Assembly (NCBI GenBank): GCA_017744365.1
Contig: JAGIBL010000003.1
Coordinates: forward strand, 62,001-126,000
DNA from: Nocardioidaceae bacterium
GTDB lineage: Bacteria > Actinomycetota > Actinomycetes > Propionibacteriales > Nocardioidaceae
Direction of reading: 5' to 3'
DNA: 64,000 nucleotides
Positions 1 to 64,000 of the stretch are shown here, piece by piece. The notes below the pieces were generated by a model that searched no databases, had not been told where the DNA came from, and worked only from the letters and a program-made list of their open reading frames with translations. Numbering within the stretch: the first letter of the stretch is position 1; each line of letters starts with the position of its first letter. A program made the position numbers and the translations under genes.

Positions 1-429
1 GAAGAAGACGTAGAAGAGGAACACGTCGGTGGCCGCGAAGACGCCGATGGACAGGCCCTCCAGGGCCAGCATCCAGGCGAAGAACGCACGCGGCGACCAG
101 CGGCCGGCGTCCCCGTCGTTCCAGGACGCCAGGATCACCACGGGCGCCAGGATCACGGTGAGCATCACCAGGGTCAGCCCGACGCCGTCGACGCCGAGGG
201 CGTAGTGCGCGCCGAAGGACTTGATCCACTCGACGTTCTCGGTGAACTGGGTGCCGCCGTCGGGCGAGTAGTCGATCGCGATCGCGATGCCCAGCGCCAG
301 GGTGAGCAGGCTGACGCCGAAGGCGACCTGCTTGGCCAGCGGCCCCTCCTTGGGCAGGAACATCACCGCCACCGCGCCGACGAGCGGCAGGAACAGCAGC
401 ACGCTGAGCCAGGGGAAGTCGTTGCTCAT
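1..429 (-). CDS. nuoM: NADH-quinone oxidoreductase subunit M (partial)
   Basis: Chain M is one of the antiporter-like membrane subunits (L, M, N) that make up the proton-pumping arm of respiratory complex I. Only the first 143 codons are present; the gene runs off the left edge. The visible part begins [18 protein letters not shown], shows two hydrophobic segments in the first 50 residues and carries the [13 protein letters not shown] stretch typical of chain M. Its ATG overlaps the nuoL stop by 4 bases (ATGA), so translation is probably coupled. nuoN is expected beyond the edge, by analogy with other nuo operons. Confidence 0.93.
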
Positions 430-2363
430 GAGAAGTTCACCGCCAGGAGGGCCAGCAGCACCATCGCGGCGCCGGCGAGCAGGGCCAGGGCATAGGAGCG
501 GACGAAGCCGTTCTGCGCGAGCCGGAACCGCGACGAGATGCCCGCGAACGACGCCGCGGTGCCCTCCACGATCCCGTCCACGAAGCCGCGGTCGAAGACC
601 GCCAGCCCGCGGACGCCGGACCAGCCGGGCTTCACGATCACTTCCTCGTTGAACGCGTCGCCGTACAGCTCGGCACGAGCGGCCCGGGTCACGAAGGAGA
701 CCTTCACCGGCGCCTCGCGCGGCACGTCGCGCTGGCCGACGAAGACCCAGGCGACCAGCACGCCGAGCGCGACCACGAGCAGCGCGATCAAGCTCATCAC
801 CAGCGGGCTCACCGACAGGTGCTCCTCGGCGTGCTCGCCGACCACCGGGGTCAGCCAGTCCACGATCCAGTCGTTGACCAGCAGCAGGCCACCGGCCGCG
901 GAGAGGACCGCGAGGCCGATCAGCGGCCAGGTCATCACGTTCGGCGACTCGTGCGGGTGCACGCCCTTCTCCCAGCGCTTCTTGGTGAAGAAGGTCAGCA
1001 GCATCAGCCGGCTCATGTAGAACGCGGTGACGCCCGCGCCGACCAGCGCGCACAGGCCGACCACGAAGTTGTCCGCGAACGCGGACTCGATGATCTTGTC
1101 CTTGGACCAGAAGCCGGCGAACGGCGGGACGCCGATGATCGCGAGGTAGCCGACCGCGAACGTCGCGAAGGTCAGCGGCATCGCCTTCTGCAGCGCGCCG
1201 TAGTGGCGCATGTTCACGTCGTCGTCCATCCCGTGCATCACCGAGCCGGCGCCGAGGAACATGTTCGCCTTGAAGGCACCGTGGGTGAGCAGGTGGAAGA
1301 TCGCGAACGCGTAGCCTGCCGGGCCGAGACCGGCGGCCAGCACCATGTAGCCGATCTGGCTCATCGTGGAACCGGCGAGCGCCTTCTTGATGTCGTCCTT
1401 GGCGCACCCGATGATCGCGCCCATCAGCAGCGTGATGCAGCCGACCACGATGACCGCGGTGCGGGCGTCCTCGGTGAGGCTGAAGATGAAGTTCGAGCGG
1501 ACGATGAGGTAGACGCCCGCGGTCACCATCGTCGCCGCGTGGATCAGCGCGGAGACCGGGGTCGGGCCCTCCATCGCGTCCAGCAGCCAGGTCTGCAGCG
1601 GGAACTGCGCCGACTTGCCGCAGGCGGCGAGCAGGAGCAGCAGGCCGATCGCGGTGAGGACTCCGTCGCCGGCGTGCTCCGAGGCCGCCGAGACCACCGT
1701 GAACGAGGTGGACCCGAAGGTGACAAAGATCAGCGCGGCGCCCAGGGAGAGGCCGATGTCGCCGACGCGGTTGATGACGAAGGCCTTCTTGGCGGCGGCC
1801 GCCGCGGACGGCTTGTGCTGCCAGAACCCGATCAGCAGGTACGACGCGAGACCCACGCCTTCCCAGCCGAGGAAGACGCCGACGTAGTCGCCGGCCAGGA
1901 CCAGCACCAGCATCGCGGCGACGAAGAGGTTGAGGTAGCCGAAGAACCGGCGCCGCCGCTCGTCGTGGGCCATGTAGCCGACCGAGTAGACGTGGATCAG
2001 CGAGCCGACGCCGGTGATGAGCAGCAGGAAGACGGCCGAGAGCGGGTCGTAGAGCAGGTCGAAGGTGACCTTGTAGCTGCCCGCGGTGAACCAGGTCCAG
2101 GTGTCCTGGGTCAGCTGCCGCTCGCCCGCGTCCTTGCCGAGCAGGTCGAAGAACAGCACCAGGCTCAGCACGAGCGAGCCGATGACGGTCGCGCAGCCGA
2201 GCAGGTGGCCCCACTTGTCGGTGCGGCGGCCGCCGAGGAGCAGCACCGCCGCGCCGAGGGCGGGCAGGCCGATCACCAGCAGGAGCAGCACGCCGAGCGA
2301 GCCGGCGTCGGTGGGGTGCACAGCCGGGACGGCGGCAGCGTCGTGGAGGGGAGTCAGTGACAT
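426..2363 (-). CDS. nuoL: NADH-quinone oxidoreductase subunit L
   Basis: Chain L is the distal antiporter-like subunit of complex I and takes part in proton translocation. The 645-residue product is almost entirely hydrophobic helices, with the conserved core around [20 protein letters not shown] and the lysine-containing segments expected of the Mrp-antiporter family; its length is normal for NuoL. The hydrophilic tail before the last helix is also typical. The ATG lies 10 bases after the nuoK stop, and the 3' end overlaps nuoM by 4 bases, so it belongs to the long nuo transcript. Confidence 0.96.
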
Positions 2364-2373
2364 GGTCGCTTCC

Positions 2374-2673
2374 TCAGTACTTCAGCAGGCTCGCGTCGTC
2401 GACCGAGGCCGACCGGCGGGTGCGGAAGATGGTCATGATGATCGCGAGCCCGACGACGACCTCGGCGGCGGCGACGACCATCACGAAGAACGCGGCGATC
2501 TGCCCCTCCAGGTTGCCGTTGGCGCGCGAGAAGGTCACCAGGGCCAGGTTGCTCGCGTTGAGCATCAGCTCCACGCACATGAACACCACGATCGCGTTGC
2601 GCCGGGTGAGCACGCCCACGCAGCCGATGGTGAACAGGATCGCGGACAGCACGATGAACGGCGTCACGTCCAT
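2374..2673 (-). CDS. nuoK: NADH-quinone oxidoreductase subunit K
   Basis: Chain K is a small three-helix membrane subunit of complex I (99 residues, the usual size). The sequence has three hydrophobic segments, and the conserved glutamates sit within helices, for example in [14 protein letters not shown]. The start ATG shares one base with the nuoJ stop, and a 10-base gap separates it from nuoL. Function follows from family membership and from its place in an intact nuoA-M order. Confidence 0.95.
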
Positions 2674-3419
2674 CAGTCGTCTCCCTCCGTCAGCGCCTTG
2701 ACGTCCTCGGCGAGCTCGGGTGCGGACTTGACCGTGCCGCGGGCGGCGAGAACCCGCGAGATGGACGCCTCCGCGGCGGTCCCGTCGGGCAGCAGCGCCG
2801 GGGTGTCGACCGCGTTGTGCCGGGCGAAGACACCCGGTGGCGGCAGCGGACCGAGGTGCTTGCCGTGCTCGGCGTAGTCGCGCACCCGCTGGGCGGCGAG
2901 CTGGGCCTGGGTCGGCTTCGGGGTGAGTCGCTCCCGGTGCGCCAGCACCATCGCGCCCAGCGCCGCGGTGATGAGCAGCGCCGAGGTGATCTCGAAGGCG
3001 AACACGTACCGGGTGAACAGGATCTTCGCCACCGCGGGGATGTTGCCCTCGCTGTTGGCCTCGTCGAGCCCGAGCGGGGCACCGAAGGAGACCTGGGCGA
3101 CGCCGAGCACCAGGGTGAGCCCGAACACCAGGCCGACCAGGATCGAGGCGGCCCGGTGACCGCGGATCGTCTCCACGATCGAGTCCGACGCATCCACGCC
3201 GACGAGCATGATGACGAAGAGGAAGAGCATCAGGATCGCGCCGGTGTAGACGATGATCTGCACCGCGAACAGGAACGGGGCGTCCTGGACGGCGTAGAGC
3301 ACCGCCAGCGAGATCATCACCACGGCGAGCAGCAGCGCGGCGTGCACCGCCTTGCGCGCGAAGAGCAGCCCGAGCGCGGCGGCGACCATCACCGGAGCGA
3401 GGATCCAGAACGCGACCAT
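2673..3419 (-). CDS. nuoJ: NADH-quinone oxidoreductase subunit J
   Basis: Chain J is a five-helix membrane subunit of complex I. The chosen ATG ([20 protein letters not shown]) gives 248 residues: about 165 residues of membrane helices, including the [15 protein letters not shown] segment typical of NuoJ, and then a hydrophilic tail of about 80 residues, longer than in enterobacteria and common in actinobacteria. The frame is open further upstream, but that part overlaps nuoI and is not NuoJ-like. The stop of nuoI and this start share one base (TGATG). Confidence 0.95.
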
Positions 3420-3970
3420 CAGGCGTCCCCTCCCTCGGCGGGCTTGCGCAGGTTGCCGCGGTAGTAGTCGCCCTCGTCGTTGCCCAGCCGCATCGGGTGC
3501 GGCGGCTGCTCCATCCCGGGCAGCAGCGGCGCCAGCAGGTCGGACTTCTCGTAGATCAGGCTCTCCCGTGAGGAGTCGGCCAGCTCGTACTCGTTCGTCA
3601 TCGTCAGCGCGCGCGTCGGGCAGGCCTCGATGCAGAGCCCGCACAGGATGCAGCGCAGGTAGTTGATCTGGTAGACGCGGCCGTAGCGCTCACCGGGCGA
3701 GTACCGCTCGTCCTCGGTGTTGGAGTCACCCTCGACGTAGATCGCGTCCGCCGGGCAGGCCCAGGCGCACAGCTCGCAGCCGACGCACTTCTCCAGGCCG
3801 TCCGGCCAGCGGTTGAGCTGGTGCCGGCCGTGGAACCGCGGCGCGGTGGGGTTCTTCTCGAACGGGTACTGCTCGGTGACGACCTTGCGGAACATCGTCC
3901 GGAAGGTCACCCCGAACCCGGCGACCGGGTCCCAGAGCTGTTCCTTGAGCTGGTCGGTGAACGAAGCCAT
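3419..3970 (-). CDS. nuoI: NADH-quinone oxidoreductase subunit I (2x 4Fe-4S)
   Basis: Chain I is the peripheral-arm ferredoxin-like subunit that carries clusters N6a and N6b and passes electrons towards NuoB. The 183-residue product contains two CxxCxxCxxxCP motifs, with cysteines at about 62, 65, 68, 72 and 107, 110, 113, 117. The start ([13 protein letters not shown]) lies at the nuoH stop with a one-base overlap. An in-frame upstream extension exists but runs through nuoH and is rejected. Confidence 0.96.
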
Positions 3971-5241
3971 CAGCGGGTTCCTCCGGGACCGGTGGTCGGG
4001 ACGGCGGTGGGCATCGGCGGGACCGGGTAGCCACCGGCGAAGGCGTCGAACGGGGCGTCCACGTCGGTCTCCTCGACCTCCGGCTCCTTCTCCTTGACGA
4101 AGAGCAGCACGATGGTGAGCGCGAGCAGGACGCCGCAGGCGACGTACAGCCAGGTGCGGTCGAAGCCGCCGTTGAGGTTCACCGTGCGGATCGCCGCGAC
4201 CGCGACCGTCCACAGCAGCGAGATCGGGATGAGCACCTTCCAGCCGAACGCCATGAACTGGTCGTAGCGCAGCCGCGGCAGCGTGCCGCGCAGCCAGATG
4301 AAGATGAAGATGAAGAACAGCACCTTGCCCATGAACCAGAGGAAGGGCCAGTAGCCGCTGTTCGCGCCCTCCCAGACGTTGTCGATCCAGAACGGCGCGT
4401 GCCAGCCGCCGAGGAACAGCGTGGTCGCCAGCGCGGAGACGGTCGCCATGTTGATGTACTCGGCGAGGAAGAACAGCGCGAACTTCAGCGAGCTGTACTC
4501 GGTGTGGAAGCCACCGACGAGCTCGCCCTCGGCCTCGGGCAGGTCGAACGGCGCCCGGTTGGTCTCACCGATCATCGAGATCACGTAGATGACGAACGAG
4601 GGCGCCAGCGTCAGGCCGTACCAGACCTTGTCCTGGGCATCGACGATCTGCGAGGTCGACATCGACCCGGCGTACAGGAAGACCGCGACCAGGGCGAGCC
4701 CCATCGAGACCTCGTAGGAGATCATCTGCGCGCTCGAGCGCAGGCCGCCGAGCAGCGAGTACGTCGAGCCCGACGACCAGCCGCCGAGCACGATGCCGTA
4801 GATGCCGATGCTGGCGATGGCCATCACGAACAGCACCGCGACCGGCATGTCGGTCAACTGCAGCGGCGTCCGGTGCCCGAAGAAGCTGACCTCCGGGCCG
4901 AACGGGATCACCGAGAAGGTCAGGAACGCGGGGATCGCGGCCAGCACGGGGGCCAGCAGGAAGACGACCTTGTCGGCCGCCTTGGGGATGATGTCCTCCT
5001 TGAGCGCGAGCTTCACGCCGTCGGCGAGGCTCTGCAGCAGGCCGAAGGGGCCGTTCACGTTCGGGCCGATCCGGTGCTGCATCCGCGCCACCACCCGGCG
5101 CTCCCACCAGATGTTGAACAGGGTGAGCAGCACCAGGATCAGGAAGATGAAGACCGACTTGAGGATGACCACCCACACCGGGTCGTGGCCGAAGCTCTCC
5201 AGCCCCTTCGCGGTGTCCAGCGCGGCGAACAGCGGGCTCAT
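3970..5241 (-). CDS. nuoH: NADH-quinone oxidoreductase subunit H
   Basis: Chain H is the membrane subunit that forms the quinone-access chamber of complex I. The 423-residue product has about eight or nine helices and the diagnostic loops [19 protein letters not shown] and [22 protein letters not shown]-terminal extension of about 50 residues rich in Pro, Glu and Asp follows the last helix, as in other actinobacterial NuoH. The ATG overlaps the nuoG stop by 4 bases. The quinone here is presumably menaquinone, whose biosynthetic genes lie elsewhere in the window. Confidence 0.96.
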
Positions 5242-7642
5242 CGGACGCCTCCCTCGATGGTGACGGTGCTCCCGGCAGGTCCGACCAGGTGCCGTACCGA
5301 GACCGCCCGCGAGCTGGCCGGCGCCCAGACGGTGCCCTCGGCGAGGTCGCCGACGTAGACCGGCAGCGTTGCCGAGCCGAGCGGTCCGGTCAGCGTGACG
5401 ATCGCCCCTTCTTCGACCCCGAGGGAGTCGAAGGTGGCCTGGCCGACCAGCAGCACCGGCGGTCGCGCGGTGGCACGGTAGAAGTCGTCGCCGTCCTGGA
5501 GCCGGCCGTCGTCGACCAGCTGCTTCCAGGAGGAGAGCACGAGGCCTGCCGGAGCCGGTTCCGCCGGTACGTCGGGCGCAGCGGGACGCGCACCCTCCCA
5601 CGGCCCCACCTGCGCCATCTCGGCGGCGGCCTGCTCGGGCGTGCGGACGCCGATCGGGCGGCCGCGCTCCTCGGCGATCCCGGCAAGGACCCGGACGTCG
5701 GGCAGCGCGTTCGGCACGTCGAGCACCTTCTCGAAGGACCGGACCCGGCCCTCCCAGCTGACGAACGAGCCGGACTTCTCCACCGGCGGCGCGACCGGCA
5801 GCACCACGTCGGCGTGCTCGGTGAAGACCGACTCACGGACCTCCAGGGCCACCACGAACGCCTTCTTCAGCGTCTTCTTCAGGGCCTTCTTGCCGATCGC
5901 CAGGTCGGCGGGGTCGACACCGCCCACGACCAGCGCCTCCAGGTCGCCGGCCTCGAGCGCGGCGACGATGCCGGCCGCGTCCAGGCCCTCGCTGTCCGGG
6001 ACCGACTCGACGCCCCAGGCCGCGGCCAGGTCGACGCGCGCACCCGCGTCGGCGACCGGGCGGCCGCCGGGCAGCAGCGTGGGCAGCAGGCCGGTCTCGA
6101 CGGCACCGCGGTCACCGGCGCGACGCGGCACCCAGGCCAGCTTGGCGCCGGTGGTGGCGGCCAGCCGGACGGCGGCACTCAGCGCCCCAGGAACGGTCGC
6201 GAGCCGCTCGCCGACCAGGATCACGCCGCCGCCGTCGAGGGCGACCTCCCCGTTCTCGGCGACCGCGGCGAGCGCGCGGGCCTCGTCGCCGGGACGGGTC
6301 GGCAGCAGCGTGCCGCCCATCTTGCGCAGGCCGCGCGTGGTGTGCGAGCCGATCGCGAAGACCCGGGTCCGGTGAGCGCGGTGCGCCTTGCGCAGCCGCA
6401 GGAAGATCGCGCCGGCCTCGTCCTCGGGCTCGAGCCCGGCGAGCACCACCGTGCGCGCGGCCTCGAGGTCGCCGTACGTGACGCCGCCGTGGCCAGGCGC
6501 GGTCAGGGCGACCGTCGAGGCCAGGAACGCGGCCTCCTCGGCCCCGTTGTCGGCACCGAGCGGGCGCGAGCGGAAGTCGATGTTGTTCGTCCGCACGGTC
6601 ACCCGGGCGAACTTGCTCCAGGCGTAGGCGTCCTCGGCGGTGAGCCGGCCGCCGGGCAGCAGGCCGACCTTGCGCTTGGCCTTCTTGAGCCCGCGCGCCG
6701 CGACCGCGAACGCCTCGGGCCAGGAGGCCGCGCGGAGCTCACCGGACTCCTCGTCACGGACCAGCGGGTGGGTGAGCCGGTCGTCCTGGCGGGACCACGC
6801 GAAGCCGAAGCGGTCCTTGTCGGTGATCCACTCCTCGTTGACCTCGGGGTCGTTGCCGGCCAGCCGGCGCATCACCTTGCCGCGACGGTGGTCGATGCGG
6901 ATCGCGGAGCCCGACGCGTCGTGCTCGGTGATCGACGGGGTGGAGACCAGGTCGAAGGGCCGCGAGCGGAACCGGTACGCCGCCGAGGTGAGCGCGCCGA
7001 CCGGGCAGATCTGGATGGTGTTGCCGGAGAAGTAGGAGAGGAACTCCGCTCCCTCGGCGATGCCGATCTGCTGCTGTGCGCCGCGCTCGACCAGCGCGAT
7101 GAACGGGTCGCCGGCGACCTCGTCGGCGAAGCGGGTGCAGCGCTGGCAGACGATGCAGCGCTCGCGGTCCAGCAGGATCTGCGGGGAGAGGTTGATCGGC
7201 TTCGGGAAGACCCGCTTGGCCTCCTCGAACCGGGTCTCGCCGCGGCCGTTGCTCATCGCCTGGTTCTGCAGCGGGCACTCGCCGCCCTTGTCGCAGACCG
7301 GGCAGTCCAGCGGGTGGTTGATGAGCAGGAACTCCATGACGCCCTGCTGCGCCTTGTCCGCCACCGGGCTGGTCGCCTGGGTGTTGACCACCATGCCCTC
7401 GGCGACCGGCAGCGTGCAGGAGGCCTGCGGCTTGGGGAAGCCACGGCCGTTGCCCGCGTCGGGGATGTCGACCAGGCACTGGCGGCAGGCGCCCACCGGG
7501 TCGAGCAGCGGGTGGTCGCAGAACCGCGGGATCTGGATGCCGATCTCCTCGGCGGCGCGGATGACCAGGGTGCCCGCCGGGACGCTGACCTCGATGCCGT
7601 CGATGGTCAGGGTGACGAGGTCGCTCTTCACGATCTCCTGGG

Positions 7643-7646
<4 letters not shown>
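5238..7646 (-). CDS. nuoG: NADH-quinone oxidoreductase subunit G
   Basis: Chain G is the large iron-sulfur subunit of the NADH-dehydrogenase module (802 residues). In order it has an N-terminal 2Fe-2S ferredoxin domain with cysteines in CDHPLL and GACRQC, a histidine/cysteine-ligated 4Fe-4S segment around [14 protein letters not shown], a further 4Fe-4S segment ([11 protein letters not shown], with a later cysteine at QICPVGAL), and a degenerate molybdopterin-oxidoreductase domain with a C-terminal beta-barrel part. The start overlaps the nuoF stop by 4 bases. Confidence 0.95.
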
Positions 7647-8949
<1,303 letters not shown>

Positions 8950-8953
<4 letters not shown>

Positions 8954-9588
8954 GCTTCCGGCGCCTTCCAGTCGTTCTCGCGGGCGATCGCCAGCCCGAC
9001 CAGCGAGGCCGGTCCGGCCGACGGGCCCTCGTCGGCGAGGTCGTCGGGGAAGCCGGCGAGCACGCGCTCGGCCTCGCGCCAGGTGACCAGCTTGGGCCCG
9101 CGGGTGGAGTGGCGCTCCTTGCCGGCGCGCAGGTCGTCGACCAGCTCGACCGCCGACTCCGGCGTCTGGTTGTCCATGAACTCCCAGTTGACCATCATCA
9201 CCGGCGCGTAGTCGCAGGCCGCGTTGCACTCGACGTGCTCGAGCGTGATCTTGCCGTCTTCCGTCGTCTCGTCGTTGCCGACGTCGAGGTGGTCCTTGAG
9301 CCGCTGGAAGATCAGGTCGCCGCCCATCACCGCGCACAGCGTGTTGGTGCAGACGCCGACGTGGTAGTCGCCGACCGCGCGCCGCTTGTACATCGTGTAG
9401 AAGGTGGCCACGCCGCTGACCTCGGCCTCGGAGATCTCCAGGATCTCCGCGCAGACACGGATGCCGTCCGCGGTGATCCGGCCCTCGGCGCTCTGCACCA
9501 GGTGCAGCATCGGCAGCAGGCCGGACCGCTTGTGCGGATACCGCGCCGCGATCTCCGCGAGCTCGGACCGAGTCTTCTCGTCGATCAC
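8950..9588 (-). CDS. nuoE: NADH-quinone oxidoreductase subunit E (2Fe-2S)
   Basis: Chain E is the thioredoxin-fold 2Fe-2S subunit (cluster N1a) of the NADH module. With the GTG start at 9588 (GTGA overlap with the nuoD stop) the product has 212 residues. The four cluster cysteines fall at about 80, 85, 121 and 125 (GVCTNTLC and [10 protein letters not shown]). A hydrophilic tail of about 50 residues follows the fold. Confidence 0.95.
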
Positions 9589-10922
9589 CGGTCGACGCCT
9601 CCCATCACGGGATCGATGGACGCGATCGCGACGATGACGTCGGCCACCTGGCCGCCTTCGCTCATCACCGAGGTCGCCTGCAGGTTGGTGAAGGACGGGT
9701 CGCGGAAGTGCGCCCGGAACGGCTTGGTACCACCGTCGGAGACCACGTGCGCGCCCAGCTCGCCGCGTGGCGACTCGACCGGCACGTAGGCCTGGCCGGC
9801 CGGGACCCGAAAGCCCTCGGTGACCAGCTTGAAGTGGTGGATCAGCGCTTCCATGGACTCGCCCATGATGTGCTTGATGTGGTCCAGGCTGTTGCCCATG
9901 CCGTCGCTGCCGATGGCCAGCTGGCTCGGCCAGGCGATCTTCTTGTCGCCGACCATCACCGGGGCACCCTCGAGGCCGGCGAGCCGCTCGACGCACTGCT
10001 CGACGATCTTCAGCGACTCCCACATCTCCGCCAGGCGGACCCGGAAGCGGCCGTAGGCGTCGGCGGTGTCCCAGGTGCAGACGTCGAACTCGTAGTCCTC
10101 GTAGCCGCTGTAGGGCTGGGCCTTGCGCAGGTCCCACGGGTAGCCCGTCGAGCGCAGCACCGGCCCGGACATGCCGAGCGCCAGGCAGCCTGCGAGGTCG
10201 AGGTGGCCGACGTCGACGAGCCGGGCCTTGAAGATCGGGTTGGCGTTGCACAGGTCGGCGTACTCGGGCAGCCGCTTCTTCATCAGCGCCACGAAGTCGC
10301 GGATCTCGTCCAGGGCGCCGGCCGGCAGGTCCTGGGCGACGCCGCCCGGACGGATGAACGCGTGGTTCATCCGGAGGCCGGTGATGAGCTCGAAGAGGTC
10401 CAGCACCAGCTCGCGCTCGCGGAAGCCGATGGTCATCACGGTCAGCGCGCCGATCTCCATGCCGCCGGTGGCGATGCAGACCAGGTGGCTGGAGATGCGG
10501 TTCAGCTCCATGAGCAGGACCCGCATGACCTGGGCCTTCTCGGGGATCTGGTCCTCGATGTCGAGCAGCCGCTCGACGCCGAGCACGTAGGTGGCCTCGT
10601 TGTAGAACGGCGAGAGGTAGTCCATCCGGGTGCAGAACGTGACGCCCTGCGTCCAGGAGCGGAACTCCATGTTCTTCTCGATGCCGGTGTGCAGGTAGCC
10701 GATGCCGCAGCGGGCCTCGGTGACCGTCTCGCCCTCGAGCTCGAGGATCAGCCGGAGCACGCCGTGCGTGGACGGGTGCTGCGGGCCCATGTTGACCACG
10801 ACCTTGTCGTCGTGATCCTCGGCGATGCCGGTGACGACGGAGTCCCAGTCCTGGCCGGTGACGGTGTAGACCTTGCCCTGCGTGGTCTCGGACTCGGTCG
10901 CGGCGTACGGATCAGCAGTCAT
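9585..10922 (-). CDS. nuoD: NADH-quinone oxidoreductase subunit D
   Basis: Chain D is the 49-kDa-type subunit that, with NuoB, forms the quinone-reduction site. The 445-residue product contains the conserved [15 protein letters not shown] loop with the quinone-site histidines, the [11 protein letters not shown] segment and the C-terminal PRGELG motif. It starts at [12 protein letters not shown]; that ATG shares one base with the nuoC stop. The longer open frame upstream lies within nuoC and is rejected. Confidence 0.96.
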
Positions 10923-11644
10923 CAGTTGTAGCTCCTCCGCTGGTCGGGCGGGGGCACCGTCCCGCCCTTGTACTCCACCGGGATGCCTCCCAGCGGGTAG
11001 TCCTTCCTTTGCGGGTGGCCCGGCCAGTCGTCGGGCATCTGGATCCGGGTCAGCGCCGGGTGGCCGTCGAAGACGATCCCGAAGAAGTCGAAGGTCTCGC
11101 GCTCGTGCCAGTCCGCGGTCGGGTACGTCGCGCACACCGAGGGGATGTGCGGGTCGCTGTCGGGCGCGGTGACCTCGAGCCGGATCCGGCGGTTGTGGGT
11201 CATCGAGAGCAGGTGGTAGACGGCGTGCAGCTCGCGGCCGGCGTCGCCCGGGTAGTGCACTCCGCTGACGCTCGAGCAGAACTCGAAGCGGAGCTTCTCG
11301 TCGTCGCGGAGCAGCCTGACCATCGCGACCAGGTCCTCGCGCCGTACGAAGAAGGTGATCTCGCCGCGGTGCACGACGACCTTCTCCACGGCCGTGTCGA
11401 TGCCGGCCTCCTGCGAGGCGGCCGCGAGGGCGGTGGCCACGTCGTCCATCCAGCCGCCGTCGTCGTACGGCGGGGTACTGGCGCCGGGGAGCTCGACGTT
11501 GCGGACCAGGCCGCCGTACCCGGAGGTGTCGCCGGTGCCCTGGACGCCGAACATGCCGTGCTTCTGGCCGATGACCTCGGTGGGGACCTGCTCCTCGGTG
11601 GCAGCCTTGACCACGTCGTGGCTGGGGTCCTGCGTCTCGCTCAT
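10922..11644 (-). CDS. nuoC: NADH-quinone oxidoreductase subunit C
   Basis: Chain C is the 30-kDa-type subunit of the complex I connecting module. The 240-residue product has an actinobacterial-type N-terminal extension of about 60 residues and then the conserved core ending in the signature [17 protein letters not shown] and the C-terminal [15 protein letters not shown]. The start [10 protein letters not shown] overlaps the nuoB stop by 4 bases. Confidence 0.95.
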
Positions 11645-12195
11645 CGCAGGAGTCCCTTCATCTGGCTGGTCGGCAGTGCCTTGAGCGCGGACTCCTCGTT
11701 GGCCTCGATCTCGGCCAGCCGGTTCGCGCCGAGCTTGGTGCCCTGGACCTGCTCGTGCAGCTTGAGGATCGCGTCGATGAGCATCTCCGGGCGCGGCGGG
11801 CAGCCGGGCAGGTACATGTCGACGGGGACGACGTGGTCGACCCCCTGGACGATCGCGTAGTTGTTGAACATGCCGCCGCTGCTGGCGCACACGCCCATCG
11901 CCAGCACCCACTTCGGGTCGGGCATCTGGTCGTAGATCTGGCGCAGCACCGGGGCCATCTTCTGGCTGACCCGGCCGGCCACGATCATCAGGTCGGCCTG
12001 GCGCGGGCTGGCCCGGAAGACCTCCATGCCGAACCGGGCGAGGTCGTACTTGGGACCGCCGGTGGTCATCATCTCGATGGCGCAGCAGGCCAGGCCGAAC
12101 GTCGCCGGCCAGAACGACGCCTTGCGCATGTAGCCCGCGACCCCCTCGACGGTGGTCAGCAGGACGCCGGACGGAAGCTTCTCTTCGATACCCAT
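11641..12195 (-). CDS. nuoB: NADH-quinone oxidoreductase subunit B (cluster N2)
   Basis: Chain B carries the terminal 4Fe-4S cluster N2, which hands electrons to quinone. The 184-residue product shows the tandem cysteines in [11 protein letters not shown] (about 37 and 38) and the other ligands in MGVCASSGG (about 103) and LPGCPPRPE (about 132). The ATG at 12195 ([10 protein letters not shown]) lies one base after the nuoA stop. A longer upstream frame overlaps nuoA and is not supported. Confidence 0.97.
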
Positions 12196-12196
12196 G

Positions 12197-12556
12197 TCAG
12201 TCCCAGTCCAGGCCGCCGCGTCGCCAGACGTAGATGTAGGCGACGAAGACGGGAACGATGAACAGCACCATCTCCACCAGCGCGAAGGTGCCCATCCGGT
12301 CGAAGGACACCGCCAGCGGGTAGAGGAAGACGATCTCGATGTCGAAGACGATGAAGAGCATCGCGGTGATGTAGTAGCGGATCGGGAACCGCCCACCGCC
12401 GACGGGCTGCGGCGTGGGCTCGATGCCGCACTCGTAGGAGTCGAGCTTGGCCCGGTTGTACCGCTTCGGGCCGACCAGCGCGCTCATGATGACCGAGAAA
12501 ATGGCGAACCCGGACGCCAGGATCAGGAGCGCCAGAACCGGTGTGTAGAGCTCCAT
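12197..12556 (-). CDS. nuoA: NADH-quinone oxidoreductase subunit A
   Basis: Chain A is a three-helix membrane subunit and the first gene of the nuo operon (119 residues). It carries the loop YECGIEP followed by [21 protein letters not shown] in the second helix, both typical of NuoA. A purine-rich ribosome-binding site (AGGTGAGGA) precedes the ATG. The upstream region holds a Rex-type operator, so expression of the whole nuo operon is probably governed by the NADH/NAD ratio. Confidence 0.95.
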
Positions 12557-12597
12557 TCCTCACCTTCCACCGCGAAGCACAGGGCTTGTTTGTGCCC

Positions 12598-12615
12598 TTG
12601 TGAACATCTTCACGA
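12598..12615 (-). promoter_or_regulatory. Rex-type operator upstream of nuoA
   Basis: The sequence TTGTGAACATCTTCACGA matches the Rex operator consensus TTGTGAA-N4-TTCACAA with one mismatch in the right half. It overlaps a second inverted repeat, TCACGA-AC-TCGTGA (12610-12623). A -10-like TATGCT lies at 12636-12631 on the minus strand, so the site would sit just downstream of the start point, 40-60 bases before nuoA. A rex gene is present at 60838-61500. In Streptomyces coelicolor Rex is known to control nuo. Binding here is inferred from the sequence. Confidence 0.7.
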
Positions 12616-12708
12616 ACTCGTGACCTACGCAGCATAGAGGCGTGCATCACAGAGCGCGACTCTGGGGTCACGGGAACCGAATTCCGCTTCTGACCTGCGG
12701 ATTTAGCG

Positions 12709-12719
12709 AACGGATTTGT
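12709..12719. repeat. 11-base direct repeat, nuo side of low-GC block
   Basis: AACGGATTTGT occurs here and again at 14938-14948. The two copies bracket the two-gene block at 12742-14827, whose base composition is visibly poorer in G+C than its neighbours. The pair could be a target-site duplication or an attachment-site remnant. An 11-base match could also arise by chance, at a rate I judge low but not negligible. Confidence 0.4.
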
Positions 12720-12741
12720 TGTCTAAATAGCCTGAAGTCGC

Positions 12742-13362
12742 TCAACCATCGCGCGGCAGCACCGACTGCATCACGGTGGTCGCCTCTTCCTGACATGAGT
12801 CCAGGTCGCGGCCTGGAGGGCATGTCGCGAAGACGAGTGGCAGCACAGCCCGATAGGTCCTGTCCCCGATTCGATAGGTGACGCGAACCCCCCGACGCAC
12901 GGCGTACTTGGCGTGGTCGATGCGGTAACCGAGGAGCAACTCGTAGCCGTTCTTGTTGAACGTCCGGCTGACAGGTTCGATCGTGGCTCCCTCCGCTTCT
13001 TGGAGGGGATCGCCTGCAATATTCGGTGGCCAGGTGGGCCAGCTCGTGTTGGTCGTGAACTCACGGTGGGGCCCAGCGAGCTTCGCGCCGAGAAAGGTCA
13101 TCGCAGATCGGCCGCCCAAGCTCTCGATCTTCAGGACCTTCGCCGGCCTGTCGCCTGGGACGACGAGCAGTCCCGTGCCGTCTGTGAAGGTCGTCCCGGG
13201 CGTCGCAACCTGGGCATACGCCACCCCTTCACGCTGACCGCCGATCGGGCCGTGACCCCTCGGCTTCAGGTCGTCGGGGCCTTCCTGCGCCGGTGCTTCG
13301 GAGCACCCGCTCAGGAGGATCAGCGACCCTAGAAACAGTCCTGCCCAACGGGAACCGCGCAA
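12742..13362 (-). CDS. putative lipoprotein of unknown function
   Basis: I do not recognise a family. The start chosen is TTG at 13362, because an AAGGAG Shine-Dalgarno sequence lies 9 bases before it, overlapping the end of the upstream gene. This start gives a 206-residue protein with a compact signal peptide ending in a lipobox, LLSGC, with the cysteine at about position 20. The mature part is hydrophilic and has the odd cysteine pair CPPGRDLDSC near the C-terminus. It begins one base after the stop of the secreted-protein gene at 13364-14827 and presumably forms an operon with it. The DNA is richer in A+T than flanking genes, which suggests acquisition. Confidence 0.7.
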   Translation of the reverse strand: MRGSRWAGLFLGSLILLSGCSEAPAQEGPDDLKPRGHGPIGGQREGVAYAQVATPGTTFTDGTGLLVVPGDRPAKVLKIESLGGRSAMTFLGAKLAGPHREFTTNTSWPTWPPNIAGDPLQEAEGATIEPVSRTFNKNGYELLLGYRIDHAKYAVRRGVRVTYRIGDRTYRAVLPLVFATCPPGRDLDSCQEEATTVMQSVLPRDG

Positions 13363-13363
13363 A

Positions 13364-14827
13364 CTAACGCTTCTCCTTGATCCGCGCGGAACTAGCCATA
13401 TAGGTGCCGGACGAGCAATACGGAGCAGAGATGCCTGGATCGGGGATGATGGTCGTCTTGGTATCCGTGCTCTGCGCTTGCGAATCATCTACCCGCACGC
13501 CGGCGATGCTGAACCAGTTCGAGTACGTCACGGTGCTGCTCGACGCATAGCTTGTCTTTGTTCCGACGTTGTGGGAGTGGGGACAGCCCCACTCGTCCAC
13601 AAAGGGATACTGACGGATCGTGCTGCTGCTGCCTTCGGCGTCTGTGGCAACCCACTTGACGTTGACCACTCCATCCAGCCGGTTCGAGTACGAGACCCCC
13701 GACAGACACATCTGCTTGTACTGAACCCAATCCCATCCGACATGCTCGGTGGCGAGAAGGTCATTCGGCGCAGTCCAGGAGATCGCTTGGCCGGAAGTTG
13801 CCGAGGTTCCGTACCGCAGGCCGCCGTCCACGGGCTTGCCGTTCAGATTGAAGGCAACTCCCAGCTTGGTCTTCTTCGCCGTGTGGTACGTGTACAGGTG
13901 CCTCGACTTGAACCCGGTTTCGATCGAGTGGACAGGCACCATCACAGTCTTGTGATTGCTGGTCTTTCTGTAGGCGAGGTGGGCGGAACTGTCGCACGCG
14001 GCCCCCGGCCACACGACGCTCGGCGTAGCGACCGCATTCGCGGTGGCCGCCATGGATGACGCTCCAGACGTATCCGAAGCATCAGGCGGCTCGTATCCTT
14101 CCGGCGCGACGGCGACGGCGTTGCTTCCGTCTCCGATCAAGTTGCCGATCAGGTTCAGAATCGACCCCGGCACGAGAGCTCCAAGATCTCCGAGATAACC
14201 GACCGCGTCGGCGATCGATCCAGTGGCCGTGTTGATGACTGCGACCGCCGGCGTCAGGAGCTGAAGAATGCCTTGGACAAGTCCATTCACCGTTGGCGTG
14301 AAGTCGTACGCGACCTGTTCGTCGCCGACCACCGCCAACAGTTCGTAGTTGCTCGACGGACTGATCGTGCTGACCAAAGATGTGAAGAACCCATCGGCAT
14401 CGGTAGTGACCGTGTCGACCAGATCGAGGTCGATCGACTCGGGCGCACCATCGTCGCCGAGGACGTCGCTCGGCACTTGCTTGAAGAGCTGGATCTCGAC
14501 GTTTCCCGCGCCGGTCCCAGCGGAGTCGATCAACCGTCCCGTGATGAGCGGTAACAGATTCAGATCCCCCTGCGCGCCAGTCCCGTTCATCGCGGACGTC
14601 GCGGTGGGGGCCCCGCTCGTCGCTCGGACAAGATCACCGTCGGCGTTGAAGGTGACGGCCAAGCCGCCCGCGCTGTTCGGAGCCACGGTCTCTGCGGACC
14701 CCCTCGTTGTGATTCCTTCGCCGTTCGCGGCACCCGTCGTGCCGCTAGCAGGCAGGGGGACGACGAGGAAGGTACCGGTCACCGCGAAGGCCATAGCGTG
14801 GAGGCGAAGCCGTTGGATCCGGCGCAC
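13364..14827 (-). CDS. secreted protein of unknown function
   Basis: This 487-residue protein begins with a GTG start preceded by AGGAG at a 6-base spacing, and with a Sec-type signal peptide (basic RRIQRLRLH, hydrophobic core, cleavage near residue 30). Residues of about 93-165 resemble a carboxypeptidase-regulatory or prealbumin-like beta-sandwich (GRLIDSAGTGAGNVEIQL, with TTDADGFF). A Ser/Thr/Ala-rich linker leads to a C-terminal half containing several cysteines (GAACDSS, QMCLSG, EWGCPHSHN, PYCSSG). It is probably exported; the function is unknown. It is coupled to the lipoprotein gene just downstream. Confidence 0.7.
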   Translation of the reverse strand: MRRIQRLRLHAMAFAVTGTFLVVPLPASGTTGAANGEGITTRGSAETVAPNSAGGLAVTFNADGDLVRATSGAPTATSAMNGTGAQGDLNLLPLITGRLIDSAGTGAGNVEIQLFKQVPSDVLGDDGAPESIDLDLVDTVTTDADGFFTSLVSTISPSSNYELLAVVGDEQVAYDFTPTVNGLVQGILQLLTPAVAVINTATGSIADAVGYLGDLGALVPGSILNLIGNLIGDGSNAVAVAPEGYEPPDASDTSGASSMAATANAVATPSVVWPGAACDSSAHLAYRKTSNHKTVMVPVHSIETGFKSRHLYTYHTAKKTKLGVAFNLNGKPVDGGLRYGTSATSGQAISWTAPNDLLATEHVGWDWVQYKQMCLSGVSYSNRLDGVVNVKWVATDAEGSSSTIRQYPFVDEWGCPHSHNVGTKTSYASSSTVTYSNWFSIAGVRVDDSQAQSTDTKTTIIPDPGISAPYCSSGTYMASSARIKEKR

Positions 14828-14937
14828 GTTGTTCTCCTAAGTGAGGGGCTCACCCCCGATCGCCCCCGTCCGGATTGACACTGCCTCAAGACAGCGCTCG
14901 GCGCAAATAGTAAATTTGAACTATGCCGACGGCGCCA

Positions 14938-14948
14938 AACGGATTTGT
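14938..14948. repeat. 11-base direct repeat, menG side of low-GC block
   Basis: This is the second copy of AACGGATTTGT (first at 12709-12719). It lies between the promoter region of the secreted-protein gene and the 3' end of menG, so the pair encloses exactly the two low-GC genes. The interval 14828-14999 otherwise holds only an A+T-rich, promoter-like stretch (around 14904-14925). Confidence 0.4.
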
Positions 14949-14999
14949 CAAGGTCGTTCGTCGGCCCTTGCGGGGTCCGATTCGAACCACAGTTCGCGC

Positions 15000-15692
15000 T
15001 CAGGCCTTCCGGGCCCGGTGCAGCGCGACGATCCCGCCCGACAGGTTCTTCCACTCCACACCCGTCCAGCCGGCCTGCTGGATCCGGGCGGCCAGGCCCG
15101 GCTGGTCGGGCCAGGCGCGGATCGACTCGGCGAGGTACACGTAGGCGTCCGGCGAGGAGGAGACCGCGCGGGCGACCGCGGGCAGCGTCTTCATCAGGTA
15201 CTCGAGGTAGACGGTCCGGAACGGCGCCCAGGTCGGGGAGCTGAACTCGCAGACCACCAGCCGCCCGCCTGGCTTGGTGACCCGGCGCAGCTCGCGCAGG
15301 CCGGCGTCGGTGTCGACGATGTTGCGCAGCCCGAAGGAGATCGTCACCGCGTCGAAGGTGTCGTCGCCGAACGGCAGCCGGGTGCCGTCGCCGGCCACGA
15401 ACGGCAGGTAGGGCTTGGCCTTCTTGCCCACCCGCAGCATCCCGACCGAGAAGTCGCAGGGCACCACCAGGGCACCGCGCTCGGCGAACGGCTGGCTCGA
15501 GGTGCCGGTGCCGGCCGCCAGGTCGAGCACGCGCTCGCCGGCCGCCGGGGCGACCGCGTCGATGACCTGCTTGCGCCAGCGCCGGTCCTGCCCCATCGAC
15601 AGCACGTCGTTGGTCAGGTCGTACCGCGGGGCGACGTCGTCGAACATCGCCTGCACCTCGGCGGGCTTCTTGTCCAGATCAGCGCGAGTCAC
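15000..15692 (-). CDS. menG: demethylmenaquinone methyltransferase
   Basis: The enzyme methylates demethylmenaquinone with S-adenosylmethionine, the last step of menaquinone synthesis. The 230-residue product has the SAM-binding motif [13 protein letters not shown] at about 55-67, the UbiE/COQ5 signature [20 protein letters not shown] near the N-terminus, and the conserved FGLRNI. The GTG start at 15692 follows a -10-like TAGGGT (15704-15699) by six bases, so the message is probably leaderless. It lies near menF, with the other men genes about 20 kb away. Confidence 0.93.
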
Positions 15693-15780
15693 CCGGACAC
15701 CCTATGCGGCCGTGCGGCGGGCGAACGCAGCGGCCGATTGCCGCCAGAAAGCCGTCCTCGCGCCCGGGATCCTCGACGGC

Positions 15781-16527
15781 ATGGACAACAACCAGGAGAT
15801 CACCAAGACCGCCCTCGTCACGGGGGGCAGCCGCGGCATCGGCGCCGCGACCGTGCTGCGGCTCGCGCAGGACGGCGCCGACGTCGCCTTCACCTACCAG
15901 AGCAACCACGACCGCGCCCGCGAGGTCGCCCGCCAGGTCGAGGCGCTCGGCCGTCGCTCGCTCGCGATCCAGGCCGACGGCGCCGACCCGACCGCGATGC
16001 GGGAGGCGGTCGGGCGGGTGGCCGAGACGTTCGGCCGGCTGGACGTGCTGGTCAACAACGCCGCCGCGTTCATCGTCGGCGAGGTCGGCGCGCTCACCCT
16101 CGACGACTACGAGGAGACGATGGCGGTCAACGTGCGAGCCCCGTTCGTCGCGACCCAGGCGGCGCTGCCGCACCTGCGTGCCGGCGGCCGGATCGTGAAC
16201 ATCGGCAGCAACGCCGCGGAGCGGGCGGTCTTCCCCGGCTTCTCCCTGTACGCCGCCAGCAAGTCCGCCCTCGCCGGGATGACCAAGGCGCTCGGCCGCG
16301 AGCTCGGGCCGCGGGCGATCACGGTCAACCTGGTGAACCCGGGTCCGACCGACACCGAGCTGAACCCGGCCGACGGGCCGCTGGCGGCGACGGTCACCGG
16401 CTTCACCGCGCTCGGTCACTACGCCCGCCCGGACGACGTGGCCGCCGCGGTGGCCTTCCTGGCCGGGCCGGACGGGCGCTACCTGACCGGGACCACCGTG
16501 AACGTCGACGGAGGCTGGGCCGCCTAA
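15781..16527 (+). CDS. SDR family oxidoreductase
   Basis: This is a classical short-chain dehydrogenase/reductase of 248 residues. It has the nucleotide-binding TGGSRGIG (about 14-21), NNAA (about 92-95) and the catalytic Ser143, Tyr157 and Lys161 (YAASK), and ends with the usual GxxxxVDGGW. The residues after beta-2 (AFTYQSN) suggest NADP(H). It resembles 3-oxoacyl-ACP reductase-like SDRs, but no substrate can be assigned. The end of the gene is followed by a tandem copy of its last 12 coding bases (see 16514-16541). Confidence 0.9.
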   Translation: MDNNQEITKTALVTGGSRGIGAATVLRLAQDGADVAFTYQSNHDRAREVARQVEALGRRSLAIQADGADPTAMREAVGRVAETFGRLDVLVNNAAAFIVGEVGALTLDDYEETMAVNVRAPFVATQAALPHLRAGGRIVNIGSNAAERAVFPGFSLYAASKSALAGMTKALGRELGPRAITVNLVNPGPTDTELNPADGPLAATVTGFTALGHYARPDDVAAAVAFLAGPDGRYLTGTTVNVDGGWAA

Positions 16528-16541
16528 GAGCTGGGCCGCCT
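16514..16541. repeat. short tandem duplication at end of SDR gene
   Basis: GCTGGGCCGCCT is present at 16514-16525 and again at 16530-16541, a 16-base period. The first copy encodes the C-terminal residues before the TAA stop; the second lies just after it and ends in TGA in the same relative place. It looks like a slippage duplication. Confidence 0.6.
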
Positions 16542-16549
16542 GAGGATGC

Positions 16550-16573
16550 AACCTTCCGGCCCCTCGGTGCGTC
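16550..16573 (+). promoter_or_regulatory. ECF-sigma-type promoter for L,D-transpeptidase
   Basis: AACC at 16550-16553 and CGTC at 16570-16573 are separated by 16 bases, the pattern of ECF sigma-factor promoters (AAC at -35, CGTC at -10). It is the only promoter-like element I can see before the envelope enzyme at 16614, and ECF control of cell-wall genes is common in actinobacteria. The cognate sigma factor is not in the window. Confidence 0.45.
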
Positions 16574-16613
16574 GTTGAGGGCATGAGACTCGGGAAGCGG
16601 CACCATGTGACGG

Positions 16614-17507
16614 GTGGGATCTGAAGTGAAGCGTGTGACTGGAGTGACGATGTTCGTCGTGCTCCTCCTCGCCATGGGCGGGCTCGGGTACGGCGTCGCC
16701 CGCGCCACCGGAAGCCTCGACGACAAGCCCGCCGCGCGCACGCCCGCGCACGTCGTACGGGAGAACCCGGCCGACCCCACGTCCGATCCCACCCCCACGC
16801 CGCAGCCCGCCCCGGTCTCGCCGACCCGGGTGGCCACCCCGGCCGCACCCGCGCCGGAGCCGAAGCCGCCGGTGCTGAAGCCCGGCGACAACGGCCCGAA
16901 GGTGCGCGAGCTGCAGGCCCGGCTGCGCCAGCTCGACTGGTTCGCCGGCAACGTCACCGACCGCTACGGCCCGAAGACCTCCGAGGCGGTCGCCGGGTTC
17001 CAGGGCAAGCGCGGCCTGCCCAAGCTCGGGTACGTCGACGCCGCCACCCTGACCCGGCTCCACGACATGACCCGGCCGCCGACCCAGGACGAGCTGGCCA
17101 ACAAGATCCCTGACGGCACCTCGACCAACGCACCGCTGGACGCGCGCTGCACGACCGGCCGGGTCCTCTGCATCGACAAGTCCAGCCGCACGGTGCGCTG
17201 GGTGGTCGACGGGAAGGTGCAGCGCACGATGGCGGTCCGCTTCGGCGCCTCGTACACCCCGACCCGCGAGGGCGTCTTCCACGTCGAGCGGAAGTCCCGC
17301 GACCACGTGTCCTCGCTGTACGGCTCGGCGATGCCGTTCGCGATGTTCTTCTCCCGCGGCCAGGCGGTGCACTACTCCTCCGACTTCGCCGCGCGCGGGT
17401 ACAACGGCGCCAGCCACGGGTGCGTCAACGTGCGCGACCACGCCGGCATCGAGTGGCTCTTCGGGCAGGTTCACGTGGGGGACAAGGTGGTCATCTACTG
17501 GTCGTGA
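16614..17507 (+). CDS. L,D-transpeptidase with peptidoglycan-binding domain
   Basis: The enzyme probably forms 3-3 cross-links in peptidoglycan or anchors proteins to it. The 297-residue product has an N-terminal membrane anchor (about 13-29), a Pro/Ala/Thr-rich extracytoplasmic linker, a peptidoglycan-binding repeat (about 88-150, KPGDNGPKVRELQARLRQL), and a YkuD catalytic domain with the motif ASHGCVNV (His268, Cys270). The start is GTG at 16614; another GTG at 16626 is possible. An ECF-type promoter lies about 40 bases upstream. Confidence 0.9.
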   Translation: MGSEVKRVTGVTMFVVLLLAMGGLGYGVARATGSLDDKPAARTPAHVVRENPADPTSDPTPTPQPAPVSPTRVATPAAPAPEPKPPVLKPGDNGPKVRELQARLRQLDWFAGNVTDRYGPKTSEAVAGFQGKRGLPKLGYVDAATLTRLHDMTRPPTQDELANKIPDGTSTNAPLDARCTTGRVLCIDKSSRTVRWVVDGKVQRTMAVRFGASYTPTREGVFHVERKSRDHVSSLYGSAMPFAMFFSRGQAVHYSSDFAARGYNGASHGCVNVRDHAGIEWLFGQVHVGDKVVIYWS

Positions 17508-17551
17508 TGCACCCCACGCCCCCGTGGCCCAGGACGAGCCACGTCCCGGCG

Positions 17552-17557
17552 TAGGCT
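17552..17557 (+). promoter_or_regulatory. -10 element of menF, leaderless start
   Basis: TAGGCT lies eight bases before the GTG at 17566. This spacing puts the transcription start at or next to the start codon and favours 17566 over an in-frame GTG 42 bases upstream at 17524. Confidence 0.55.
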
Positions 17558-17565
17558 GCTTCCTC

Positions 17566-18855
17566 GTGACCAGCTCTCCACGGCCCGACCCGGACGTCCC
17601 GCTGTCCGTCGGCCGGCTGGTCGCTCGCACCGTCGAGGTGCCCGACCCGGGACCGCTGCTCGACCTGCTTCCCGACCCGGTGACCAACGAGGTGGGTCCG
17701 ACCGCCTGGCTGCGCCGCGGCGAGGGCATCGTCGGCTGGGGCACGGCCGCCTCGATCCGCACCAAGGGACCGACCCGCTTCGAGGACGCGGTCGCCTGGT
17801 GGCACGAGGTCTCCGGAAGCGCGGTGGTCCGCGACCAGGTCGAGGTGCCCGGCACCGGGCTGGTCTGCCTGGGCAGCTTCGCGTTCGCCGACGAGCCCGG
17901 CGACAGCATCCTGACCGTCCCCCGGGTCGTGGTCGGCCGGCGCGGCGAGCGCGCCTGGGTCACCGTGATCGGCGAGGACGAGCTCACTCCCCCACCGGCG
18001 CTCGCGACGCAGCCGCCGCCGGACTCCACGGCCAGCGCGGTCTTCGCCGACGGCGAGGTCGACGGCGCGGCCTGGGAGGCGATCGTCGCCTCGGCCGTCG
18101 AGCGGATCAACGCCGGCGAGCTGGAGAAGGTCGTCCTCGCCCGCGACCTGGTCGCCACCCTCGACCAGCCGCTCGACGTGCGCGCGCCGCTGCACCGGCT
18201 GGCCGCCGACTACGAGATGTGCTGGACCTTCCACGTGGACGGGCTGTTCGGCGCCACCCCGGAGATGCTGGTGCGCCGCGAGCGCGGCCTGGTCACCTCG
18301 CGGGTGCTGGCCGGCACCATCCGCCGCACCGGCGACGACGAGCGCGACCTCGCGCTGGCCGCGACGCTGGCGCGGTCCTCGAAGGACCTGGAGGAGCACG
18401 AGTACGCCGTCCGCTCGGTGGCCGAGTCGCTGGCGCCGCACTGCACCTCGATGAACGTGCCCGAGTCCCCGTTCGTCCTGCACCTGCCCAACGTGATGCA
18501 CCTGGCCACCGACGTCGCCGGCGTCGTCCCCGAGACCGACAGCAGCACCGTGCTCGAGCTGGCCGCCGCGCTGCACCCCTCCGCCGCGGTCGGCGGCACC
18601 CCCACCGAGACGGCCGTCGCGATGATCGCCGAGATCGAGGGCATGGACCGGGGCCGGTACGCCGGGCCGGTCGGCTGGATGGACGCGCACGGCGACGGCG
18701 AGTTCGGCATCGCGCTGCGTGCCGCCGAGTACGACGGGACCCGGGTCCGGCTCTTCGCCGGCTGCGGCATCGTCGCGGACTCCGACCCCGAGGCCGAGCT
18801 GGCCGAGGCGCAGGCGAAGTTCGTCCCAGTGCGCGACAGCCTCACGCGTCGCTGA
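17566..18855 (+). CDS. menF: isochorismate synthase
   Basis: The enzyme converts chorismate to isochorismate, the first committed step of classical menaquinone synthesis. The 429-residue product has a chorismate-binding fold in its C-terminal two thirds, with INAGELEKVVLARDL, LFGATPEMLVRRERG, SSKDLEEHE, HPSAAVGGTP and the terminal FAGCGIVADSDPEAE. The isochorismate synthase/MenF type fits better than anthranilate synthase, given the men context and the sequence. A hairpin terminator follows at 18867-18886. Confidence 0.9.
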   Translation: MTSSPRPDPDVPLSVGRLVARTVEVPDPGPLLDLLPDPVTNEVGPTAWLRRGEGIVGWGTAASIRTKGPTRFEDAVAWWHEVSGSAVVRDQVEVPGTGLVCLGSFAFADEPGDSILTVPRVVVGRRGERAWVTVIGEDELTPPPALATQPPPDSTASAVFADGEVDGAAWEAIVASAVERINAGELEKVVLARDLVATLDQPLDVRAPLHRLAADYEMCWTFHVDGLFGATPEMLVRRERGLVTSRVLAGTIRRTGDDERDLALAATLARSSKDLEEHEYAVRSVAESLAPHCTSMNVPESPFVLHLPNVMHLATDVAGVVPETDSSTVLELAAALHPSAAVGGTPTETAVAMIAEIEGMDRGRYAGPVGWMDAHGDGEFGIALRAAEYDGTRVRLFAGCGIVADSDPEAELAEAQAKFVPVRDSLTRR

Positions 18856-18866
18856 AAAACGCTGAC

Positions 18867-18886
18867 GGACCGGCCGCCTCCGGTCC
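18867..18886. terminator. hairpin after menF
   Basis: GGACCGG (18867-18873) and CCGGTCC (18880-18886) form a perfect 7-base-pair stem with a 6-base loop, 12 bases after the menF stop. There is no U-tract, as is usual in high-GC actinobacteria. Confidence 0.55.
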
Positions 18887-18923
18887 ATCCTGGTGAGGCC
18901 TTGCCAACCTCTCGGGAGTCCTC

Positions 18924-19724
18924 ATGCGCAAAGCCGTCTCGGGCGCGGCCGTCCTCGCCCTCACCCTCACCGTCCTGCTGATCGTCGCGCCCGCCGAGGC
19001 CGCGGTCAGGTACACCGTCAGCGTCGCCGCCAGCGCGAGCCGCGCCGACGTCGGCCAGAGCGTCGTGCTGCGCGGCGGTGTCTCGCCGAACGCGAAGGGC
19101 CAGCGGGTGCTGGTGCAGCGCCGCGTCGGCGTCTCCTGGGTGACCGTCGCGCGTCCGGTGCTGAGCCGGAAGAGCCGGTACGCCGCCAGCGTCCGCATCG
19201 CGACCGGCGGCACCAACCTGTTCCGGGTGCTGAAGACGAGGTCGAACGGGCACCTGGCCGGGGTGAGCAAGGCGGTCGCGATCACCGGCTGGCGCTGGCG
19301 GGCCCTGCACACGCTGCCGCTCTACCAGCCCGCGACGAACATGGTCGTCCTGTCGAGCGCCCAGTTCGGCCCGTCGCTGTACCCCAGCACGTTCCGCCCT
19401 GTGATCCGGCTCGGCAGCCCGGCGGGCAACGTCGGCAACGTCACCTACCGACTCGACAACAAGTGCACGGTGCTCGACGCCCACATCGGGGTCACCGTCG
19501 ACTCGGTGTCCGCCGGCGATCAGCTGGTCAATGCCGGTGTGGTCACCAAGGACGGCTTCAAGCAGATCCTCGGCCGCTGGATCACCGTCAACGAAGACCC
19601 GGCTCACGTCGTGCGCAGCGGCACGGTCATCACCCAAGCGATAGCACTGAACTTCGAGGGAGCCGTGCAGTCGGCGAACACGTTCGTCGGGATCGGCGCA
19701 GCCAAGGTCTACTGCGCCTCCTGA
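18924..19724 (+). CDS. secreted protein of unknown function
   Basis: This 266-residue protein starts MRKAVSGAAVLALTLTVLLI and has a clear Sec signal peptide with a likely cleavage after PAEAA. Residues of about 30-125 look like an Ig-like or bacterial surface beta-sandwich (VSVAASASRADVGQSVVLRG, followed by RVLVQRR), as often seen in actinobacterial exported proteins. The C-terminal half is beta-rich and has only two cysteines (NKCTVLD and the terminal VYCAS), which could pair. No catalytic motif is visible. Confidence 0.75.
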   Translation: MRKAVSGAAVLALTLTVLLIVAPAEAAVRYTVSVAASASRADVGQSVVLRGGVSPNAKGQRVLVQRRVGVSWVTVARPVLSRKSRYAASVRIATGGTNLFRVLKTRSNGHLAGVSKAVAITGWRWRALHTLPLYQPATNMVVLSSAQFGPSLYPSTFRPVIRLGSPAGNVGNVTYRLDNKCTVLDAHIGVTVDSVSAGDQLVNAGVVTKDGFKQILGRWITVNEDPAHVVRSGTVITQAIALNFEGAVQSANTFVGIGAAKVYCAS

Positions 19725-19732
19725 CCCGGCCG

Positions 19733-19748
19733 CTGCACGTTCGTGCAG
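19733..19748. terminator. hairpin between secreted-protein gene and S53 peptidase
   Basis: CTGCACG and CGTGCAG form a 7-base-pair perfect inverted repeat around a 2-base spacer, just after the stop at 19724. It may be a terminator for the upstream gene or an operator for the downstream one; the sequence does not decide. Confidence 0.4.
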
Positions 19749-19851
19749 TGCAGAAGTGTTCACCTCGTTCCGGTGGCGCGAGTCCCCGTGCGGGCGCACA
19801 GTTGTCCCGATGCCCGGCGCCGTCGGACCGGGCCGCTACGGGGGAGGAACC

Positions 19852-21036
19852 GTGAACCGAAAGATCCTGTCTGCCTGCCTGGGAGTCCTGGCGCTGGTCG
19901 GGACGGTGCTCGCCGTCGCACCCGCGGACGCCGCGAGCAACGGCCGGCACGCCGTCCGCGTCTGCGCCGCCACCGCCCACGCCGACGTGACGTCCTGCCT
20001 GGCCAAGGTGATGGTCGGCGACAAGACCGGCACCGTGCCCGCGGCCACCACGCCGCCGGGCTCCGCGCTGACACCGGCGCAGCTGCGCGCGGCGTACGGG
20101 CTGACCGGCGACGCGACCGGCACCGTCGCGATCGTCGACGCCTACGGCTACCCGAACCTGGAGCGCGACCTCGGCGTCTACCGCAGCCAGTTCGGCCTGC
20201 CGGCCTGCACCCGCGCCAACGGCTGCCTGCGGATCCTGGACCAGAACGGCGGCAGCAGCCTGCCCCGGTTCGACGCCGGCTGGGCCGGCGAGCAGGCACT
20301 CGACGTCGACGCGGTCTCGGCGATCTGCCCCGGCTGCAAGATCGTCGTGGTGCAGGCGAAGTCGGCCTCGATCGTCAACCTGGGCACCGCGGTGAACACC
20401 GCCGCCCGGCAGGCCGGCGTGGTCGCGATCAGCAACAGCTACGGCGGCGGCGACCTGTCCGACGCGACGTACGGCAGCTACTACAACCACCCGGGCATCG
20501 CGGTGACCGCGTCGACCGGTGACAACGGCTACCAGGGCGGCTCGTTCCCGGCCTCGTCGGCGTACGTCGTCGCGGTCGGCGGCACCTCGCTGACCATGTC
20601 CGGCACCACCCGGGTCTCGGAGACCGCATGGAGCGGCGCTGGCAGCGGTTGCTCGACGGTCAACGCCGCGCTCGCGGCGGCGGCCTCGTCGGGCACCGGC
20701 TGCGCCAAGCGCGCGATCGCCGACGTCTCCGCCGCGGCCGACCCGGGCAAGGGCGGCATGGCGGTGTACTACCCGACCTCGCGGACCACCTCGACCTGGG
20801 CCCAGGTCGGCGGCACCAGCGAGTCGGCACCGATCATCGCCTCGGTCTACGCCCTGGGCGGTGGCGTCCCGGCCGGCACCCAGGCCAACACCACGCCGTA
20901 CGGCAACACCGGGTCGCTGCGCGACGTGACCAGCGGAAGCAACGGCACCTGCCCCACGACGCAGTGGTGCAACGCCCGCACCGGCTGGGACGGGCCGACC
21001 GGCCTCGGCGTACCCAACGGGGTCGGCGCCTTCTGA
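19852..21036 (+). CDS. S53 (sedolisin-type) secreted serine peptidase
   Basis: Sedolisins are acid-active subtilisin-fold peptidases that use Ser-Glu-Asp. With the GTG start at 19852, preceded by GGGGAGGAACC, the product has 394 residues and a Sec signal peptide ending near ADAAS. Candidate catalytic residues are Glu147 and Asp151 in GEQALDVD, the oxyanion Asp224 in STGDNGY and Ser323 in GGTSESAP. The usual long N-terminal inhibitory prodomain is missing or much reduced (about 50 residues), so it belongs to the short actinobacterial forms. An in-frame extension to 19756 has no ribosome-binding site. Confidence 0.85.
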   Translation: MNRKILSACLGVLALVGTVLAVAPADAASNGRHAVRVCAATAHADVTSCLAKVMVGDKTGTVPAATTPPGSALTPAQLRAAYGLTGDATGTVAIVDAYGYPNLERDLGVYRSQFGLPACTRANGCLRILDQNGGSSLPRFDAGWAGEQALDVDAVSAICPGCKIVVVQAKSASIVNLGTAVNTAARQAGVVAISNSYGGGDLSDATYGSYYNHPGIAVTASTGDNGYQGGSFPASSAYVVAVGGTSLTMSGTTRVSETAWSGAGSGCSTVNAALAAAASSGTGCAKRAIADVSAAADPGKGGMAVYYPTSRTTSTWAQVGGTSESAPIIASVYALGGGVPAGTQANTTPYGNTGSLRDVTSGSNGTCPTTQWCNARTGWDGPTGLGVPNGVGAF

Positions 21037-21046
21037 GAACGACCGG

Positions 21047-21081
21047 GACCGGGGCAGGAGGCAGACTCTCCTGCCCCGGTC
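21047..21081. terminator. bidirectional terminator between S53 peptidase and ABC permease
   Basis: A perfect 14-base-pair stem (21047-21060 with 21068-21081) encloses a 7-base loop. It lies between two convergent stops, at 21036 (+) and 21083 (-), and can serve both directions. Confidence 0.85.
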
Positions 21082-21082
21082 C

Positions 21083-21886
21083 TCAGGCCTGGAGCCGGGC
21101 CCCGCGCGCGAACATCGTCGCCGAGACCGCGGTCAGCCCGGCGGCGAGCGTCCACACCACCAACAGCGAGGCCCAGCCAGGCACGTCGGCGGTGCCGAGG
21201 AACCCGGTCCGGCCGGCCTGCACCAGCCAGAAGAGCGGGTTCAGCTCGCTGAGCAAGCGCCACCCGTCCGGCAGCGTGCCCAGCGGGTAGAAGATGCCGC
21301 CGAGGAAACCGAGCGGCAGCAGCACCAGCGACTCCACCGAGTACACGTGGTCGAGGGAGCCGGCGACCGCGCCGGCGATGATCCCGAACTGCGCGGCCAC
21401 CAGCAGGATGGCCGGCGCGGCCAGCAGCAGGAAGCCCGGCCTCTCGACCCCGATGCCGGTCAGCGGCACCGCGACTACCAGCACGGCACCGGCGACCAGG
21501 ATGCCGCGCACGACCGCGGCCAGCGTCAGCGCCGCGTCGACCTCCCACCAGCGCAGCGGACTGGCCAGCACGCAGTGCAGGTAGCGGTCCCGCCGTGCTT
21601 CGTAGAGCGACGTGGTGCCGTTGTAGTAGCCCACGTTGATCACCGCCTGCACCACCAGGCCGGGCACGATGAAGACGCCGTACCCGACCCCGCCGAGCCC
21701 GTCGACGTGCCGGGAGAGCACGGTGCCGAACACGAGCACGAACAGCACGGTGGAGAGCACCGGCCCGACCAGCGCGTACCGCCAGATCCGCAGGTAACGG
21801 AGCACCTCGCGCTCCAGCAGCCAGCGGAACGGCGCCCGCTCGGGAACGAACGAGGTGATCGCGGGCGCCGGCGCGAGCAGGCTCAC
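21083..21886 (-). CDS. ABC-2 type transporter permease
   Basis: This is the membrane subunit of a two-component exporter, 267 residues with six hydrophobic segments and the ABC-2 layout (RWLLEREVLRYLRIWRYALVG at the N-terminus, a conserved LVLLPLGFLGGIFYPLGTLP segment late). It overlaps the ATPase gene by 4 bases. It is the last gene of a run that starts with the sulfonate genes, which is unusual, because the others handle uptake and oxidation. The substrate is unknown. Confidence 0.85.
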   Translation of the reverse strand: MSLLAPAPAITSFVPERAPFRWLLEREVLRYLRIWRYALVGPVLSTVLFVLVFGTVLSRHVDGLGGVGYGVFIVPGLVVQAVINVGYYNGTTSLYEARRDRYLHCVLASPLRWWEVDAALTLAAVVRGILVAGAVLVVAVPLTGIGVERPGFLLLAAPAILLVAAQFGIIAGAVAGSLDHVYSVESLVLLPLGFLGGIFYPLGTLPDGWRLLSELNPLFWLVQAGRTGFLGTADVPGWASLLVVWTLAAGLTAVSATMFARGARLQA

Positions 21887-22614
21887 GAGGCCACCGCCAG
21901 CACCCGCTGGTAGAGGTCGGCGATGCTGCCGGCGGCGTACCGGGCGCGCAGCTCCTCGGCGCTCCCCCGGGCCACGATCGACCCGGCCCGGATCAGCGCG
22001 ATCTCGTCGCAGAGCGCTTCGGCCTCCTCCAGGTAGTGCGTGGTCAGCAGGATCGTGGTGCCGGCCGCGTTGAGGGTGCGCAGCAGCCGCCAGATGTCCG
22101 CGCGCAGGTCGACATCGACCCCCGCGGTCGGCTCGTCCAGGATCAGCAGGCGCGGTCGGTTCAGCAGCGCGCGGGCGAACACCAGCCGGCGCTGCATGCC
22201 GCCGGACAGCTCGGGCGCGGTCACCCGCGCCTTGCCGGTCAGGCCGACCAGCTCGAGCGCCTCGTCGGCCCGGCGACCGGACTCGCGACGGCCCAGGCCG
22301 TAGTACCCGGCGTGGTAGACGAGCACCTGCCGGACGCTGAGGAAGCGGTCCACGTTGATGTCCTGCTCGGCCAGCCCGACCGACGCGCGCGCCTCGCGGG
22401 TCCCGGCCCGGTGGCCGAAGACCTCGATGGCACCGCCGGTCGGCCGGACCAGGTTGCAGACCGAGCCGATCAGCGTGGTCTTGCCGGCGCCGTTGGGCCC
22501 GAGAAGCCCGAAGAACGAGCCGGCCGGGATGGTCAGGTCGAGGTCGTCGAGGGCGGTGAAGCCGTCGGCGTACGTCTTGCGCAGACCGGTGACCGCGAGC
22601 GCCGGCTCAGGCAC
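21883..22614 (-). CDS. ABC transporter ATP-binding protein (exporter type)
   Basis: This is the ATPase subunit (243 residues) of the ABC-2 exporter encoded just downstream. Visible motifs are Walker A GPNGAGKTT near residue 39, the Q-loop AEQD, the signature LSGGMQRR, Walker B LLILDEPTAGVD and the H-loop TTH. The family (DrrA/NodI-like) usually exports drugs or polyketides. It overlaps the flavin monooxygenase gene by 8 bases, so it is translationally linked to the sulfonate operon. Confidence 0.88.
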   Translation of the reverse strand: MPEPALAVTGLRKTYADGFTALDDLDLTIPAGSFFGLLGPNGAGKTTLIGSVCNLVRPTGGAIEVFGHRAGTREARASVGLAEQDINVDRFLSVRQVLVYHAGYYGLGRRESGRRADEALELVGLTGKARVTAPELSGGMQRRLVFARALLNRPRLLILDEPTAGVDVDLRADIWRLLRTLNAAGTTILLTTHYLEEAEALCDEIALIRAGSIVARGSAEELRARYAAGSIADLYQRVLAVAS

Positions 22615-23959
22615 TCCGCTGCTCTCGCCGTACGTCGGGAGCCGCGTCGAACCGGTTGGCCGGGCGTGGCAGCCCGTAGTGCTCGCGCAGCGTGCTGCCG
22701 TCGTACTCCTCGCGGAACAACCCGCGCGCCCGCAGCTCCGGGAGCACGTGCTCGATGAACGCCTCCAGGCCCGAGGGCAGCGCGGCCCCCATCACGTTGA
22801 ATCCGTCAGCCGCACCCTGGGAGGACCAGGTCACCAGGATCTCCACGATCTGCTCGGGCGTGCCGGCGACGACGTGGTGGCCGCGTCCGCCGCCGAGGCG
22901 GGAGAGCACCTCGCGCACGGTCAGCCGCTCACGGGTGGCGAAGTCGATGATGAGCTCGGAGCGGCTGACGAACCCCTCGCGCCGGGGCCGCTCCACCACG
23001 TGCCGCGGCAGCTCGGCGTCCAGGGCCAGCTCGTCCGGCTCGACCTCGAGCACGGTCGCCAGCTGGCGCAGCCCGTACTCGGGGACGCGCAGCTCGTCGA
23101 GCTCGCGGGCCAGCGCCTGCGCCTCGGCCTCGGTGCTGCCGATGATCGGCACGATGCCGGGCAGCACGATCACCTGGTCGGGGTCGCGCCCGGCGGCTGC
23201 CGCCCGCTTCTTGATGTCGCCGTAGAACTCCTGCGCGTGCTCCAGGGTCTGGCTGGCGGTGAAGATCGCCTCGGCGTAGCGAGCCGCGAAGCCGCGACCC
23301 GCCTCCGAGGCGCCCGCCTGCACCAGCAGCGGGTACCCCTGCGGCGACCGGCTCACGTTCAGCGCGCCGGCGACCCGGAAGTGCTCGCCGCGGTGCTCGA
23401 CCGGCCGGATCAGGTCCGGGTCGGCCCAGCGCCCGGCGGCCTGGTCGGCGACGATCGCGTCGTCGTCCCAGGAGTCCCACAGCTTGGTGACCACGTCGAG
23501 GAACTCGTCGGCGCGCTGGTAGCGGTCCGCGTGCAGCGGCCGCTCGTCCAGCCCGAAGTTCGCCGCCTCGCCGGCGGTCGCCGAGGTGACGATGTTCCAG
23601 CCCGCGCGACCCCGGCTGACGTGGTCGACCGAGGCGAACCGGCGGGCCAGGTTGTAGGGGTCGTTGTACGTCGTCGAGACCGTCGCGATCAGCCCGATCC
23701 GCTCGGTGACGCCGGCCAGCGCGGTCAGCAGGGTCAGCGGTTCCAGCTGGCCCGGGGGACGGAACTCCCCCGAGCCCTGGAGCACCGGCCCGTCGGCGAG
23801 GAACAGCGAGTCGAACTTCGCCGCCTCCGCCAGCCGGGCCAGGCCGATCCAGTGGTCGAGGTCGAAGTCGGCGCGCGGGTTGCTCCCCGGCAGCCGCCAG
23901 GCGGCCTCGTGGTGCCCGGCCTCCATCAGGAACGCGTTGAGGTGCAGCTGTCGCGTCAT
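22607..23959 (-). CDS. FMN-dependent monooxygenase (NtaA/SnaA/DszA family)
   Basis: This is a bacterial-luciferase-like flavin monooxygenase of 450 residues that needs reduced FMN from a partner reductase; none lies next to it. Family features are LNAFLMEAGHHEAAWRLPGS at the N-terminus, FLADGP, GLIATVSTTYNDPYN, the FMN-site segment SVDHVSRGRAGWNIVTS and the C-terminal GAADGFNVM. Related enzymes oxidise sulfones, sulfonates or chelators. It sits one base after ssuA, so an organosulfur substrate is the best guess. Confidence 0.88.
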   Translation of the reverse strand: MTRQLHLNAFLMEAGHHEAAWRLPGSNPRADFDLDHWIGLARLAEAAKFDSLFLADGPVLQGSGEFRPPGQLEPLTLLTALAGVTERIGLIATVSTTYNDPYNLARRFASVDHVSRGRAGWNIVTSATAGEAANFGLDERPLHADRYQRADEFLDVVTKLWDSWDDDAIVADQAAGRWADPDLIRPVEHRGEHFRVAGALNVSRSPQGYPLLVQAGASEAGRGFAARYAEAIFTASQTLEHAQEFYGDIKKRAAAAGRDPDQVIVLPGIVPIIGSTEAEAQALARELDELRVPEYGLRQLATVLEVEPDELALDAELPRHVVERPRREGFVSRSELIIDFATRERLTVREVLSRLGGGRGHHVVAGTPEQIVEILVTWSSQGAADGFNVMGAALPSGLEAFIEHVLPELRARGLFREEYDGSTLREHYGLPRPANRFDAAPDVRREQRSA

Positions 23960-23960
23960 C

Positions 23961-24971
23961 TCACTTCTCCGGGTCGTAGTCGGGGCCGAGCAGGTTGTCG
24001 ACGACCTTGGTGAAGTCGACCTTCTGGGTGATCTCGCCGGCCTCCAGGAAGTTGTCCGCCAGCTGCTGGCCGGCCTGGACGTGCGCCTGGTCGACGTACG
24101 CGAGCTCGAAGCGCCACGCGGGCTCGGTGGCCTTGGCCTGGTCCAGCGGGATGCCGCTGTCCTTCGAGATCGCCTCGGCGTGCTGGTCCGGGTGGCCGTT
24201 GCCCCAGGCGTAGGCGTGCCCGATCCGCTCGAGCAGGTCGGTCAGCGCGGCCCGCCGGGTCTTGTCCTGCAGGGACTTGTCCGCGGCCACGTAGTACTGG
24301 ACTCCGGGGTCGACCGGCGGCACGCCCGGCACCAGCACCTTGGCGCCCTTCTGGACGGCGAACTCGCCCTGCGGGTTCCAGATCGACCAGGCGTCCACCT
24401 TGCCGCTGTCGAACGCGGCGGCGCCGGACTTCGGGTCCAGGTAGACGATCTTGACGTCCTTCGGGCCGAGCCCGCCGGCCTCGAGGGCGTTGAGCAGCAG
24501 GCCGTGGGCCGAGGAGCCCTGCGGCACCGCGATCCGCTTGCCCTCGAGGTCCTGGATCGTCTTCGCCGGGGAGCCCTTCGGCACGATGATGTTCTCCAGG
24601 GGCTTGCTGGTGTCGTTCGGCGTCTGCAGCGCGACGACCTTGAAGCCGAGGTCCTTGGCGGCACCCGCGATCGGCGGCACCGACCCGACCATGCCGAGGT
24701 CGATGTCACCGGCGCCGGCGGCCGCGACCAGCGGCGGGCCGTAGTCGAACTTGGCGAACTTGATCTTGTAGGAGACGTCGTCGAAGGCGCCCGAGGTCGA
24801 GATGAGCGTCTTGATGCCGTCGCTCTGCTCGCCGACCGTGAAAGTCAGCTTCTTCCACTCGGGATGGTCGCCGGCCGTGGCGCCCCCGACCTTGTCGTCG
24901 TTGCTGCCGCACCCGGCCAGGCCCGCGCTCAGTGCGAGTGCGGCCAGGGCAGCGAGAAGCTTCTTGTGCAT
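23961..24971 (-). CDS. ssuA: aliphatic sulfonate ABC transporter substrate-binding lipoprotein
   Basis: This is an extracytoplasmic solute-binding lipoprotein of 336 residues. The signal peptide MHKKLLAALAALALSAGLAGC ends in a lipobox with the cysteine at position 21. The body has the SsuA/TauA/NMT1 fold with motifs such as DLEGKRIAVPQGSSAHGLL and VDAWSIWNPQGEFAVQ. With ssuB and ssuC it makes a complete sulfonate or taurine importer. The exact ligand cannot be read from the sequence. Confidence 0.87.
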   Translation of the reverse strand: MHKKLLAALAALALSAGLAGCGSNDDKVGGATAGDHPEWKKLTFTVGEQSDGIKTLISTSGAFDDVSYKIKFAKFDYGPPLVAAAGAGDIDLGMVGSVPPIAGAAKDLGFKVVALQTPNDTSKPLENIIVPKGSPAKTIQDLEGKRIAVPQGSSAHGLLLNALEAGGLGPKDVKIVYLDPKSGAAAFDSGKVDAWSIWNPQGEFAVQKGAKVLVPGVPPVDPGVQYYVAADKSLQDKTRRAALTDLLERIGHAYAWGNGHPDQHAEAISKDSGIPLDQAKATEPAWRFELAYVDQAHVQAGQQLADNFLEAGEITQKVDFTKVVDNLLGPDYDPEK

Positions 24972-24997
24972 GAGAATTCCTAGCGGTAGAGGGGGAT

Positions 24998-25711
24998 TCA
25001 GCGGTTGGCGAGGCCGAGGTCGGACAGCAGCCGGCCGCGCAGGTCCTCGCGGGCCTGGCTGGAGCGGCGGTCCTCGGCGGAGAGGGTGACCTGGTAGCTG
25101 CTGCCGATCCGGCCGGCCTGCATCACCAGGATCCGGTCGGCCAGCGCGATCGCCTCGGCCACGTCGTGGGTGACCAGCAGCATCGCCGCCTGGTGCCGGT
25201 GGTGGAGCCGGCGGACCAGGTCGTGCATGTGCAGCCGGGTGATCGCGTCCAGGGCGGAGAACGGCTCGTCGAGCAGCACCAGGTCCGGCTCGGTGACCAG
25301 CGCGCGGGCGAGTGCGACCCGCTGGGCCTCACCGCCCGAGAGCGTCTTGGGCCAGGCGTTCGCGCGCTCGGCCAGCCCGACCTCGCCGAGCACGTCGAGG
25401 GCGCGGGCCTTGGCGTCCCTGCCGTCCAGCCCGATGGTCACGTTGCGCCAGACCTTCTGCCAGGGCAGCAGCCGGTCGCCCTGGAAGACGATCGCGCGCT
25501 CCCGGGGCACCTCGACCTCGCCGCCGTCGGGCAGGTCGAGCCCGGCCAGCAGCCGCAGCAGGGTGGACTTCCCGCAGCCGGACGGGCCGAGCAGCACCAC
25601 GAACTCCTCGCGGTCGATGCTCAGGTCCAGGTGGTCGAGCACCGTCCGGTCGCCGAAGCGGCGGACGACGTCGCGGACCCGGACGGCTCCTCGCAGCGTC
25701 CTGGTGCTCAT
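24998..25711 (-). CDS. ssuB: sulfonate ABC transporter ATP-binding protein
   Basis: This is the importer ATPase of the SsuB/TauB group (237 residues). Walker A is GPSGCGKST, the signature LSGGEAQRVALARAL, Walker B LVLLDEPFSALD, and the H-loop VTHDVAEA. The start MSTRTLRGAV overlaps the ssuC stop by 4 bases; open codons further upstream lie within ssuC. A 26-base gap separates it from ssuA. Confidence 0.9.
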   Translation of the reverse strand: MSTRTLRGAVRVRDVVRRFGDRTVLDHLDLSIDREEFVVLLGPSGCGKSTLLRLLAGLDLPDGGEVEVPRERAIVFQGDRLLPWQKVWRNVTIGLDGRDAKARALDVLGEVGLAERANAWPKTLSGGEAQRVALARALVTEPDLVLLDEPFSALDAITRLHMHDLVRRLHHRHQAAMLLVTHDVAEAIALADRILVMQAGRIGSSYQVTLSAEDRRSSQAREDLRGRLLSDLGLANR

Positions 25712-26577
25712 GACGCCTCGTATCCGGGGCGCCAGGCGAGCAGCACGCGCTCCAGGACGCGCACGACCTGGTCGGCCAGCAGGCCGAGCACCGCGTAGAT
25801 CACCAGGCCGAAGAAGACCTGGTCGGTCTGCAGGTAGGTCTGTGCGCGGTTGATGAGGAAGCCGATGCCGGTGTCCACGTTGACCAGCTCCGCGGCCACC
25901 AGGCCGAGCACGCTGAAGCCGAGCGAGAACCGCAGGCCGACCAGGAACCCCGGCAGCGCGCCGGGCAGCAGCACCCGTGTCACCTGCCGCCACCGGGAGG
26001 CGCCGGCGGCGCGGGCCATCTCGACGAGCCGGTGGTCGACGCCGCGGATCGCCGCGAACAGGTTGAGGTACATGGGCACGGCGGCCCCGAAGGAGATCAG
26101 CAGCACCTTGGTCAGCTCGTCGATCCCGAACCAGACGATCATCAGCGGCAGGATCGCCAGCAGCGGGATCGTGTGCAGGATCTGGAAGACGCCGTTGAAC
26201 AGGTACTCGCCGCTGCGCAGCAGGCCACCGAGGACACCGGCGGTGACGCCGACGGCGAGACCGAGCAGCAACCCCGCCCCCGCCCGGCCGAGCGAGGTCT
26301 CGATGCTCGGCACGAGCTCACCGCGCTGGTAGAGGTCCCAGCCCGCACGCAGGATCGTGCTCGGCGCCGGGGCCACCCGCTCGGAGAGCCAGCCGAGGCG
26401 GCTGACCAGCTCCCAGAGCAGGAAGAGCGTCACCGGCGTGGTGTAGATGCCGAGCGGCCAGCGCAGCCGGTCCAGGGTTCGTCGTACGGCGGAGCGGTGC
26501 CGGGCCCGCGGGACGAACCGCTCGGTGGCGATGACGTCGCCCGGCGGTGCCTGCGGGCGTTCGAGGAGGAGGCTCAT
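25708..26577 (-). CDS. ssuC: sulfonate ABC transporter permease
   Basis: This is the inner-membrane permease of the sulfonate/taurine importer (289 residues, about six helices). The EAA-like coupling loop AAGASRWRQVTRVLLPGALP is present in the usual place. The start MSLLLERPQAPP overlaps the tauD-like stop by 4 bases. Confidence 0.9.
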   Translation of the reverse strand: MSLLLERPQAPPGDVIATERFVPRARHRSAVRRTLDRLRWPLGIYTTPVTLFLLWELVSRLGWLSERVAPAPSTILRAGWDLYQRGELVPSIETSLGRAGAGLLLGLAVGVTAGVLGGLLRSGEYLFNGVFQILHTIPLLAILPLMIVWFGIDELTKVLLISFGAAVPMYLNLFAAIRGVDHRLVEMARAAGASRWRQVTRVLLPGALPGFLVGLRFSLGFSVLGLVAAELVNVDTGIGFLINRAQTYLQTDQVFFGLVIYAVLGLLADQVVRVLERVLLAWRPGYEAS

Positions 26578-27482
26578 GCCGCGACCTCCCGCCACGGGTC
26601 GGCGACGACGGAGTAGTGCGAGGAGTCGCCGATGATCGACCGGCTCCGCTCGCCGCCGACCGAGACCGGCACGTCGCCGGCCACGGTGACCCGGCTTAGC
26701 TTGCGGGGCTGGTCGTCGTAGTTGTCGATGGCGTAGTGCTGGGTGATCCGGTTGTCGAAGACCAGCAGCTGACCGGGCCGCCACGACCAGCGCAACACGT
26801 GCTCCGGCTTGGTGACGTGCGCCTGCAGCAGCCGGAGCACGTCGCGCGACTCGGTGGTGGACAGGCCCTCGATGCCGCGCACGAAGCCGCCGATGAACAG
26901 GCCCCGCTCACCGGTCTCGGGGTGCACCCGCACGACCGGGTGCGAGGTCTCGTACGGCGTGGACTCGAAGATCGCGCGGTAGGCCGCCTCGGCTGCCTTC
27001 CGGACCGGGCGCGGCTCGGCGTAGTCGTAGACGTTGGTGTGCACCGCCCAGAGCGTGTCGGCCCAGTCGCGCAGCCGCTCGGGCAGGCTCTCGTAGGCGG
27101 CGGCGCTGTTCGCGATCAGCGTCTCGCCGCCGTACGACGGGACGACGATCGAGCGCAGCGTGCTGATCGCCGGCGGGTTGACCACGAAGGTGACGTCGGT
27201 GTGCCACTCGTTGGCCTTGTTCACCTCCCCGTCGACGTCGAGGACCTGCGGCGTCTCGCCGCCGGGGACGGTCGGGTGGGCGGCGGTCAGCGGGCCGAAC
27301 CGGGCGGCGAACCGTTCCTGGCCGGCCGCGTCGAGCGTCGGCGCGTCGAAGACGAGCGCCTTGTGCTCGGTCAGCGCGATCCGGATCGCGGCGATGGTCT
27401 CGCCGGACAGCTCGTCGGCGGGGTCGACGCCGTGGACACGGGCGCCGATGTGAGCGGTGATCTTCTCGACAGACAGGGACAT
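26574..27482 (-). CDS. tauD: TauD/TfdA family alpha-ketoglutarate dioxygenase
   Basis: The enzyme is an Fe(II)/2-oxoglutarate dioxygenase (302 residues) that releases sulfite from taurine or other sulfonates, or acts on alkyl sulfates (AtsK type). The iron ligands are His94 and Asp96 in WHTDVTF and the distal His249 in ITQHYAIDNY; Arg264 would bind 2-oxoglutarate. It is the first full gene of the sulfonate operon and is preceded by a leader peptide ending in cysteine. The gene symbol is by family; the substrate is open. Confidence 0.85.
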   Translation of the reverse strand: MSLSVEKITAHIGARVHGVDPADELSGETIAAIRIALTEHKALVFDAPTLDAAGQERFAARFGPLTAAHPTVPGGETPQVLDVDGEVNKANEWHTDVTFVVNPPAISTLRSIVVPSYGGETLIANSAAAYESLPERLRDWADTLWAVHTNVYDYAEPRPVRKAAEAAYRAIFESTPYETSHPVVRVHPETGERGLFIGGFVRGIEGLSTTESRDVLRLLQAHVTKPEHVLRWSWRPGQLLVFDNRITQHYAIDNYDDQPRKLSRVTVAGDVPVSVGGERSRSIIGDSSHYSVVADPWREVAA

Positions 27483-27527
27483 CTGAGCTTCTCCTCGGGA
27501 TGGTGGATCCGAACGGGCGGGAGCGGC

Positions 27528-27602
27528 TCAGCGACAGGCGGCACTCACCACGCGCATCAGGTCCACGTGGAAGCGGGAGATCAGGTCGGCCGAGAGGTTC
27601 AT
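27528..27602 (-). CDS. cysteine-ended leader peptide (putative attenuator)
   Basis: A 24-codon frame begins MNLSADL and ends HVDLMRVVSAACR followed by TGA. The ending RHVDL-x-R-x-x-SA-x-CR is the pattern of small actinobacterial 'putative leader peptides' that precede sulfur-metabolism operons and are thought to sense cysteine supply by attenuation, as shown for cysteine-rich leaders in mycobacteria. The start lies a few bases after the predicted transcription start, and the stop is 45 bases before the tauD-like gene. The role is inferred from sequence and context. Confidence 0.65.
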   Translation of the reverse strand: MNLSADLISRFHVDLMRVVSAACR

Positions 27603-27605
27603 AAT

Positions 27606-27640
27606 GTCGAGTAGATTACTCGACTTAGATAAGATTGCAA
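27606..27640 (-). promoter_or_regulatory. promoter and palindromic operator of sulfonate operon
   Basis: On the minus strand TTGCAA (27640-27635) and TAATCT (27618-27613) form a -35/-10 pair with a 16-base spacer. The -10 lies inside a perfect inverted repeat, GTCGAGTA-GAT-TACTCGAC (27606-27624), which also covers the likely start point. A repressor bound there would block the promoter. No regulator gene is adjacent. Confidence 0.6.
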
Positions 27641-27666
27641 CTCACCGTCGTACGACGTGCGTCACA

Positions 27667-28311
27667 TCAGACGGTCAGTTCCTCGCCGGAGCGCAGCCGC
27701 CGGTACTCCTGCTGGCGCGGCTCCAGGAACCTCCCGAGGTGACCGTCCACCACGCCGAGCCCCGCCTCGCTGTAGACGGCGTCGTGGATCGCGACCGAGC
27801 GCGCCGCCCCGAAGTCGCGGGCGTAGTCGATGCACTCGGCGACCTTCATCCAGGGCGCGCTCACCGGCAGCAGCAGCACGTCGGCCGGGGCCGGCAGGGT
27901 GGTCAGCGCGTCGCCCGGGTGGAAGACGCTGACCCCGTCGGCCTCGACCAGGTAGCCGGAGTTGTCGAAGTGCGGGAGCTCGGGGTGGATCACCGCGTGC
28001 TTGGTGCCGACGACGGTGACCGCCACCCCGAAGGCGTCGAACCGGTCGCCGGGTGCGACCACGCTGACCCGCTCGCGCAGGGCCGGGTCGGCGTCGGCGA
28101 TCTTCGCGGCCACCGCCTCGATGGTGAAGACCGGCGCGTCGGTCGCGGCGAGCTGCTCGGGGGTCCAGTGGTCCGCGTGCTCGTGGGTGATGAGCACGGC
28201 GGTCGCGTCCGCGGCGACGTCGCGCTCGGTGAACCCGCCCGGGTCCACGACCAGCCGGTGGTCCCCGGTGGCGATCGTCACGCAGGAGTGCCCGTGCTTG
28301 ATGATCCGCAT
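27667..28311 (-). CDS. MBL-fold metallo-hydrolase
   Basis: This 214-residue protein has the metallo-beta-lactamase fold, with the metal motif HEHADH (His43, His45, Asp47, His48) and a later conserved HPGD segment (FHPGDAL). It resembles the UlaG/YtnP-like single-domain hydrolases found widely in actinobacteria; the substrate is unknown. A -10-like TAGCCT (28323-28318) ends six bases before the ATG, so the message is probably leaderless. It diverges from the monooxygenase at 28368. Confidence 0.85.
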   Translation of the reverse strand: MRIIKHGHSCVTIATGDHRLVVDPGGFTERDVAADATAVLITHEHADHWTPEQLAATDAPVFTIEAVAAKIADADPALRERVSVVAPGDRFDAFGVAVTVVGTKHAVIHPELPHFDNSGYLVEADGVSVFHPGDALTTLPAPADVLLLPVSAPWMKVAECIDYARDFGAARSVAIHDAVYSEAGLGVVDGHLGRFLEPRQQEYRRLRSGEELTV

Positions 28312-28317
28312 GCCGCC

Positions 28318-28349
28318 AGGCTACGGTGGGCGCTATTGAACAAAGTTCA
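28318..28349. promoter_or_regulatory. divergent promoters and small palindrome
   Basis: TAGCCT on the minus strand (28323-28318) and TACGGT on the plus strand (28322-28327) overlap, so the MBL and monooxygenase genes would compete for polymerase. The inverted repeat TGAAC-AAA-GTTCA (28337-28349) lies in the monooxygenase leader just before its AAGGAG ribosome-binding site and may be an operator. Confidence 0.45.
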
Positions 28350-28367
28350 GCAAGGAGTGGGCTACGC

Positions 28368-29861
28368 ATGGCTGACCACGAGATCCTGATCATCGGCGCC
28401 GGCTTCGGCGGCATGGGCGCGGCCATCAGCCTGCGCCGGCTGGGCTACGAGAGCATCGCGATCCTGGAGCGCGAGGACGACCTCGGCGGCACCTGGCACG
28501 TGAACCGCTACCCCGGCCTGGCCGTCGACATCGCCAGCGTCACCTACTCCTACTCCTTCGAGCCGAACCCCTACTGGAAGCACTGGTTCGCCCGCGGGCC
28601 CGAGCTCAAGCGGTACGCGGAGCACGTCGCCGACAAGTACGACCTGCGCCGGCACATGGAGTTCGGCGTGCTCGTCGAGGGTGCCCGCTGGGACGAGGAC
28701 GAGCAGCACTGGGTGGTCACCACCAGACCGGTCGGGAAGGGCCGCCGCAAGACCCGGACCGCCCGCTACCTGATGACCGCGACCGGCTTCCTCTCCCAGC
28801 CCAAGCTGCCCGACATCGAGGGCGTGCAGGACTTCGCCGGCACCGTCGTGCACACCGCGCAGTGGGACGACTCCGCCGACCTGGACGGCAAGCGCATCGC
28901 GGTGATCGGGACCGGCGCGACCGCGGTCCAGCTGATCCCGAAGCTGGCCAAGCGCGCCGGCCACCTCACGGTCTTCCAGCGGACGCCGATCTGGGTGACC
29001 CCGAAGGCCGACTTCAGGATCCCCGGGGCGGTGCAGAAGGTGTTCGCCGCGCAGCCCTGGACCCAGCGGGCCGCGCGCACGGTCAACAGCGCCTGGCTCG
29101 AGGGGATGATGGTCACCGCGGTGCTGCACTACAAGCAGGCCAAGGCCCTCAACGCCGGCGCCGCCGCGCTCGCGAAGGCCCACCTGCGCCGCCAGGTGAA
29201 GGACCCCGAGACCCGGCGCAAGCTCACCCCGGACTACTCCTTCGGGTGCAAGCGACCGACGTTCTCCAACGAGTACTACCCGACCTTCAACCGGCCGAAC
29301 GTGACCCTGGAGACGGCGGGCATCTCGCACATCACGCCGTCGGGGATCGTGAGCCGGGACGGCACCTCGTACGACGTCGACGTGCTGGTGCTGGCGACCG
29401 GCTTCAACCTGTGGGACACGAACTTCCCGGCGATCGAGGTCATCGGCCGCGACGGCAAGGACCTCGGCAAGTCGTGGCGCACGCACGGCTATCACGCGTT
29501 CGAGGGCGTCACCGTGGCCGGCTACCCCAACTTCGTCAGCCTGAACTCGCCGTACTCCTACTCGGGGCTGAGCTACTTCATGACCATCGAGGTCCAGATG
29601 CGGCACCTGGAGCGGCTCTTCGGCGCGCTGCGGTCCCGCGGGTCGCGGACGTTCGAGATCACCGAGCCCGCCGACCGCGCGTTCCTCGACCACATGCTCG
29701 AGCGGATGGACGACACCGTCTTCAACCGCGGCTCCTGCGCCACCGCGCGCAGCTACTACTACACCAACGAGGGCGACGCGGTGCTGCTGCGCCCGACGTC
29801 CTCGGCCAACGCCCGCAAGGCGGTCGAGGAGTTCGACCTGGAGGCCTACGCCTTCGCGTAA
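28368..29861 (+). CDS. flavin-containing (Baeyer-Villiger type) monooxygenase
   Basis: The enzyme would insert oxygen next to a ketone, or oxidise a related substrate, with FAD and NADPH. The 497-residue product has an FAD Rossmann motif GAGFGG (about 10-15), an NADPH Rossmann motif GTGATA (about 181-186) and between them the Baeyer-Villiger fingerprint FAGTVVHTAQWD (about 156-167). The ATG at 28368 is preceded by AAGGAG; the longer frame from 28326 has no such site. The substrate is unknown. Confidence 0.88.
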   Translation: MADHEILIIGAGFGGMGAAISLRRLGYESIAILEREDDLGGTWHVNRYPGLAVDIASVTYSYSFEPNPYWKHWFARGPELKRYAEHVADKYDLRRHMEFGVLVEGARWDEDEQHWVVTTRPVGKGRRKTRTARYLMTATGFLSQPKLPDIEGVQDFAGTVVHTAQWDDSADLDGKRIAVIGTGATAVQLIPKLAKRAGHLTVFQRTPIWVTPKADFRIPGAVQKVFAAQPWTQRAARTVNSAWLEGMMVTAVLHYKQAKALNAGAAALAKAHLRRQVKDPETRRKLTPDYSFGCKRPTFSNEYYPTFNRPNVTLETAGISHITPSGIVSRDGTSYDVDVLVLATGFNLWDTNFPAIEVIGRDGKDLGKSWRTHGYHAFEGVTVAGYPNFVSLNSPYSYSGLSYFMTIEVQMRHLERLFGALRSRGSRTFEITEPADRAFLDHMLERMDDTVFNRGSCATARSYYYTNEGDAVLLRPTSSANARKAVEEFDLEAYAFA

Positions 29862-29903
29862 CCGCTTTGCGCAAGGGGATTTCCGCGCGCGAAGATCGCG
29901 CTC

Positions 29904-30515
29904 GTGCTCGACGTCCTCCTCTCCGGCCTGGTGACCGGCTACGCGATCGCCGTTCCGGTGGGGGCGGTGGCCGCGCTGATCGTCGCGCTCAGCGCCCGGT
30001 CCGGCTGGCGGGTCGGCGTCTCCGCCGGCCTGGGCGTGGCCACTGTGGACGGCCTGTACGCCGCCGTCGCGGTGCTCGCGGGCAAGGCGGTCGCCGAGGC
30101 GCTCGGCCCCGTCCAGGACACCCTGCAGGTCGTCTCGGTGGTCGCCCTGCTCGTCATCGCGGTGCTCACCCTGCTGCACGCGCTGCGCCCCGAGAACGGC
30201 GCCCGCGACGGGAACGGCCGCACCTGGACCCCGCTGCGCGCCTGGCTCACCTTCGTCGGGATCACCGCGGTCAACCCGGCCACGGTGATCTACTTCGCCG
30301 CGATCGTCCTCGGCGGCACCGTGGAGATCGACGGGCCTCTGGAGGGAACGGCCTTCGTGCTCGCCGCCTTCGCTGCCAGTGCCAGTTGGCAGACCGTCGT
30401 CGCCCTCCTCGGCACCGGCCTCGGCGCCTGGGTCTCGGGCCCCCGCGGACGCCGTACCACCGGCATCATCGCCGCCCTCGTCATCGCCGCCCTCGCCCTC
30501 AAGCCGCTGTTCTGA
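29904..30515 (+). CDS. LysE family translocator
   Basis: This is a 203-residue membrane protein with about six hydrophobic segments and the LysE/RhtB layout (GYAIAVPVGAVAALIV near the N-terminus, GITAVNPATVIYFAAI in the middle). Members export amino acids or similar small molecules. It starts with GTG 42 bases after the monooxygenase stop and may be co-transcribed with it. A repeat structure (30516-30633) directly follows its stop. Confidence 0.85.
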   Translation: MLDVLLSGLVTGYAIAVPVGAVAALIVALSARSGWRVGVSAGLGVATVDGLYAAVAVLAGKAVAEALGPVQDTLQVVSVVALLVIAVLTLLHALRPENGARDGNGRTWTPLRAWLTFVGITAVNPATVIYFAAIVLGGTVEIDGPLEGTAFVLAAFAASASWQTVVALLGTGLGAWVSGPRGRRTTGIIAALVIAALALKPLF

Positions 30516-30633
30516 CGTTGAGTAGTCGCCCGATCCGGTCGAGTAGTCACCAGATCCGCTCGAGTGGTCACGTCCGCCCGATCTCGACGGGGACGAGCTG
30601 ACCACTCACGTGGGACGAAGTGACTACTCAACG
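30516..30633. repeat. tandem 21-base units within a nested inverted repeat
   Basis: Three direct units of exactly 21 bases start at 30520, 30541 and 30562, each opening with GAGTAGTC or GAGTGGTC. The right part carries inverted copies (TGACCACTC near 30598-30606 and GTGACTACTC near 30620-30629). The outermost arms CGTTGAGTAGTC (30516-30527) and GACTACTCAACG (30622-30633) are perfect. It fills the gap between convergent genes and overlaps the stop of the downstream one, so it may act as a bidirectional terminator. Confidence 0.8.
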
Positions 30634-31332
30634 GCCGATGGCGATGACGGGGTGGAGGTCGGGGCGGAGGGTGCGGAGGGTGAAGGCGAGGAAGGGGCGG
30701 GGAGCGGAGACGCAGCCGGCGGTCGGGCCGGAGCCGTTGACGTGCAGGAAGATCCCGGCGCCGCGGTACCGCACCGGGCGGGTGTAGTTGAACGCGATGA
30801 CGACCGCCATCTCGTACTGCCGCGGGTAGGCGGCCAGGCGCTCGGACCCGTTCAGCGTGTTCGGGTCGAGCCACCAGCGGAACCCGCCGAGCTCACGGCT
30901 GCGGTACCGGTTGTAGTAGCGGGAGGCGTTGTCCTCGACCCAGTAGTCGTTGGCGTCGTACCGGCGGTAGGGGAGCCGCCACGCCGGCGGGCGCGGGTGC
31001 GAGCCGAACGAGAACGGCAGCGCGTAGGTGCCGATCGGGGTGGTGCCGGTGTTCTGCCGCCGCCGGGTCGGCGCCACCAGGCCGCCGTACCCGATCCGCG
31101 CCCGCGGGCTGTGCACCACGTTCACCCAGCCGCGCGCGGTGTGCTGCCAGAAGACGATCCGCGCGTGCGTGCCCGTGGTCCGGTTCACCGTGACGACCTG
31201 CCGGGTGCCGGGCAGGAGGCGCACCTCGACGCCGTCGAGCTTGATCACCCGTACGTCGGCAGCCCGTACGTCGGCAGCCAGCGCCGGCGGGGAGAGCAGG
31301 CCGAGCAGCAGCACCGCCGCCAGGACGCGCAC
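30628..31332 (-). CDS. secreted L,D-transpeptidase-like protein
   Basis: This 234-residue protein has a signal peptide (MRVLAAVLLLGLLSPPALAA) and a C-terminal YkuD-type motif in the variant form HVNGSGPTAGCVSAP, in which the histidine before the catalytic Gly-Cys is replaced by Ala. Members of this group are annotated as L,D-transpeptidases or catalytic-domain proteins. The GTG at 31332 lies two bases after the antiporter stop, so the two are probably co-transcribed. Open codons further upstream are inside the antiporter gene. Confidence 0.75.
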   Translation of the reverse strand: MRVLAAVLLLGLLSPPALAADVRAADVRVIKLDGVEVRLLPGTRQVVTVNRTTGTHARIVFWQHTARGWVNVVHSPRARIGYGGLVAPTRRRQNTGTTPIGTYALPFSFGSHPRPPAWRLPYRRYDANDYWVEDNASRYYNRYRSRELGGFRWWLDPNTLNGSERLAAYPRQYEMAVVIAFNYTRPVRYRGAGIFLHVNGSGPTAGCVSAPRPFLAFTLRTLRPDLHPVIAIGR

Positions 31333-31334
31333 GA

Positions 31335-33200
31335 TCAGCCGGTGAGCTCGTGCACGAAGCACCAGCGCCACGACTCGCCGACCTCGGCCGAGCGCATCAC
31401 CGGGTGCAGCGTCTCGTGGAAGTGCGCGGTGGCGTGCCGGCGCGGGGAGGAGTCGCAGCAGGCCACGTGGCCACAGGTCAGGCACATCCGCAGGTGTACC
31501 CAGGCGATGCCCTCCTCCACACATGCGCGGCACTCGCCGGGCGTGTCCGGCTCGACCGGGGGGCGGACCAGGCGCAGGTCCTCGCAGCCTCCCTCGAAGG
31601 AGATCGGCTGCTGGGCGCTGCGGACCCGGTTCCGCTCGGCGTCGCTGTACTCGAGCATCGACTCCTCGACGTCGAGCATCGCCAGCACCTGCTCGACCAC
31701 CTCGTGCGCGACCGTGCCGGTGGACCGGATCTCCAGCACGCGCCGGCGCTCGGCCTCGATCATCAGGTGCCGGCGGCGCGAGTAGATCTCACTGGGCGTC
31801 TCCGCCGCGCTGGCGCCGACGCGCTCCCAGGCGGCGTAGTCGCGGGACCGGATCCGCTCGCGCAGCGTGTGGCTGACCTCGTGCGGGTCCTCCTCGTCGA
31901 TCTGGTCGAGCTCGGCCAGCCCGGCCGCGGAGGCCTGGTGCAGCAGGTTCGCCCGGGCGAGCGCGTCCGCGGTCGGGTCCGGCGACGGCACCCGCAGCCG
32001 GCGCGCGAACCAGGGCAGCGTGGTCCCCTGCAGGAACAGCGTCCCGGCCACCACGGTGAACGCGATCAGCAGCAGCACCTCGCGGTGCTCGGTGTCCGCG
32101 GGGATGACGAACGCCGCGGCCAGGGTGACCACGCCGCGCATGCCGGCCCAGCCCAGCAGGAACGTGTAGGTCCACGGCGGCCGCTGGTGGCTGTCCGGGT
32201 CGGGCCCGGGCCGGACGATCAGGAAGCGGGCGACGAAGACCCACGCGAGCCGGAGGACGATCACCGCGAGCAGGGTCAGCCCGCAGACCAGCGCGATCCG
32301 GCCACCCCCGAGCGGGTCGTCACCGGCGTCCACGATGATCGAGCGCGCCTGCAGGCCGATCAGCAGGAACACCGCGCTCTCCAGCAGGAACGCGATGGTC
32401 CGCCAGTTCATCCGCTCGGCGATCCGCGACTGCGCGGTCTGCAGGATCGGCGCCTTGTGCCCGAGCAGGAGTCCCGAGACGACGACGGCGATGACGCCGG
32501 AGGCGTGCACCTCCTCGGCCGCGACGTACGCCGCGAACGGGGTCAGCAGCGACATCCCGCTGTCGAGCAGCGGGTCGGTGACCTGCCGTCGCAGCAGCCC
32601 GATGACGAAGAAGAACGCGAGGCCGATGAGCGCGCCACCCCCAGCCGCCAGGCCGAAGTCGCGAGCGATCAGGTACCAGGCCGCCGAGCCGCCGAGGATC
32701 ACGCCGACCGCGGTGTTCAGCGCCACCAGCGCGGTCGCGTCGTTGAACAGCGACTCGCCCTCGAGGATCGTCACGATCCGGCGCGGCAGCCCGATCCGGC
32801 GGCCGATCGCGGTCGCGGCGATCGCGTCCGGCGGCGAGACCACCGCACCGATCGCGAACGCGGGAGCCCAGCCCAGGCTGGGGATCAGCGCGTGCACCAG
32901 CGCCGCGATCCCGACCGTGGTGAAGGCGACCAGGCCGACGGAGAGCAGCAGGATCGGGCGGCGGTTGTTGTTGAAGTCGACCAGCGAGGTCTGCAGGGAG
33001 GCCGCGTAGAGCAGCGGGGGCAGCATCCCGAACAGCACCACCTCGGGGTGCAGGTGCAGGTCCGGCACGAACGGCAGGTAGGAGCCGACGATCCCGACGA
33101 CGATCAGGACCAGCGGTGAGGACAGGTCCAGCCGGGAGCAGATCGCGGTGGTGGCCAGGACCGTCGCGACGACCGCGACCAGGGTGACGACGAGATGCAC
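31335..33200 (-). CDS. Na+/H+ antiporter with C-terminal UBP zinc finger
   Basis: The first 400 residues form a CPA1 (NhaP-type) cation:proton antiporter with about 12 helices, including GAVVSPPDAIAATAI and EGESLFNDATALVAL. A cytoplasmic helical region follows, and the last 65 residues are a zinc-finger UBP domain (CRACVEEG, CLTCGHVACCDSS, HATAHFHETLHPVM, ending WRWCFVHE). UBP fingers bind ubiquitin in eukaryotes; the role in bacteria is not known. The product is 621 residues. Confidence 0.87.
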   Translation of the reverse strand: MHLVVTLVAVVATVLATTAICSRLDLSSPLVLIVVGIVGSYLPFVPDLHLHPEVVLFGMLPPLLYAASLQTSLVDFNNNRRPILLLSVGLVAFTTVGIAALVHALIPSLGWAPAFAIGAVVSPPDAIAATAIGRRIGLPRRIVTILEGESLFNDATALVALNTAVGVILGGSAAWYLIARDFGLAAGGGALIGLAFFFVIGLLRRQVTDPLLDSGMSLLTPFAAYVAAEEVHASGVIAVVVSGLLLGHKAPILQTAQSRIAERMNWRTIAFLLESAVFLLIGLQARSIIVDAGDDPLGGGRIALVCGLTLLAVIVLRLAWVFVARFLIVRPGPDPDSHQRPPWTYTFLLGWAGMRGVVTLAAAFVIPADTEHREVLLLIAFTVVAGTLFLQGTTLPWFARRLRVPSPDPTADALARANLLHQASAAGLAELDQIDEEDPHEVSHTLRERIRSRDYAAWERVGASAAETPSEIYSRRRHLMIEAERRRVLEIRSTGTVAHEVVEQVLAMLDVEESMLEYSDAERNRVRSAQQPISFEGGCEDLRLVRPPVEPDTPGECRACVEEGIAWVHLRMCLTCGHVACCDSSPRRHATAHFHETLHPVMRSAEVGESWRWCFVHELTG

Positions 33201-33207
33201 GCGACGA

Positions 33208-33978
33208 TCATGTCCGATTCGCGGCCGCGGCGCGCAGCGCGGCCGGCGGGGCGGAGAAGTCCCAGGCCCGGAACAGCACCGCGTGCTCGGTCCCGATCCG
33301 CTGGCCGCCCATCGCCGCGATCGCCGGGATGAACGCCGACGGCGGCGGGTGCCCCTCGATCGCGCCGAGGTAGTCGCGGTGCGCCTCCAGCGAGCGGACC
33401 CCGCGCGCGAGCGGCTCCCCGGTGACGTCGACGCCGTGGGTCGGCTGGGTGTGCCCGCCGACGAGGAACCAGCGCACCTTCCACGGCTCCAGGCCCTGGT
33501 CGCGCAGCTCGGGGAAGACCCACGGGTTGTCCGCGTCCCGGATCGCGTCCAGCGCCGCCATCCCGGCGACCCGGTGGTCGGCCTGGTTGAGCCCGGCCAC
33601 GAACTCGACCTCCCAGGAGCCGGTCACCACCACGTCCGGCTGGAAGGACCGGATCGTCCGGGCGATGTCGCGGCGCAGGTCGAGCGAAGACTGCAGCACC
33701 CCGTCCGGGTGCTCGAGCACCTCCAGGTTGCTGACCCCGACGGCCTCGCAGGCGGCCTCCTGCTCGGCGCGCCGGATCCGCGCGGTCTCCTCGGGCGGCG
33801 TGGGCATCCCGGCCTCGCCGCGGGTCAGCAGCAGGTACGCCACCTCGACGCCCTGGCTGGTCCACTTCGCGACGGCCGAGGAGGTGCCGTACTCGACGTC
33901 GTCGGGATGGGCCACCACGCACAGCACCTTGCGGAAGTCCTGGTCGGGCAGGACCGGCAGCATCTCGGGCAGCGTCAT
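33208..33978 (-). CDS. PIG-L family deacetylase
   Basis: This is a LmbE/PIG-L type zinc-dependent N-acetyl hydrolase (256 residues) with the metal motif AHPDDVEYG at about 23-31 and the later NQADHRVAG. In actinobacteria such enzymes act in mycothiol synthesis (MshB) or conjugate hydrolysis (Mca), or deacetylate other sugars; this one is not clearly either. The ATG at 33978 follows a -10-like TACCGT by six bases, so it is probably leaderless; codons further upstream belong to no recognisable domain. Confidence 0.83.
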   Translation of the reverse strand: MTLPEMLPVLPDQDFRKVLCVVAHPDDVEYGTSSAVAKWTSQGVEVAYLLLTRGEAGMPTPPEETARIRRAEQEAACEAVGVSNLEVLEHPDGVLQSSLDLRRDIARTIRSFQPDVVVTGSWEVEFVAGLNQADHRVAGMAALDAIRDADNPWVFPELRDQGLEPWKVRWFLVGGHTQPTHGVDVTGEPLARGVRSLEAHRDYLGAIEGHPPPSAFIPAIAAMGGQRIGTEHAVLFRAWDFSAPPAALRAAAANRT

Positions 33979-33997
33979 GAGCAGACGGTAGTCGCGT

Positions 33998-34387
33998 TCA
34001 CGCCGGTTGCACGACGGCCAGCCCGACGTCGTGCGCCGCGGCGGCCAGCCGGACGTCGTAGGTGAGCACGGCATCGACGTCGAGCGCGACCGCCGCCGCC
34101 AGGTGCAGGGCGTCCAGGGACCGGAGGGTCGCGCCGGGGAGCAGCCCCGCCTGGCGGAACAAGGAGGCCGGCATCTCGAACAGGTCCACGCCGTCGAGCA
34201 GCTCGGTCACTGCTTCTTGCGGCAGTGCCGGCTCCCGGTGCGCCGCGCGGCGCAGCTCGGTCTCCAGCAGCCGGCAGGCGAACAGGTGCGGCGTGGCCGC
34301 GTCGACCGCCGCCGCCAGGGCCGGCGACTCGGGCTCCTCGACGAGGAGCTTGAGCGCGGCCGAGGTGTCCAGGTACCAGGTCTCCAC
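33998..34387 (-). CDS. PIN-domain toxin of type II toxin-antitoxin system
   Basis: The 129-residue product is a VapC-like RNase. It starts with WYLDTSAALKLLVEEPES, containing the first catalytic aspartate, and has further acidic residues in LLETELRR and SLDALHLAAA and a final Asp in LTYDVRLAAAA. The GTG at 34387 lies seven bases after the antitoxin stop. PIN toxins cleave RNA and are held inactive by their antitoxin. Confidence 0.87.
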   Translation of the reverse strand: METWYLDTSAALKLLVEEPESPALAAAVDAATPHLFACRLLETELRRAAHREPALPQEAVTELLDGVDLFEMPASLFRQAGLLPGATLRSLDALHLAAAVALDVDAVLTYDVRLAAAAHDVGLAVVQPA

Positions 34388-34394
34388 GGACCGG

Positions 34395-34652
34395 CTACCG
34401 GTCCCCACGGAGCTCGTCGAGGAGGCGCTCGGTCGGGACGCTTCCGCGCACCCGCGGACGCCCCGCGTAGCGCTCGCGGCGACGGGCCGGGCGACCCAGG
34501 GGCAGACCCGGCGCCCGGACGACGTCGTCCGGCGCGTGCAGGACTGCAACCGGCTCGCCGTTCCGGGTGATCAGGAAGGTCTCCCCCTCGAGCACGGCTC
34601 GGATCACCTCCGCGTTGTCGTTGCGCAGCTCGCGCTGGCTGATCGTCCTCAC
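34395..34652 (-). CDS. Phd/YefM family antitoxin
   Basis: This 85-residue protein has the Phd/YefM N-terminal DNA-binding fold (MRTISQRELRNDNAEVIRAV, followed by GEPVAVL) and a basic, Pro/Arg-rich C-terminal half that would wrap the toxin. The GTG at 34652 follows a -10-like TACGGT (34665-34660) by seven bases, so the transcript is probably leaderless. An operator at 34663-34689 covers the promoter. Confidence 0.85.
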   Translation of the reverse strand: MRTISQRELRNDNAEVIRAVLEGETFLITRNGEPVAVLHAPDDVVRAPGLPLGRPARRRERYAGRPRVRGSVPTERLLDELRGDR

Positions 34653-34662
34653 GTCGGCAACC

Positions 34663-34689
34663 GTAGCACGGTGTAGCACAGAGTGCTAC
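34663..34689 (-). promoter_or_regulatory. toxin-antitoxin autoregulatory operator
   Basis: The heptamer GTAGCAC occurs at 34663-34669 and 34673-34679 and, inverted, as GTGCTAC at 34683-34689. The three sites are spaced by exactly ten bases, one helical turn. The last two make a palindrome GTAGCAC-AGA-GTGCTAC. The array overlaps the -10 of the antitoxin and the stop of menD. Confidence 0.65.
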
Positions 34690-36269
34690 GCCAAGGACCG
34701 GATCCGCGCGTCCAGCTCGCGCCGGTTGTCCCGGCGCAGCCGGGCCTCGACGACTTCGACGCCCCCGTTCGGGTTGGCCAGCGCCTGGGCCAGCTCGGCG
34801 CGGTCGTGGACGCGCCAGTGCGGGATCCGCAGGCCGGTGCAGAGGTGCTCGAGGTCGATCCCGTGCGGGGTGCCGAAGAGCTTCTCGTAGCCCTCCGCGT
34901 ACGACGGGTCGCCCTGCTCCAGGGTCGCGAAGATCGAGCCGCCGTCGTCGTTGGCGACCACGATCGTCAGGTCGGGCCGGGCCTCGGTGGTCCCGGTGAC
35001 CAGGCCGGTCAGGTCGTGCAGGAACGTCACGTCGCCGACGTACGCGATCGCCCGGGTGGTGTGCGGCCGGCCCAGCAGCGCGCCCAGCGCGGAGGAGAGG
35101 GTGCCGTCGATCCCGGCGAGACCGCGGTTGGCGATCACCAGCCGCCGCTGGCCGACGTCGTAGGCCCCGGCGACCAGGTCGAGGTCGCGGATCGGGTTGC
35201 TGGCGCCGACGAAGAGGAGCCCGCCGGGCGGGACCGCCGCGTGCACCTCGGCGGCGACGTCGTACGGCGTGAGCCCGTCCTCGCCGGCGAGCAGGGCCGC
35301 GATGTCGTCGCCCAGCCGGGCGTCGGCCTGCCGCCAGCGGGCGAACCAGTCGCTCTCGTCGGCCCGCTCGACCGCGAACCGGCCGTCGTGCTCGAGCGTG
35401 ACCGGGTGCGGCCGGTCGGCCCACGTCCCCGGAGCCCGCCGTACGACGACCTCGACGCCGTCGCGGGCCAGCAGCCGCTGCACCGGACGCGAGAGCGTCG
35501 GCACCCCGACCACGACGGCCCGCTCGATCTCCTGCCCGAGCGCGGTGTCGAGCAGCAGCCGGTAGGCGCGGATCACGTTCGGGCCGTTGCGGGCACCGCT
35601 GGTCGGCTCGGCGAGCAGCGGCCAGGCGGCGTCCTGGGCGAGCAGCCGGGCGTTCGGGCCGGCGTCGTCCCCGGCGACCACGACGGTGCGCGGGCCGACG
35701 TCGAGCACGAACGGCTCCTCGACCGCGCGCGGCTCGTCCTCGGGCAGCGCGGCATGCGGCACGTACCGGTCCGGCGGCACCAGCGGGTCGTCGAGCTGGA
35801 CGTTGAGGTGCACGGGTCCGCGGGTGATCCCGGCCAGCCCCTCGGCCAGGTCGGCCGGCTCGGTGACGTCGGCGCCGCTGACCACCGCGGACCCGAAGAG
35901 ACCCACCTGGTCGGTGGTCTGGTTGGCGGTGGTGCCGCGCAGCCGGGCCGGCCGGTCGGCGGTGATCGCGACCAGCCGGACGCCGGCGTGCGCTGCCTCG
36001 AGCATCGCCGGGTGCAGGTTCGCGGCCGCGGTCCCCGAGGTGGTCACCATCGCCACCGGGCGCTTGGAGGTCTTCGCCATGCCGAGTGCCAGGAAGGCGC
36101 CGGTGCGCTCGTCGATCCGGGTGTGCAGGTCGATCGCGCCGGCCTCGGCGGCGTCGTTGAGGGCGAACGAGAGCGGCGCGTTCCGCGAGCCGGGGGCGAT
36201 CACCACCTGGCGGACGCCCGCGTGCAGCAGCGCGTCGACGACGGCGCGGGCGAGGTCGGTGGCACTCAC
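34686..36269 (-). CDS. menD: SEPHCHC synthase (MenD)
   Basis: The enzyme is 2-succinyl-5-enolpyruvyl-6-hydroxy-3-cyclohexene-1-carboxylate synthase, a thiamine-diphosphate enzyme of menaquinone synthesis. The 527-residue product shows the chorismate-family start APGSRNAPLSFAL, the catalytic-glutamate region RIDERTGAFLALGMAK, TTSGTAAANLHPA, and the ThDP/Mg motif region VVANDDGGSIFATL. The GTG start at 36269 gives the canonical N-terminus. Its end carries the toxin-antitoxin operator. Confidence 0.95.
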   Translation of the reverse strand: MSATDLARAVVDALLHAGVRQVVIAPGSRNAPLSFALNDAAEAGAIDLHTRIDERTGAFLALGMAKTSKRPVAMVTTSGTAAANLHPAMLEAAHAGVRLVAITADRPARLRGTTANQTTDQVGLFGSAVVSGADVTEPADLAEGLAGITRGPVHLNVQLDDPLVPPDRYVPHAALPEDEPRAVEEPFVLDVGPRTVVVAGDDAGPNARLLAQDAAWPLLAEPTSGARNGPNVIRAYRLLLDTALGQEIERAVVVGVPTLSRPVQRLLARDGVEVVVRRAPGTWADRPHPVTLEHDGRFAVERADESDWFARWRQADARLGDDIAALLAGEDGLTPYDVAAEVHAAVPPGGLLFVGASNPIRDLDLVAGAYDVGQRRLVIANRGLAGIDGTLSSALGALLGRPHTTRAIAYVGDVTFLHDLTGLVTGTTEARPDLTIVVANDDGGSIFATLEQGDPSYAEGYEKLFGTPHGIDLEHLCTGLRIPHWRVHDRAELAQALANPNGGVEVVEARLRRDNRRELDARIRSLA

Positions 36270-36303
36270 GGAGCCGATCCTGCCCTACCCCGGCTCATGT
36301 ACC

Positions 36304-36339
36304 TTGCTTGTTACGTACCCATCTGGTTACATACAAACC
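36304..36339 (+). promoter_or_regulatory. promoter with paired TTAC-TAC repeats before ArsR gene
   Basis: TTGCTT (36304-36309) and TACATA (36328-36333) form a -35/-10 pair with an 18-base spacer, and the ATG lies seven bases after the -10. Direct copies TTACGTAC (36311-36318) and TTACATAC (36327-36334), 16 bases apart, overlap it and are candidates for autoregulation by the ArsR product. Confidence 0.5.
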
Positions 36340-36666
36340 ATGGACGCCGTCCTGCACGCCCTGGCCGACGAGAGCCGGCGCACCCTGCTCGCGGCGCTCC
36401 GTGACCGCCCTGCCACCGTCAGCGAGCTCGCGGAGCTGCTGCCGATCGCGCGGCCGGGCGTCTCCCGGCACCTGCGGGTGCTGCGCGAGGCCGGCCTCGT
36501 CGAGGTCGAGCAGGAGGCCCAGTGGCGGATCTACCGGCTCCGCCCCGAGCCGATGGCCGAGCTCGACGCCTGGCTCGAGGAGTACCGGTCGCTGTGGCGG
36601 CAGCGCCTCGACGCCCTGCACACCGAGGTCGCCCGCGGCAAGCGTCAACGAAGGAGGAGCACATGA
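36340..36666 (+). CDS. ArsR family winged-helix regulator
   Basis: This 108-residue winged-helix repressor (MDAVLHALADESRRTLLAAL, followed by RPGVSRHLRVLREAGLV) lacks the cysteine metal sites of ArsR/SmtB and belongs to the group paired with SRPBCC proteins. Its stop overlaps the start of such a gene (ATGA). The pair probably senses or handles a small hydrophobic compound; no ligand can be named. Confidence 0.88.
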   Translation: MDAVLHALADESRRTLLAALRDRPATVSELAELLPIARPGVSRHLRVLREAGLVEVEQEAQWRIYRLRPEPMAELDAWLEEYRSLWRQRLDALHTEVARGKRQRRRST

Positions 36667-37181
36667 GCGAGACCAGGTCGGACTCGCGCCCGCTCGGCAC
36701 GCTGCGGCGGTCCGGTGACGAGCGCGGGGTCGTGCGGCTGGAGGACGTCTACGACACCGGGATCGAGGACCTCTGGTCCGCCCTGACCGAGCCGGAGCGG
36801 CTGGCCCGCTGGCTGGTCGAGGTGGACGGCGACGACCTGCGCGTCGGCGGCGAGGTCCAGGCCCGCTTCACCAGCACGTGGACCGGTCCCGCGCGGATCG
36901 ACGTCTGCCAGGCGCCGCACCGGCTGGTGGTGACGCTCGACCCCGGCGACGAGGACGAGACCGAGCTCGAGGCGATCCTGACTCCGGAGGGCGAGCGCAC
37001 CCGGCTGGTCATCGAGGAGCGCGGGCTGCCGGTCTCCGCGCTCGCCGGGCACGGCGCCGGCTGGCAGGCGCACGTCGATGACCTGGTTGCCTACCTGGCC
37101 GGCAGCGAGACCGGCAGCTGGCGCGAGCGCTGGGTCGCACTGACGCCGGCCTACGAGGAGATCGCCGCCGCCCTGGACTGA
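36663..37181 (+). CDS. SRPBCC (AHSA1-like) domain protein
   Basis: The 172-residue product has the START/AHSA1 fold with the typical opening VRLEDVYDTGIEDLWSALTE and LARWLVEV, and the late GWQAHVDDLVAYL. Such proteins bind hydrophobic ligands, and many are encoded next to an ArsR regulator, as here. A strong GGAGGAG ribosome-binding site lies inside the end of the ArsR gene. Its 3' end overlaps the convergent menC by 31 bases. Confidence 0.85.
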   Translation: MSETRSDSRPLGTLRRSGDERGVVRLEDVYDTGIEDLWSALTEPERLARWLVEVDGDDLRVGGEVQARFTSTWTGPARIDVCQAPHRLVVTLDPGDEDETELEAILTPEGERTRLVIEERGLPVSALAGHGAGWQAHVDDLVAYLAGSETGSWRERWVALTPAYEEIAAALD

Positions 37182-38095
37182 CGTTCGGCCCACCAGGCCG
37201 CGCGGTCGGGAGCCGCGGTCGCCGGCAGCGGGTCGAGCACGACCGGGCGTCGTACGGCGAGAGCGCCGTCGACCGGGAGCAGCGGGTCGCTGACCACGTC
37301 GCTCGCGAGCAGCTGCACGGTGGCCAGTCCGCAGGCGTGCTCCAGCGACGGCAGCGCGGCGGCCAGCGCGACGCCCGCGGCAATGCCGATGCTCGTCTCC
37401 AGGGCACTGCTCACCACCACCGGCAGGCCGATGTCCTCGGCGATCCGCAGGCAGGCGCGCACGCCGCCGAGCGGCTGCACCTTGAGCACGGCGATGTCGG
37501 CGGCATCCAGGTCGCGTACCCGGTAGGGGTCCTCGGCCCGGCGGATCGACTCGTCCGCGGCGATCTTGGTCGAGACGCGGCGTCTCACCCGCGCCAAGTC
37601 CTCCACCGAGGGACACGGCTGCTCGACGTACTCAAGCCCGCCGGCGGCCCGGTCCAGCACGGGGATCCGTGCGACCGCGGTGTCGACGTCCCAGCCACCG
37701 TTGACGTCGATCCGGACCAGCCCGTCCGGACCGAGGGCGTCGCGCACCGCCTCGAGCCGGGCCTCGTCCTCGCCGGGGGCCTGACCGGGCTCGGCCACCT
37801 TGACCTTGGCGGTGCGGCAGCCGTTCGAGGCGAGCACGATCGCGCGGGCCCGCTCGGGATCGCAGGCGGGCACGGTGACGTTGACCGGGATCCTCGTCCG
37901 CAGCGGCGAGGGCCAGCCCTCGTCCGCGGCCTCGCGGGCGGCAGCCAGCCAGGGCGCGGCGGTCGCGTCGTCGTACTCCAGGAACGGGCTGAACTCCCCC
38001 CACCCGGCGTCGCCGCGCAGCAGCATCCCTTCGCGCACGTCGATGCCGCGGAAGCGCGTGGTCAGCGGGATGGAGTACACCAGCGCCTCAGGCAT
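37151..38095 (-). CDS. menC: o-succinylbenzoate synthase
   Basis: The enzyme dehydrates SHCHC to o-succinylbenzoate in menaquinone synthesis. The 314-residue product is an enolase-superfamily protein with the KxK base (TAKVKVAE), metal ligands in RIDVNGGW, YVEQP and AADES, and the second lysine in VLKVQPLGG. It overlaps menE by 8 bases upstream and the convergent SRPBCC gene by 31 bases downstream. Confidence 0.92.
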   Translation of the reverse strand: MPEALVYSIPLTTRFRGIDVREGMLLRGDAGWGEFSPFLEYDDATAAPWLAAAREAADEGWPSPLRTRIPVNVTVPACDPERARAIVLASNGCRTAKVKVAEPGQAPGEDEARLEAVRDALGPDGLVRIDVNGGWDVDTAVARIPVLDRAAGGLEYVEQPCPSVEDLARVRRRVSTKIAADESIRRAEDPYRVRDLDAADIAVLKVQPLGGVRACLRIAEDIGLPVVVSSALETSIGIAAGVALAAALPSLEHACGLATVQLLASDVVSDPLLPVDGALAVRRPVVLDPLPATAAPDRAAWWAERQSRAAAISS

Positions 38096-39047
38096 CGGCG
38101 GCCATCCTCGTCAGCGCCACCCGGTCGGGCTTGCCGTTCTCCAGCCGCGGGAGCGCGTCCACCGCGACCAGCGCGCGCGGCGCCCAGGTGCGCGGCTCGA
38201 CCGCCTCCCGTACGTCGGACAACGAGACGTCTCGTCTCGCCAGGATCGCGACCACCCGCTGCCCCCACTCCTCGTCCGGGACGCCGACCACGGCGACCTC
38301 GGCACCGAACCTCCGCGCGAGCATCTGCTCGACGGCCTGCGGCGGCACCTTCACCCCGCCCGAGTTGATGAGGTCGTCCAGGCGCGCGTCCACCTTGAGC
38401 CGGCCGTCCTCGGCCCAGTGGCCGAGGTCGTTGGTCACCAGCCAGCCGTCCCGGAAGGCAGCAGCGGTGCGCTCGGGCTCGTCCTGGTAGCCGTCGAAGA
38501 GCATCGGCCCGCGCAGCAGCACCTGGCCGTCCTCGGCGATCCGGACCTCCACCCCGTCGAGCGGGACTCCGTCGTACACGCAGCCGCCGCAGGTCTCGGA
38601 CATCCCGTAGGTCTGCACCACCGGCACGCCGGCGTCCTCGGCCTCGGCGCGCACGTCCGGGTCGAGCGGGCCGCCGCCGACCAGCACGGCGTCGTACGCG
38701 CACAGCGACGCCCACTCCGCACGCGAGCGCACCAGCTGCGTCGGTACCAACGAGACGTAGCGTCTCGCCGACGAGCCACCGCGGATCGTCCGGTAGAGCA
38801 CCTGCACGCCGGCGACGTACGTGGGCGGCAGGTTGAGCTCCCACTCTCCCGGCCCGCCGAGCCGCGCGTGGGTCGCGTCCGCCGAGGCGCGCATCGCCCG
38901 CCGGGAGAGCACCACCCGCTTCGGCTCGCCCGTCGAGCCCGAGGTCGCGATCACCAGCGGCTCGGGCTCGTCGACGGCGGCCTCCCACGCGGTGAGGAGC
39001 GCGCGGATGCCGTCGGCGTCACCGGACACGGGCCGCAGGCTGCTCAC
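38088..39047 (-). CDS. menE: o-succinylbenzoate-CoA ligase
   Basis: The enzyme activates o-succinylbenzoate with ATP and CoA. It is a short AMP-binding enzyme of 319 residues, as usual for actinobacterial MenE, with the P-loop-like VIATSGSTGEPKRVVLS, YGMSETCGG, and the hinge and C-terminal catalytic lysine in RLENGKPDR. The start is GTG at 39047 (SSLRPVSGDADG), which lies 7 bases after a -10-like TAGATT (39060-39055) and is probably leaderless. The frame stays open further upstream, through the divergent menA start. Confidence 0.9.
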   Translation of the reverse strand: MSSLRPVSGDADGIRALLTAWEAAVDEPEPLVIATSGSTGEPKRVVLSRRAMRASADATHARLGGPGEWELNLPPTYVAGVQVLYRTIRGGSSARRYVSLVPTQLVRSRAEWASLCAYDAVLVGGGPLDPDVRAEAEDAGVPVVQTYGMSETCGGCVYDGVPLDGVEVRIAEDGQVLLRGPMLFDGYQDEPERTAAAFRDGWLVTNDLGHWAEDGRLKVDARLDDLINSGGVKVPPQAVEQMLARRFGAEVAVVGVPDEEWGQRVVAILARRDVSLSDVREAVEPRTWAPRALVAVDALPRLENGKPDRVALTRMAADA

Positions 39048-39090
39048 ACCCGGGAATCTATCCACCGGCGGGACTGACAGAATCCCCGCC
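39048..39090. promoter_or_regulatory. menE/menA divergent promoter region
   Basis: Only 43 bases separate the divergent start codons. TAGATT (39060-39055, minus strand) serves menE. For menA a weaker CAGAAT (39078-39083) lies seven bases before the ATG. Both transcripts appear leaderless, and the two promoters are too close to work independently. Confidence 0.5.
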
Positions 39091-39966
39091 ATGGCAACGG
39101 CAGACCAGTGGATCCAGGGCGCCCGCCCGCGCACCCTCCCGGCGGCGGTGGCCCCCGTGCTCGCGGGCACCGGCGTCGCGGCCTGGCACCACGACGAGGT
39201 GTGGTGGAAGGCCGCGCTGGCGCTGCTGGTCTCGCTGCTGCTGCAGGTCGGCGTGAACTACGCCAACGACTACTCCGACGGCATCCGCGGCACCGACGAC
39301 GACCGGGTCGGGCCGATGCGGCTGGTGGGCTCGGGCCTGGCCCGGCCCGAGGCCGTCAAGGCGGCCGCGTTCACCGCTTTCGGCGCCGCCGCGGTCGCCG
39401 GGCTGGCGCTCGCGGTGAGCACGTCCTGGTGGCTGGTGCTCGTCGGCGCGGTGAGCATCCTGGCGGCCTGGTTCTACACCGGCGGGAAGAAGCCGTACGG
39501 GTACCTGGGCCTCGGCGAGGTGATGGTGTTCGTCTTCTTCGGCCTGGTCGCGGTGCTGGGCACGACGTACGTGCAGGCCGAGGAGCTCCCCGGCTACGCG
39601 TGGTGGCCGGCGATCGGCATCGGCGCGCTGGCCTGCGCGATCCTGGTGGCCAACAACCTGCGCGACATCCCCACCGACACCGTCGCGGGCAAGCGCACCC
39701 TGGCGGTCCGGCTCGGCGATCAGGGAACCCGGATGCTCTACGTGGTGCTCACCACCGTCGCGTTCGCGGTGCTGTTCGCCCTCGCCGCGCACACGACCTG
39801 GTGGGTCGTGCTCGGCTACCTCGGCTTCGTGCCGCTGACCCGCGCCGAGATGATCGTCAGCCGCAAGGCCGTCGGTCCCGCGCTGATCCCGGCCCTCCAG
39901 CTCACCGGCGTCGGCGAGCTGCTCTACGCCGCCGGCATCTTCGCGGGGCTGTTCATCGGACGCTGA
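39091..39966 (+). CDS. menA: 1,4-dihydroxy-2-naphthoate polyprenyltransferase
   Basis: The enzyme joins the polyprenyl tail to dihydroxynaphthoate in the membrane. The 291-residue product has about eight helices and both Asp-rich prenyltransferase motifs, NYANDYSDG and NNLRDIPTD. It starts at the ATG at 39091 (MATADQWIQGARPRTLPAAV). A large nested inverted repeat begins directly at its stop codon. Confidence 0.94.
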   Translation: MATADQWIQGARPRTLPAAVAPVLAGTGVAAWHHDEVWWKAALALLVSLLLQVGVNYANDYSDGIRGTDDDRVGPMRLVGSGLARPEAVKAAAFTAFGAAAVAGLALAVSTSWWLVLVGAVSILAAWFYTGGKKPYGYLGLGEVMVFVFFGLVAVLGTTYVQAEELPGYAWWPAIGIGALACAILVANNLRDIPTDTVAGKRTLAVRLGDQGTRMLYVVLTTVAFAVLFALAAHTTWWVVLGYLGFVPLTRAEMIVSRKAVGPALIPALQLTGVGELLYAAGIFAGLFIGR

Positions 39967-40074
39967 CCTGGCGCAAAGGTGCACGTGTTGACGCTGACCT
40001 GGCGCAAAGGCGCAGGTAGTACCTGCGCCTTTGCGCCAGGTCGGCGCGAATTACGTGCACCTTTGCGACAGGTC
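39965..40074. repeat. nested double inverted repeat between convergent genes
   Basis: The inner arms (39996-40018 and 40020-40042) are perfect 23-base inverted copies around a single base, a 47-base palindrome. The outer arms (39965-39987 and 40052-40074) are 23 bases each, with two mismatches. All four arms start with GACCTG and contain CGCAAAGG, so the unit is present twice per strand at a 31-32-base period. It separates menA from the convergent aminotransferase and could form a cruciform or a strong bidirectional terminator. Confidence 0.9.
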
Positions 40075-40081
40075 GGGGTTG

Positions 40082-41761
40082 TCAGGACGGCAGGCAGGCC
40101 CCGGGCAGCTCGAACCAGCGCAGCTGCTCGAACTCCTCGCTGACCCCGGCCGGGGGCTCGTCGGGGGCGGGCGTGGTGGCGAGCATGATCGCCTCGCCCT
40201 CCTTGAGGTAGTCGGCCAGCGCGGACTCGGGTGCGCGGTCGTCGTACCGGGGGTAGGTCATCTCGCCCTCGGGCGAGTAGCCGACCTGGTCCAGCCGCAG
40301 CAGCGGCTCGACGAGACCGTCGCGGTGGTGCCAGAGGCCGTGGGTCGCGTCGAAGCGGTAGTCGCCGAGCATCCGCCAGCCGTGCCGGGCGACCAGCCGG
40401 ACCGCCTCGACGACGTAGGAGAACGTCGCCTCGCTGATGAAGTAGTTGAAGTTCACCCGTACCCAGCCGGGCTTGATGCCCTCGCACCCCGAGGCGATCT
40501 CGTGCTCGAACTCGTGGCTGCGCTCCAGGTCGATGCCGAGCAGCCGGTGCCCGTACGGGCCGGCGCACGAGCAGCCGCCGCGCGACTGGATGCCGAACAG
40601 GTCGTTGAGCAGCGTCACCACGAAGTTGTGGTGCAGGTACCGGCCACTCGGACCGACCACGACGAACGACACGATGGAGAGCCGCTCCGCCTCGAGGTTG
40701 CCGAGGATCTGGAGGCCCGGCTCGGCCTGCCAGGCGGCGACCGCGCGGCGCAGGTAGTCCTCCTCGTGCTCACGGATCACCTCGATGCCGACGGCGTCCT
40801 TGAGCTGGAAGACCAGGCCCGCGCGGATCGCCTCGACGATGGCCGGGGTGCCGCCCTCCTCGCGCTGGACCGGGTCGTCGAGGTAGCGGTGCTCGAGCTC
40901 GTTGACGTAGGCCACCGTGCCGCCGCCGGGCACGTCCGGCACCCGGTTGGTCAGCAGCTCCCGCCGGACCACCAGCAGGCCCGGGGTGGACGGGCCGCCG
41001 ATCAGCTTGTGCGCGCTGATGTACATGCCGTCCAGGCCGTCCATCGACAGACCGACGTACGGCGCCGCGGCCGCGAAGTCCCAGCAGGCCAGCGCCCGGT
41101 GCTCGTGGAGCAGCGCGGAGATGCCGGCCACGTCGGAGAGGATGCCGGTCACGTTGGAGGCCGCTGAGAACGACCCGATCAGCAGCGGGCGGTCGGCGTA
41201 CGTCGTCAGCGCGTCGGCCAGGAACGCCCGGTCGATGTGCCCGTCGGGGTCCTCCGGCACCACCACGACGTCAGCGATGGACTCGCGCCAGGGCAGCTCG
41301 TTGGAGTGGTGCTCGAACGGGCCGATGAACACGACCGGCCGCTGGTCGGCGGGGATGTGCGCGGAGAGCGCGTGCCGGTCCTCGAGCGCGGAGGGGATGC
41401 GCAGGCCGAGGATGCCGACCAGCTTGGCGATCGCCGCGGTGCTGCCGGAGCCGGTGAACAACACGGCCACGTCCGGGTCGCCGCCGACCGCCTCGTGGAT
41501 GATCCGGCGGGCGTCCTCGCGCAGCCGGGTCGTCTGCAGGCCGGTGCCGCTGGACTCGGTGTGCGTGTTGGCATAGCGGGGCAGCACCTGGGTGCGCAGG
41601 AAGTCCTCGAGGAAGCCGATCGCCCGACCCGACGCGGTGTAGTCGGCGTAGGTCACCCGGCGGGGACCGTAGGGGCCGACCATCACCTGGTCGTCGCCGA
41701 TCACCGACTCCCGGATCCGGCGCAGCAGTGCCGTCTCAGCGGGCGGGGTCTCGGTGGGCAT
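40082..41761 (-). CDS. class-V aminotransferase / cysteine desulfurase-like PLP enzyme
   Basis: This PLP-dependent protein of 559 residues is related to SufS/CsdA. It has [11 protein letters not shown] near the N-terminus, [16 protein letters not shown], the PLP lysine in [14 protein letters not shown], and a cysteine loop [16 protein letters not shown]. It is about 150 residues longer than SufS, the extra part being C-terminal. It starts at the stop of the DUF4229 gene with a one-base overlap. Desulfurase activity is possible, but no sulfur acceptor gene is adjacent. Confidence 0.85.
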
Positions 41762-42036
41762 CAGTCGGCGTCTTCCGAGGCGTCTTCCTTGGCCTTCATC
41801 TCCTCGAACCTGGCGGAGGCGCGCTCGGCCCGGGCCTGGACGCTCTTCGCGAACTCCTCCCGCGGGCCGGCCAGCAGCCGCAGCGAGAGCACCGAGGAGA
41901 GCACCGCGGCGACGACGAGGAGCCAGATGACCGCCTCCTCGCCGGCCCCGAACAGGGCCGCGATGCCGGTCAGCACCACCCAGACGAGCACGAACAGGCC
42001 GATACGGAGACCGGTGTAGACGAGGAAGGGCTTCAC
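41761..42036 (-). CDS. DUF4229 family small membrane protein
   Basis: This 91-residue protein has two hydrophobic segments (about 6-28 and 34-56) and a charged, Ala/Glu/Lys-rich C-terminal tail that may be a coiled coil. It matches the DUF4229 pattern found close to menA in many actinobacteria. Function is unknown. It probably leads a two-gene operon with the aminotransferase. Confidence 0.75.
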
Positions 42037-42091
42037 CGGTTCAGGATAGATCCGCCTCCGGCGGCTTCCGCGGCCTGGTTACGCTGGAGTG

Positions 42092-42322
42092 GTGATCCGC
42101 TTCGTGGTCTTCCTGCTGCTCCTCGCCGTCGCGCTGTACGGCGTGTTCTGGGCGATCGACCGCAGGAACAACAACGGATCCGGCCCCTCGTCGCGCCCCT
42201 CCCCCCGTGGCCCTGTCGGCCCGGACGACGACGAGAGCTTCCTGCGCGACCTCGAGCGCCGGAGGCACAACCCGACGGATCGGCACCCGCCCGACCGGCC
42301 CGAGAACCCAGGAGATTCATGA
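42092..42322 (+). CDS. small single-helix membrane protein
   Basis: This 76-residue protein has one N-terminal membrane segment ([21 protein letters not shown]) followed by an acidic, Pro/Arg-rich tail. The GTG at 42092 is chosen over the adjacent GTG at 42089 because TACGCT (42080-42085) lies six bases before it, the leaderless spacing seen at other genes here. Its stop overlaps the glutathione peroxidase start (ATGA). Function unknown. Confidence 0.7.
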
Positions 42323-42801
42323 CCAGCCTCAGCGACTTCTCCGCGACGACCCTCACCGGACAGGAGCAGGACCTCGCGGCCTACGCCGGCAAGGTGGTGC
42401 TCGTCGTCAACACGGCCTCGCAGTGCGGGCTGACCCCGCAGTTCTCGGGCTTGGAGAGCCTCTACGAGAAGTACGTCGACCAGGGGCTGGTGATCCTCGG
42501 CTTCCCCTGCAACCAGTTCGCCGGGCAGGAGCCGGGCGACTCCGACGAGATCGGCGCGTTCTGCCAGAAGAACTACGGGGTCAGCTTCCCGATGTTCGAG
42601 AAGATCGACGTCAACGGCGGCGACGCGCACCCGCTCTACCAGTGGCTCAAGACCGAGAAGGGCGGCCTGCTGGGCGACGCGATCAAGTGGAACTTCACCA
42701 AGTTCCTGGTCGGCAAGGACGGGCAGGTCATCAAGCGCTTCGCGCCGACCACCGAGCCGGAGAAGCTGATCCCCGACATCGAGGCTGCGCTCGCCTCCTG
42801 A
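42319..42801 (+). CDS. glutathione peroxidase (thiol peroxidase)
   Basis: The enzyme is a 160-residue non-selenium GPx that reduces peroxides, in bacteria usually with thioredoxin. The catalytic tetrad is visible as Cys36 (TASQCGLT), Gln70 (FAGQEPG) and Trp124-Asn125 (IKWNFTKF). A GGAGA ribosome-binding site precedes the ATG. It is coupled to the small membrane protein upstream. Confidence 0.92.
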
Positions 42802-42821
42802 ACCCGGGGCCGGGCGCCGGT

Positions 42822-43193
42822 TCAGCTCCCGGCCGGCTCGATCACCGCGACCACGCGCTCCTCGGTGCGCGGGTACGGCTCGTCGACGTACTTGGCGACC
42901 AGCCGGTCGATGATCTCCCACGCCTGGTCACCCTCGATCCAGGCCACCACCCGTCCTTGGAGCAGCGTCGGCGCGAACGGGTTCTCCGCGGGGGCGATGG
43001 AGATCGCCAGTCGCGGGTCCCGGCGCAGGTTGCGCGCCTTGCGGGTGCCGGGACCGGTGAACAGCACCACGCGGTCGCCCTCGGTGCCGACGTACACCGG
43101 CGTGGAGTGCGGCGAGCCGTCGGGAAGAACCGTGGCCAGGTGGCCGATCGCGGGGCCGTCGAGGACGCGGCGCAGATCGGGGTCGAGGCTCAT
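42822..43193 (-). CDS. PPOX-class F420-dependent oxidoreductase
   Basis: This 123-residue protein has the split beta-barrel flavin/deazaflavin fold, with the usual opening IGHLATVLPDGSPHSTPVYV, then KARNLRRDPRLAISI. Actinobacterial members of this size mostly use F420H2. It overlaps the upstream dihydrofolate reductase-like gene by 4 bases (ATGA). Confidence 0.85.
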   Translation of the reverse strand: MSLDPDLRRVLDGPAIGHLATVLPDGSPHSTPVYVGTEGDRVVLFTGPGTRKARNLRRDPRLAISIAPAENPFAPTLLQGRVVAWIEGDQAWEIIDRLVAKYVDEPYPRTEERVVAVIEPAGS

Positions 43194-43780
43194 CGGACGA
43201 CCTCGTAGTGCAGGTGCGTGACGCCCGGAGCCGGCACGGCCTCGACGAGGCGCAGGCTCACGTGCTCGGGCAGGGAGCCGAAGAAGGGCCGGCCGCCGCC
43301 GAGCAGCACCGGCACCTGGTGGAGCACGACCTCGTCGACGAGGCCGGCGGCCAGGGCCGCAGTCACCACGCCTCCGCCCATGAGCGCGACGTCCTTGTCG
43401 CCGGCCAGGCCGCGCGCGGTCGCGACCGCGTCCTCGATCCCGGTGGTGACCAGGGTCTGACGCTCGTTCGGGGGGATCGACCGGTGGCTCAGGACGACCA
43501 GCGGAGCGGTCGGGTGCGGGGTGCCACCGGCGGCCCAGCCCGAGTCGTCGTAGGTGTTGCGACCCGCCAGCGAGACGCCGACGCGGCCGGCGAGGGCGTC
43601 GAAGACGCGGGCGCTGGGCTCGCTGAGCCGGAAGCCGCCGAGCTCCTGGCTGGGGGTGTCGCCGTCGAAGTACCAGTCGAACAGCATCGACCCGTCGCCG
43701 AGCCCGCGGCCGCTCCCGGGGTCGCGTCCGGTGATGTAGCCGTCGACCGAGACCGACAGGGCGGTGATGACCTTGCTCAT
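43190..43780 (-). CDS. dihydrofolate reductase family protein
   Basis: This 196-residue RibD C-terminal/DHFR-like reductase has MSKVITALSVSVDGYITG at the N-terminus, GRNTYDDSG, and the nucleotide motif VALMGGGVVTAALAAGLVDEV. Such stand-alone proteins are probably NADPH reductases of unknown substrate. AAGGA precedes the ATG. It diverges from the HxlR regulator, which is likely to control it. Confidence 0.85.
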   Translation of the reverse strand: MSKVITALSVSVDGYITGRDPGSGRGLGDGSMLFDWYFDGDTPSQELGGFRLSEPSARVFDALAGRVGVSLAGRNTYDDSGWAAGGTPHPTAPLVVLSHRSIPPNERQTLVTTGIEDAVATARGLAGDKDVALMGGGVVTAALAAGLVDEVVLHQVPVLLGGGRPFFGSLPEHVSLRLVEAVPAPGVTHLHYEVVR

Positions 43781-43822
43781 GCCGAGATCCTTTCGGAGTT
43801 CCTTGAAGAGACTCAGCGACCG

Positions 43823-43860
43823 TAGCATGACGAAGTTCCTTGAGGGAACCCCAAATGCTA
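43823..43860. promoter_or_regulatory. nested palindromic operator, HxlR/reductase intergenic
   Basis: Outer arms TAGCAT (43823-43828) and ATGCTA (43855-43860) and inner arms GTTCC (43835-43839) and GGAAC (43845-43849) share nearly the same centre. The -10 boxes of both divergent genes lie at its edges: TACGGT (43824-43819, minus strand) and TAGATT (43859-43864, plus strand). GTTCCTTGA is repeated at 43798-43806. It is a good candidate operator for the HxlR product. Confidence 0.6.
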
Positions 43861-43870
43861 GATTGTCGCC

Positions 43871-44317
43871 ATGCAACGGACCGACTTCGGCCAGCTCGCG
43901 TGCTCGATCGCACGCACCCTCGACGTGGTCGGCGAGCCCTGGTCGCCGCTGATCCTGCGTGACGTGTTCGCCGGGGTGACCCGCTTCGAGCAGATCCAGG
44001 CCGACCTCGGTATCTCCCGCAAGGTTCTCACCGAGCGGCTGAACCACCTCGTCGAGCGTGGCGTCCTCGAGCGCCGGCCCTACGACAACCGCCCGCGCTA
44101 CGAGTACCACCTGACCGAGAAGGGCACCGAGCTCGTCGACATGCTCATGGTGATGATCGGCTGGGGCGACAAGTGGCTCGCGGGCGAGGCCGGCCCGCCG
44201 GTGCTGTACCGGCACCACGACTGCGGCGAGATCAGCCACGTCGACCTGGTCTGCGCCCACTGCCGCGAACCGATGCATGCCGGCAATGTCGACCTGCTGC
44301 CCGGTCCGGGCGGGTAG
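43871..44317 (+). CDS. HxlR family transcriptional regulator
   Basis: This 148-residue winged-helix protein has the HxlR core (VGEPWSPLILRDVFAGVTRFEQIQ, split by helices; LGISRKVLTERLNHLVERGV) and a short C-terminal part with Cys and His residues (HHDCGEISHVDLVCAHC) that may bind a metal. The ATG lies six bases after TAGATT and is probably leaderless. HxlR proteins often control adjacent reductases that detoxify electrophiles, which fits the divergent gene pair. Confidence 0.88.
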   Translation: MQRTDFGQLACSIARTLDVVGEPWSPLILRDVFAGVTRFEQIQADLGISRKVLTERLNHLVERGVLERRPYDNRPRYEYHLTEKGTELVDMLMVMIGWGDKWLAGEAGPPVLYRHHDCGEISHVDLVCAHCREPMHAGNVDLLPGPGG

Positions 44318-44328
44318 CCTCCGGTGCC

Positions 44329-45123
44329 ATGAAACTTGCTGCTCTCGGTGTGGTGGCGATGGGCGTCGGCGTTGCGCTGACCGAGCCCGGACTGATCGGT
44401 ATCGGCGCGTTCTGGGTGCTCATGGGGCTCCTGGCGCGCGTCCACGGGCAGCGGCTCAAGGAGCTGCAGGCCCAGAACAAGGCCGAGGACGAGAAGGCGA
44501 AGCCCGCGATCGACGGGCGCACGTTCGCGCTCGGCACGGCACTCTGGCTCGGGCTGGGACTGCCGTCCCTGGCCGTCGGCCTCTTCGAGATCGGCATCAG
44601 TGCCGAGCACGAGGACTGGCGCTGGCTGCCGATCGTGGTCGGCGGGTTCGCCCTGGGCATCGGTGTGGTGAGCGCGATGCTCTACCTGCTCGGCGGCGCT
44701 GCCCTCAAGGTCGCCGAGCGCGGTCCGGCCAAGACCGTCCCGGCCACGGTCCGGATCCGGGCGATGCGCGAGACCGGGACCTACATCAACGAGCGCCCGC
44801 GGCTGGAGTTCGAGCTGACCGTCGAGCCCGAGCCGGCCAGCGGCGTGGCGTCGTACGAGGTCACGAAGAAGGCGACGGTGCCGTTCACGGCCATGGGCTC
44901 GCTGCGCGTCGGCGACGGGTTCCGGGCGCGGGTCGCCGGCCCGGAGGAGCCCACCGCGATGGACATCTTCTGGGACGAGCCGGTCTCCGCGACCGCGGCG
45001 AGCGGCGCCGAGGACACCGACGTCTCCACGCGGCTCGACGAGCTCGACCGGCTGCACCGGGAGTCGAAGATCAGCGACGAGGAGTACCAGGCGCAGCGCG
45101 GAAGGATCCTGGGATCCCTCTGA
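44329..45123 (+). CDS. SHOCT-domain membrane protein
   Basis: The 264-residue product has two membrane segments near the N-terminus, two more at about 66-88 and 100-122, a beta-rich cytoplasmic or extracytoplasmic region, and a C-terminal SHOCT motif (LDELDRLHRESKISDEEYQA). TAGCCT (44315-44320), overlapping the HxlR stop, lies eight bases before the ATG. Function unknown; SHOCT segments are thought to mediate oligomerisation. Confidence 0.75.
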   Translation: MKLAALGVVAMGVGVALTEPGLIGIGAFWVLMGLLARVHGQRLKELQAQNKAEDEKAKPAIDGRTFALGTALWLGLGLPSLAVGLFEIGISAEHEDWRWLPIVVGGFALGIGVVSAMLYLLGGAALKVAERGPAKTVPATVRIRAMRETGTYINERPRLEFELTVEPEPASGVASYEVTKKATVPFTAMGSLRVGDGFRARVAGPEEPTAMDIFWDEPVSATAASGAEDTDVSTRLDELDRLHRESKISDEEYQAQRGRILGSL

Positions 45124-45166
45124 TGTAGCCATGGACGTGGTCCGGCGGTAGTGCCAGCGTGGTCCC

Positions 45167-46546
45167 GTGACGCTGACCGTCGACGTGGACTACCTCGTGG
45201 TGGGGGCCGGTGCCATGGGCATGGCCTTCACCGATGCGCTCATCGAGCACGCCGACGTGCGGGTGGCGCTGGTCGACCGCCGGCACGCCGTCAGCGGGCA
45301 CTGGCTCGAGGCCTACCCCTTCGTCCGGCTGCACCAGGCCTCCGCCTTCTACGGCGTCGGCTCGACGCTGCTCGGCGGCGGTCAGCTGCAGCAGCGCGGA
45401 CCCGAGAAGGGCCTGCAGGAACGCGCCACGCAGGCGGAGATCTGCGCCTACTACGCGCGGACGCTCGACCGGATGGTCGCCTCGGGCAAGGTCGAGTTCT
45501 TCCCCAACAGCGAGTACGCCGGCGACCGCACGGTCGTCTCCCGGATCTCGGGCAAGCGTTTCGCGGTGCCCGAGCGCTGCCGGATCGTCGATGCCCACTA
45601 CCTGGCGCCCAGCATCCCGGCCGAGAAGCCGGCGCCGTTCGACGTCGCCGCGGACGCGCGGGTGCTGCCGGTCAACAGCCTGGCCCGGCTCGAGGACGCG
45701 CCGGGCCAGTACGTCGTTGCCGGGTCGGGCAAGACCGCCACCGACGCGTGCATCTGGCTGCTCTCGCGCGGAGTCGATCCCGACGCGATCTGCTGGGTGC
45801 GGCCACGCGAGCCCTGGATGATGAACCGGGCCGTGGTCCAGCCGGACCCGGCGGTCTTCACCGGTATGGCCGCCGACACGATGCAGGCGGGCGCCGCGTC
45901 GGTCTCGCTGGAGGACCTGTTCCTCCGGCTCGAGGACGCCGGCATCATGCTCCGGATCGACCGCACCGTGCTGCCGACGATGGCCAAGGCGCCGACCCTC
46001 GCCGCGTGGGAGCTCGACGAGCTGCGCACCCTCGAGAACGTCGTACGACGGGGGCACCTCGTGTCCGTCGGTCGCGGCAAGCTCACCTTCGGTGACGGAT
46101 CGGTCGCGGTCGCCGACGACGCGGTGGTGGTGCACTGCGCGGCGGACGGCCTGAAGTACCCGCCGCTCGTCCCCGTCTGGCGGCCGGACGGGATCACGCT
46201 GCAGGCGATCAGAGCGGGGTTCCCGTGCTTCGGCGCTGCCCTCGTCGGCTACGTCGAGGCGACCCGTCGCGACGACGACGAGAAGAACCGGCTCTGCCCG
46301 CCGACGGGCTACGGCAACTCGATGGCGGACTGGGCCCGGATGAACGTCCGCGGCACCCAGGCGGTGCTGTCCTTCATGGCCGAGCCCGACATCAAGGAGT
46401 GGGCGAGCCGGGTGGCGATCAACCCGGCGCGGATCCCGCCCGAGCACCCGGGCTCCGCGGCGCTGGACGACGCTCGCGAGCGCCTCGCACAGCACCTACG
46501 ACCTGGGCTGGCCCGGCTCTCCGAGCTGAGTGGTGCTCAGGCGTAG
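45167..46546 (+). CDS. FAD/NAD(P)-binding oxidoreductase
   Basis: This 459-residue protein starts with a dinucleotide-binding motif (YLVVGAGAMGMAF) and has a second, partial one (YVVAGSGKTATDA), as in pyridine-nucleotide-dependent flavoproteins. The rest is not diagnostic, and no substrate is evident. Its last codons (SGAQA) and TAG stop at 46544-46546 fall inside the left 34-base repeat of the SIR2 cassette, so the original 3' end may have converged with ccsB. Confidence 0.8.
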   Translation: MTLTVDVDYLVVGAGAMGMAFTDALIEHADVRVALVDRRHAVSGHWLEAYPFVRLHQASAFYGVGSTLLGGGQLQQRGPEKGLQERATQAEICAYYARTLDRMVASGKVEFFPNSEYAGDRTVVSRISGKRFAVPERCRIVDAHYLAPSIPAEKPAPFDVAADARVLPVNSLARLEDAPGQYVVAGSGKTATDACIWLLSRGVDPDAICWVRPREPWMMNRAVVQPDPAVFTGMAADTMQAGAASVSLEDLFLRLEDAGIMLRIDRTVLPTMAKAPTLAAWELDELRTLENVVRRGHLVSVGRGKLTFGDGSVAVADDAVVVHCAADGLKYPPLVPVWRPDGITLQAIRAGFPCFGAALVGYVEATRRDDDEKNRLCPPTGYGNSMADWARMNVRGTQAVLSFMAEPDIKEWASRVAINPARIPPEHPGSAALDDARERLAQHLRPGLARLSELSGAQA

Positions 46547-46568
46547 GAGTGCTGGCTCCCGGAGCCGA
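46535..46568. repeat. left direct repeat of SIR2 cassette (ccsB 3' end)
   Basis: The first 26 bases (46535-46560) are identical to 48284-48309; after three mismatches (46561-46563) another five match. Read on the minus strand it encodes GSGSQHSYA and a stop, the exact C-terminus of CcsB. The mismatch is a serine codon (TCC here, AGT in ccsB). A small palindrome GGCTCC-C-GGAGCC (46554-46566) spans the edge of the repeat. Confidence 0.85.
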
Positions 46569-46623
46569 CCGGGACGAATCGACCTTCGCGACGATTCACG
46601 CCACCGGGGGCCCCGCGGACCCC

Positions 46624-46629
46624 TACAGT
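46624..46629 (+). promoter_or_regulatory. -10 element of SIR2 gene, leaderless start
   Basis: TACAGT lies eight bases before the GTG at 46638. The short region before it (46569-46623) contains an inverted repeat GAATCG (46576-46581) with CGATTC (46592-46597), which may be a terminator for the upstream gene or an operator. I see no clear -35. Confidence 0.5.
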
Positions 46630-46637
46630 CGGCCCCC

Positions 46638-48278
46638 GTGGACCACAGCCGTGCCGATCTGCAGAAGTTCCTCTACCGCAAGGGCAAGCCGCTCTGGCGC
46701 GAACCGCGGGTCCGCGGGTTGATTGAGGGCCTGGCGGCCGAGACCGACCTGACGTTGTTCCTGGGCGCGGGCACATCGGTCGCGCTGGGCATGCCGACGT
46801 GGAACGAGCTCCTTCGTCGCATGCTCGTCCAGAGCGCCACGCGGGCGCGGCGGCTCGACGAGGAACGCCGCGGTCCGTGGGCCGCGCGGATCGTCGAGAC
46901 CTACGACTCGCTCGCCGCCGCGTCGGTCCTGCGGTCGGACTACCGGCGTCCGGAGACGTTCCGAGCGGACCTGCGCAAAGCCCTCTATGCGGCCAGTCCC
47001 GAGCCCCTGCGCGACGAGTACCGCATCGCGAGCGGGTACGCCGAGGCGATCTGGTTCCTGGTCCGGGAGCGCCTGCGTGCCGGCCGCACGACCTCGATCG
47101 TCACGATGAACTTCGACGACTCCCTCGAGACCAGCTACCAGAACCTCGACCGGGCCGACCAGCTCCGTGACCTGGGGATCAAGAGGGTCGTCCCGGTGTA
47201 CTCGCAGGAGACCTTCGACAAGACCGTGGGCAAGGAGTCGCTCTTCCCGATCTACCACCTGCACGGCTACGTGCCCCGCGAAGGTCTGCCGAAGGTCGAG
47301 CCGCAGACCTTCGTCCTCTCGGCGGCCGAGTTCGCCGACGCCGTATCCGGCCACTGGAGCGAAGCCGCGATCGACCGGCTCGCCCCGTCCCAGTGGCTGA
47401 TGGCGGGCATGTCGTTCCAGGATCCGCACATCACCTGGATGCTGCGCAGGCGATCGCGCTCCATCGCGCTCGCGGCCGCCTCGAGCGCGGGCACCGACCG
47501 CGTGGCGTCGACTTGGGCGTCGCGGCCGATCGGGCTGTTCTCGGCCCAGGGACGTGGCTGGTTCTCCAACGAGCTCGATGCGGGCACGCTGCAGATGCTG
47601 GCGGAGGCCGAGCAGAAGCGGCTGGGCGAGCTCGACATGCTCGCCGTCGCGACGTCGTACTTCTTCCAGGAGGTCGTGTTCCTCGAGGAGATCGGCCACC
47701 AGGCAGGAGGCGTGACGGCGCACTACGGCGATCGCGTGAACCTCTGGCGGAGCACGCTCGACCTCGACGCGGACGAGCGCACCTCGCTCGAGGACGATCT
47801 CCGCGAGGTTCTGTCCCACCTGCGCGACGCGCTGGAGGAGGACCTGTCTCTGGGCCCCGACGAGACAGTCGAGAAGGTCAAGGTGGAGCTCTGGATGCGC
47901 GACTTCAAGAGGCCGGAGACCGTCTGGCTGTGGATCTCGACCGAGTCCCGGTTGCTCGACACCGCACGGGCGCCGCGCTTCGCCTTCAGCCCCGAGTCCA
48001 AGATCGCCGCCATCCGCGCGCTCACCTTTGGCACCGCGGAGCGGGCGGACCGGTCGTCCTACACGGCGGACGACGCGTGGAAGTCGTACTTCGCCCACCC
48101 GGTCCGGCTGCGAGGCGGACCGGCGGATCGGATCAGCGTCGGCGCCCTCGTCGTCGCCACCGGTCAGCCCGTGGACAAGTCGAGGCTGCACGGTGCGATC
48201 GACGACTTCCAAGACCTGCTCGACGACGCGATCGCCGCCGTCGCCGTTCGGCTCCGCGATCTCACCGCGGATCGCTAG
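46638..48278 (+). CDS. SIR2-like domain protein, putative anti-phage NADase
   Basis: The N-terminal part (about 36-270) has the SIR2_2-type fold: LTLFLGAGTSVALGMPTWNEL (in two parts) with GAGTS at 43-47, IVTMNFDDS (Asn158, Asp160) and IYHLHGYV with the candidate catalytic histidines 207 and 209. The remaining 270 residues match no domain I recognise; the last 120 resemble a GAF-like sensor fold (DRISVGALVVATGQPV). SIR2 domains of Thoeris, DSR and other defence systems deplete NAD on infection. The product is 546 residues from the GTG at 46638. A defence role is inferred from the family and the cassette context. Confidence 0.8.
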   Translation: MDHSRADLQKFLYRKGKPLWREPRVRGLIEGLAAETDLTLFLGAGTSVALGMPTWNELLRRMLVQSATRARRLDEERRGPWAARIVETYDSLAAASVLRSDYRRPETFRADLRKALYAASPEPLRDEYRIASGYAEAIWFLVRERLRAGRTTSIVTMNFDDSLETSYQNLDRADQLRDLGIKRVVPVYSQETFDKTVGKESLFPIYHLHGYVPREGLPKVEPQTFVLSAAEFADAVSGHWSEAAIDRLAPSQWLMAGMSFQDPHITWMLRRRSRSIALAAASSAGTDRVASTWASRPIGLFSAQGRGWFSNELDAGTLQMLAEAEQKRLGELDMLAVATSYFFQEVVFLEEIGHQAGGVTAHYGDRVNLWRSTLDLDADERTSLEDDLREVLSHLRDALEEDLSLGPDETVEKVKVELWMRDFKRPETVWLWISTESRLLDTARAPRFAFSPESKIAAIRALTFGTAERADRSSYTADDAWKSYFAHPVRLRGGPADRISVGALVVATGQPVDKSRLHGAIDDFQDLLDDAIAAVAVRLRDLTADR

Positions 48279-48283
48279 TGCCG

Positions 48284-48317
48284 GCTCAGGCGTAGGAGTG
48301 CTGGCTCCCACTGCCGA
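48284..48317. repeat. right direct repeat of SIR2 cassette, within ccsB
   Basis: This is the copy that still forms the 3' end of ccsB (codons for GSGSQHSYA and the stop at 48288-48286). It matches 46535-46568 at 31 of 34 positions. Confidence 0.85.
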
Positions 48318-49188
48318 AGAAGAAGTTGATCCCGACGAAGTTGAACCACAGGGTCGCCAGGCCCACCAGCGCGATGATCGCGGCGGCCTTGCCCTTCCAG
48401 CCCGCGGTCGCGCGGGCGTGCAGGTAGGCGGCGTAGACGACCCAGGTGATGAACGCCCAGATCTCCTTGGGGTCCCAGTTCCAGTAGCGACCCCAGGCCG
48501 CCTGGGCCCAGATCGGGCCGGTCACCAGGGCGGCGAAGGTCCACACCGGGAAGGCGAAGGCGTGCGTCCGGTAGGCGAACCGGTCCAGCTGCGGAAGGTC
48601 CGGCGCCGCGATGTGGGGCCAGCGCTCCTTGACCAGGTAGATCACCGAGGTCATCCCGCCGAGGGTGAAGGCGCCGGTGGCGATGATCGCGGAGATCACG
48701 TGGATCACCAGCCAGGGCGACTGCAGCGAGTCCTGCAGCGGGTTGACCGGGTCGTAGAGCACGGTCACGTCGATCATCAGCACGACGAAGACGAACGCGG
48801 TGACGAACGTCGAGAGCCAGCCCAGCGAGTAGCGCTTGTAGAGCAGCAGGTAGCCGAGCGTGACCACGAACGTCGCGGTCAGGGTGAACTCGTACATGTT
48901 GCCCCAGGGCACCCGGACCGGGTCCGCGGCGAGACCGCGCGAGGCGACCGAGACGACGTGGAAGGCGGCCGCGACCGCGGTGAAGGTGAGGCCGTAGCGG
49001 GTCAGCTTCGCGCGGCGAGGAGAGACCTCGGTCCCCGGTCGCTCCAGCACCTCCTGGGTCGCCGCCGCGACCTCGACGGTCCGCGCGGACGCCCAGGCGC
49101 CCAGGTGCGAGAGCAGAGCCAGGAAGTAGAACACCCCGGCCCCGGCGACCGCCCAGTTGCTCAGCTGCTCGAACTGGTCGTGCGTCAT
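48286..49188 (-). CDS. ccsB: cytochrome c biogenesis protein CcsB
   Basis: The protein works with ResB in the System II pathway to deliver haem to apocytochrome c outside the membrane. The 300-residue product has about eight helices, a tryptophan-rich haem-handling loop (WAQAAWGRYWNWDPKE) and conserved histidines (HVISAI). It overlaps resB by 4 bases. Its last nine codons are duplicated 1.75 kb downstream at the far side of the SIR2 gene. Confidence 0.93.
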   Translation of the reverse strand: MTHDQFEQLSNWAVAGAGVFYFLALLSHLGAWASARTVEVAAATQEVLERPGTEVSPRRAKLTRYGLTFTAVAAAFHVVSVASRGLAADPVRVPWGNMYEFTLTATFVVTLGYLLLYKRYSLGWLSTFVTAFVFVVLMIDVTVLYDPVNPLQDSLQSPWLVIHVISAIIATGAFTLGGMTSVIYLVKERWPHIAAPDLPQLDRFAYRTHAFAFPVWTFAALVTGPIWAQAAWGRYWNWDPKEIWAFITWVVYAAYLHARATAGWKGKAAAIIALVGLATLWFNFVGINFFFGSGSQHSYA

Positions 49189-50756
49189 GCCTTGTCCTCC
49201 AACGTCCTCACCAGCTCGTCGACCTCCCCGGCGAGGTTGCCCCCCGCCGAGCGGTCGAGACCGGCGACCTCCACGAGGGTACGTCCACCCTCACGTCGTA
49301 CCGAGACCCAGATCCGGCGAGGCCGGATGAACAGCGACCCGAGCAGCCCGAGCAGCGCGAGCAGCACCCCGGCCAGCGCCACCCCGCCGCTGGGGTTCCG
49401 GCTGACCTGCAGCTTCACGAACCGGTCGAGCCGGTCGAAGGTGACCGAGCCGAGGCCGTTCGGCAGCACCACCGTCTGGCCGGGCTGCAGGTCGACCCGC
49501 ACCTGCTTGCCGTCGGCGCCCTTGACCGGCTTGAGGCCGTCCTTCTTCAGCGCGTAGACCGACTGCGGCTCGCCGTCGTCGACGCCGAGGTCGCCGGCGT
49601 AGGCGAGCATCGACAGCGTCGGGTTCTTCGCGTCCGGGAACAGCGTGAACGGCCCGGTCGCCTTGGTGAACCCGTACGTCGGGTAGAACTCGCCCTCGAA
49701 GCCGAGCTGCGGCGTCGACTCGAACGCCTTGACCACCCCGAAGGACCGGAAGGTCGCGTCCTCGGGCAGGAACACCACCGGGCCGGTGAACACCTTGCGG
49801 CCGTCGGCGTCGCGCACCGTGATGACCGGCGCATAGCCGTGGCCGATCAGGAAGACGTCGGTGCCGTCGATCTTCAACGGGTGGTTCACCCGGATCCGGG
49901 TGGTCCTCTCCGGCTCGTCCGGCGCGGTCGAGTAGGTGATCCCGGCGGAGAACTTACGGGCCATCCCGCGCGAGCGGCCGCGGTCGATGAAGGTCACGTC
50001 GAAGTCGTCGACCTTGAAGTAGAACGGCTTCAGGTCCTGCGGCGAGAAGAGCCGGCCCGGGTCGAAGTCGTCGTACTGGGTGAGCCGGTTGGAGAAGCCG
50101 CTGCCGCTGACCACGATCACGCCGCCGCGGAACCCGAACAGCGCGCCGTAGGCGAACCCGACCAGCACGATCAGCACCGAGACGTGGAAGAGCAGGTTGC
50201 CGGCCTCGCGCAGGTAGCCCTTCTCCGCGGAGATGGAGGTCGCGGTGACGTCCTTGCGATAGCCACCGAGCGCCTCGCGGGCCCGCGCCAGCACGTCCTC
50301 CTCCGAGGCGCTCACCGAGAACGAGCGGTGCTCCGGGAGCCGGTCCAGCCGGCTCGGCAGCTTCGGTGGCCGGGCCCGCAGCGCGCGCAGGTACACGCCG
50401 GTGCGCGGCAGGATGCAGCCGACCAGCGAGATCATCAGCAGCAGGTAGATCGCCGAGAACCAGGGCGAGTCGTAGACCGAGAACAGCCCGAGCTTCTCGT
50501 AGACCGGCGTCAGCGTCGGGTGCTGGTCCTTCCACTGCGCGGCCCGCACCGAGTCGACCGCCTCCTGCGGCACCACCGAGCCGGGCACGGCGCCGAGCGC
50601 CAGCAGGAACAGCAGGATCAGCGCGGTGCGCATCGAGGTGAGCTGCCGCCACGACCAGCGCAGCAGCTCCAGCGGGGCCAGCGGCGCGGGGCCCGGGTCC
50701 GGGCGCGGATCCTCGCCGTACGCCGGCGTGCGGTCGGCTGCCTCGGTGCTGGTCAC
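49185..50756 (-). CDS. resB: cytochrome c biogenesis protein ResB
   Basis: ResB is the partner of CcsB in System II. The 523-residue product has three N-terminal helices, a large extracytoplasmic domain (from about 220 to 470) and a final helix near 480. Typical segments are [28 protein letters not shown] and [19 protein letters not shown]. The GTG at 50756 overlaps the ccdA-like stop (GTGA). Confidence 0.92.
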
Positions 50757-51538
50757 AGCGACGGCCCGAAGCTCTGGATCGGACCGCGCAGCTGGTCGAT
50801 CATCAGGTCCCACCAGCCGGTGACGAGCATGAGCCCGACCGCGATGAGCATGAGCCCGCCGGCCCAGGTCACCCAGCGCTGGTGGCGTCGTACCCAGCCG
50901 ACGGTGCCGAGCATCCGGCGGTAGGCCAGCGCGGCGACGATGAACGGCAGCCCGAGGCCGAGGCAGTAGACGAAGCTGAGCAGGGCGCCGCGTCCGGCGC
51001 TGGCCTCCTTGGTGGCCAGGCTCAGGATCGCGCCGAGGGTCGGGCCGATGCAGGGCGTCCAGCCGAGCCCGAAGAGCACGCCGAGCAGCGGCGCTGCGGC
51101 CACGCCGACGTTGGGCACCCGGTGGATGCGGAAGTCGCGCTGCAGCCACGGGACCGCGCCCAGGAAGGCGATGCCGAGCAGGATGGTGAAACCGCCGAGC
51201 ACCTTGGTCAGGGTGTCGCGGTACTCGAACATCCACTCGCCGACGGCGCCGAACAACGTCCCGTAGGAGACGAACACGAAGGAGAACCCGAGCACGAACA
51301 GCAGCGACCCGGCCAGCATCCGGCCTCGCTGCTTCGATCCTTGGGCCGACTCGAGGTCCGCGCCCGACAGCCCGGTCGTGTAGGAGAGGTAGCCCGGCAG
51401 CAGCGGCACCACGCACGGGCTGAAGAACGAGACCAGGCCGGCGACCAGAGCCACCGGGATCGCCAGCAGCAGCGAGCCGGACAGTGCGGTGTCCCGGAAC
51501 CAGGTGCCGAGCTCCAGCGAGGTGGTCAGCGTTGTCAC
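50753..51538 (-). CDS. ccdA: cytochrome c biogenesis protein CcdA (DsbD membrane domain)
   Basis: CcdA passes reducing equivalents across the membrane to ResA. The 261-residue product has six helices and two conserved cysteines, in [13 protein letters not shown] and [11 protein letters not shown]. The GTG at 51538 overlaps the resA stop by 4 bases (GTGA). Confidence 0.93.
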
Positions 51539-52110
51539 GAGCGCACGTCCTCGACCAGGCCGACCAGCGTGCGCGCGGAGGTGAGCTCGCCGATGATGCT
51601 CGCCGCGGCCCGGCCCTTCTCGTCGATCACCACGGTGCTCGGGATCGCGTTCGGGGTCAGGGTGCCGTGGAAGGCGAGCAGGTTCTTCCCGTCCGGGTCG
51701 TAGAGCGACGGGTACGGGACCTCGCGGTTGGTCTGGAAGGCGAGCGCGTTGTCCTTGCTGGCGTCGCGGGTGTTGATGCCCAGGAAGACCACGCCCTCGG
51801 GCGCGAGCTGCTTCGCCGCCTCGGCGAGGTCGTCGGCCTCGGCGCGGCACGGCGGGCACCAGGCACCCCACACGTTCACGACCACGACCTTGCCCCGGAA
51901 GTCGGCCAGCGAGACCTTCTCACCCGTGAGCGTCTCACCCTCGACGTCGCCGATCTTCTTGCGGTCGCCCTCGGCCAGCCGGGTGATGACGCCCTTGCCG
52001 TCGACGTACCCGCGATCGCCGGCACCCCCGACTCCCGAGCCGCAGCCGGCCAGGGCGAGGGTGGCGGTCAGCGCGACGGCGACCGCGAGCGACGTACGGC
52101 GGAGCGGCAA
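51535..52110 (-). CDS. resA: TlpA/ResA-type thiol-disulfide oxidoreductase (lipoprotein)
   Basis: ResA reduces apocytochrome c cysteines before haem attachment. The 191-residue product begins with TTG, one base after the stop of the phosphatase gene, and has a lipobox (ALAGC, Cys23) and a thioredoxin fold with the active site WCPPC (Cys84, Cys87). It is the first gene of the resA-ccdA-resB-ccsB run, and its context fits System II completely. Confidence 0.9.
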
Positions 52111-52111
52111 C

Positions 52112-52816
52112 TCAGTCCCTCGGCTGCGACCCGGGCTGCGCGTCCAGGTCGTTGGGTTCGGTGAAGCCGTGGCCGGACGAGAACGCAGCGCGCCGCTCGG
52201 CCTCGGGGATCATGTCGCCGACCGGCTCCGCGTAGCCGACCGAGACCAGCTCGGTGCCCTCGAACGTGAATGAGGTCAGCGAGCACAGGGTGCACTGCCG
52301 GCGGCGTGGGTCGTGCAGGAAGCGGCGCTTCTCGGCGTGCAGCCGGCACACCCAGATGGGCAGCTGGTGCGAGACGATCACGGCCTCGTGGCCCTCGGCG
52401 GCGGCGCGCGCGTCCATCACGCCGGCCCACATCCGCGCGGCGATCTGGCCGTAGGGCTCGCCCCACGACGGCTTGAAGGGGTTCCACAGGTGCCGCCAGG
52501 CGGACGGGCGGCGCAGGACGCCGTCGCCGACCGAGAACGGCCGGCCCTCGAAGATGTTCTCGGACTCGATCACCCGGTCGTCGGTGGCGACGTCGACGCC
52601 CCGGGCCTTCGCGATCGGGGCGGCGGTCTGCTGGGCCCGCTCGAGCGGTGACGCGACGACGTACGAGATGTCCCGGTCGCCGATCCGCTCGGCGACCCGC
52701 TCGGCCATCGCCAGGCCGCGGTCGGAGAGGAAGAAGCCGGGCGCGCGGCCGTAGAGGATGCCCTCGGGGTTGTAGACCTCGCCGTGGCGCAGCAGGTGGA
52801 CGGTGGTCTGGCTCAT
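52112..52816 (-). CDS. histidine phosphatase family protein
   Basis: This phosphoglycerate-mutase-like phosphatase has the catalytic RHG at 10-12 (LLRHGEVYN), [10 protein letters not shown] and the second histidine in [10 protein letters not shown]. It has 234 residues. In actinobacteria this gene commonly lies between hemL and the Res/Ccs genes, as here; the substrate is unknown. It overlaps hemL by 4 bases. Confidence 0.87.
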
Positions 52817-54135
52817 GAAGCCCCTTCCAGAGCGGCGGCAGCCGCGGTGGCGGCGACCGGCAGTGCGGCCAGCACGTGCGACACCGCACGGTCGTCGTGC
52901 GCGGAGGAGACGAACCACGCCTCGAACGCGCTCGGCGGCAGGTAGACCCCGGCGTCGAGCATCGCGTGGAAGAACGCCTTGAAGGCGCCGGTGTCCTGGG
53001 TGGCGGCGGTCGCGTAGTCGCGCACCGGGCTCCCGGCCACGCTCGCGCCGAAGAAGACGGAGAACATGTTGCCGTTGCTCTGCAGCCGGTGCGGCACGCC
53101 GGCCTGGGTCAGCGCCTCGCTCGCGGCCTCGGAGATCGCGGCGGCGACCTGGTCCACGCGGGTGTAGACGGACTCGTCGGCCAGCCGCAGCGTGGCCAGT
53201 CCGGCGGCGGTCGCGACCGGGTTCCCGGACAGGGTGCCGGCCTGGTAGACCGGGCCTTCGGGCGAGAGCATCGCCATCACCTCGGCACGGCCGCCGAACG
53301 CCGCGGCCGGGAAGCCGCCGCCCATCACCTTGCCGAACGTCATCAGGTCGGGCACCCAGCCCTCGACGGCGCCGTCGGTCCCCCACTGCCCGGAGCGGGA
53401 GACGCGGAAGCCGGTCATCACCTCGTCGGAGATGAACAACGCGCCGTGCCGGCGGCAGGTCTCGGCGAGGAAGGCGTTGAAGCCCGGCTCGGGCGGGACC
53501 ACGCCCATGTTCCCGGGAGAGGCCTCGGTGATGAGGCAGGCGATCCGCTCGCCGTGCTCGGCGAACGCGGCCTCGACCGCGGCCCGGTCGTTGTAGGGCA
53601 GCACGATCGTCTGCGCCGCCGAGGACTCCGGGACGCCTGGTGTCGTACTGACTCCAAAAGTGGCGAGCCCCGAGCCGGCGCTGGCCAGCAGCGAGTCCAC
53701 GTGCCCGTGGTAGCAGCCGGCGAACTTCACCACCAGGTCGCGGCCGGTGAACCCGCGGGCCAGCCGGATCGCGGACATGGTCGCCTCGGTGCCCGAGGAG
53801 ACCAGCCGCACCTTCTCCACCGGGGTGCGCGCGCCGATCTCCTCGGCGAGCTCGACCTCGGTGGTGGTGGGAGTCCCGTACGACGTGCCGCGGGCGATCG
53901 CGTCCTGAACGGCGGCGAGCACCTCGGGATGCGCGTGCCCGAGCAGCATCGGTCCCCAGGAGCAGACCAGGTCGACGTACGAGGCGCCGTCGACGTCGGT
54001 GAGCCAGGCACCCCGGCCCGACGCCATGAACCGCGGGGTCCCGCCGACGGCCGCGAACGCGCGGACCGGGGAGTTCACCCCGCCGGGAGTGACGGCGCGG
54101 GCGCGGTCGAACCACTGCTGGGACACGTCGGGCAC
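52813..54135 (-). CDS. hemL: glutamate-1-semialdehyde 2,1-aminomutase
   Basis: The enzyme makes 5-aminolevulinate from glutamate-1-semialdehyde. The 440-residue PLP protein has [11 protein letters not shown], the phosphate-binding [16 protein letters not shown], and the PLP lysine in [19 protein letters not shown]. The GTG start at 54135 lies six bases after a -10-like GAGAAT (54147-54142) and is probably leaderless. It completes the C5 haem pathway with hemA. Confidence 0.95.
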
Positions 54136-54239
54136 CCGGGCATTCTCCCCGACCCCCCGCGATGCCCGTTAATCGGTCCCCGCGCGCCTCCGCCGCCAAG
54201 CCCTGAAAATCCGCTAAAGACTCTTTCCGGTTTTCGCGC

Positions 54240-54245
54240 CATAAT
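54240..54245 (+). promoter_or_regulatory. -10-like element and long leader before lytic transglycosylase
   Basis: CATAAT is the best -10 in the 236-base gap 54136-54371; no good -35 is visible. It would leave a leader of about 120 bases, unlike the leaderless genes around it. The leader contains a small hairpin (CCGAT with ATCGG, around 54329-54346). I do not recognise a known riboswitch in it. Confidence 0.35.
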
Positions 54246-54371
54246 CTGGGAACTGGTGCGTCTCATGGGTGCGATCACCTGCGGGCGTGACCAGACTGGG
54301 GCACACTCGTTGAGAAGGTATCGTCCGATTTTTCGCATCGGTCCGATATACGACTGGGAGACTCACCGCAT

Positions 54372-55640
54372 ATGTCCGGACTCATGAACGGCAGGAAGGC
54401 CAAGGCCGCCTCGCTGGTGCCACTGGCCATGCTCTCCGCCGTCGTCACGACGACGGCCTTCGGCATCGACAGCACCGCGAACGCCGGCAACAAGCAGAAC
54501 ACCGACCTTCCCGACGGCAGCGCGGTCCCCAGCCAGGCGATCAAGGCCCCGGCCAGCGTGCCGATCCCGGGCGCGATCGCCCCGGCCGTCCCGGACGGCA
54601 CCGCGGACGCGGTCGTCGCCGGTGCCTCCACCAGCGGCATCCCGTCGGCCGCCCTGTCGGCCTACCAGCGCGGCGCGCAGATCATCGACGCGGCCGACAC
54701 CACCTGCAACATCCCCTGGGAGCTGATCGCCGCGATCGGCCGGGTCGAGTCCAACCACGGCCAGTACGGCGGCAACGCGCTCGGCTCCGACGGCGTCAGC
54801 CGGCCCGGCGTCTTCGGCCCGCAGCTGAACGGCAAGAACGGCACCCAGGCGATCACCGACACCGACGGCGGCCAGCTCGACAAGGACGCCGTCTTCGACC
54901 GCGCGGTCGGCCCGATGCAGTTCATCCCCTCGACCTGGTCCTCGGTGAAGGTCGACGCGGACGGCGACGGCAAGCGCAACCCGCAGGACATCGACGACGC
55001 CTCGCTGGCCTCGGCGGTCTACCTCTGCTCCGGCTCCGACGACCTGTCCACCCGGGCGGGCCAGGAGGCCGCGGTCTTCCGCTACAACCACAGCCGCGCG
55101 TACGTCGACCTGGTGCTGCGGATCATGGAGGCCTACAGCCAGGGCGACTACACCGCGATCCCCTCGGGCACCTACGGCGGCACCGTGTTCTCACCGAGCT
55201 ACTCCTCGGCGATCGACAACCACCACGCCAAGGCCAAGAAGAACCGGCCGGCGCGACCGGGCCAGCCGACCAGCGGCAGCACCCCGGGCACCAGCAAGCC
55301 CGGCACGAGCACCCCGCAGACCCCGGTCGACCCGTCCACCCCGGTGGTGCCGCCGAAGACGACCGACCCGATCACCAAGGCGACCGAGGGCCTGACCGAC
55401 ACCCTCAACAACGTCACTGGCGGCGCCGTGAAGCCGGTCGTGGACACCCTGAACACGCTCACCGAGGCCCTGGACTTCTGCAACCAGCAGTTCGCCTCGA
55501 TCCCCGACCCGCTGCACCTGCTCGACGCCGCCAAGGCCAAGTGCGCCGCGCGGGTCCAGGGGATGACCAAGAGCGACGCCGGCGCGCTGATCCCGAACAC
55601 CCTCAACGCGATCCTGTCCTGGCTGGGCCTGCGTCTCTGA
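54372..55640 (+). CDS. secreted lytic murein transglycosylase
   Basis: This is a cell-wall lytic enzyme of 422 residues with an N-terminal signal/anchor segment, a linker, a lytic transglycosylase domain (about 95-260) with the catalytic glutamate 126 in IGRVESNHGQYGG and the later RAVGPMQFIPSTW and RYNHSRAYVDLVL, then a Pro/Thr/Ser-rich stalk and a short C-terminal part with two cysteines. It is of the MltB-like type common in actinobacteria. Confidence 0.88.
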   Translation: MSGLMNGRKAKAASLVPLAMLSAVVTTTAFGIDSTANAGNKQNTDLPDGSAVPSQAIKAPASVPIPGAIAPAVPDGTADAVVAGASTSGIPSAALSAYQRGAQIIDAADTTCNIPWELIAAIGRVESNHGQYGGNALGSDGVSRPGVFGPQLNGKNGTQAITDTDGGQLDKDAVFDRAVGPMQFIPSTWSSVKVDADGDGKRNPQDIDDASLASAVYLCSGSDDLSTRAGQEAAVFRYNHSRAYVDLVLRIMEAYSQGDYTAIPSGTYGGTVFSPSYSSAIDNHHAKAKKNRPARPGQPTSGSTPGTSKPGTSTPQTPVDPSTPVVPPKTTDPITKATEGLTDTLNNVTGGAVKPVVDTLNTLTEALDFCNQQFASIPDPLHLLDAAKAKCAARVQGMTKSDAGALIPNTLNAILSWLGLRL

Positions 55641-55657
55641 CTCTGACGTAGTCAGAG
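55641..55657 (+). terminator. hairpin after lytic transglycosylase
   Basis: CTCTGAC-GTA-GTCAGAG is a perfect 7-base-pair stem with a 3-base loop, starting right after the TGA stop. A second, longer-range inverted repeat AGCCGACCG (55660-55668) with CGGTCGGCT (55795-55803) spans the rest of the convergent gap. Confidence 0.6.
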
Positions 55658-55766
55658 GAAGCCGACCGGGCCGAAAGTGCGGAGGAGCGTTTGCGCGACG
55701 GAGCGCTTTCTGCCCTGTCGGCGAGGGGTCCACGCACGCTGTAGTGAGGCAAGAGCTGGCCCCGCG

Positions 55767-55790
55767 CGGGTTGGCCTGAAGCCCAACCCG
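55767..55790 (-). terminator. hairpin after hemB
   Basis: CGGGTTGG (55767-55774) and CCAACCCG (55783-55790) form an 8-base-pair stem with an 8-base loop, 17 bases past the hemB stop on the minus strand. Confidence 0.6.
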
Positions 55791-55806
55791 GTTTCGGTCG
55801 GCTCCC

Positions 55807-56784
55807 TCAGCGGCGCAGCAGCGAGGCTGCTTCGAGCGCCCAGTAGGTGAGGATGATGTCCGCGCCCGCGCGGCGGATCGAGGTCAGCGCCTCGAGGATG
55901 GCGGGCTCCCGGTCGATCCAGCCGTTCGCGGCGGCGGCCTCGATCATGGAGTACTCGCCCGAGACGTTGTACGCCGCCACCGGGACCTCCACCGCGGCCC
56001 GCACGGCGCTGAGCACGTCGAGGTAGCCGAGTGCCGGCTTGACCATGACGATGTCGGCGCCCTCGGCGACGTCGATGAGCGCCTCCCGGACGCCCTCGCG
56101 ACGGTTGCCGGGCTGCTGCTGGTAGGTCCGCCGGTCGCCCTGCAGCGAGGAGTCGACCGCCTCGCGGAAGGGGCCGTAGAACGCCGAGGCGTACTTCGCC
56201 GAGTAGGCCAGGATGCCGGTGCCCTGGTGCTCGGCCTCGTCGAGCGCGCGCCGGATCGCGGCCACCTGGCCGTCCATCATCCCGCTCGGGCTGACCAGGT
56301 CGACGCCGGCCGCGGCCTGGGCGACCGCCATCTCGGCGTACACCTCGAGGGTCCGGTCGTTGTCGACGTTGCCGTCCGGGTCGAGCACGCCGCAGTGGCC
56401 GTGGTCGGTGAACTCGTCCAGGCACAGGTCCGACATCACCGTGAGCTGGTCACCCACCTCGGCGACGACGTCGGTGATCGCCAGGTTGAGGATCCCGTGC
56501 GGGTCCGTGGCCCCGGACCCGAGCGGATCCTTCTCCGCCGGGATGCCGAAGAGCATCACCCCGCCGAGCCCGGAGGCGAGCGCCTCGGAAGCGGCCTTCT
56601 TCAGCGTCTCCCGGGTGTGCTGGACGACGCCGGGCATCGAGCCGATCGGGACCGGCTCGGTCGCCCCCTCGCGCACGAACAGCGGCAGCACCAGGTGCCG
56701 CGGGTCCAGGTCGGTCTCCCCGACGAGCCGGCGCAGCGCCGGGGTACGACGGAGACGACGAGGGCGTACGTCGGGAAAGACCAT
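55807..56784 (-). CDS. hemB: porphobilinogen synthase
   Basis: The enzyme condenses two 5-aminolevulinate molecules to porphobilinogen. The 325-residue product has [32 protein letters not shown], and the two active-site lysines in [14 protein letters not shown] and [13 protein letters not shown]. The ATG at 56784 follows the hemD stop by 10 bases; the frame open further upstream is inside hemD. It is the last gene of the rex-hem operon. Confidence 0.95.
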
Positions 56785-56794
56785 GCCCTTCAGG

Positions 56795-58477
56795 CTACTT
56801 GGACCCTGCCCGCCGGCGACCGGACGGACGCCGCTCGGACGGCTTGGTGACCGGCTGGCCGGCCTCGACCATGGACGCCCGGCGCGCGGCACCGAAGTCG
56901 GCGAGCGCGTCGGCGAGCTCCTCGGCGGAGGGGTGCGCGGCCATCACGTCGACCCGCAGGCCGTGCTCCTCGGCGGTCTTCGCCGTGGCCGGGCCGATGC
57001 AGGCGATGATCGTGGAGGCGTGCGGCTTGCCGGCGATGCCGACCAGGTTGCGCACCGTCGAGGACGAGGTGAACACGACCGCGTCGAACTTGCCGGTCTT
57101 GATCGCCTCGCGGGTCGGCGCCGGCGGCGGGGCGGCCCGCACGGTCCGGTACGCGGTCACGTCGTCGACCTCCCAGCCCAGGTCCACCAGGCCGGCGACC
57201 AGGGTCTCGGTGGCGATGTCCGCGCGCGGCAGGAACACCCGGTTGATCGGGTCCAGGACCTCGTCGTACGGCGGCCAGTCCTCCAGCAGCCCGGCAGCCG
57301 ACTGCTCCCCCGAGGGAACCAGGTCGGCCCGCAGGCCCCACTCGAGCAGCGACGCGGCGGTCTTCTCGCCGACCGCGGCGATCTTGAGACCCGAGAACGC
57401 GCGCGCGTCCAGGCCGTACTCCTCGAACTTCTCGCGTACGGCGCGGACCGCGTTGACCGAGGTGAAGGCGATCCACTCGTAGCGACCCTCGACCAGGCCA
57501 CGGACGGCCTTGTCCATCTGCAGCGGGTTCCGCGGCGGCTCGACCGAGATGGTCGGCACCTCCTCGGGCTCCGCTCCGTAGCCGCGAAGCCGGCTGGACA
57601 GCCCGCCGGCCTGCTCCTTGGTGCGCGGCACCAGCACCCGCCAGCCGAACAGCGGCTTGTTCTCGAACCAGCTCAGCTGCTCGCGCAGGTCCACGACCGG
57701 CCCGATCACGGTGACCGCGGGCGCCTCCATCCGGGCGGCGCGGGCGTCGGCGGCGATGCTCGCCAGCGTGGAGACCAGGGTGCGCTGCGTGGTCACGGTG
57801 CCGGTGCGGGTCATCGAGACCGGGGTCTGCGGGTCCCGGCCGGCGGCGACCAGCTCGGCGGCGATGTCGGCGATGCCGCCGACGGCGGAGAGCAGCACCA
57901 GCACCGGGCGGTCGACGTACGAGCTCCAGTCGATCGACGCACCGCTGCACGACAGCACGGTGATCTCACGGTGGTTCTTCGTCGTCAGCGGGATGCCCGC
58001 GTACGCCGGCACCGCGTTGACCGCGGAGACGCCGGGCACGATCTCGAAGCCGATGCCGGCCTTCGAGCACGCCTGCGCTTCCTCCGGGCCCGAGGCGTAG
58101 AGGAACGGGTCGCCGGTCATCAGCCGGACCACGCGCTTGCCGGTGCGGGCCTGCTTGGTGACCACCTTCGCGCGCGCGGCGTGCGTCAGCGGCTGGCCGT
58201 CCTCGCCGAAGCCACCGTCCACGAAGAGCGGTCCGGCCGGCTCGACCGGAGCCTCGGCGCCCTCCTCGGCCTCCTCGACCGGGTGGATCGTCAGCCCGAG
58301 CAGCGCACGGACCATGGTCTCGTGCTCGGGCTGCTCGGTCACCACGATCTCGGCGTCGCGAAGCAGCTCGACGGCGCGCACGGTGAGCAGGTCGGGATCA
58401 CCGGGGCCGGCGCCGACGAACGACACCCACCGGGTCTGCCGACCAGTGGGGCTGGTGCTAGTTGCAGTCTTGGTCAC
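56795..58477 (-). CDS. hemD: uroporphyrinogen-III C-methyltransferase / synthase fusion
   Basis: This is a two-domain protein of 560 residues. Residues of about 16-260 form a SAM-dependent uroporphyrinogen-III methyltransferase ([50 protein letters not shown]), and about 270-540 a uroporphyrinogen-III synthase ([30 protein letters not shown]). The fusion is usual in actinobacteria and links haem with sirohaem and corrinoid branches. It overlaps hemC by 4 bases. Confidence 0.93.
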
Positions 58478-59478
58478 TGTCTGCCTTCTTGCTGTCCTTG
58501 CGGTCGGTCACTTCGTTCCCCCGCGGCTTCGCCGGCGGGGGCTGGTGATTCGTTCAAGAGATCGTGGGCGCCGTCGGCGATCATCTCGGCGGCGAGCTTG
58601 CGGCCCAGGTCCTCCGGGTCGCCGGCCGGGCCGGCGGCGGAGCGTCGTACGGCGAGAGCGCCATCGAGCGAACAGGCGACCGCCCGCACCCAGAGCTCGG
58701 GCGGCGAATCGGGACCCTCGTCGCCCTCGACCACCTCGGCCAGAGCACCCACCGGGGCGGAGCAGCCCGCCTCGAGCTCGGCCAGCACGACCCGCTCGGC
58801 GGTGACGGCGGCCCGGGTGTGCGGGTCGTCGAGAGCATCGCGGAGCAGGGCGACCAGGTCGGCGTCGGCCGCACGGCACTCGACAGCGAGCGCACCCTGC
58901 CCGGGCGCGGGCAGCACCTGGATCGGGTCGAGCACCTCGGTGACGTCGTCGAGCCGGCCGAGCCGGGCCAGGCCGGCACGGGCCAGGATGACCGCGTCCA
59001 GCTCGCCGGAGCGAACCTTGCCGATCCGGGTGTCCACGTTGCCGCGCAGCCCGGTCAGCTCGATGCCGAGACCGAGGGCGGCCAGCTGGGCCACCCGTCG
59101 CGGTGAGCCGGTCCCGACCTTGCTGCTCGGCGGCAGCTCGCCCAGGGTGAGCCCGTCGCGGGCGACGACCACGTCGCGCGGGTCCTCGCGGGTCGGGATC
59201 GCGGCCAGCGCGATGCCCTCGGCCGGGGCGGTGGGCAGGTCCTTGAGCGAGTGCACGGCCAGGTCCACCTCACCGCGCAGCAGCGCCTCGCGCAGCGCGC
59301 TGACGAAGACGCCGGTGCCGCCGAGGCTGGCCAGGGGCGCCGTGCTCACGTCGCCCTCGGTGGAGACGGTGACCAGCTCGACCGCACGACCGGTGCGCTC
59401 GGTGAGCAGGTCGGCGATGTACTGGCTCTGGGTACGGGCCAGCGCGGACGCGCGGGTACCGAGTCGGAGGGTCGTCAT
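58474..59478 (-). CDS. hemC: hydroxymethylbilane synthase
   Basis: The enzyme polymerises four porphobilinogens. The 334-residue product has LRLGTRASALARTQSQYIAD, AVHSLKDLPT, GTGSPRRVAQL, LRGNVDTRIGKV, and the dipyrromethane-cofactor cysteine in ELEAGCSAPVGA. The tail of about 30 residues is acidic and Gln-rich. It overlaps hemA by 4 bases. Confidence 0.95.
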   Translation of the reverse strand: MTTLRLGTRASALARTQSQYIADLLTERTGRAVELVTVSTEGDVSTAPLASLGGTGVFVSALREALLRGEVDLAVHSLKDLPTAPAEGIALAAIPTREDPRDVVVARDGLTLGELPPSSKVGTGSPRRVAQLAALGLGIELTGLRGNVDTRIGKVRSGELDAVILARAGLARLGRLDDVTEVLDPIQVLPAPGQGALAVECRAADADLVALLRDALDDPHTRAAVTAERVVLAELEAGCSAPVGALAEVVEGDEGPDSPPELWVRAVACSLDGALAVRRSAAGPAGDPEDLGRKLAAEMIADGAHDLLNESPAPAGEAAGERSDRPQGQQEGRQ

Positions 59479-60761
59479 ACGCCCTCCACCCGGGTCACGG
59501 CGTCGACAGCGTCGGAGTCGAGCGCGAACAGCTCGGCGAGCGCGGCGGCGTAGGAGATCGCGCCGCTCTCGTTGGCCAGCTCCTTGACCCGCACGGTCGG
59601 CTGGTGCAGCAGCTTGTCGGCGACCCGCCGCACGGCCTGCTCGATCTCGGCACGGGCCGCGTCGTCGAGGTCCGGCAGCCGGCCGGCCAGCCGCTGCAGC
59701 TCGGTCTCGACCACGCCGGTCGCCATGGTGCGCAGCGCGACCACGGTCGGGGTGACGCTGGCCGAGCGGCGCGCGCTGAGGAAGGCGGCGAGCTCCTGGC
59801 CCACGATCCTGCGTACGTCGGCGACCTCGGCGCGCTCGCCGGTGCTCTCCAGCTCGGCGGCCAGGGTGGCCAGGTCGACCAGCAGCACGCCCGGCTCGTC
59901 GCCGACCGCCGGGTCGACGTCGCGGGGCAGGGCCAGGTCGATGACGGCAAGCGGGCGCTCGTCGGCACGGGCGGCCCGCAGGCCGTCCAGGTCGAGCTGC
60001 AGCCCGGTGGAGTCGGTGCAGCTGATGACCAGGTCCACGCCGGACAGCTCGGTGCCGACCTGGTCCAGGCCGACCGCGCGGCCGCCGTACTGCTCGGCCA
60101 GTCGCTTCGCGCGTGCCGGGGTCCGGTTCGCGACCACGATCGAGGCACCGGTGCGGGACAGGGTGGCGGCGGCGAGCCCGGCCATCGCGCCGGCGCCGAC
60201 GACGAGGGCGCGCAGGCCCTCCTCCTTGCCCAGGTGGTCAACGGCCTGGGCGAGCGCGGCGGAGACCAGCGAGGGGCCGGCCTTGTCGATGTCGGTCTCG
60301 GCGTGCGAGCGCTTGCCGACCCGCAGCGCCTGCTGGAACAGCGAGTTCAGCGCCGGGCCGACGGTGCCGGACTCCTGCCCGACCCGCAGTGCCTCGCGGG
60401 CCTGCCCGAGGATCTGGCTCTCGCCGACCACCATCGAGTCCAGGCCGGAGGCGACGTGGAACAGGTGCGAGACGGCGCCGTCGTCGTAGTGCACGTACAG
60501 GTTCGGCACCAGCCGCTCGGCGGGCTCCGGGCTCGGGGTGAGGATCAGCCGGGAGATCGCCTCGACGCTGCCGTGGAACCGGTCGACCTCGGCGTACACC
60601 TCGATGCGGTTGCAGGTCGAGAGCACCGTCGCCTCGGTGACGTGCTCGAGGTCGGCGACCTCGCGGACCAGCTTGGCGGTGCCCTCGGAGTCACGGGCGA
60701 CCTGCTCCAGCACCTTCACCGGCGCGGAGTTGTGCGAGACGCCCACGATCAGAACGCTCAT
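59475..60761 (-). CDS. hemA: glutamyl-tRNA reductase
   Basis: The enzyme makes glutamate-1-semialdehyde from glutamyl-tRNA, the first committed step of haem synthesis and its usual control point. The 428-residue product has the catalytic Cys50 in VLSTCNRIEVYAEV, GESQILGQ, the NADPH site LVVGAGAMAGLAA and a C-terminal dimerisation helix. The gap of 76 bases to rex holds inverted repeats but no obvious promoter, so it is probably co-transcribed with rex. Confidence 0.95.
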   Translation of the reverse strand: MSVLIVGVSHNSAPVKVLEQVARDSEGTAKLVREVADLEHVTEATVLSTCNRIEVYAEVDRFHGSVEAISRLILTPSPEPAERLVPNLYVHYDDGAVSHLFHVASGLDSMVVGESQILGQAREALRVGQESGTVGPALNSLFQQALRVGKRSHAETDIDKAGPSLVSAALAQAVDHLGKEEGLRALVVGAGAMAGLAAATLSRTGASIVVANRTPARAKRLAEQYGGRAVGLDQVGTELSGVDLVISCTDSTGLQLDLDGLRAARADERPLAVIDLALPRDVDPAVGDEPGVLLVDLATLAAELESTGERAEVADVRRIVGQELAAFLSARRSASVTPTVVALRTMATGVVETELQRLAGRLPDLDDAARAEIEQAVRRVADKLLHQPTVRVKELANESGAISYAAALAELFALDSDAVDAVTRVEGV

Positions 60762-60783
60762 CGGCGGCCTCGCTTCGCGTCGG

Positions 60784-60802
60784 CCGCACGCTGAGCGTGC
60801 GG
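60784..60802. repeat. hairpin between rex and hemA
   Basis: CCGCACGCT-G-AGCGTGCGG is a perfect 9-base-pair inverted repeat with one central base. A second, imperfect repeat of CGCTCGCTGCGCTCGC type follows near the rex stop. It might moderate read-through or stabilise the processed hem message. Confidence 0.55.
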
Positions 60803-60837
60803 ACGGCTGCGTTGGATGAGTCGCTCGCTGCGCTCGC

Positions 60838-61500
60838 TCATGCCGGCACCCCCTCGAGGTCAGGGCCGCCGTTCGACTTGCGCTGCTCGTGGTAGGCGAG
60901 GATCTGCAGCTCGCTGGACAGGTCGACCATCCGGACGTCGACCTCCTCGGGCACCGAGAGCACCGACGGCGCGAAGTTCAGGATGCTGCGGATGCCGGCG
61001 CCGACCATCGAGTCGCAGACCGACTGCGCGGCGGCGGCCGGGGTGGCGATCACGCCGATGGCGACCCCGTGCTCGCGGACGATCGCGGCCAGCTCGGTGA
61101 ACGGCCGGATCTGCAGCCCGGCGACCAGCTCGCCGTGCCGGCTCGTGTCGGCGTCGAGCAGCGCGACGGTCCGGAAGCCGCGCGAGCTGAACCCGGAGTA
61201 GTTCGCCAGCGCGTGCCCGAGGTTGCCGATGCCGACGATGACGACCGGCCAGTCCTGGGTCAGCCCGATCTCGCGGGAGATCTGGTAGCGCAGGTACTCC
61301 ACGTCGTACCCGACGCCGCGGGTGCCGTAGGAGCCGAGGTGGGAGAGGTCCTTGCGCAGCTTCGCCGAGTTCACGCCGGCGGCGGTCGCCAGCTCCTCCG
61401 ACGAGCAGGTGCGGATGTCGCCCTCGAGGAGTGCGTTGAGAGCCCGGAGGTACACGGGGAGGCGCGCGACGGTCGCCTCGGGGATACGCGTAGGGCTCAC
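60838..61500 (-). CDS. rex: redox-sensing transcriptional repressor Rex
   Basis: Rex binds DNA when NADH is low and lets go when NADH rises. The 220-residue product has a winged-helix domain (VARLPVYLRALNALLEGD; SEELATAAGVNSAKLRKDLS) and a Rossmann domain (VVIVGIGNLGHAL), with the C-terminal domain-swapped helix. The GTG at 61500 is chosen because GGAGAG lies six bases upstream; the TTG at 61506 is too close to it. The gene order rex-hemA-hemC-hemD-hemB is that of Streptomyces. Confidence 0.95.
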   Translation of the reverse strand: MSPTRIPEATVARLPVYLRALNALLEGDIRTCSSEELATAAGVNSAKLRKDLSHLGSYGTRGVGYDVEYLRYQISREIGLTQDWPVVIVGIGNLGHALANYSGFSSRGFRTVALLDADTSRHGELVAGLQIRPFTELAAIVREHGVAIGVIATPAAAAQSVCDSMVGAGIRSILNFAPSVLSVPEEVDVRMVDLSSELQILAYHEQRKSNGGPDLEGVPA

Positions 61501-61544
61501 GGTCAACTCTCCAGCAACACGCTCGGATGCGCGTTAGCTCACTC

Positions 61545-61575
61545 ACCATAAGAGTTTGTGAACGCGAGAACAAAC
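61545..61575 (-). promoter_or_regulatory. rex promoter with Rex-like operator
   Basis: On the minus strand TTGTTC (61573-61568) and TATGGT (61550-61545) form a -35/-10 pair with a 17-base spacer. The -35 lies in TTGTTCTCGCGTTCACAA (61573-61556), which has one perfect Rex half-site (TTCACAA) and one degenerate half. Autoregulation of rex-hem is inferred. Confidence 0.6.
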
Positions 61576-61616
61576 TGAGCTACCACAGGTGAGATGTATG
61601 CCACGAAGGGGGGTGG

Positions 61617-61856
61617 CTATCGGGTGAGCGCCGCGCGCAGCCTCGCCTCGTCCACCCGCCAGAAGTCGTGCTGGGCACCGTCCACGAAGGTGACCGGGAT
61701 CTGCTCCCCGAAGCGGCGCACCAGGTCGGGGTCGGTGGTGATGTCCACCTCGTCGTACGACGTGCCGACCTCGGCGCAGACGCGCTCGATCACCGCCCGG
61801 GCGTCGTCGCACAGATGGCAGCCGGGCTTGGAGTACAGCGTGACGCGGGCGCTCAT
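61617..61856 (-). CDS. glutaredoxin family protein
   Basis: This 79-residue thioredoxin-fold protein has the active site CHLC (Cys13, Cys16) in YSKPGCHLCDDA and the conserved cis-proline segment QIPVTFVDG. In an actinobacterium it probably works with mycothiol or thioredoxin. It overlaps the acyl-CoA ligase gene by 4 bases upstream and lies directly upstream of the rex promoter. Confidence 0.88.
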   Translation of the reverse strand: MSARVTLYSKPGCHLCDDARAVIERVCAEVGTSYDEVDITTDPDLVRRFGEQIPVTFVDGAQHDFWRVDEARLRAALTR

Positions 61857-63442
61857 TCGAGCAAGCCCAGCGCCCGGCGCCGCTCGGTGGCGCGCAGCCG
61901 GCCCTTCTGCACCTTGCCGGTCACGGTGTACGGCAGCGCCTCGACCACGTGGATCACCGAGGGCTGCTTGAACCCGGCCAGCCGGCCGGCGGCGTGCGTG
62001 CGCACCCGCTCGGCGAGCGTGCCGGGGTCCACCTCACCCGCGGGCTTGACGTAGGCGACCACGGCCTCGCCGGTCAGCTCGTCGTCGACCCCGATCACCG
62101 CGACGCCGTCTACCTCGGCGAGCTCGGCGATCACCTCCTCGACCTCGGAGGGGTAGACGTTGAAGCCCGAGACGATCACCAGCTCCTTGAGCCGGTCCAC
62201 CAGGATCAGGTCGCCGGCCGCGTCCAGGTAGCCGACGTCGCCGGTCGGCCACCAGCCGTCCTCGTCCGGGCCGTCGGCGCCGTCGGGCCAGTAGCCGGAG
62301 AACAGGTTCGCGCCTCGGACGAGGATCTCGCCACCGTCCTCGTCCTCCGGGGGCCGGCCGTCCTCGTCGACCAGGCGCAGCTCGATGCCGGGCAGCGCGG
62401 CCCCGACCGAGCGCCGGTCCGGGTCGGTGCTGCACAGCGTCGAGGTGACCACCGGGGCGGCCTCGGTGAGCCCGTAGCCCTGCTGCACCCGGATCCCGGT
62501 GCGCTTCTCGAAGGCCTCCACCAGGTCGGGATCCAGCGGCGCCGAGCCGGAGAGCACCGTGCGCACCGGACCGAGCCGGTCCTCCAGGCCGGGCAGCTGC
62601 ATCCAGTAGGCGAAGACCGGCGGCGCGACCGGGAGCACCGAGATCGCCTCGTCCTCGACGATGTCCAGCGACCCCTCCGGGTCGAAGCCGTCGACGAGCA
62701 CGATCCGGGCGTGCTGGCGGACCACCTGGCCGAGCACGGCGTTGAGGCCGTAGACGTGGAAGAGCGGGAGCACCCCGAAGACGACGTCGCGGCCGGTGAT
62801 CATGGCCGGCTCGACCTCGGCGACCTGGTCGATGTTCGCGCGCAGGGCCCGGTGGCTCAGCATCGCCGCGCGCGGCCGGCCCGACGTGCCCGAGGTGTAG
62901 AGCAGCACCGCGAGCGACTCGGGGTCGGTCTCCCCCGGCACCGGGTCGCCCGTCTCCAGGACCAGGTGGTCCCAGGACCGTTCGCCGGGCTCGAGGGTGG
63001 TGCCGATGCTGACGATCCGCGGCGGCGCCGGTGCGTCCGGGTGACCCTCGGCACCGGCGGCGATCGCCTCGGCGACGCCGGCCACGGCGGCCCGGACCAG
63101 GGAGATCGTGCTCGGGTCGGCGATCACCATCCGGGAGCCGGAGTCGACGAGCATCCGGAGCACCTCACCGGTGGCGCTGCGCGGGTTCACCGGGACGGCG
63201 ACCATCCGGGCCCGGAGAACGCCGAGGTAGCTGGCCACGAACTCGATCCGGTTGGTGGTCGCGATCATCACCCGGTAGCCGGCGACCATGCCGGCGGCGG
63301 AGAGGCCGTGCGCGACCCGGTCGGCCAGGTCGTCGAGCGCGGCCCAGGTCACGGTGCGCCCGGTCGCGGCCTCGGAGACGGCGATCTTGTCGGGCTCGGT
63401 CCGGGCGGCCGTCTCCAGCAGCTCAGCCAGGTTCGTCGCCAT
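61853..63442 (-). CDS. AMP-binding acyl-CoA ligase
   Basis: This is a long-chain fatty-acid-CoA ligase-like enzyme of 529 residues, with the P-loop VLLYTSGTSGRPRAAMLSH, the A5-type motif GYGLTEAAP, the hinge GWWPTGDVGYLD / VDRLKELVIVSGFNVYPSE, and the C-terminal catalytic lysine in TVTGKVQKGRLR. The start MATNLAELLET is the ATG at 63442; codons further upstream overlap the divergent phosphatase gene. The acyl substrate is unknown. Confidence 0.9.
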   Translation of the reverse strand: MATNLAELLETAARTEPDKIAVSEAATGRTVTWAALDDLADRVAHGLSAAGMVAGYRVMIATTNRIEFVASYLGVLRARMVAVPVNPRSATGEVLRMLVDSGSRMVIADPSTISLVRAAVAGVAEAIAAGAEGHPDAPAPPRIVSIGTTLEPGERSWDHLVLETGDPVPGETDPESLAVLLYTSGTSGRPRAAMLSHRALRANIDQVAEVEPAMITGRDVVFGVLPLFHVYGLNAVLGQVVRQHARIVLVDGFDPEGSLDIVEDEAISVLPVAPPVFAYWMQLPGLEDRLGPVRTVLSGSAPLDPDLVEAFEKRTGIRVQQGYGLTEAAPVVTSTLCSTDPDRRSVGAALPGIELRLVDEDGRPPEDEDGGEILVRGANLFSGYWPDGADGPDEDGWWPTGDVGYLDAAGDLILVDRLKELVIVSGFNVYPSEVEEVIAELAEVDGVAVIGVDDELTGEAVVAYVKPAGEVDPGTLAERVRTHAAGRLAGFKQPSVIHVVEALPYTVTGKVQKGRLRATERRRALGLLE

Positions 63443-63502
63443 CCGGGGAGTCTCGCACAGGCGATCGAGCCGAGCGCAGCGCTTCGGGAGAACCCGACGC
63501 TC

Positions 63503-63508
63503 TAGGGT
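63503..63508 (+). promoter_or_regulatory. -10 element of HAD phosphatase gene, leaderless start
   Basis: TAGGGT ends seven bases before the GTG at 63516. It is one of at least ten genes in the window with this arrangement. Confidence 0.5.
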
Positions 63509-63515
63509 GGAACCC

Positions 63516-64000
63516 GTGAGCCCGCCGTCCAAGCCGCGCCCGGTGAACCTCAAGCGGCGCTCCCGGCTGGCCGGCGAGGCCGCCGCCGCGAACGCCGAGG
63601 TGGAGAGCGCGCTGTCGGTGGTCGCGGACCCGACGGCGGCGGCCTTCTTCGACGTCGACAACACCGTCATGCAGGGCGCCTCGATCTTCCACCTGGCCCG
63701 CGGGCTGCACCGGCGCAAGTTCTTCACCACCAAGGACATCGTGGGCGCGGCCTGGAAGCAGGCCTACTTCCGGGTGGTCGGCGTCGAGGATCCCGAGCAC
63801 GTGGCCGAGGCCCGGTCCGCAGCGCTGGCGTTCATCGCCGGGCACACCGTCGAGGAGCTCGAGCAGCTCGGCGAGGAGATCTTCGACGAGGCGATGGCGC
63901 ACCGGATCTGGCCCGGCACCCGCGCGCTGGCCCAGCTGCACCTCGACCAGGGCCAGCGGGTCTGGCTGGTGACCGCGGCGCCGATCGAGATCGCCACCAT
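63516..64000 (+). CDS. HAD-IB family hydrolase (partial)
   Basis: This is a SerB-like HAD phosphatase. Only the first 161 codons are present; the gene continues past the right edge. The nucleophile motif is FFDVDNTVMQG, and motif II appears as WLVTAAP near the cut. The basic, Pro-rich N-terminus (about 1-25) is not part of the fold. Substrate unknown; some actinobacterial members of this group act on lipids or phosphoserine. Confidence 0.85.
   Translation, partial: MSPPSKPRPVNLKRRSRLAGEAAAANAEVESALSVVADPTAAAFFDVDNTVMQGASIFHLARGLHRRKFFTTKDIVGAAWKQAYFRVVGVEDPEHVAEARSAALAFIAGHTVEELEQLGEEIFDEAMAHRIWPGTRALAQLHLDQGQRVWLVTAAPIEIAT

Follow-up and report, generated by a model that had tools for sequence, protein, structure and literature searches.

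A SIR2-like gene between two copies of the ccsB 3' end in a Nocardioidaceae genome: a possible one-gene integrated element

The window analysed here, a stretch of 64,000 nucleotides (64 kb) from a Nocardioidaceae genome, contains a single SIR2-like gene with relatives among bacterial antiviral enzymes, and the question it raises is how that gene came to lie between two copies of the 3' end of ccsB. The flanking direct repeat (46535-46568 and 48284-48317) is identical at 31 of 34 positions, with bases 1-26 exact, and the 26-bp core is the longest among the 32 exact repeats of at least 16 bp in the window, where base composition alone would lead one to expect about 2e-5 exact repeats of at least 26 bp. 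The right copy is, over 48286-48309, the ccsB 3' end with its stop codon, to which 2 bp are added; read on the minus strand, the repeat gives GSGSQHSYA followed by the stop, i.e., the end of ccsB. Measured from repeat to repeat the unit is 1,749 bp long, and the 1,723 bp between the copies contain a single gene for which a protein family was recognized (SIR2_2, PF13289; E 8.6e-10). When one repeat and the segment were removed and the flanks joined in a script, the genes for the 459-aa flavoprotein and for the 300-aa CcsB were both intact and convergent, with a 10-bp overlap; the stop codon of the former falls within the left repeat. The sequence-only reading that had drawn attention to the locus was thus accurate on the repeat, on its identity with the ccsB end and stop, on the SIR2-like gene as sole content and on the overlapping ends of the joined flanks. 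It had also named a dispersed repeat as an outcome that would overturn it. The whole 4.76-Mb genome contains two copies at up to three mismatches and no third, which rules out the dispersed-repeat reading.

Table 1. Coordinates of features at the ccsB locus, numbered from the first base of the window
Feature	Position	Strand	Remarks
Presumed glutathione-peroxidase-like (gpx-like) gene	42319..42801	+	Left edge of variable interval
Flavoprotein gene (459 aa), NAD(P)-binding Rossmann-like	45167..46546	+	Pfam NAD_binding_8, E 1.6e-4
Left copy of ccsB 3' end, 26-bp exact core	46535..46560	-	Similarity continues to 46568
TACAGT, candidate -10 element	46624..46629	+	Placed by spacing only, for leaderless SIR2 transcription
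SIR2 gene (546-aa protein)	46638..48278	+	Start taken as GTG 46638
Right copy of 26-bp core	48284..48309	-	Current ccsB 3' end plus 2 bp
ccsB, cytochrome c biogenesis protein (300 aa), intact	48286..49188	-	TIGR03144, E 2.6e-60, 204.3 bits (cut-off 187.6)

Of 98 genomes, the window's own included, 93 yielded a CcsB protein, and the closest foreign one is about 74% identical over its full length (76% over part). The downstream side of ccsB was read in 20 genomes of the genus, over approximately 10 kb in all but one of them and over 3 kb in the remaining one. None of these 20 regions contained a second copy of that genome's own ccsB end: with both strands compared, the best second-copy similarity was 19-25 of 35 bases, versus 29 of 35 in the window genome. 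None of the 20 had an element at the ccsB end; universal carriage of the SIR2 gene with both repeats, the other outcome named as fatal to the initial interpretation, was therefore not what the relatives displayed. Neither the SIR2 gene nor the flavoprotein gene was found in the ccsB regions of these 20 genomes or within 1.5 kb of ccsB in the loci of 29 relatives, and the sole match to the SIR2 protein in 23 other genomes of the genus is a 41-residue stretch. Since both genes are absent from the relatives' ccsB regions, both look like additions to the locus, and the SIR2 gene looks acquired. In 8 of the 20 genomes this side of ccsB also carries a homolog of the gpx-like gene, no more than 5 kb away; the interval between the homolog and ccsB ranges in these eight from about 20 bp to 4.2 kb (less than 0.4 kb in four) with unrelated contents, and in the window it is 5.5 kb (42801-48286).

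An exact empty site, i.e., the flavoprotein gene beside a single ccsB end, was not present among the relatives examined, because the nearest of them are only about 74% identical in CcsB and lack the flavoprotein at this position as well. Other cargo between two ccsB ends, which had been suggested as worth looking for, was likewise not found in the 20 relatives. A degenerate pattern searched against 335 genomes of the family gave, among the matches listed, no other genome with two mismatch-free copies on one contig; one genome (G012) had two such copies on different contigs among the matches listed. Within an 84,980-species set (which may omit the window's own genome), one further record, a Marmoricola MAG, shares the exact 24-base ccsB end, in a single copy. 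The literature searched yielded no paper on ccsB as an attB or integrase integration site. The one-gene insertion with att-like ends is real and was seen, among the genomes examined, in this one only.

We tentatively propose, with a confidence that falls somewhat short of even, that the SIR2 gene is the only gene carried by a minimal 1,749-bp integrated element which entered the ccsB 3' end by a Campbell-type event and whose product is predicted to degrade NAD+. The incoming DNA would have carried an attP-like ccsB-end sequence of up to about 34 bp, originating from another ccsB allele, and its recombination with the attB-like end of the resident ccsB would have left the two repeat copies as attL- and attR-like products, so that both flanking genes would have kept their stop codons. 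The recombinase would have been encoded outside the unit and either lost or acting in trans; site-specific recombination and its direction are both what we infer here. The absence of a recombinase from the unit, correctly noted in the sequence-only reading, counts against this proposal, as does the lack of any PF00589 match on the contig (C9): all six matches in the genome to this family, the recombinase family covered by the search, are located elsewhere. The element-free ccsB ends of the 20 relatives and the lack of phage or viral matches count against it as well. An integrase core with inverted arms was considered and discarded (best 6 of 7 positions, a score that 15% of random 34-mers also reach). 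No transposase gene of a DDE transposon is present in the segment, and no terminal inverted repeats at the unit ends were seen among 25 of the 28 pairs listed (minimum length 16).

The att-based model was raised by a difference between the two repeat copies. Their three mismatches are adjacent and make up one synonymous Ser codon of ccsB, TCC on the left and AGT on the right. When identical copies were allowed to decay at random, three changes that were synonymous and confined to the same codon arose in 6.5e-5 of the simulations; hence, a recent target duplication with random decay over 34 bp is unlikely unless homology ends at base 26. If homology does extend over 26 bases only, the argument from alleles fails, and 0.9% of random 8-mers from the window keep the frame by chance and 3.7% reach at least 5 of 8 identities. 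In relatives the codon at this Ser position is AGC, TCC, TCG or others, with TCC in G020 and G002 and AGC in G007 and G018. Judged from these codons, the left copy probably derives from a different ccsB allele, though chance is possible, and such an origin would be more easily explained by an incoming attP-like end, or by alleles recombining, than by a fresh duplication of the target. If alleles recombined, homologous and illegitimate recombination would have replaced the resident ccsB with SIR2-ccsB DNA from a relative, leaving 34 bp of the old end at the illegitimate left junction. This scenario accounts for two adjoining ccsB alleles without a recombinase, but it predicts that the left copy is the native one, whereas AGC in G007 and G018 is closer to the right copy. 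Moreover, no mosaic is evident, since ccsB, ResB and the gpx-like gene all have G018 among their best matches (a weak test, as close strains are lacking), and SIR2 lies beside ccsB in no relative examined. We regard the replacement of one allele by another as improbable.

Repeats elsewhere in the genome bear on a further explanation. A self-comparison of the 791 kb of the genome that were read gave 42 pairs, of which 30 were listed at 44 bits or more; 16 of these 30 were examined and 14, mostly runs of related domains, were left aside. In 12 of the 16, both copies were in a common coding frame and read as a shared protein motif, and three lay at host boundaries: the ccsB end, a tRNA-like 3' end and an 86-bp repeat. 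The second of these, at 505752-507129 of contig C9 (locus L134), is a 62-bp exact repeat with copies at 505752 and 507068, 1.3 kb apart in an att-like arrangement; by its sequence it resembles a tRNA 3' end plus terminator, and ARAGORN detected no whole tRNA in this locus. The remaining pair of the 16, a 27-bp exact repeat (C9:225748 and 235461), has copies 9.7 kb apart that share only an opposite-strand open frame. The 86-bp repeat (97.7% identity; C9:28738 and 35501) bounds a 6.7-kb insert (C9:28738-35586) containing an Rhs-repeat gene, whose product has 1,847 aa, and a Tpt1/KptA gene, with no recombinase, and holds the 5' ends of both neighbors, a Polyketide_cyc2 gene and an EamA gene, whose homologs lie within 1.5 kb of each other and divergent in 10 of 19 relatives from the genus. 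Like the SIR2 unit, this insert is recombinase-free and bounded by duplicated host gene ends, making two such inserts in the part read; unlike it, it has an 86-bp repeat, a divergent-promoter target and a larger cargo.

These two inserts, together with a Ku protein encoded in the genome (PF02735, E 4.2e-53), raise the odds of capture without a recombinase, in which Ku-dependent end joining would have placed a SIR2 fragment in a staggered double-strand break at the ccsB end, with fill-in of the overhangs duplicating the 26-bp target. The second insert on the same contig, with its 86-bp flanking duplication, speaks for this route, and the differing targets and repeat lengths suit one unspecific process better than two site-specific ones. 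However, it would require long overhangs, of 26 and 86 nt, which counts against it, and the adjacent synonymous change is hard to reconcile with neutral decay (the simulated frequency given above) unless homology ends at base 26. We consider capture of this kind somewhat less likely than the integrated element as the origin of the SIR2 unit. A broader version, in which the lineage takes up single genes and toxin or defense cassettes by recombinase-independent insertion at gene boundaries, duplicating 26-86 bp of target and leaving the neighbors intact, with the SIR2-GAF gene as one passenger and a new single-protein defense architecture, seems to us distinctly less probable.

The flavoprotein gene could itself be the newcomer; in this scenario it brought a foreign ccsB end with it and inserted upstream of a SIR2 gene that was already there. 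Flavoprotein matches occur in 124 of the 335 family genomes at E values up to 1e-20; the best homologs, from another genus of the family, are 87% identical, versus 63-70% in five genomes and 39-41% in two genomes of its own genus. Similarity at the DNA level is limited to this one gene (about 45120-46538 in the 19 loci compared), its stop lies inside the repeat, and the gene is probably a single-gene acquisition in its own right. Partial DNA similarity of 60-80% was also observed in six plasmid records. Yet ccsB lies within 1.5 kb of the flavoprotein gene at none of these 19 loci, and the C-termini of the homologs vary in length, so the end of the flavoprotein decides nothing; we hold this order of events to be very improbable.

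Returning to the proposed integrated element, its cargo encodes a protein that belongs, by profile, fold and candidate residues, with the SIR2-domain NADases, and NAD+ hydrolysis is predicted. The open reading frame listing includes a further in-frame GTG upstream, at 46530. The modeled SIR2 NADase fold covers residues of approximately 16-369, and the protein contains the motifs GAGTS, TMNFDD, HLHG and GMSFQD. The candidate catalytic residues are N158 (in TMNFDD) and H209 (in HLHG), Asn and His being those that we take to be catalytic in SIR2 NADases; both are invariant in a six-row alignment, and H209 varies in a wider one of eight rows. The C-terminal domain (about 380-546) is GAF-like in a weak model (mean pLDDT 60; TM-score of matches up to 0.45), and Pfam detected no GAF domain in this protein or in three homologs. 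The top PADLOC match was to a ThsA model, over only 28 residues (E 4.4e-6); Dsr1 gave E 0.049. No phage matched the SIR2 gene, no confirmed or close relative was found in viral contigs, the exact 18-bp core was absent from the viral contigs searched, and plasmids gave one weak match (Klebsiella, 26% identity over 42%); a phage, plasmid or viral origin was accordingly set aside. Among 84,980 species, 13 stretches matched the pattern and no close homolog was confirmed, in a collection that may omit the window's own genome. The product of the gene is most likely an enzyme that degrades NAD+ once infection triggers it. A divergent SIR2 protein of this type may sense a trigger through its GAF-like domain, in analogy to GAF domains and the ThsA sensor, upon which the SIR2 domain would hydrolyze NAD+ and loss of NAD+ would arrest or kill the cell; the argument for phage defense is drawn only from fold and motifs. 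No paper joining SIR2, a GAF domain, NADase activity and a defense system was found in the literature searched.

Should the unit prove to be a functioning mini-element, it would represent a very small defense carrier, one gene entering the end of a housekeeping gene harmlessly; should it instead have been captured with no recombinase involved, it would form, with the Rhs/Tpt1 insert, a testable case of defense and toxin genes entering chromosomes outside known mobile elements. In both cases, the locus encodes a divergent SIR2 protein that may contain its own sensor. ThsA, DSR2 and KomC share the SIR2 fold and motif residues with this protein, at 12-18% identity in the structural alignments listed. 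ThsA carries a SLOG domain at its C-terminus, whereas the corresponding region here is GAF-like. The window locus consists of one gene with no adjoining ThsB or KomB gene: the TIR partner of Thoeris is absent, the neighbors being the flavoprotein and ccsB (the next four genes leftward are of SHOCT-like, HxlR, RibD_C and PNPOx types), and no partner gene of DSR2, SIR2-HerA or KomBC adjoins the SIR2 gene. As for the unit as a whole, att-flanked elements that have lost their integration genes are described as CIMEs, derived by decay from ICEs or IMEs (PMC5704250). The sequence-only reading, which took a one-gene unit between ccsB 3' ends to be without precedent, holds in that the unit is unseen in the relatives and free of a recombinase; the exact empty site was not recovered, and "not described" overstates the case where the class is concerned. 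Like CIMEs, the unit has att-like direct repeats that include a gene 3' end and no recombinase, integration or transfer genes between them; it differs in its 1.75-kb length, its single gene, the protein-coding target ccsB, the lack of any linked element found and its putative mobility. Set against the known class of att-flanked elements that lack integration genes (PMC5704250), what is new here is the size, the target and the cargo.
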